Shown here: positions 1 to 11,265 of the stretch, piece after piece
Position numbering within the stretch: the first letter of the stretch is position 1
Layout of the letters: every line of letters begins with the position of its first letter
Assembly (NCBI GenBank): GCA_016926135.1
Contig: JAFGPH010000044.1
Coordinates: 1 to 11,265 of the forward strand
DNA: 11,265 nt
Direction: 5' to 3'
DNA from: Deltaproteobacteria bacterium
GTDB taxonomy: Bacteria > Desulfobacterota > DSM-4660 > Desulfatiglandales > HGW-15
The notes under the pieces: generated by a model
What the model saw: only the letters and a program-made list of their open reading frames with translations
Told to the model about the DNA's origin: nothing
Databases searched by the model: none
Translations under genes and position numbers: made by a program

Positions 1-9
1 GGGAGGTGA
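1..9 (+). promoter_or_regulatory. Ribosome binding site of the hydrogenase small subunit
   Basis: GGGAGGTGA is a near-perfect anti-16S match placed just before ATG at 12. It decides the start codon: the alternative GTG at 6 would be inside this site. Confidence 0.8.
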
Positions 10-11
10 AT

Positions 12-947
12 ATGGAAAAGGGATTCTATGAACGACTGGAAGAGAAAGGGGTCTCCAGAAGGGACTTCATGCGTTACTGCACCTTTCTCACCGCCACCAT
101 GGGGCTTTCTGCATCCTTCGTGCCCAAGGTCGCGGAGGTCTTTGCGGCACCGAAGCAGCGGCCGCCCGTGATTTGGCTCAATTTCGCCGAATGCACGGGT
201 TGCACAGAGGCCATTCTGAGATCCATGTATCCCTGGATCGACGAGCTTATCCTGGAAATCCTCTCCATCGAATACCACGAGACCATCATGGCCGCTGCAG
301 GGCACCAGGCCGAGGAAAACCTGAAGGCCGCGGTGGAAAAGCACAAAGGGAAATTCATCTGCGTTGTGGAGGGGGCCATATCCACCAAAGACAACGGCGT
401 CTACGGAAAGATCGGCGGACGAACCTTTCTGCAGATCGCCAAGGACGTCATCCCGAACGCCTTGGCCACGGTCTGCCTTGGCACGTGTGCCTGTTTCGGG
501 GGCGTGCAGGCGGCCAAGCCCAACCCCGGCGGTTACAAAGGGGTCGGGGATGCCCTGGGCATCAAGCCGGTCAACGTGCCGGGCTGCCCGCCCAACCCTG
601 TTAATTTCGTGGGAACGGTCGTGAACTATCTCCTCCTGGGCAAGCTTCCCGCCCTCGACGAACTGGGCCGTCCTCTCTTTGCCTACGGGAAAACAGTCCA
701 CGATCAGTGCCCGAGGAGGTCCCACTTTGAGAACGACGAGTTCGTGGAAGAATTTGGGTCCGTGGAAGCGACCATGGGTTACTGCCTCTACAAGTTGGGC
801 TGCAGGGGGCCGGATACCTATAACAATTGCCCCACCGTCAAGTTCCATGGGGGCACCAGTTGGCCTGTTCAGGCAGGACATCCCTGCATTGGATGCAGTG
901 AGCCCGATTTCTGGGACAAGATGACACCCTTTTACAAGTCAAAGTAG
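12..947 (+). CDS. hynB: [NiFe] hydrogenase small subunit, periplasmic, Tat-exported
   Basis: This is the electron-transfer subunit of a group 1 periplasmic uptake hydrogenase; it passes electrons from the Ni-Fe site through three Fe-S clusters. The 311-residue protein starts with a twin-arginine signal (SRRDFM, residues 15-20), a hydrophobic stretch and a likely cleavage site after FAA (about residue 46). All cluster ligands are present: proximal C61, C64 (CTGC), C159 and C192 (GCPPNP); distal H230, C233, C258 and C264; medial C273, C292 and C295. P285 stands where a fourth medial ligand would be, so the medial cluster should be the usual [3Fe-4S] of [NiFe] enzymes. No C-terminal membrane anchor or cytochrome b gene is seen, which suggests a soluble enzyme that feeds a periplasmic cytochrome c (inference). 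A GTG at 6 is in frame, but it lies inside the ribosome binding site, so ATG at 12 is preferred. The promoter is outside the window. Confidence 0.96.
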   Translation: MEKGFYERLEEKGVSRRDFMRYCTFLTATMGLSASFVPKVAEVFAAPKQRPPVIWLNFAECTGCTEAILRSMYPWIDELILEILSIEYHETIMAAAGHQAEENLKAAVEKHKGKFICVVEGAISTKDNGVYGKIGGRTFLQIAKDVIPNALATVCLGTCACFGGVQAAKPNPGGYKGVGDALGIKPVNVPGCPPNPVNFVGTVVNYLLLGKLPALDELGRPLFAYGKTVHDQCPRRSHFENDEFVEEFGSVEATMGYCLYKLGCRGPDTYNNCPTVKFHGGTSWPVQAGHPCIGCSEPDFWDKMTPFYKSK

Positions 948-1003
948 GGGCATCGAAGGCACCCTGAAAGCATACTTCACACCAGAGAATGAGAGGAGAC
1001 ACT

Positions 1004-2647
1004 ATGGCTACAAAGATCATGATCGATCCGATTACCAGGATAGAGGGTCATCTCCGGATTGAGGTGGAGGTGGAAAACGGCAAGGTGAAGAACGCATGGA
1101 GTTCAGGCCAGATGTTCAGGGGCATCGAGATGATCCTGCTCGGCAGGGATCCCCGCGATGCACACCACTTCGTGCAGCGCTCCTGCGGGGTCTGAACGTA
1201 CACCCACGCCCTGTCCTCGGTGAGGGCAGTCGAAAATGCAGTAGGTGTCAAGATCCCCGAAAATGCGCGCATCCTGAGGAACCTTCTCCATGGCGCCCAG
1301 TTCCAGCATGACCATATCGTCCATTTCTATCACCTCCATGCCCTGGACTGGGTAGATATCGTGAGCGCCCTGAAGGCGGATGTACCGAAAACCGCGGCCC
1401 TGTCGGACAATGTAAGCAACGCTCCCTGGGGCGGCACCTCCTACTTCAAAAGCGTCCAGCAGCGCCTCAAAACCTTTGTGGACAGCGGGCAGTTGGGACC
1501 CTTCACCAATGCCTACTGGGGCCATCCCGCTTACAAGCTTACTCCTGAGGCCAATCTCATGGCTGCGGCCCACTACATCGAGGCCCTCCGGCTCCAGGCG
1601 AAGTCGGCAAAGATGCACGCCATCTTCGGAGGCAAGAACCCGCACCTCCAGTCATTGGTGGTGGGTGGGGTGACCTCCGTGAGGGACCTCACGCCGGACC
1701 GCATCGCCCAGTTCCTCTACCTCTGGAAGGAAACTCAGGACTTCGTCAAAAACGTGTATATCCCCGATCTCCTGGCCGTGGCATCCTTTTACAAGGACTG
1801 GGGGGCCATCGGAGGCACCACCAATTTTCTTGCCTGGGGTGATCTCCCCGAGACCGATAAGGAACCGGAGAGCCTCTTCATGCCCAGGGGCGTGATCATG
1901 AAACGGGACCTCAAGGGTGTAAAGATGGCCCAGCAGGATAAGGTAACCGAACACGTGGCCCACTCCTGGTACGAGGAGGGCTCGCCAAAGCATCCCTACA
2001 AGGGAGAGACCAAACCCAAGCCCGGGGACTACAAGACGGATACGAAATATTCGTGGTTCAAGGCCCCACGCTATGAGGGTGAGCCCTGTGAGGTGGGACC
2101 CCTTGCGAGGGTGCTGGTGGCCTATGCCAGAGGCATGAAGGAGATCAAGCAGGTGGTGGACACCACGATCACCAAACTCGGCATTCCCGTAACAGCCCTC
2201 TTCTCCACCCTGGGAAGGACGGCGGCCAGGGGTCTTGAAACCGTGGCCATCGGGGATGCCATGGAAAGATGGATCATGGAATTGGTGGATCGAGTGAAAA
2301 AGGGCGACCTCAAGACCTACCAGCCCTGGGATTTCCCCGCAGGCACGGTCCGGGGGGTCGGCCTGAATGACGTGGCCAGAGGAAGCCTCGGCCACTGGAT
2401 CGAGATCAAGGACAAGAAGATCCACAATTACCAGTATGTGGTCCCGTCCACGTGGAATCTTTGCCCCAGGGATGAAAAGGGAAAGAAGGGGCCGGTGGAG
2501 GAATCCCTCATTGGAACCCCGGTGGCGGACCCCAAGAAGCCCCTGGAGGTGCTACGTACGGTTCATTCCTTCGATCCCTGTATCGCCTGCGGCATCCATG
2601 TTATCGACCCCAATTCCAATCAGGTTTACAAAGTGAGGGCTCTCTAA
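1004..2647 (+). CDS. hynA: [NiFe] hydrogenase large subunit with in-frame TGA (probable selenocysteine 64)
   Basis: This is the catalytic subunit carrying the Ni-Fe site. The 547-codon frame is continuous from ATG 1004 (SD AGGAG at 994-998) to TAA 2645-2647, apart from TGA at 1193-1195 (codon 64). Protein similarity carries on without a shift across the TGA. The N-terminal motif reads R-S-C61-G-V-[TGA64]-T-Y-T-H68, where the family has RxCGxCxxxH, so the TGA replaces the second, bridging cysteine. The C-terminal motif DPC526-IA-C529-GIH532 is all-cysteine. After H532 comes a 15-residue tail starting VID, the expected endopeptidase cut. E14 (RIEGH), D103 (HDH) and R459 match known active-site surroundings, but the usual PRG is A458-R459-G. 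A hairpin at 1206-1230 fits the bacterial SECIS rules. Automatic gene callers will split this gene into 1004-1195 and 1220-2647. Selenocysteine is an inference; mutation or sequencing error remains possible. Confidence 0.9.
1206..1230 (+). promoter_or_regulatory. Candidate bacterial SECIS hairpin
   Basis: GCCCT (1208-1212) pairs with AGGGC (1223-1227) around a 10-base loop (1213-1222) that begins with G and contains CGGTG. Two more pairs (1206-1207 with 1229-1230) extend the stem past a bulged A at 1228. Seventeen bases separate the TGA (1193-1195) from the loop. This matches the described bacterial SECIS pattern: a short stem, a G within the first two loop bases, and the apical loop roughly 16-37 bases after UGA. 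SelB binding is inferred; five-pair stems are common by chance in GC-rich coding DNA. Confidence 0.5.
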
Positions 2648-2653
2648 GCCCTG

Positions 2654-2707
2654 AACCGTCTCCCCCCAATACCACCTGTGTGGTGGCCGAGGGGAGACGG
2701 TTTTTCT
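2654..2707 (+). terminator. Strong intrinsic terminator-like hairpin after the hydrogenase structural genes
   Basis: A 12-bp perfect stem (2654-2665 with 2691-2702, core CCGTCTCCCC/GGGGAGACGG) leads straight into TTTTT at 2701-2705. A second hairpin, CCACC/GGTGG with loop TGTGT (2672-2686), is nested in its loop. It lies between the large-subunit gene and the maturation genes on the same strand. It probably ends most transcripts, or protects the 3' end of the structural-gene mRNA, so that maturation genes are expressed at a lower level. Confidence 0.85.
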
Positions 2708-2721
2708 GACCCCTGCTGAAC

Positions 2722-3213
2722 ATGAACCCACTTCACATCATGGTTTTGGGGATCGGCAGTCTCCTCTTCAGGGACGAGGGCTTCGGCATCCGCGTCGTCC
2801 AGAGGTTGGAGGATCTCTATGAGTTTCCGGAAAACGTCTCCCTCGTGGACGGCGGTGTGCTGGGCGTGAATCTCCTCGGCGTCATGTCTGAAGCGGACCA
2901 TCTCATCGTGGTGGATGCCATCAGGAATCGCGGGGAACCGGGCACGCTGTACCGTCTGGCAGGAGAGCAAATCCCTGCCAGGGTGCGGGCGAAGAACTCC
3001 CTTCATCAGGTCGATTTCCTGGAGGCCCTCACCCTCTGCCAGGCCCTTGACAGGGTCCCTGAAACCGTGATAGTGGGCATCGAACCTGAGGACATTGACA
3101 CGCTTTCGGTCGAACTGACTCCCATCCTCCAGTCAAGGATAGACGACGTGATAGAGATGGTGCTCCAGGAGATGTCCCGACTGGGCGTGCATTACAGCAA
3201 GAGGAGTCCCTGA
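2722..3213 (+). CDS. Hydrogenase maturation endopeptidase (HyaD/HybD/HycI family)
   Basis: This nickel-dependent cytoplasmic protease removes the C-terminal tail of the large subunit after the Ni-Fe site is complete; the matching tail (after H532) is present in the upstream gene. The 163-residue protein has the family layout: N-terminal GIGSLLFRDEGFG (residues 10-22), VVDAI (63-67) and LHQVDF (94-99). E19, D65 and H95 correspond to the nickel-binding Glu, Asp and His of HybD. The usual GxGN turn reads GIGS here, a small deviation. ATG 2722 is the first possible start because an in-frame stop precedes it at 2716; ATG 2740 is an alternative. No Shine-Dalgarno sequence is visible before either, and the gene starts 15 bases after a terminator-like hairpin, so translation may be weak. 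It ends two bases before hypC, so the two are probably cotranscribed. Confidence 0.93.
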   Translation: MNPLHIMVLGIGSLLFRDEGFGIRVVQRLEDLYEFPENVSLVDGGVLGVNLLGVMSEADHLIVVDAIRNRGEPGTLYRLAGEQIPARVRAKNSLHQVDFLEALTLCQALDRVPETVIVGIEPEDIDTLSVELTPILQSRIDDVIEMVLQEMSRLGVHYSKRSP

Positions 3214-3215
3214 GG

Positions 3216-3446
3216 ATGTGCCTTGCCATTCCCTCCAAGATCGTGGACATCAAAGACGGCCTTGCCACCATCGATGTGGAAGGGGTGAGGAGATCTGCGA
3301 GCCTTCTCCTCCTGGAAGACCCGAAGGTGGGGGACTACGTGATCGTTCATGCAGGCTTTGCACTCCACAAGATCGACGAGGCGGATGCCATGGAAACCCT
3401 CAAGATCCTCCGGGAGGCCCTGGCGCTTACAGAAAAGGACACATGA
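3216..3446 (+). CDS. hypC: Hydrogenase maturation chaperone HypC
   Basis: HypC is a small chaperone that, with HypD, builds the Fe(CN)2CO unit and delivers it to the large-subunit precursor. The 76-residue protein opens with MCLAIPS, the family hallmark; C2 is the essential, iron-ligating cysteine once the initiator Met is removed. The compact beta-barrel sequence (IVDIKDGLATIDVEGV, then VGDYVIVHAGFALHKID) is typical of the family in both content and length. The start is two bases after the endopeptidase stop, with GAGGAG at 3201-3206 inside the upstream gene as ribosome binding site. Its TGA overlaps an ATG that opens a 35-codon frame reaching to hypD. Confidence 0.96.
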   Translation: MCLAIPSKIVDIKDGLATIDVEGVRRSASLLLLEDPKVGDYVIVHAGFALHKIDEADAMETLKILREALALTEKDT

Positions 3447-3550
3447 GTTTCCCGCTCCACTCCCGCAGCGCTGCTGCAGACGAATATCGAATGATGATCG
3501 AGAATTTTCGATTGACCAACAAACCGTGCCAACAGGCAATGGATAGGTGA
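3443..3550 (+). CDS. Possible 35-residue microprotein between hypC and hypD
   Basis: This frame starts at ATG 3443, overlapping the hypC stop as ATGA, and ends with TGA at 3548-3550, three bases before the hypD ATG. An AAGG (3435-3438) sits five bases ahead of the start. The peptide begins MSFPLHSRS and ends QQAMDR; it has one cysteine, no membrane segment and no motif I recognise. The tight fit on both sides is what translational coupling from hypC to hypD would look like. It could be a real small protein, a coupling frame whose product does not matter, or chance. There is no homology evidence. Confidence 0.3.
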   Translation: MSFPLHSRSAAADEYRMMIENFRLTNKPCQQAMDR

Positions 3551-3553
3551 TCC

Positions 3554-4645
3554 ATGGGCATCAGGCACGTGGAAGAATACCGTGATCCGAAGATCGCCCG
3601 GGGCATCGCCGATCGCATCCGTGCGCTCAGCAGGAAGAAGATTCGCTTGATGGAGGTTTGCGGCACCCACACCGTGTCCATCTTCAGAAACGGCATCCGG
3701 GGCCTGCTGCCGGCATCCATCTCCCTCCTCTCGGGCCCCGGGTGTCCGGTCTGCGTCACGGCCCAGAACGAAATCGACGCCTGTATCGCCTTCTGCCGGC
3801 TGGAAGATGTGATCATAACCACCTTCGGCGATCTCATGAGGGTGCCGGGCACGGATTCCTCTCTTCAGAAAGAACGGGCCAGGGGCAGGGATGTGCGCGT
3901 GGTCTATTCCACCTTCGACGCACTGGAGGTGGCCAGAAAGCATCCCGATCAGCGCGTCGTTTTCCTCGGCGTGGGTTTCGAGACCACCGCGCCCACCATC
4001 GCGGCATCCATTCTTTCCGCCAGGGAGCAGGGAATCGAAAACTACCTTGTCTTCTCCGCCCACAAGCTCATCCCGCCTGCCCTGACGGTCCTGATGGAGG
4101 CGGAAGAGCTGAAGATTGACGGTCTCATCCTTCCAGGCCATGTTTCGGTGATCATCGGCGTAAAGGCTTACCTGCCCCTGGTCGAGAAGTACGGGATTCC
4201 CTGTGCCGTGGCCGGGTTCGAACCTGTAGACATCCTTCAGGCCGTCCATTCCCTGGTGGATCAGATCGAGAGCGGCAATGCGAGGGTGGACAACTGTTAC
4301 CCGAGGGCGGTTGCCCCCGAAGGCAACCCGAAGGCCCAGGATGTCATGAACCGGGTCTTTGAAACGAAGGATGCGGTCTGGAGGGGAATCGGTTCGATTC
4401 CGGGCAGCGGGCTCGGGATCAGGCGGGAATACTCATCCTTAGATGCACAGAAAACCCTCCATATTCACCTTCCTGTTTCAAGGGAGCCCAACGGGTGCGC
4501 CTGCGGCGAGATTCTGACCGGAGCCAAAATTCCGCCCGAATGCCCTCTCTACCGAAAGGCATGTACTCCCTCCGACCCCGTAGGGCCCTGTATGGTCTCC
4601 AGCGAGGGGACCTGCGCCGCCTACTACCGCTACCATACCCCGTAG
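3554..4645 (+). CDS. hypD: Hydrogenase maturation protein HypD (Fe-S scaffold for Fe(CN)2CO assembly)
   Basis: HypD is the cytoplasmic iron-sulfur protein on which, with HypC, iron receives its CN and CO ligands before insertion into the large subunit. The 363-residue length is usual. Signature motifs appear in order: MEVCGTHT (C36), GPGCPVCVT (C64, C67), GFETTAPT (141-148), FSAHKLIP (167-174), PGHVSVIIG (194-202) and GFEP (221-224). The C-terminal part carries cysteines 315, 317, 330, 337, 346 and 354 in the CACGEIL...PVGPCMVSSEGTCAAYY context that holds the [4Fe-4S] cluster. ATG 3554 follows AGGTGA at 3545-3550, a slightly short spacing. hypA, B, E and F do not follow, so the rest of the maturation set must lie elsewhere in the genome. 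Confidence 0.97.
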   Translation: MGIRHVEEYRDPKIARGIADRIRALSRKKIRLMEVCGTHTVSIFRNGIRGLLPASISLLSGPGCPVCVTAQNEIDACIAFCRLEDVIITTFGDLMRVPGTDSSLQKERARGRDVRVVYSTFDALEVARKHPDQRVVFLGVGFETTAPTIAASILSAREQGIENYLVFSAHKLIPPALTVLMEAEELKIDGLILPGHVSVIIGVKAYLPLVEKYGIPCAVAGFEPVDILQAVHSLVDQIESGNARVDNCYPRAVAPEGNPKAQDVMNRVFETKDAVWRGIGSIPGSGLGIRREYSSLDAQKTLHIHLPVSREPNGCACGEILTGAKIPPECPLYRKACTPSDPVGPCMVSSEGTCAAYYRYHTP

Positions 4646-4735
4646 CCGACAGAAAATCTTGACCACCGCGGGCATTCGTTGGTAAAAGAGGAGGCACCGA
4701 AGGTCCGTTCCTGAGTCGAAGCATGCACCAAGCGC

Positions 4736-4776
4736 AAGGCCCGAATCGAAGACTGGATATCCTCGGTTCGGGCCTT
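4736..4776. repeat. 14-bp inverted repeat between hypD and the KAS III-like gene
   Basis: AAGGCCCGAATCGA (4736-4749) pairs with TCGGTTCGGGCCTT (4763-4776) along 14 bp with a single G-T pair, around a 13-base loop. It lies 91 bases after the hypD stop and 29 bases before the next start. Only CTGT, not a T-run, follows on the plus strand, so it is a weak intrinsic terminator at best. It could instead be a structured 5' leader of the downstream gene or an operator. The remaining intergenic sequence, 4646-4805, shows nothing else clear. Confidence 0.6.
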
Positions 4777-4805
4777 CTGTACAGAGGAGGTCGAGCGATT
4801 CTGCG

Positions 4806-5867
4806 ATGCCCCATTCGATGATTACAGCAACCGGCAGTTACATTCCGACGCTGAAGGTGACGAACGATCATTTCCAAAGCCACGCCTTCTTTGATGGTGA
4901 CGGAACGAAGATTGACTTGCCCAACACCGAGATCATTCGGAAATTCCAGGAGATCACATGCATCAACGAGAGGAGATACGTGACGGAGGATCTCAATACA
5001 TCGGACATTGCCTTCCTGGCCGCCGAGAACGCGCTGGAGGGCATGGACCGGGAGAGCCTCGACTACATCATTGTCGGCCAGAACCTGGGGGAGGTGAAAC
5101 AGAACAGCCTGAGATCCGATACGGTTCCGACGATCGCTGCGCGGGTCAAACACATGCTCGGGATCAGAAACCCTTACACCATCGCCTACGATGTGCCTTT
5201 CGGGTGCCCCGGCTGGCTGCATGGGGTGATCCTGGCTGATTGTCATATCCGGTCCGGCGATGCAAAGAAGGTTCTGGTGATCGGCGCGGAGACATTGTCC
5301 AGGGTCTCGGATCCACACGACAGGGACAGCATGATTTACTCCGACGGGGCCGGTGCAACCCTTGTGGAGGCCACGGACAGGGAGGCGGGCATCCTCTCCC
5401 ACGCGACACGATCCGATACCCTGAATGAGGCCTTCCTTCTGTGGATGGGCAAGTCCAACAACCCCGATTTCAACGGGGACAACCTCTACCTCAAGATGCA
5501 CGGTCATGAGATATACAAGTATGCCGTCAGGACCGTTCCCGATGTGGTGAAGCGCAGCCTGGACAAGGCGGGACTGACATTGACCGACGTAGAGAAGTTA
5601 TTGATCCACCAGGCGAACCAGAAGATGGATGAAGCCATCCTGAAAAGGCTCTTCAAGTTGTACAAGGTAGTGAAGATACCCGAGCACATCATGCCCATGA
5701 CGATTTCCTGGCTCGGGAACAGCTCGGTCGCCACCCTCCCAACCCTCTACGATCTCTTGATGAAAGGAAAGCTCAACAACCACCGGCTTCAGCCGGGGCA
5801 CATCATCGTGTTTGCCTCCGTGGGCGCAGGGATGAATGTCAACTCCCTGGTCTACCGAATGCCATAG
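4806..5867 (+). CDS. 3-oxoacyl-ACP synthase III-like condensing enzyme (KAS III family)
   Basis: This is a thiolase-fold enzyme that would join an acyl-CoA or similar starter to a second acyl unit by decarboxylative Claisen condensation; the substrate cannot be read from the sequence. The 353-residue protein keeps the KAS III catalytic triad: C134 (FGCPGW), H268 (IHQANQK) and N305 (GNSSVAT). YSDGAGATLVE (178-188) and the C-terminal FASVGAGMNVNSLVY are also typical. The nucleophile setting, VPFGCPGWLHG, differs from the usual AACSGF of housekeeping FabH, so this is a divergent subfamily and perhaps not the fatty-acid initiation enzyme. No acyl carrier protein, acyltransferase or other fatty-acid gene is adjacent. 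GAGGAGG at 4783-4789 is the only ribosome binding site in sight, 16 bases from ATG 4806, which is rather long; ATG 4818 is even further away. Confidence 0.88.
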   Translation: MPHSMITATGSYIPTLKVTNDHFQSHAFFDGDGTKIDLPNTEIIRKFQEITCINERRYVTEDLNTSDIAFLAAENALEGMDRESLDYIIVGQNLGEVKQNSLRSDTVPTIAARVKHMLGIRNPYTIAYDVPFGCPGWLHGVILADCHIRSGDAKKVLVIGAETLSRVSDPHDRDSMIYSDGAGATLVEATDREAGILSHATRSDTLNEAFLLWMGKSNNPDFNGDNLYLKMHGHEIYKYAVRTVPDVVKRSLDKAGLTLTDVEKLLIHQANQKMDEAILKRLFKLYKVVKIPEHIMPMTISWLGNSSVATLPTLYDLLMKGKLNNHRLQPGHIIVFASVGAGMNVNSLVYRMP

Positions 5868-5990
5868 TACACCTTTTCATAAATACGACCACCCCCGGCG
5901 CGGCCCTTACGCATTGCATGCTTCCATTCATGGGCGATCATTCATCCTGACAAGATGCGCTTCGCCAAGCCCCCTTCAGGATCCGGCAGA

Positions 5991-6893
5991 TCACTCCCTT
6001 CGCCTCTTCAGGTTCAGCCAGATCACGTACACGATCATGAACACGGTCGAAACCGTGGCAGGGAGTGCGGTCTGTTTGTCGAAAAGGGCAAGCGCGATAC
6101 CCCCGGCTACCCCATAATTCTTGAGGGTTCCCAAAAGGACAAGGCTGACCCGCTTTCCATGCTCCACCCCGAGCCGAACCCCTACCCAGTCGATCACAAG
6201 CCCAAGCAGGAAGGTGCTCGAAACGGCAATCACGGCCACCGGAAGAAGGATAAGCGGCTGGTGTAGGAAAACGTCGTGATTGAGGCCCACAATGGTGTAG
6301 ACTACCACAAAGAAACCCCAGTTCGTGGCGGCGCCCTTGAACGGGTTGATGATTCGATCGACCCTCAACCAGATCAGGAGGCGGGACAGGATGAGGGGAG
6401 TCACGATCAATTCCCCCATGATCAGGAGGACCTTCCGCGGGTCCACGAACCCGGCCCCGAGGATGGAGACGGCCACCAGGGGCATCAGCACCAGGGCTCC
6501 GATATAGCCGCCCACCGTCCCCATCAGCGAGTAGGCACCATCCCCTTTGAGATGCTCCGAAAAGGGGATGACGGCCACTGCAGGCGGAACGGCCGACAGG
6601 ATGACAAACCCTTCCCAAAGGGCCTGGTCCGAAATCAGCAGGGCGCTCGCAATCAGGAGGAATCCCGACAGGACGAGGTAGCTCATCAGGATGCCTACGA
6701 GGGAGGGCAGGATGAGGGCGCGAGGGGCTCGGAAAACGCGATCCGGCACGCTCATGGTGGACAGGGTCATGACCACGGCCAGGGCCGGCAGGGTAAGGGG
6801 TTGCGTCCATGAAACCCCGTGATGGAGGAACAGGCCCAAAGCAAGGGCCAGAAGGAGGATGAAATCCCGGTTTCGCAGGACTCGCAAGGTCAT
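5991..6893 (-). CDS. BASS-family (bile acid:sodium symporter-like) transporter
   Basis: This is an inner-membrane protein of about ten hydrophobic segments (roughly residues 11-25, 32-49, 60-87, 93-111, 122-146, 155-176, 192-206, 212-235, 250-272 and 276-293) in 300 residues. SAVPPAVAVIPFSEHLKGD (100-118) and LGTLKNYGVAGGIALALF (254-271) recall the two conserved crossing regions of the BASS fold. Family members move organic anions, often with sodium, but many bacterial ones have other substrates and this one cannot be assigned. Its ATG overlaps the TGA of the upstream hydrolase gene (ATGA at 6893-6890), so the two are translationally coupled; the hydrolase may act on what is carried, or on its product. 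The 123-base convergent gap to the KAS III-like gene (5868-5990) has one 7-bp inverted repeat (5944-5950 with 5976-5982) and no T-run. Confidence 0.82.
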   Translation of the reverse strand: MTLRVLRNRDFILLLALALGLFLHHGVSWTQPLTLPALAVVMTLSTMSVPDRVFRAPRALILPSLVGILMSYLVLSGFLLIASALLISDQALWEGFVILSAVPPAVAVIPFSEHLKGDGAYSLMGTVGGYIGALVLMPLVAVSILGAGFVDPRKVLLIMGELIVTPLILSRLLIWLRVDRIINPFKGAATNWGFFVVVYTIVGLNHDVFLHQPLILLPVAVIAVSSTFLLGLVIDWVGVRLGVEHGKRVSLVLLGTLKNYGVAGGIALALFDKQTALPATVSTVFMIVYVIWLNLKRRRE

Positions 6894-7687
6894 TTCGCCT
6901 CAATCCCGTCCAGGAAGTCCGAAACCGTCCGGTTGAAGGCCTCGGCCTGCTCGATGTTCGACAGGTGTGAGGCGGATTTCAGGATGATCAGCTCGGAATC
7001 TGCAATCTTCTCATGAATCGTCCGCGATGCTGAAACGGGCGTGCCCGGATCCTCCTCTCCCACGACGATCAGGGTAGGCACCTTTATGCGGGAAAGACGG
7101 TCCGTGAGGTTCAGGCGCCGGATGGCATGGGCGCAGCCGATGTATCCCCTGGGGCTGGTCTCCCTGATCATGGAGCTCACCCCGGCAATCACCTCCGGCC
7201 GCGCCTTCCGGAACCCGGTCGTGAACCACCTCTCTATGGTGGCCGGAACGTGGGCCTCCATACCCCGGGTCTCCGCCGTCCGGATACGATCCTCCCAGAT
7301 CGGTCCGGCATCCTTAGGGATCTCGCTCGATGTATCGCACAGGATAAGGCTCCTCAGCATTTCAGGGGCCTTGAGGGCCAGAACCTGCCCGATCATGCCA
7401 CCCATGGAGATGCCCATGAAATGGGTCTTCGGAATGCCGAGAACGTGAAGCAGGGCACGAAGGTCCTCGGCGAGCATCTCCAGGGTGTAGGGGCCTTCCG
7501 ACCCATCCGTCCCGCCGTGACCCCGGGTATCATACCTCAAAACCCGGTGCGACCTGAGGAGCGTCTCCATCTGAGGTTCCCACATGGTGAGATTTGTGGA
7601 GAGGGAATGGCTCAGCGTTATGACGGGTGCGCTCTCCGATCCCTCCAGGGTGCAATGGATGCCGATTCCATTGGCCGTGACCTTCAT
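6890..7687 (-). CDS. Alpha/beta hydrolase, 3-oxoadipate enol-lactonase (PcaD)-like
   Basis: This is a cytoplasmic esterase or lactonase of the alpha/beta hydrolase fold. The 265-residue protein has the full catalytic set in the right order: nucleophile S94 in GISMGG (92-97), acid D213 in GEEDPGTP, and H241 in SASHLSNIEQ. An oxyanion-side loop SHSLST (26-31) and YDTRGHGGTDG (52-62) complete the family pattern. The overall sequence most resembles 3-oxoadipate enol-lactonases, but no other protocatechuate-pathway gene is near, so the substrate is open. ATG 7687 is preceded on the minus strand by AGGAGGAGGGG (7698-7688), an excellent ribosome binding site. It is the first gene of a two-gene operon with the BASS transporter (four-base overlap). 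A TTGACA box and a palindrome lie about 60-90 bases upstream. Confidence 0.9.
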   Translation of the reverse strand: MKVTANGIGIHCTLEGSESAPVITLSHSLSTNLTMWEPQMETLLRSHRVLRYDTRGHGGTDGSEGPYTLEMLAEDLRALLHVLGIPKTHFMGISMGGMIGQVLALKAPEMLRSLILCDTSSEIPKDAGPIWEDRIRTAETRGMEAHVPATIERWFTTGFRKARPEVIAGVSSMIRETSPRGYIGCAHAIRRLNLTDRLSRIKVPTLIVVGEEDPGTPVSASRTIHEKIADSELIILKSASHLSNIEQAEAFNRTVSDFLDGIEAK

Positions 7688-7740
7688 CCCCTCCTCCTGT
7701 TTCAGGTTTTGTGCTTCGGGTTTCTCTCCTTCACTGGAAC

Positions 7741-7775
7741 ACTCTATCTTGCTAACAAGATTGTCGTGTTGTCAA
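7741..7775 (-). promoter_or_regulatory. Candidate promoter and palindromic operator of the hydrolase-transporter operon
   Basis: On the minus strand a consensus -35 box, TTGACA, lies at 7775-7770. Right behind it is a perfect inverted repeat, ATCTTG-4 bases-CAAGAT (7761-7746), in the place of the spacer and -10 box. The best -10 is poor (CAAGAT at 7751-7746, spacer 18), as expected of a promoter needing an activator or held by a repressor. Arm length and spacing suit a dimeric regulator such as a TetR- or MarR-type protein, but no regulator gene is adjacent. Position relative to ATG 7687 fits a leader of about 50 bases. Confidence 0.45.
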
Positions 7776-7841
7776 GAACATGTCTGCAATTCGCGAGAGC
7801 GCCCGATGCGAACGTGAAAGGGAAGGCGCGGGAGGGAAATG

Positions 7842-9080
7842 TCACGGAACGCCTTTGGACTTGATGGCGAAAACGGCCCGGTCAACCTTCTCCGGGGCAT
7901 CGCGGGATCCCCGACGAACAGACCTTTTCGCATCCTCAACGAGCGAGGCCATTGTCTCATCGTATCTTCCCCAGCCCTTCACGATCTCCATGTACCCGCG
8001 ATTCGTGTATTGTGCCAGGATCACACCGGCCCTCTCCACAGGAGTCAGGTTTTGGTATTCCCCGATCCTGCGGATAAGGGGCTCTCTGATCCCTGAAAGC
8101 CGATCCTTCACGCTAAAGAGGGGATTGGTCATCTGAAGGGTTTCCAGGGTGCAGTCAACCTCAAGGCCTTCCACGAGCAGCCTCATCTCTTCCACCAACC
8201 GGTCCTCCGGACACGCATGGAATTCCCCGTTCCGCCATTTCTCATGGAGTGGGGAGCCCTCCACCACGGCCAGGCTTCTCACCCTCACTTCCTCGGGCCG
8301 AATCCTGTTAAGCACGGCCACGGTCTCACGAATGTGTTTCCCGGAAAGCTCCCTGTCTGCACCTGCGAGACCCGGCATGACGAATGCGGCCATGCGGATC
8401 CCGGCCTCCCTGAGTCTGACCCCTCCTCGCACATGCTCTTCCGCCGTCACCCCCTTCTTCATGCCTTCCAGCACCTCGTCGCAGCCCGACTCGATGCCCA
8501 CGAAAGACCACGACAACCCTGCCTCGCTCAGGTCCCTCAGTTCCTGAGACGACCTCCGCGCGCATGTTCTGGATCGGGCATAGGTGGTCACGGTCCTTAC
8601 GCTAGGGAGGACCTCTTTCAGGTATCGCAGCACCTCGAGGAGTGCGCTGGCCTTAAGGGCAAGGGCATTGGCATCCTGCAAAAAGACCCTTTCAGCACCG
8701 TGAAGAAGCCAGTTGGCCACGTTCTGAAGGCTTCTGAGCGCTGCCCACTGCGCGGCGTCGGCTGGATGCGGGGAATCGCCGTAGATGGCAGGATGGTCCG
8801 TGATGGCCTGCACAAAATTCTCCCGGGAGATCCGGCCCTGGAGGCCGATGCCCCAGGACGTCTCCTCCAGCAGGTCCCGTGTCCGCCGCACCGCGTCTAT
8901 GTCCGCCTTGATTTCATGGACGCTGCGGGCGCTGTAGGTTCTTCCCTTGTACACGTGGCAGAAGAGACAGTGGTTCCAGGGGCAGTTCCGGTTGACCCTC
9001 AGGATGAGGGCCTGCCCCTCCCCAATGGGACCCATCGGTCCCTCTTCAAGGATGAAGTCTTCCGGTCTCAGGTTTGCCAT
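7842..9080 (-). CDS. Radical SAM protein with CX4CX2C cluster motif
   Basis: This is a radical S-adenosylmethionine enzyme of 412 residues and unknown substrate. The cluster motif reads NC33-PWNH-C38-LF-C41, i.e. CX4CX2C, one residue longer in the first gap than the canonical CX3CX2C; the codons confirm the spacing. The aromatic residue before the last cysteine (F40) is kept. Further family features are VFLQDANAL (132-140) at the SAM amino-group position, SFVGIESGCDEVLEGMKKG (192-210) and FVMPGLAG (233-240). About 90 residues separate the cluster motif from the FLQD strand, longer than usual and rich in W, H and A, so an insertion or extra subdomain is likely. No auxiliary Fe-S cluster motif is obvious. 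The start at 9080 has only a weak GAAG upstream; ATG for M16 (9035), with GAGG before it, is a possible alternative. The gene stands alone. Confidence 0.85.
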   Translation of the reverse strand: MANLRPEDFILEEGPMGPIGEGQALILRVNRNCPWNHCLFCHVYKGRTYSARSVHEIKADIDAVRRTRDLLEETSWGIGLQGRISRENFVQAITDHPAIYGDSPHPADAAQWAALRSLQNVANWLLHGAERVFLQDANALALKASALLEVLRYLKEVLPSVRTVTTYARSRTCARRSSQELRDLSEAGLSWSFVGIESGCDEVLEGMKKGVTAEEHVRGGVRLREAGIRMAAFVMPGLAGADRELSGKHIRETVAVLNRIRPEEVRVRSLAVVEGSPLHEKWRNGEFHACPEDRLVEEMRLLVEGLEVDCTLETLQMTNPLFSVKDRLSGIREPLIRRIGEYQNLTPVERAGVILAQYTNRGYMEIVKGWGRYDETMASLVEDAKRSVRRGSRDAPEKVDRAVFAIKSKGVP

Positions 9081-9137
9081 GGTATCTTCAGATAAGATTA
9101 ACAGGCGGGCATCCGAATGTCCAGAGGAGGGCCAGGC

Positions 9138-9206
9138 ATGAATTTCATTGAAAAGGAGGACCCTTGTCCACTAATCTCTTGCAGGCTGCTGACCATGAAA
9201 CCATGA
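9138..9206 (+). other. Possible 22-codon leader ORF upstream of the AAA+ ATPase gene
   Basis: ATG 9138 follows AGGAGGG (9125-9131) at good spacing and opens a 22-codon frame (MNFIEKEDPCPLIS...) that ends in TGA at 9204-9206, 12 bases before the ATPase start and in the same frame. It contains a second SD-like AAGGAGGA (9153-9160). It may be a leader peptide, an upstream start that sets ATPase translation, or chance. Nothing in the peptide is recognisable. Confidence 0.2.
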
Positions 9207-9218
9207 AAGGTATACGAG

Positions 9219-10163
9219 ATGGCGACTTCCGAGGTGTACTTCCAATCCATATACCGGGTAGCCGAGGAACTTGCCGGGGCCGACTACATTGCGGATCGTG
9301 CCCTGGCCACGGTCCTCTTCCTTGCCCATCGCCTGCAGAAACCCGTCTTCCTGGAGGGAGAACCAGGGGTAGGCAAGACCGAAGTGGCCGTTGTCATGGC
9401 CAGGCTCTTCGACACCGAACTGATCCGCCTCCAGTGTTACGAAGGCCTGGATGCCGCCACGGCCCTGTATGAGTGGAACTACCCCAAACAGCTCCTCCAC
9501 ATCCGGCTGGGTGAGCAGGCGAAGAAGGGCAAGGAGGAGATCGAAAAGGTCATCTACGGTCCGGAGTTCCTCATCAAACGGCCCCTGCTTCAGGCCATCC
9601 TGACTGCGAACGAAAAGGCCCCGGTCCTTCTCATTGACGAGATCGACCGATCGGATGAGGAGTTCGAGGCCTTCCTTCTGGAGGTGCTGGCGGATTTTCA
9701 GATCACAATCCCGGAGGTGGGCACCCTGAAGGCCCTCAAGAGACCCATGGTGGTGGTCACGTCCAACCGCACCCGCGATGTGCACGATGCACTCAAGAGG
9801 CGCTGCCTCTATCACTGGATCGACTACCCTTCCTTTGAAAAGGAACACCGAATCGTGATGACCAGGGTCCCCGGCATCGAGGAGAGACTGGCCCGGCAGA
9901 TCGCCCGTTTCATGCAGCGGATCAGGACGGTCGACTTTCTGAAAAGGCCGGGCGTCTCGGAGACCCTGGACTGGGCCATGGCTCTCATGGCCATGGAGAG
10001 GGATTCCCTGGACGAGGCGGTGGTGAGGGAAACCATCGGATGCATCCTGAAGTACCAGGACGACATCCGAAGGATCACCGAAGATCATGAAATAATCAGG
10101 TCTTTACTTGATCCTTCTGGGGATGGAAACGGTCTGGGGACAGAGGCAGGAACACAACCTTGA
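9219..10163 (+). CDS. MoxR/CoxD-type AAA+ ATPase
   Basis: This is a cytoplasmic AAA+ ATPase of the MoxR group, whose members act as chaperones in metal-centre insertion or complex assembly, usually with a von Willebrand factor A protein. Walker A is GEPGVGKT (47-54), Walker B VLLIDEID (136-143), sensor 1 the N of TSN (181-183), and an arginine-finger region is ALKRRC (191-196). The stretch LIRLQCYEGLD...ALYEWNYPKQ (69-91) is the typical CoxD signature, as in the ATPase that helps mature molybdenum CO dehydrogenase. Length (314) fits the group with a short glycine-rich C-terminal tail. ATG 9219 follows GAAAGG at 9205-9210; the same frame is closed by TGA just upstream, so no longer N-terminus is possible. 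No CoxE/VWA gene or molybdenum hydroxylase follows; the next gene is convergent, so the ATPase looks orphaned. Confidence 0.92.
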   Translation: MATSEVYFQSIYRVAEELAGADYIADRALATVLFLAHRLQKPVFLEGEPGVGKTEVAVVMARLFDTELIRLQCYEGLDAATALYEWNYPKQLLHIRLGEQAKKGKEEIEKVIYGPEFLIKRPLLQAILTANEKAPVLLIDEIDRSDEEFEAFLLEVLADFQITIPEVGTLKALKRPMVVVTSNRTRDVHDALKRRCLYHWIDYPSFEKEHRIVMTRVPGIEERLARQIARFMQRIRTVDFLKRPGVSETLDWAMALMAMERDSLDEAVVRETIGCILKYQDDIRRITEDHEIIRSLLDPSGDGNGLGTEAGTQP

Positions 10164-10184
10164 CGAACTCGTAAAAGCCGTCAA
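10160..10184. repeat. Hairpin filling the convergent gap between the ATPase and response regulator genes
   Basis: TTGACG (10160-10165) and CGTCAA (10179-10184) form a 6-bp perfect inverted repeat around 13 bases. It begins at the ATPase stop codon and ends one base before the regulator's stop. Neither strand shows a T-run, so termination would be weak. The core resembles short palindromic intergenic repeats I associate with deltaproteobacterial genomes, but this is from memory and needs a copy-number check. Confidence 0.4.
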
Positions 10185-10547
10185 TCAAAAATATCTCTGG
10201 ATTTCTTCCGCAAACGTTTCCGGGTCAATCGGCTTTTCGATGTAACCGGTTGCGCCGGATGCGAGGACCCGTTCCCGGTCCCCCACCATGGCATAAGAAG
10301 TCACAGCGATAATGGGTATGCCTTTGGTCTCATGATGAAGTTTGAGTTCTGCGGCCACGGCATAGCCGTCCATTTCAGGAAGCTGTATATCCAGAAGGAT
10401 GGCCTTGGGCTTATGAGCCAGGGCCATTTGAATGCCGTCCCGACCGGTTCTGGCCCCTATAACCGTAAAGCCCTTTTTTTCGAGGAGAAAGTGCACCAAA
10501 TAGAAATTCTGCTCGTTATCTTCGATCACCAGCAAGGTGTCGCCCAT
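10185..10547 (-). CDS. Single-domain response regulator (CheY/DivK-like receiver)
   Basis: This is a stand-alone receiver domain of 120 residues that takes a phosphoryl group from a histidine kinase and signals by protein contact, since no DNA-binding or enzymatic output domain is attached. Receiver residues are complete: acidic pair E9-D10, phosphoacceptor D53 (LLDIQLPEMDG), T83 (AVTSYAM) and K105 (IEKPID). LVIEDNEQNFYLVHFLLEKKG is typical of DivK-like receivers. The frame is open 47 codons further upstream, but that part has no receiver homology. GGGAG (10559-10555) stands seven bases ahead of the ATG at 10547, so that start is preferred over ATG 10553. No kinase gene is adjacent; the partner must be elsewhere. 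The gene is convergent with the ATPase gene. Confidence 0.92.
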   Translation of the reverse strand: MGDTLLVIEDNEQNFYLVHFLLEKKGFTVIGARTGRDGIQMALAHKPKAILLDIQLPEMDGYAVAAELKLHHETKGIPIIAVTSYAMVGDRERVLASGATGYIEKPIDPETFAEEIQRYF

Positions 10548-10638
10548 GATCATGCTCCCGAATGCATCGTAGATCGGCTGAGTAACATGGAAAAGAATCG
10601 TACACGAAGACATGGATTTCTCGTGCCCATCATTACGC

Positions 10639-10659
10639 GGGTTCTTTACAAAGAAACCC
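10639..10659. repeat. Imperfect palindrome upstream of the response regulator gene
   Basis: GGGTTCTTT and AAAGAA-A-CCC form an inverted repeat with one bulged A, centred about 100 bases upstream of the regulator start, in the 145-base space between that gene and the recombinase remnant. It could be an operator or part of the vanished mobile element. No convincing promoter boxes are visible around it. Confidence 0.3.
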
Positions 10660-10692
10660 CTGAAAAGTGTAAGCTCCAATAAATACATCTAG

Positions 10693-11160
10693 TTACCCCT
10701 TCGGTGGAGCAGAGTCAAGGCAAAAACCCTATTCAAAGACAGCGAGCATATTTTCATCTGTCTTGACAAGACGGCTTTTTGCCAAGAGGACTATGGCAAA
10801 CCTTTCAGGGTGCGGCTTCAGTTCATGAGACGCATTTGCGACAGGGCGGGAGTGAAAAGATTCGGCTTCCATGCCATCAGGCACCTTTCGGCTTCCATCC
10901 TTTATGGACTGGGATACGATGTGGCAACCATCCAGGCCATTTTGAGACATAGAAGCCCGAATACCACCGAGCGATACCTCAAGACCCTTGGAGTTGAGGA
11001 CATAAGGCGTGCCATGGAAGATCTGTCCCGGCAGAGGGCGAAGATGTCCCCGCTGGTGCCAATGGAAGAGAGGTGTGAGTGGGACTTTATGAAAGAAAAG
11101 CCGTTTGAAAAGCCGTCAACTTCTCAAACGGCAAGGGCAAGGTTGGTGTGTGTCAAATAA
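10693..11160 (+). pseudogene. Tyrosine recombinase (phage-type integrase) remnant, N-terminus missing
   Basis: This is the 3' part of a site-specific tyrosine recombinase gene. The frame is open from just after TAG 10690-10692 to TAA 11158-11160. Recognisable homology begins near 10735 (SEHIFICLDKTAFC) and runs on through RRICDRAGVKRFGFHAIRH. Catalytic residues of the C-terminal half are present: the HAIR box (HxxR), H of LRHRSPNTTERY, and the nucleophile Y of ERYLKTL. The arm- and core-binding domains and the part holding the first catalytic arginine are absent, and the region upstream (10548-10692) does not encode them. A GTG at 10810 could start a 116-residue product, but that would lack an active site. 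It lies 24 bp from the 3' end of a tRNA-Glu gene, the classic place for such an integrase, and marks an old, decayed integrative element. Base composition looks less GC-rich than the hydrogenase region. Confidence 0.82.
11100..11132. repeat. Inverted repeat in the 3' end of the integrase remnant
   Basis: GCCGTTTGA (11100-11108) pairs with TCAAACGGC (11124-11132), and past one A-C mismatch AAG (11110-11112) pairs with CTT (11120-11122), leaving a 7-base loop. It sits 52 bp from the tRNA 3' end, inside the last codons of the remnant. It may be a recombination-site (arm or directionality) element or a transcription terminator lacking a T-run. Confidence 0.5.
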
Positions 11161-11184
11161 GTTGCTGTAATCGTAATAAAAAAA

Positions 11185-11262
11185 TGGCGTCCCCAACCGG
11201 ATTTGAACCGGTGTCGCAGGCGTGAAAGGCCTGTGTCCTGGACCTGGCTAGACGATGGGGAC
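11185..11262 (-). tRNA. tRNA-Glu (anticodon UUC)
   Basis: The minus strand folds into a full cloverleaf. The acceptor stem is GTCCCCA/TGGGGAC with discriminator G and encoded CCA (11187-11185). The anticodon stem is CAGGC/GCCTG with loop CTTTCAC, giving anticodon TTC (glutamate, GAA/GAG). The T arm is ACCGG/CCGGT with loop TTCAAAT. It closely resembles the bacterial tRNA-Glu consensus. Seven T residues follow the CCA directly on the minus strand (11184-11178), a likely 3' end signal. Its 3' half faces the integrase remnant and is the presumed attachment site. Confidence 0.97.
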
Positions 11263-11265
11263 GCA

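Follow-up and report, generated by a model that had tools for sequence, protein, structure and literature searches.

The question raised by this locus is whether a TGA codon standing in the place of a metal ligand of a [NiFe] hydrogenase interrupts the gene or is read as selenocysteine (Sec). The window, i.e., the whole stretch of 11,265 nucleotides that was analysed, carries the large-subunit gene on the + strand (1004-2647). It encodes a subunit of group 1 type and matches PF00374 over the full length of the profile (737.3 bits, positions 1-508 of 508), and its frame gives 547 residues before a TAA stop, the sole internal stop being a TGA at codon 64 (1193-1195). The nearest sequences of this gene are those of Desulfobacterales.

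The TGA codon among the metal ligands

The large subunit is accompanied in the window by partner and maturation genes, all on the + strand. The small subunit (12-947), with a twin-arginine signal, is recognized by TIGR00391 (408.1 bits, cut-off 179.5), TIGR01409, PF14720 and PF01058, and starts at ATG 12-14, preceded by GGAGGT. Downstream lie a maturation endopeptidase of the HyaD/HybD type (2722-3213; TIGR00140, 159.7 bits), HypC (3216-3446; TIGR00074, PF01455) and HypD (3554-4645; TIGR00075, 467.1 bits). The hydrogenase is likely periplasmic. Near the end of the window, 10810-11160 encode the C-terminal portion of a protein of the phage-integrase family (PF00589). The protease and HypC genes end in ordinary TGA stops, as do seven of the eleven window genes checked in total, and a genome-wide reassignment of the code was therefore rejected.

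The TGA takes the place of the second Cys of the RxCGxC motif, in the sequence R-S-C61-G-V-TGA64-T-Y-T-H68. The best solved relative, the periplasmic [NiFe] hydrogenase of D. vulgaris Miyazaki F (1h2a; 736.2 bits, residues 4-546), has the same four ligand positions, residues 61, 64, 526 and 529 of the window protein pairing with 81, 84, 546 and 549 in the alignment. All four Ni ligands of 1h2a are cysteines; in contrast, codon 64 of the window, which pairs with Cys84, is a TGA with a SECIS-like hairpin behind it. Cys84 and Cys549 bridge Ni and Fe in the D. vulgaris enzyme (PMC12117559), and the TGA thus marks a predicted Sec at the Ni-Fe bridging position. The other three ligands of the window protein are Cys61 (TGC, 1184-1186), which pairs with the Ni ligand Cys81, Cys526 (TGT, 2579-2581), at the position held by Sec in classical [NiFeSe] hydrogenases, and Cys529 (TGC, 2588-2590), which pairs with the other bridging ligand, Cys549. 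The original prediction had described a 547-codon frame intact save for TGA 1193-1195, and had placed this codon exactly on the second, bridging Cys of the N-terminal motif; the frame reading and the alignment to Cys84 of 1h2a bear out both points. Under the standard code, the open frame runs from GTG 1220 to 2647 (475 aa) and lacks the N-terminal ligand motif; consequently, such genes are likely to be misannotated.

Recurrence of the codon and the downstream hairpin

A scan of one genome per GTDB species yielded 108 relatives of the window gene, and the best 80 of these (65-84% identity) were used to define the state of codon 64 within clade A. Among the 78 that cover it, the codon is TGA in 50, TGC or TGT in 28, and TAA or TAG in none, giving a set of 51 TGA genes (the 50 relatives and the window) and a set of 28 Cys genes. 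Throughout the aligned codons of the 80 loci and the window, the only stops are TGA at 61 and 64, and neither TAA nor TAG occurs among the 43,772 aligned codons. Nine of the 50 TGA relatives carry TGA at both positions (L012, L015, L016, L017, L023, L034, L035, L043 and L078; hereafter UxxU). The C-terminal motif cysteines are Cys in all 79 covering sequences of the 81, codon 526 being TGT or TGC in 79/79. On the clade A tree, 10 to 12 state changes are required, at least five of them forced by starred branches.

A second sample of 291 genomes of one order, overlapping those of the one-per-species scan, also contained carriers. Among the matches listed, 115 span codon 64 at an identity of 67% or more; one in-frame TGA is present in 56 of them. 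Of these 56, 47 were read, and every one has its TGA at codon 64 together with seven or eight of the 8 hairpin pairs. One of the 47, L188 (G459), shows a frame change after codon 427, due to mutation or assembly error. Of 395 genomes in a phylum-wide sample, 8 show the clade A pattern of TGA plus hairpin. Cys stands at residue 64 in the five full-length database proteins nearest to that of the window (87-88% identity), in a list biased by gene callers that stop at TGA. One genome listed with TAA (G475) was rejected as a case, since it has TGT at codon 64 and its match is split between two frames.

Downstream of the TGA, a SECIS hairpin is predicted at 1211-1229 (+ strand), CTGTCCTC-GGT-GAGGGCAG, on the basis of comparative pairing and synonymous conservation across the TGA genes. 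It begins 15 nt after the TGA, and its apical loop (1219-1221) begins 23 nt after it. By consensus, a bacterial SECIS is a hairpin that follows the UGA at a short distance and has a G in its apical loop; the window feature agrees with this in each of these respects, the hairpin being conserved as well. The same sequence or near variants are present in 51/51 TGA genes, all with GGT or GGC as the apical loop. Furthermore, the two gene sets differ sharply in pairing: of the pair cells, 403 of 408 are formed in the TGA set and 117 of 224 in the Cys set, and seven or more of the 8 pairs are present in 51/51 TGA genes, compared with 1/28 Cys genes. Codons 70-77 rank top of 540 windows for synonymous conservation in the TGA genes and 413 of 531 in the Cys genes, and Arg74 is encoded by AGG in 51/51 TGA genes; 26 Cys genes have Arg at this position, and 6 of them use AGG.

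Covariation is thin. Both sides of a pair changed in three cells, from C-G to U-A (L010, L022) and from U-G to G-U (L020), a number of such pairs that 33 of 500 shuffles also attain; this alignment comprises 30 of the 51 TGA sequences, with the ends of L020 and L032 a few bases off and the stem in register. Among synonymous recodings of the window alone, 61 of 20,000 form all 8 pairs at this place and 48 of 2,000 fold equally well. Folded in its 56-nt context, the window hairpin is not unusual compared with shuffles (z 0.57), and, as this single-fold test was not significant, comparative tests were used instead. An Rfam scan of 1100-1400 with E up to 10 returned no SECIS family and one weak unrelated match. 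In two relatives, L054 (6190-6192) and L205, codon 64 is a Cys codon and the hairpin is intact, resembling a fossil of a recent return from Sec to Cys, after which a retained hairpin is expected.

The sequence just upstream of the TGA also shows a preference. The preceding codon (1190-1192 in the window) is GTC in 49/51 TGA genes, in 8/8 genes of clade B (see below) and in 19/28 Cys genes, and the UxxU genes read TGAGGCGTCTGA in 9/9 cases; a context effect on recoding is possible. Codon 66 encodes Met (ATG) in the clade A UxxU loci and L039, and Tyr in 37/51 TGA genes.

The reading frame beyond the TGA is well preserved. Among 36 close TGA pairs, the 15 closest give dN/dS values of 0.03-0.15 over codons 65-547; the median is 0.078 over 491 unsaturated of 1275 TGA pairs and 0.152 over 196 of 378 Cys pairs. 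Judging from these ratios, the codons beyond the TGA are under purifying selection. Ten genomes, 8 of them TGA genomes, were searched for PF00374 genes; 6 contain no other than this large-subunit gene, and 5 of these 6 are TGA genomes.

Further clades and the selenocysteine machinery

Two further groups carry the TGA at the same codon. Clade B consists of eight hydrogenases (L151-L158), about 49% identical to the window protein, in which the top window of synonymous conservation (of 494) begins 7 codons after the TGA. A hairpin, CTCGGTC-CGGGC-GATCGAG, is predicted 20 nt after the TGA; its 7/7 pairs are possible in 8/8 genes, and the stem appears in 5/8 minimum-energy folds. Pairing alone was rejected as a discriminator in this clade, because L159, one of four near relatives with Cys, is likewise able to form the complete set of 7 pairs; the clade B argument therefore rests on the synonymous lock. 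In clade C, about 52% identical, the TGA is at codon 64 in L202 and L203, and at both 61 and 64 in L201. Here the hairpin, CAGCTC-CGTGA-GAGCTG, begins 17 nt after the TGA, and, of the 567 codons compared between L201 and L202, 299 differ, none of them among codons 65-79. A candidate for a further case (G287, L204) was rejected, since it contains a TAG and its TGA lies at codon 97.

Clades A, B and C belong to different starred clades of a tree of 69 proteins, and Cys relatives surround each of them. This topology suggests that TGA64 was probably gained three times independently, and at least twice, three gains being the simplest reading. The hairpins of clades A and C occupy the same position, and a shared origin with losses is therefore conceivable; there may have been two gains, or Sec may be older and have been lost many times. 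On balance it is likely that bridging-selenolate [NiFe] hydrogenases originated on three occasions within Desulfobacterota, with a separate SECIS in each case, that UxxU forms with two selenolates at Ni, one terminal and one bridging, followed at least twice, and that these enzymes form a hidden class, chemically distinct from the known [NiFeSe] enzymes and cut short by gene callers.

The machinery for Sec insertion is present in most of the relatives' genomes tested. In 14 clade A TGA genomes, SelB was found over the cut-off in 14/14, SelA in 13/14 and a canonical tRNASec above 70 bits in 11/14. Eight further clade A TGA genomes gave SelB in 7/8, bringing the total to 21/22. SelB was found in 7/8 clade B and 2/3 clade C TGA genomes, with tRNASec in 4/8 (above 70 bits) and 3/3, respectively. 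No SelB over the cut-off was found in G554 (clade A), G650 and G112. Many of the genome records are MAGs, of unstated completeness. Six Cys genomes gave SelB in 5/6, SelA in 6/6 and tRNASec in 6/6; since such genes occur in both groups, the machinery was discarded as a means of telling TGA carriers from Cys carriers. On one contig (G124:C67, 43909-45618 and 47100-48992), a Cys relative of clade B and selB are separated by about 1.5 kb.

Some genomes have an additional, divergent selB, next to which lies an additional tRNASec-like gene (L094-L100, in G004, G011, G018, G006, G010, G009 and G020), and by coordinates G240 (C222) has such a pair too. The second tRNASec-like gene has U instead of G at the discriminator position, and U73 marks tRNACys. 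Seven of these tRNA genes were read: L100 has the anticodon GCA, the other six UCA. The pair is present in five of the 14 TGA genomes (G004, G006, G009, G010 and G011) and was not seen in the other nine, eight of which have a canonical tRNASec. It occurs in 4/5 UxxU genomes (G009, G010, G011 and G240, not G008) and in 2/10 single-TGA genomes among those searched for tRNASec and SelB. The second selB is also present in the single-TGA genomes G602 and G102.

Decoding of codon 64 and relation to known enzymes

Taking these data together, TGA 1193-1195 is very probably read as Sec by SelB acting on the hairpin at 1211-1229, which would yield a [NiFe] hydrogenase with a selenolate bridging Ni and Fe. 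A nonsense mutation, an assembly error or a decaying gene is extremely improbable: TGA is a single base away from TGC and TGT, and frame breaks do occur in the TGA relative L188 and in the Cys relative L073, whose match splits into two frames, but the same codon is TGA in 50/78 loci and in two further clades, TAA and TAG are absent from the aligned codons, dN/dS is far below 1, the hairpin is frozen, and five of eight TGA genomes searched have no other PF00374 gene. A second alternative is that SelB and the hairpin direct decoding of the UGA as Cys by a tRNACys-like UCA tRNA, producing an ordinary [NiFe] hydrogenase. The second selB/tRNA pair with its U discriminator, found in four of the five UxxU genomes examined, speaks for such a route, and PMC8762117 cites a 2018 paper whose title describes recoding of the Sec UGA by cysteine through a non-canonical tRNACys and SelB. 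Nevertheless, this decoding is very improbable, given that the pair occurs in just five of 14 TGA genomes, that eight of the other nine have a canonical tRNASec, and that SelA is present in 13 of the 14. The UGA might also serve mainly as a selenium-dependent switch, giving a 63-residue product when selenium is scarce and the Sec enzyme only when it is plentiful. Recoding does compete with termination at a Sec UGA and requires sufficient selenium (PMC4513850); however, a switch leaves unexplained why, in each of three clades, the TGA coincides with a metal ligand, and why codons 61 and 64 can carry it jointly, and it adds to Sec insertion rather than replacing it. As the main function of the codon it is accordingly very improbable.

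Recoding to Sec64, as put forward in the original prediction, is thus supported by the recurrence of the TGA, the frozen hairpin, the sel genes in related genomes and the two additional clades. Of the checks proposed with it, the count of TGA at this alignment column gave 50 of 78 relatives, with carriers in the order sample as well; the search for sel genes recovered SelA, SelB and tRNASec in most relatives' genomes tested; and the window gene is free of decay, TGA64 being its sole internal stop and purifying selection extending past it.

For Sec insertion, SelB would bind the hairpin at 1211-1229 and insert Sec at UGA 1193-1195, and we infer that this takes place in the window's own organism. 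Maturation would proceed through HypC, HypD and the protease as in the Cys enzymes. By analogy with its Cys homologue, the selenolate of residue 64 would then bind both metals, bridging Ni and Fe. In the UxxU relatives, Sec61 would add a second selenolate on Ni, and a single hairpin could suffice for the two UGAs, which lie 23 and 32 nt ahead of the start of its loop. The selenium may alter catalysis or aid restoration of the site after oxidation; easier recovery after oxidative or sulfide damage may be offered as a speculative role.

Discussion of Sec in [NiFeSe] hydrogenases concerns one site, where it is a non-bridging ligand of Ni and relays protons. Recurrent bridging Sec in separate clades, if true, would mean that selection favours selenium at another site, where proton relay is not an obvious reason for it; the UxxU site would hold two selenium atoms. 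Such enzymes would offer natural test cases for the effects of selenium on Ni-Fe electronic structure, oxidation damage and H2 turnover. Standard gene callers would truncate or miss the TGA64 hydrogenase, which has no second PF00374 gene beside it in five of the eight TGA genomes searched. We know of no natural hydrogenase with selenium at the Ni-Fe bridging position. None was found in the literature searched, which excluded preprints, and a mention in Zhang and Gladyshev 2007 (Olavius symbiont) or Evans 2021 is possible. The hydrogenase-related selenoproteins named in PMC13188914 and PMC9312934 are FrhA, MvhA/VhuU and FrhD/MvhD/VhuD, with [NiFeSe] as a class name, and PMC8318568 names the F420- and methylviologen-reducing hydrogenases. 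Bacterial UxxU selenoproteins (PMC13188914, Table 1) likewise have two Sec codons three residues apart; unlike the present proteins, in which both Sec would be Ni-Fe ligands, those noted there are not hydrogenase large subunits.

The closest experimental counterpart is E. coli Hyd-2, in which engineered Sec at each of the four ligands, including residue 64, gave active enzyme (PMC11212049). The C64U variant shares both residue number and position with the predicted Sec64 and is active in H2 oxidation; however, it is man-made by TAG suppression and less active per mg than the native enzyme, whereas the window has a natural TGA (PMC11212049). The variant singled out by the authors was C546U, which behaves markedly differently in voltammetry (PMC11212049); these data suggest that the change in bias would be smaller for Sec64 than for the classical Sec site. 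The latter, the first Cys of the C-terminal motif, is residue 546 in Hyd-2 numbering (PMC11212049). The classical [NiFeSe] enzymes (HysAB) resemble the window case in being a natural replacement of Cys by Sec at a Ni ligand in sulfate reducers, but their Sec is a non-bridging ligand, and at that codon the window has TGT (Cys526). The window large subunit is not a classical HysA: besides the Cys in place of a C-terminal Sec, it scores 429.8 bits against NF045518 (HysA), under the cut-off of 780. Against NF033181 (NiFeSe_hydrog), which is described as nickel-dependent hydrogenase large subunit, it scores 596.6, just under 600.
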